A stretch of DNA of 7,221 nucleotides from B21-G16 sp003644825 [NCBI: Candidatus Zhuqueibacterota bacterium] (lineage in GTDB: Bacteria; SM23-31; B21-G16). The notes beneath the pieces were generated by a model. That model searched no databases. It was not told the origin of the DNA and was given only the letters and a program-made list of their open reading frames with translations. The stretch lies in NCBI GenBank assembly GCA_003644825.1, contig QNDJ01000068.1, positions 1 to 7,221 on the forward strand, in the 5' to 3' direction. Positions 1 to 7,221 of the stretch are shown here, piece by piece (position 1 is the first letter of the stretch; every line of letters starts with the position of its first letter). The position numbers and the translations under genes are program-made.

Positions 1-483
1 AAAGACACTTTCAGCTATTTTTTTCCTCCTGATCGAGAACCCCACGAACCAAACATAACAGCTCTTTTAGACCCTGAGAACGTCAAATGGAAACATCTAT
101 TATCACCAGGAATTAAAATACCAACAAAATGGGGTAAAGAAGAAATTGAGGAGCTTCAAATTGAAAGACAGGATATTTCAAGAAAAATGAACTCAGAGAT
201 TTCAAAACTTAAAAATAAAGGTGCTTCTGAGCAGGAACTGGAGAACATCCGACGAAAGTTTGGCGAAAAAATTAAAAAAATTAATGAAAAAATCAATCAG
301 GTCCGGGATAAGTACAGGTCAGAGCTGGAAGGCAAAATAGGTGTTTTCGAAGGTGCAGGTTATACATCAAAAGGAATTTACCGTTCAGAATTCAATATTG
401 GAATGTTCAATGGCAAAAAAAATTCATACGGTCCGGTAAGTGAAGAAGCTATTTTAAAAATAATCAATCATCTCAGCAATTAA
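1..483 (+). CDS. IgA-peptidase-like M64 family metallopeptidase, C-terminal part (5' end outside window)
   Basis: The frame is open from the first base and ends with TAA, so the visible 160 residues are a C-terminal fragment. The ATG at 187 is internal. Recognition rests on two stretches that I know from the M64 (IgA peptidase) family: EPHEPNITA at visible residues 13-21, of the kind that follows the zinc-binding HExxH...DEY region, and FEGAGYTSKGIYRSEFNIG at about 116-134, resembling the family's C-terminal FEGAGY...GLYRP segment. The zinc ligands themselves would lie upstream of the window. Between the two stretches (about residues 50-110) is a very Lys/Glu-rich helical segment likely to form a coiled coil. 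The family's members are usually exported peptidases, but no signal is visible here because the N-terminus is missing. The gene converges on the minus-strand cluster. The family assignment is fairly firm; substrate unknown. Confidence 0.78.
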   Translation, partial: KDTFSYFFPPDREPHEPNITALLDPENVKWKHLLSPGIKIPTKWGKEEIEELQIERQDISRKMNSEISKLKNKGASEQELENIRRKFGEKIKKINEKINQVRDKYRSELEGKIGVFEGAGYTSKGIYRSEFNIGMFNGKKNSYGPVSEEAILKIINHLSN

Positions 484-577
484 TCATAACTCTGATTTTA
501 ATATTTTGAACTCAATCTTTTTTTAATACCTACCATTGTCGGGGAAAATTTAATGTATTGTCTATTCTAACTGTATC

Positions 578-1687
578 TTATTTTATTAAAAATTTATATA
601 TTGTAGTTTGAGTATATTTTTCACCGGGTTTAAGAACTACAGAGGGAAAATCAGGCTTATTAGGAGAGTCCGGAAAGTGCTGGGTCTCCAGACAGAAACC
701 GTAACGAAATTTATAAACCTTACCACCTTTTCCTTTAATGCTTCCATCCAGAAAATTTCCTGTATAAAACTGAATACCAGGCTCAGTTGTATATACTTCC
801 ATAACACGTCCGGTTCTGGGCTCATATACTCTTGCTGCCAGAGATAATTCAGCATCTTTTTTATTCAGTACCCAGTTATGGTCGTAACCATTACCGAAAA
901 TCAATTGTTCATTTTTCTGATTGATTCGTGCACCTATTGCAGTTGGTTTTGTGAAATCAAAGGGGGTCCCTCGGACAGGTCTAAGTTCTCCTGTTGGTAT
1001 AAAATTTCTATTTATAGGGGTAAACCTATCAGCATTAATCATAAGGATGTGTCCTAAAATATCTCCCTCACCCTGTCCTGCGAGGTTAAAGTAAGAGTGA
1101 TTTGTCAGATTAACTATTGTTGTTTTGTCTGTTGTTGCAGAATAATCTATTTTCAATTCATTATCATCTGTTAGGGTATATACAACCGCAACTGACAGAT
1201 TGCCTGGATATCCTTCTTCACCGTCCTTACTCAGATATGTCAGTTTCAGACTTTTCCCATTCGGACCCTCGATTTTTTCAGCATTCCACTTAACTGCTCC
1301 AAAACCTTTTATTCCACCGTGAAGATGATTTTCACCGTTATTTTTTGCAAGTATATATTCCTCTCCATCCAGCGTAAATTTACCCTTTGCAATTCGATTC
1401 GCATAACGACCAACTATTACTCCAAAATAGGGGTTATTTTTAACATATTCTTCAACTGTATCATATCCTAAAACAATGTCTGCAAATTGACCATTTCTAT
1501 CAGGAACCATTAAAGACATTAAAATACCACCGTAGTTTGTAATCTTTGCTTCCAGACCATTGGCATTTTTCAGTGTATATATGTCATATTTCATTTTAGT
1601 TTCTCTCCCGCTTTTACACACATTTAAAAAAATTAACAAAATTCCAGAATAAAAGATAAACATCGACTTTTTTAAAAATTTCATCAT
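578..1687 (-). CDS. galM: Aldose 1-epimerase (galactose mutarotase), exported, probable lipoprotein
   Basis: Interconverts the alpha and beta anomers of aldoses such as galactose and glucose. The protein is 369 residues; the catalytic domain (about 33-369) has normal length for the GalM family. Visible family residues: R94 in GRYANRI, H123 in NHLHGG, H197 in LTNHSYFNL, D269 in GYDHNW, and E334 in CLETQHFPDSPN. By comparison with studied GalM enzymes, H197 and E334 would be the catalytic acid and base. The N-terminus has lysines at 3, 6 and 7, a hydrophobic stretch (8-23) and Cys24 followed by KSG, which suggests a lipoprotein. The residues before Cys24 (L-N-V) are not a standard lipobox. Two ATGs are adjacent: GGAG (1691-1694) lies 3 nt from the first and 6 nt from the second, so translation may really begin at 1684. 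The gene follows the ADP-ribosylglycohydrolase gene by 53 bp. An exported mutarotase suggests sugar handling in the periplasm or at the cell surface. Confidence 0.93.
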   Translation of the reverse strand: MMKFLKKSMFIFYSGILLIFLNVCKSGRETKMKYDIYTLKNANGLEAKITNYGGILMSLMVPDRNGQFADIVLGYDTVEEYVKNNPYFGVIVGRYANRIAKGKFTLDGEEYILAKNNGENHLHGGIKGFGAVKWNAEKIEGPNGKSLKLTYLSKDGEEGYPGNLSVAVVYTLTDDNELKIDYSATTDKTTIVNLTNHSYFNLAGQGEGDILGHILMINADRFTPINRNFIPTGELRPVRGTPFDFTKPTAIGARINQKNEQLIFGNGYDHNWVLNKKDAELSLAARVYEPRTGRVMEVYTTEPGIQFYTGNFLDGSIKGKGGKVYKFRYGFCLETQHFPDSPNKPDFPSVVLKPGEKYTQTTIYKFLIK

Positions 1688-1690
1688 AAA

Positions 1691-1694
1691 CTCC
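1691..1694 (-). promoter_or_regulatory. Ribosome binding site of galM
   Basis: Reads GGAG on the minus strand. It lies 3 nt before the ATG at 1687 and 6 nt before the ATG at 1684. The second spacing is nearer the usual range and favours the second start. Confidence 0.55.
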
Positions 1695-1700
1695 AGAATT

Positions 1701-1741
1701 AAAGTTAAATGTACATTATAAAAAGACCATTACTTAACTTT
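1701..1741. repeat. 8-bp inverted repeat between the ADP-ribosylglycohydrolase gene and galM
   Basis: Perfect arms AAAGTTAA (1701-1708) and TTAACTTT (1734-1741) enclose 25 bases. The distal arm touches the stop codon of the upstream gene and the proximal arm lies just before the galM ribosome binding site. The arms are A/T-rich, so an RNA stem would be weak. The repeat flanks the TATAAT box at 1715-1720, so a DNA-binding site is also possible. Chance occurrence in AT-rich DNA cannot be excluded. Confidence 0.35.
1715..1720 (-). promoter_or_regulatory. Candidate -10 box for galM
   Basis: A perfect TATAAT is read on the minus strand, 27 nt upstream of the ATG at 1687. No good -35 hexamer is seen at 16-18 nt spacing (the region reads about TAAAAG), so this is a weak promoter prediction. 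If real, it would start a leader of roughly 20 nt and let galM be expressed apart from the genes upstream. Confidence 0.3.
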
Positions 1742-2976
1742 TACCACTTACTTATTTCAAGTTTTTTTGGCGGAACAGGTTCCTGAACTGGAATATTTAA
1801 AATTTCTCTTCCGTTCTTTTTTATTATTTTACCTCCATTTTTCATAATAAGTTGTTTACCTATTTCTGCAGTAGTTTTTACAATTTCAATTCTTGGTATT
1901 CTCCCCGGATAAATCTCTTTCATTGATATATTATAAATAAAATCTTTCATTGGTGCCTTCCATTTTTTCGGGATTCCGGATGCACCGAGTGAGCAGCCGA
2001 GTATCCCTGCAGCATTCGATGGGTTGCAATCGCTATCCTGCCCACATCTCATTGCGATATTTATTGTTTTTTCAAAGTCACCTTCCCCGTATAAAAGACC
2101 CATTACAATATAAGCGCCATTCATTTTTGCATCAATATTAAAAGGTTTACCTTTTCCATCGGGGCAGGAATCAGTATTACCCCATTTTTTCTGAAGTTCG
2201 TTCCAGGTGTATGTCCAGTCTGAATACTGTTTATGCCAGTCCATTACGTCTCTTATGACTTTTGCATATCTGCTTTCCTTGGGGATACACCTGAGTCCCC
2301 AACTTACTATTTTTTGAACATCTGTTTCAAAAAAAGCTATGGTATACATTCCTGCAACGAACATTCCACCATAAACTCCATCCCCATAATTCATTATATG
2401 ACCAACTTTATCACACCAACGATTACTCTCCTGAGGGAGTCCCGGTGATATAATTCCAAAAAGGTCTGATTCAATCTGGAAATCTATATCATCAGCATGA
2501 CGATTATATTTAGGGTTTCCAGATTCTGGCGGCCAGATACCTTTCATAAAGTTTGTATGGGCTGCTTTATTGGCATGCCATACACGATTGTAATCCATCC
2601 TTTTTAACCACTCTTCAGCTATTTGCCTTGCAGTAACATTTATCCCATAATTCTTGATACAGTGTAGAAATAATAGTTCAATATAAACATCATCCTGGTC
2701 TGGAGCCCCATCAGGGGTATACCTTTTGTAGTTCTGCCTTTTATTTCCTTTTCCAGTATGTTTGTAATAGTAATCAAGGTTAAAGGGAACGATTTTACCC
2801 TGATATCTGAATTCTGTTGGTTCACCAAAAGTTACACCAATCATCTGTCCTAACCAGGCTCCATCAACCTTATCAAGGTAATCTTCATAGGAAATCTGAC
2901 GATATTCAACTTCTCTCGAACATAAAACTGTAAATAAACACATTATAATAAAGAATGAGGAAAAGCTTCTATTCAT
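1741..2976 (-). CDS. Secreted ADP-ribosylglycohydrolase-family (DraG/ARH-like) protein
   Basis: The 411-residue protein belongs to the DraG/ARH fold family, whose studied members remove ADP-ribose from proteins using two magnesium ions. Visible motifs: VDGAWLGQMIGVTFGEPTE (37-55), matching the family's first glycine-rich helix with its acidic ligand; PDQDDVYIEL (92-101), where the acidic pair is D95 and D96; FQIESDLFGIISPGLP (166-181); and CGQDSDCNPSNAAGILG (311-327), with D314 and D316. The metal-binding acids are kept, but the threonines usual beside them (T-D-D and D-T-D-T) are replaced by Q94, S315 and C317. A hydrophobic N-terminus ending at Cys19-Ser-Arg indicates export and possibly lipid attachment, though the preceding T-V-L is not a normal lipobox. 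A divergent exported member next to an epimerase suggests a glycoside or nucleoside-like substrate rather than cytosolic ADP-ribosyl protein; this is inference. A weak GGTG site (2984-2987) lies 7 nt before the ATG. Confidence 0.85.
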   Translation of the reverse strand: MNRSFSSFFIIMCLFTVLCSREVEYRQISYEDYLDKVDGAWLGQMIGVTFGEPTEFRYQGKIVPFNLDYYYKHTGKGNKRQNYKRYTPDGAPDQDDVYIELLFLHCIKNYGINVTARQIAEEWLKRMDYNRVWHANKAAHTNFMKGIWPPESGNPKYNRHADDIDFQIESDLFGIISPGLPQESNRWCDKVGHIMNYGDGVYGGMFVAGMYTIAFFETDVQKIVSWGLRCIPKESRYAKVIRDVMDWHKQYSDWTYTWNELQKKWGNTDSCPDGKGKPFNIDAKMNGAYIVMGLLYGEGDFEKTINIAMRCGQDSDCNPSNAAGILGCSLGASGIPKKWKAPMKDFIYNISMKEIYPGRIPRIEIVKTTAEIGKQLIMKNGGKIIKKNGREILNIPVQEPVPPKKLEISKW

Positions 2977-3002
2977 TATTTTACACCAATAAAAATTTTT
3001 GC

Positions 3003-3028
3003 AGGTTAGCCAGTTCTACACAGAACCT
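3003..3028. repeat. Overlapping short inverted repeats just after the hdrB stop
   Basis: GTTCT (3013-3017) and AGAAC (3022-3026) form a perfect 5-bp stem with a 4-base loop. AGGTT (3003-3007) and AACCT (3024-3028) form a second 5-bp pair that shares bases with the first, so the two stems exclude each other. In the direction of transcription the second arm is followed by GC and then AAAAATTTTT, which is not a clean U-tract. This may be a weak terminator or mRNA-end structure separating the hdr genes from the secreted pair, or it may be chance. Confidence 0.3.
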
Positions 3029-3029
3029 T

Positions 3030-3905
3030 TTAAACCTTAACATCCTCTTTAAATAAATAGTCAGCCTTAACCTTATGACGATGAAGACCCATTTCTTCTG
3101 GTTTAAACCCCTGGGCTATACCTAAAAGCTGGAAGTAATAAATAATCGGTATATTAAACTTTTTGTTAAATTTTCTACCCACTCTAATCTGTCCAATATC
3201 GTATTCATCAAAGCAGGTCGGGCATATTAGCCCCATACAATCTGCTTTAATCTTTTCTATTGATGATAAAACATCATAAACCATTTTAGGCGGTATTTCC
3301 TCGGACATACATGCTTTTCCACAGCATAAAAGCCTCTCCTCATGCTCCAGTGGGGTTGCACCAATAGCCGAAACAAGGTCTTCAAGAATGGTAGGATGAT
3401 CAGGGTCATCAACCTGCATTATTCTGCTTGGTTTGAGTAAATGACACCCATAATGGATTGCAACTTTCAGGTCTTCCAGAGGATTTATAACAGATTCTTT
3501 AACTTTATCGATACCAATATCGTCTCTAATTACTGTTACAATATGCCTTACGGAAATACTTCCCTCAAATTTTTTGTTGATTTTGCTCAGTCTTTTATTA
3601 ATCTCATTTCTTACATCAGGATTTTCTTTTAAAATATGATTTGCTTCGGAAAGAGTTGCCGTGCAACCACTACACATAGTAATTATATCATAACCTGCTT
3701 CTTCAGCGAGACAGATATTTCTCCCTGCGATGGTAAGCCACTCAATTTTATCTTCTGCTTTAAAGTAAATAGGATCAGGGCAACAGGTAAAACCTTTAAC
3801 ATCTACAAGTTCTACTCCGATATTTGGCATAGTCTTTCTTACAGAAGCCTCAAATTGCGGGTATTTCATAGAAATCATACACCCGAAGAAAGGTATGTAT
3901 TTCAT
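3030..3905 (-). CDS. hdrB: HdrB-like heterodisulfide reductase subunit B (two CCG domains)
   Basis: The 291-residue protein is the usual length for HdrB. It has both cysteine-rich CCG motifs: C9-x31-C41C42-x35-C78-x2-C81, and C154-x39-C194C195-x32-C228-x2-C231. In methanogen HdrB these motifs hold two unusual noncubane [4Fe-4S] clusters that split the CoM-S-S-CoB disulfide. In bacteria the disulfide or other acceptor of such proteins is mostly unknown. All ten motif cysteines are present, so it should be able to bind both clusters. No signal peptide or membrane segment is seen, so it is cytoplasmic. GAGGG at 3913-3917 is 7 nt before the ATG. It lies 24 bp after hdrC, its expected partner. No HdrA is visible in the window, so the electron donor is not known from this sequence. 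Confidence 0.93.
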   Translation of the reverse strand: MKYIPFFGCMISMKYPQFEASVRKTMPNIGVELVDVKGFTCCPDPIYFKAEDKIEWLTIAGRNICLAEEAGYDIITMCSGCTATLSEANHILKENPDVRNEINKRLSKINKKFEGSISVRHIVTVIRDDIGIDKVKESVINPLEDLKVAIHYGCHLLKPSRIMQVDDPDHPTILEDLVSAIGATPLEHEERLLCCGKACMSEEIPPKMVYDVLSSIEKIKADCMGLICPTCFDEYDIGQIRVGRKFNKKFNIPIIYYFQLLGIAQGFKPEEMGLHRHKVKADYLFKEDVKV

Positions 3906-3929
3906 TTTATTTCCCTCTATTTTTAGATT

Positions 3930-4400
3930 TTATAATCCTTTTGTTATTATCTCTATTTCTTTAACAGCATCAGAGATTGGTTCGATTTTACCCAATCCGA
4001 GTTCCTGTCGTCTTTTATCTACAAGGGGAGTATAAGTAACAGTTCTACCCGTTTTTCTAACACTTTCAACAATTTTACTAATTTCTACAGGATTTTTTTC
4101 CTGGTCAACAGTTATATTTTTTAATGCTATTATTACTTCGATGGGTCTCACATCCTGGGGACACCTTTCAAAACAGGTATAACAATTTGTGCATAACCAT
4201 ATTGGAGAATCATCAGCAATCAGTTCATCTTCCATACCGAATAGAGCCTTAAGGAGTATAACTCTCGGGTTGAATTCTTCACTATATTTTGCTGCAGGGC
4301 AATCACCAACACATGCACCACACTGATAGCAGTAGTTCAGTCGATCCCCATCAAGCATTGCATCAAGCTTATTTCTGAAATCAAAGTTTAATTTTGTCAT
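3930..4400 (-). CDS. hdrC: HdrC-like heterodisulfide reductase subunit C (2x[4Fe-4S])
   Basis: This 156-residue soluble protein has two ferredoxin-type cluster motifs: C24-x2-C27-x2-C30-x3-C34-P and C70-x2-C73-x2-C76-x3-C80-P. Their spacing (YCYQCGACVGDCPA and LCTNCYTCFERCP) is typical of HdrC, which passes electrons to HdrB. There are no membrane helices, which separates it from DsrK, HdrD and QmoC-type fusions. Its likely ribosome binding site AAGGG (4410-4414) overlaps the TAA stop of the zinc-ribbon gene and sits 9 nt before the ATG, so the two genes are probably translated together. The charged C-terminal tail (about 100-156) has no motif that I recognise. Confidence 0.93.
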   Translation of the reverse strand: MTKLNFDFRNKLDAMLDGDRLNYCYQCGACVGDCPAAKYSEEFNPRVILLKALFGMEDELIADDSPIWLCTNCYTCFERCPQDVRPIEVIIALKNITVDQEKNPVEISKIVESVRKTGRTVTYTPLVDKRRQELGLGKIEPISDAVKEIEIITKGL

Positions 4401-4412
4401 TTGTCTTTACCC

Positions 4413-4556
4413 TTATTTTTGTTTATCAGGGAGAGGCCTTACACTATTACTTTTACATTTAGGACAGGCTCTCTCTTTCGGTCCTTCACTTTTATCATAT
4501 AGTTCTGAGTATTCGTATCCACACCTCAAACATTTTAATTTGATTTCTTCAGCCAT
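4413..4556 (-). CDS. Small zinc-ribbon protein, 47 residues
   Basis: This short frame begins with ATG at 4556 and ends with TAA at 4413-4415, giving 47 residues. It carries two CxxC knuckles, C9-LR-C12 and C31-PK-C34, 18 residues apart, in KLKCLRCGYEYSE and ERACPKCKSNSV. This is a rubredoxin- or FmdB-like zinc-ribbon pattern; the rest is charged and hydrophilic. It has the strongest ribosome binding site in the window (AAGGAGGAG, 4565-4573) and tight spacing on both sides (28 bp after the nucleotidyltransferase frame, 12 bp before hdrC), all supporting a real gene. It may bind zinc as a small protein-protein adaptor, or iron as a rubredoxin-like electron carrier. The nearby hdr genes make a redox or assembly role reasonable but unproven. 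Confidence 0.85.
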   Translation of the reverse strand: MAEEIKLKCLRCGYEYSELYDKSEGPKERACPKCKSNSVRPLPDKQK

Positions 4557-4564
4557 AGATTTAT

Positions 4565-4573
4565 CTCCTCCTT
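4565..4573 (-). promoter_or_regulatory. Strong ribosome binding site of the zinc-ribbon gene
   Basis: Reads AAGGAGGAG on the minus strand, 8 nt before the ATG at 4556. It is the best Shine-Dalgarno match in the window, and it decides both that the 47-residue frame is a gene and where it starts. Confidence 0.8.
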
Positions 4574-4584
4574 ATATAAAAAGT

Positions 4585-6420
4585 TTAACAGATTAGAGCT
4601 TTTTTCGTTTCAGAAATAATTGAATTAACCTCCTGCGTACATCTATAGTAATCCTCGAGCAGTTTTTTTATTTCTCCATTACCATTACTGTTTTTATAGC
4701 CCAGAATTTTTGCTGTATTTTCAAGATAATCAATATGAAGAGTATCCTCAGCCGATGAGGTCAATCTATAAACATCTCTTATTGATTTTAGAAAATCTAA
4801 AGCCTTTTCTAATTTTCTGATGTTCTCGGAATTTTTTGAATCAAGAGAAGCAATTTTCTCAATTAATTTATAAGATATAGGCTCTCTTATTTTGTAAATA
4901 GCTTTATAAATTAAAAATATAGATTCAATATCCCTTAAACCACCTATTCCTTCTTTAATATTCGGACTATCACTTTCAACATTTCTTCTATCTCTGTGCC
5001 GTGATTCAATTTCATTTAGCATATCTCTTGCATATTCATCACATTTATTAAATATATGAGGTGTTATGATTTTGTCAACAAATTCTTTTTCAAATTTTTT
5101 ACTTCCCACAACCAATCTTGACCCGAGAATCTGAGATTTATCAATAAATATATCAGAATCACCCCTGGAGAAAAGTTCATCAAGCTGATCTATTAGAGTA
5201 ACATAATTTCCAAAGTGGTCAGAAAACCTGTAATGAGGCAGTGTTCCTCTTTTAATTATTTCAGTATTCATTCTCGTAATAATTTTATTTGTATATCTAA
5301 TTATTTCTTCATCATTAGAGTTAAGAACTGCCACAAGGTCATAATCATCATCAAAAGCCTGCTCTCTAGCATGACCACCTGTAGTGAATATCGCAAAAAG
5401 GTCTTTTGTATCGACATTATACCCAATTTCCTGGTCAATTTCGGTTTTACATATCTCAAACAGGGTTTGAATGTAATTATCACAGAACTCAGTGAAGTTC
5501 ACATTTGTTTCTCTAATTGAAGCACCCTGGAGCGTCTCAAGACCTACTCTCAGAAATTCAATATCGTAATAATCACCAATCTTCTCTTTTTTTTCCTTTA
5601 TTGAAGGTAAATTTTCAACCTTCGCAAAAATACCTTTAGATATCTGGTTTAATTTTTTAGTATCATCAAGATATTCAATAAATTCAGGATATTTATTAAT
5701 TATCCTTATAAAAAACCTTTTAAAATACTGGCTTGAGTTGAAATGAAGTTCACATAAATTGAGTAATCTTTTTCTAAGAATATCAATTTCTTTTTCCCAG
5801 ATATCTCCCCTAAGTAGTGAAACAAACATATTCTGTCTGTTTTCTGGTATTATCATAAGATAGTTGTTAATAAGTTTAGGATAATGATTAAATACCCTTG
5901 CAATCCGCGGTTTAACATCCCAGATTCTATTCATTTCCTTTAGAAATGCATCATTAAGCAAATTAAAAAAATCTTTATTTTTTGTTCTATTCTGAAACTT
6001 CGATATCATAACAAGCAGAGATATCATTGCATAAAAAGTAGTGCCACCCCATTCAGCATAAAGGTCTATCAATTCTTTTCTTCTTTCGGGCGGTATTTTA
6101 TAAAAATCATTAATAAACTCAATTAGAAACATACCATTATTTGCTTCCATATCCTCGAGGAAATCATCCCAGAATCTTGTTCCTCTAAAAAATCTCAGAT
6201 TTATAATGAACTCTTCCGCAAGGTTTGTTTTCCTTCGTAGTTCTCTAATTTTTATTAGTTCATCCCCTGTTAATCTGGCAAAAACACTATTTGTTTTCAA
6301 ATGGGTTGTAATATCCTGAAAAAAACCATTAACAATTTCCTTTATTAATTTTATATATTCATAATAATGAATAAGAAGGTGGTCAAATGCTTTAATAACA
6401 CCAAAATCTTCATAACCCAT
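4585..6420 (-). CDS. GlnE/GlnD-like protein nucleotidyltransferase, downstream segment with the intact catalytic module
   Basis: The frame codes 611 residues. Residues 1-40 (MGYEDFGVIKAF...HYYEYIKLIKEI) match the end of a GlnE/GlnD helical domain whose beginning is encoded upstream of the TAG, so this ATG is probably an internal methionine. Residues 40-300 are helical and charged with no motif I recognise. Residues 305-460 form a nucleotidyltransferase domain: GGHAR at 348-352 and DYD at 359-361, the metal-binding pair of this superfamily. Residues 487-600 form the GlnD_UR_UTase-type helical domain: NIKEGIGGLRDIE (487-499), AED (557-559), LGY (573-575) and DYY (590-592). GlnD's HD and ACT domains are absent; the protein stops soon after the helical domain, as GlnE does. 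Likely role: transfers UMP or AMP to a regulatory protein or enzyme such as PII or glutamine synthetase. The target is not shown. Upstream of this ATG there is only a weak AGG at 14 nt. Confidence 0.75.
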   Translation of the reverse strand: MGYEDFGVIKAFDHLLIHYYEYIKLIKEIVNGFFQDITTHLKTNSVFARLTGDELIKIRELRRKTNLAEEFIINLRFFRGTRFWDDFLEDMEANNGMFLIEFINDFYKIPPERRKELIDLYAEWGGTTFYAMISLLVMISKFQNRTKNKDFFNLLNDAFLKEMNRIWDVKPRIARVFNHYPKLINNYLMIIPENRQNMFVSLLRGDIWEKEIDILRKRLLNLCELHFNSSQYFKRFFIRIINKYPEFIEYLDDTKKLNQISKGIFAKVENLPSIKEKKEKIGDYYDIEFLRVGLETLQGASIRETNVNFTEFCDNYIQTLFEICKTEIDQEIGYNVDTKDLFAIFTTGGHAREQAFDDDYDLVAVLNSNDEEIIRYTNKIITRMNTEIIKRGTLPHYRFSDHFGNYVTLIDQLDELFSRGDSDIFIDKSQILGSRLVVGSKKFEKEFVDKIITPHIFNKCDEYARDMLNEIESRHRDRRNVESDSPNIKEGIGGLRDIESIFLIYKAIYKIREPISYKLIEKIASLDSKNSENIRKLEKALDFLKSIRDVYRLTSSAEDTLHIDYLENTAKILGYKNSNGNGEIKKLLEDYYRCTQEVNSIISETKKALIC

Positions 6421-6435
6421 AGTTTTTGCTACAAC

Positions 6436-6438
6436 CTA
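6436..6438 (-). other. In-frame TAG codon interrupting a GlnE-like gene
   Basis: TAG followed by five sense codons (VVAKT) joins the two flanking frames in the same phase. The peptide before it ends LTEDLQRENL and the peptide after it reads VVAKTMGYEDF. Joined, they resemble the end of the GlnE/GlnD helical domain, and they also resemble the second module of this same gene (LHIDYLENTAKILGY). Options: a real nonsense mutation, a base error (for example GAG, CAG or AAG read as TAG), or readthrough. No hairpin or other recoding signal was identified next to it. Confidence 0.7.
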
Positions 6439-7221
6439 CAGGTTTTCTCTCTGTAAATCTTCTGTTAGAAATATTTCTTCTTCCTGAACATCGAATAACT
6501 GGTACAGATATCTAAAAGTTTCAAGGAAACCAAGAGCCTTTTCAAGAATTGAATAAGAATAGTTATTTTTGGGGTCTTCTTTTCTCAGTTTTTCAATAGT
6601 TTTCCAGTTATCGTTTTCATCAATATTGTATATTGTTTTGAGAACAGAAATGAGGGCTTTAATCATTCTTATTCCATCATCTTTAGGGTTGATGCTCTCG
6701 GTTTTCATCTGTCTTAGAATTAATGATCTGATTTCACCAAGAAGACCTCTAATATACCCTTCGTGATGTTTATTTTCTTTTTCTTTTTTAAAGAAATACT
6801 TACTTGTAATCTTTCTTTTAAACTCATAATAAAGTCTAATACTTCCAAAAATAGGTGCAGCACCAAGCATCTCATTAATAATTACAAAATCGTGAATCTC
6901 CTGATCGAGGAGTTCTTTATATTCTTTAATTGATGCAGAATAACTCTGAGAACCAACATGCTCCGATAGATACATATGCAGATTGCTCGCTCTTTTCAGC
7001 ATTTCATTTCTGAGTTTTCCAACAGCTTTATTAAATTCCACACGTCTCTCAGAACCATCATCAATTATTCCTATATCAATATCATCCTGGTCAGCTTTTG
7101 TTCCGACTCCACAGATAACAAATTCAGGCCATTTTTCCTTTTCAAGAAATAATCCAAACAGTTTCTCCATATAAGTGGAAGTAAGCTTTCGAAAATCATT
7201 GCCAAAATTTATCATAAATTC
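6436..7221 (-). CDS. GlnE/GlnD-like nucleotidyltransferase, upstream segment (5' end outside window, ends at in-frame TAG)
   Basis: An ATG occurs at 7215, but the frame is still open at the window edge (codons GAA TTT) and no ribosome binding site is visible, so the true start probably lies outside. Numbering from that ATG, residues 30-140 form a nucleotidyltransferase domain: GVGT (36-39) and DID (45-47). A stretch from 79 to about 142 (LHMYLSEHVG...FGS...YYEF) parallels residues 395-457 of the downstream segment (PHYRFSDHFG...VGS...FEKEF). Residues 150-259 begin a GlnD_UR_UTase-like helical domain in which the usual NxKEGxGGLRDI is reduced to NPKDDGIRMI (176-185), followed by LEKALGFLE, which matches LEKALDFLK downstream. 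The module keeps the paired aspartates but has degenerate glycine motifs, so it may have weak or different activity. Tandem modules recall GlnE, where one half removes and the other adds AMP on glutamine synthetase. Confidence 0.7.
   Translation of the reverse strand, partial: EFMINFGNDFRKLTSTYMEKLFGLFLEKEKWPEFVICGVGTKADQDDIDIGIIDDGSERRVEFNKAVGKLRNEMLKRASNLHMYLSEHVGSQSYSASIKEYKELLDQEIHDFVIINEMLGAAPIFGSIRLYYEFKRKITSKYFFKKEKENKHHEGYIRGLLGEIRSLILRQMKTESINPKDDGIRMIKALISVLKTIYNIDENDNWKTIEKLRKEDPKNNYSYSILEKALGFLETFRYLYQLFDVQEEEIFLTEDLQRENL

Follow-up and report, generated by a model that had tools for sequence, protein, structure and literature searches.

Two neighbouring open reading frames of a GlnE-like locus raise the question of whether they are two genes or one gene interrupted by a stop codon and, if the latter, what that stop codon represents. 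The window analysed here is the entire contig C68 (7221 bases); the draft genome to which it belongs totals 2.48 Mb, consists of 493 contigs and is 83.6% complete. On its minus strand, a single frame runs from the contig edge at 7221 to a TAA at 4585 with one interruption, an in-frame TAG at 6436–6438 (codon 262 of the 878-codon stretch on the contig). The first frame (ORF1; 6436–7221, minus strand) comprises 261 codons plus the TAG; it is open at the contig edge and lacks ∼110 N-terminal residues relative to homologues. The second part of the same frame (4585–6435, minus strand) ends in the TAA and has its earliest possible start at an ATG at 6418–6420, from which ORF2 extends over 611 codons in the phase of ORF1. 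Between the TAG and this ATG lie five open codons (VVAKT; 15 bases). Coordinates and translation therefore agree with the preliminary description, which had noted two frames of one phase parted by a TAG plus five codons. When the genome was searched with a full-length homologue, there was one match, 54% identical, which crossed both frames with the single TAG inside it. No second intact copy was found elsewhere in the genome with this query, nor was the missing N-terminal piece of the gene found elsewhere in the genome. Contamination was rejected at the level of GC content: the value for the contig (0.338) lies within the range of 15 other contigs (0.313–0.367).

A common threshold (E up to 1) was used to compare the domain content of ORF1, ORF2 and the read-through protein. 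With ORF1 alone, there was no match to the Pfam domain GlnD_UR_UTase. ORF2 alone gave one stretch with 70.7 bits, or 74.2 bits when the five codons before the ATG were included. Only the read-through protein gave two stretches (91.7 bits). The added stretch, in module 1 (residues 183–296; 6334–6675, minus strand), spans the TAG at residue 262 and lies narrowly above the Pfam cut-off (22.5 versus 21 bits). The same continuity is seen in an internal repeat. Module 1, a nucleotidyltransferase-like plus helical part that is cut by the TAG (residues 1–298; 6328–7221, minus strand), aligns through the TAG with module 2 (residues 578–870; 4612–5490, minus strand; GlnD_UR_UTase match at 4615–5022) over 309 columns, with 28% identity and an E of 3e-24. 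The modules carry the segments GVGTKADQDDID (7075–7110, minus strand) and GGHAREQAFDDDYD (5338–5379, minus strand), which contain residues that are invariant or nearly invariant in the alignments and which we take to be nucleotidyltransferase-like signatures. A structural model built for the full read-through product from 30 sequences (mean pLDDT 88.2, pTM 0.81) places residue 262 inside a predicted helix of residues 255–267 (6421–6459, minus strand), with block means of pLDDT of 88 (residues 251–260) and 94 (261–270). Domain match, repeat alignment and predicted helix all support the earlier proposal that ORF1 halts in the middle of a helical domain which the sequence after the TAG completes.

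How closely the protein resembles GlnE depends on the comparison. In a Foldseek search with the model, E. coli GlnE provided the top three of the four matches with E up to 0.001: structure 1v4a (E 7.6e-11, TM by target 0.72), then two chains of 3k7d. The fourth was DrrA (6yx5). Among solved structures, the two halves of the E. coli enzyme match best. As in GlnE, there are two tandem modules here, and a profile match to 1v4a has an E of 3.3e-5. Unlike a true GlnE, however, the protein is only 12–15% identical to it, the read-through protein scores 22.1 bits against a cut-off of 487 with the NCBIfam GlnE model, and it has no match to Pfam GlnE up to E 1. With GlnD, the PII uridylyltransferase, it shares GlnD_UR_UTase in both modules and partial matches to the NCBIfam GlnD models, of which the best has 88.5 bits, but the cut-offs of those models (519.4 to 1567) are missed (88.5 versus 959; TIGR01693, 85.8 versus 519.4). 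GlnD itself carries HD and ACT domains; no match to either was found up to E 1 in the GlnE-like protein. The NCBIfam cut-offs, applied to the read-through protein, thus rule out both GlnE proper and GlnD proper, and this copy lies above the cut-off of none of the NCBIfam models scanned. The earlier label of GlnE-like is justified for the fold: by the model, the protein has two repeated nucleotidyltransferase–helix modules with the GlnE fold. It does not extend to GlnE proper. We place the protein in a family of GlnE-fold tandem proteins of ∼990 residues that occurs in many candidate phyla, with 112 confirmed relatives. Searches of the literature on GlnE with Zixibacteria and others gave nothing on such a family among titles and the opening lines of abstracts, and a search combining GlnE, GlnD, Hdr and tandem found nothing. 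The family is, to us, of more interest than the TAG in this member of it.

To follow the frame across the TAG site, we scanned a reference-genome collection with an alignment of five members, which yielded the 112 relatives, of which 80 loci were kept. These and four loci from a search of 60 genomes made 84 rows, 82 of them distinct (L005 duplicates L095 and L006 duplicates L141). Removing the two duplicates, and L102 and L108, which have stops elsewhere, left the set of 80 homologues used for conservation; one further alignment took in 29 of the relatives. Record names place the relatives in KSB1, WOR-3, Stahlbacteria, Zixibacteria, Latescibacterota, Neomarinimicrobiota, Calditrichota, Krumholzibacteriota and others. 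Every one of the 84 rows has an amino acid at the TAG position with the frame continuing, and none is split there. The residue itself varies (A 24, Q 18, R 15, S 8, E 7, T 3, D 3, with six further residues in one row each). The stop-to-stop open frame is 972–1099 codons in the complete rows, with two exceptions: L143 (1294) and L102, where inner stops reduce it to 352. Contig ends truncate six rows (L086, L097, L119, L123, L126 and L146). L108 has a TAA near its C-terminal end that is probably the normal end of the gene. The preliminary description had asked whether homologues are continuous at this point and which residue replaces the TAG; they are continuous there in every row, most often with alanine or glutamine, and consistently separate genes starting at the ATG, which would have told against it, were not seen. 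The best homologues are 53–54% identical to this copy, and nothing closer was found. The nearest five of the 60 genomes share only the class. Two of these gave weak matches over the GlnD-like end (E 6.7e-13 and 1.9e-9), and the remaining three gave none. A single-protein scan of genome contigs gave no relative, the viral collection gave none, and a phylum search around genome G006 reached only G006 itself.

Neither of the two supposed start codons holds up. The preliminary description had placed the ATG at 6420 on a conserved methionine of an MGY motif. That methionine is in fact weakly kept (M 41, L 26, I 10, V 2, F 1 in the 80 homologues); the invariant residue is the adjoining glycine (80 of 80). 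It had also reported that a Shine–Dalgarno site is lacking, and indeed no Shine–Dalgarno-like tetramer lies 5–16 bases before ATG 6420. This is weak evidence, since such a tetramer precedes just 118 of the 244 starts of long ORFs in the contig sample (41 of 244 at an internal control site), and the 118 is probably an underestimate because starts were taken as the first possible codon. Judged by the alignment, ATG 6420 is an internal variable residue and a false start. The other candidate, ATG 7215, is no start either: homologue frames extend at least 111 residues upstream of it, which means that the gene continues past the contig edge, and the match between a full-length relative and the contig copy begins at the relative's residue 111. 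Because the homologues are continuous, a Pfam domain spans the TAG and the ATG is an internal variable residue, we conclude that this is one interrupted gene and not two.

Apart from the TAG, the gene on the contig is intact. At columns at least 95% conserved in the 80 homologues, this copy keeps 70 of 71 (34 of 35 before the TAG and 36 of 36 after it), which equals the fraction for the median homologue under leave-one-out. The drop in identity between the parts preceding and following the TAG is typical of the family: its mean (0.106) ranks 26th lowest among 70 sequences (median 0.118), which gives no hint of decay past the TAG. An old pseudogene, for which decay or relaxed constraint would be expected, was rejected on these grounds. 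An intact remainder leaves three possibilities: a recent change, a wrong base, or a downstream part that is still produced. In-frame stops in bacterial genes are described as widespread and mostly short-lived, and many genes that carry them have been argued to be no pseudogenes (Belinky et al. 2021, PMC7918605). The present case resembles theirs in that one in-frame TAG interrupts a gene that is otherwise conserved, and their worked example is also a TAG; it differs in that the stops kept there (PMC7918605) were common to at least two species, whereas here a single genome carries the stop. Among the records listed, a literature search on in-frame stops in assembled genomes turned up work on ciliates alone.

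We then asked what TAG means in this organism. The preliminary description had noted that all other gene ends are TAA. This is correct for the six other long frames in the window, but TAG is not unusual in the genome: in a sample of 35 further contigs (417 726 bases, with ORFs counted from 120 codons upwards, including the 15 contigs of the GC comparison), the 292 ORF ends are TAA 174, TGA 64 and TAG 54. RF1 (prfA) is present, whole and above its cut-off. With RF1 present and TAG ending 54 of 292 ORFs, TAG should terminate, and by sequence TAG is a working stop here. Genome-wide recoding of TAG was rejected on this stop usage and RF1. The possibility of pyrrolysine or a suppressor tRNA, raised earlier, found no support. 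In this 83.6% complete genome, the pylS model gave 25.5 bits (cut-off 178.15) and pylD at most 22.1 bits (cut-off 150.05). Similar sub-cut-off matches occur in 13 (PylS) and 10 (PylD) of 14 control genomes, with one control over the cut-off in each case. An MttB-like gene, itself below its cut-off, has no inner stop. Pyrrolysine was rejected on the two low scores and on this gene. None of the 13 tRNAs found (150 of 153 candidates scored) has a CTA anticodon, which counts only weakly against a suppressor because 13 is far from a full set and the genome is incomplete. A code in which TAG specifies glutamine (table 15) is known from phages (PMC9523058). It was rejected here: TAG is no rare stop, RF1 is present and no CTA tRNA is among the 13 of the incomplete set. 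Of 36 adjacent same-frame ORF pairs in the sampled contigs, two are TAG-parted, and a Pfam scan of these two pairs identified DUF4340 followed by PNPase in one, and a protein with no Pfam match followed by a NusG_II protein in the other.

Among the four choices offered by the preliminary description, the best fit is a nonsense lesion or a base error; a genuine split is disfavoured, and general recoding, or pyrrolysine, is unsupported. We consider it probable that the TAG is an ordinary nonsense mutation in one GlnE-like gene, recent and real in cells. One gene for a ∼990-residue protein with two tandem nucleotidyltransferase-plus-helix modules, the GlnE architecture, would have gained a single nonsense codon at a loosely constrained site of the first helical part. 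The change would be recent and, we infer, genuinely present in at least part of the population sampled. In those cells, RF1 would terminate at the TAG to leave a truncated first module, perhaps along with some second fragment if translation restarts at the ATG 15 bases further on. An intact downstream part would also be expected from readthrough or a working two-piece protein. Next in order, but unlikely, is an error in the consensus (sequencing error or strain mixing), with the gene intact in the organism. The draft state of the genome speaks weakly for an error, as does the contig's ending within the GlnE-like gene itself, with the remainder of the gene on the contig free of lesions. That the change is a substitution rather than an indel, in a gene with no other lesion, speaks as weakly against it. 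We ranked the nonsense change above a base error because the contig is otherwise clean, which is a judgement rather than a test. Either way, automatic annotation calls for caution: it would report two genes where a single one is interrupted or mis-sequenced, and would set a false start at an internal methionine.

A genuine split, in which two polypeptides, the second re-initiated at ATG 6420, assemble into a working enzyme, seems improbable. The ATG 15 bases past the TAG is compatible with it, given gaps of 0–36 bases in the 36 same-frame ORF neighbours of the sampled contigs. So is a Calditrichota relative (L102) in which two TAGs precede this position by 39 and 48 codons, within the same helical region, and whose frame is otherwise open and 75% identical to a relative. 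The break, however, falls within a predicted helix, a Pfam domain and an internal repeat; the start lacks both a Shine–Dalgarno-like site and a conserved methionine (41 of 80); and none of the 84 rows is split at the TAG site. We give still less credence to the TAG being read through or recoded (by a suppressor tRNA, or as pyrrolysine or glutamine) to give the full protein. The conserved downstream part would suit this, as would a variable site where many residues appear tolerable, with glutamine the second commonest (18), and the phage glutamine code is a precedent (PMC9523058). Against it stand TAG as the end of 54 of 292 ORFs in 35 contigs with RF1 present, PylS and PylD below cut-off as in most controls, the uninterrupted MttB-like gene, the absence of CTA among the 13 tRNAs of a far from full set, and only two of 36 same-frame pairs being TAG-parted, one of them (DUF4340 and PNPase) from different families. 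There is a similarly slim chance that the family tolerates a cut in the first helical part, module 1 and the rest being two chains made by re-initiation or low-level readthrough. This is hinted at by two TAG-bearing copies, this one and L102, whose stops are no more than 48 codons apart in a stretch of 878. The two halves of GlnE have separable activities; were the cut tolerated, it could set the ratio of two such activities.

The TAGs of L102 are in frame at 1518 and 1545, nine codons apart, and its genome also has RF1. In the window, the other end of the contig (1–483) encodes the C-terminal portion of an M64-type peptidase that the contig edge truncates. Downstream of the GlnE-like gene on the same strand (3030–4400) are an HdrC-like iron–sulphur protein gene (3930–4400, minus strand; TIGR03290, 114.5 bits, below the cut-off of 160) and an HdrB-like gene (3030–3905, minus strand; TIGR03288, 307.2 bits, below the cut-off of 345.15). 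Such genes were absent from five longer stretches of relatives (three repeat such loci). HdrC–HdrB-like genes do occur close to the GlnE-like gene in 12 of the 80 homologue loci, flanks being short in some (L067, L093, L107, L110, L111, L113, L117, L118, L121, L124, L127 and L137). They are convergent with it in 11 of the 12, 51–776 bases from the end of the match; in L093 they are upstream on the same strand.
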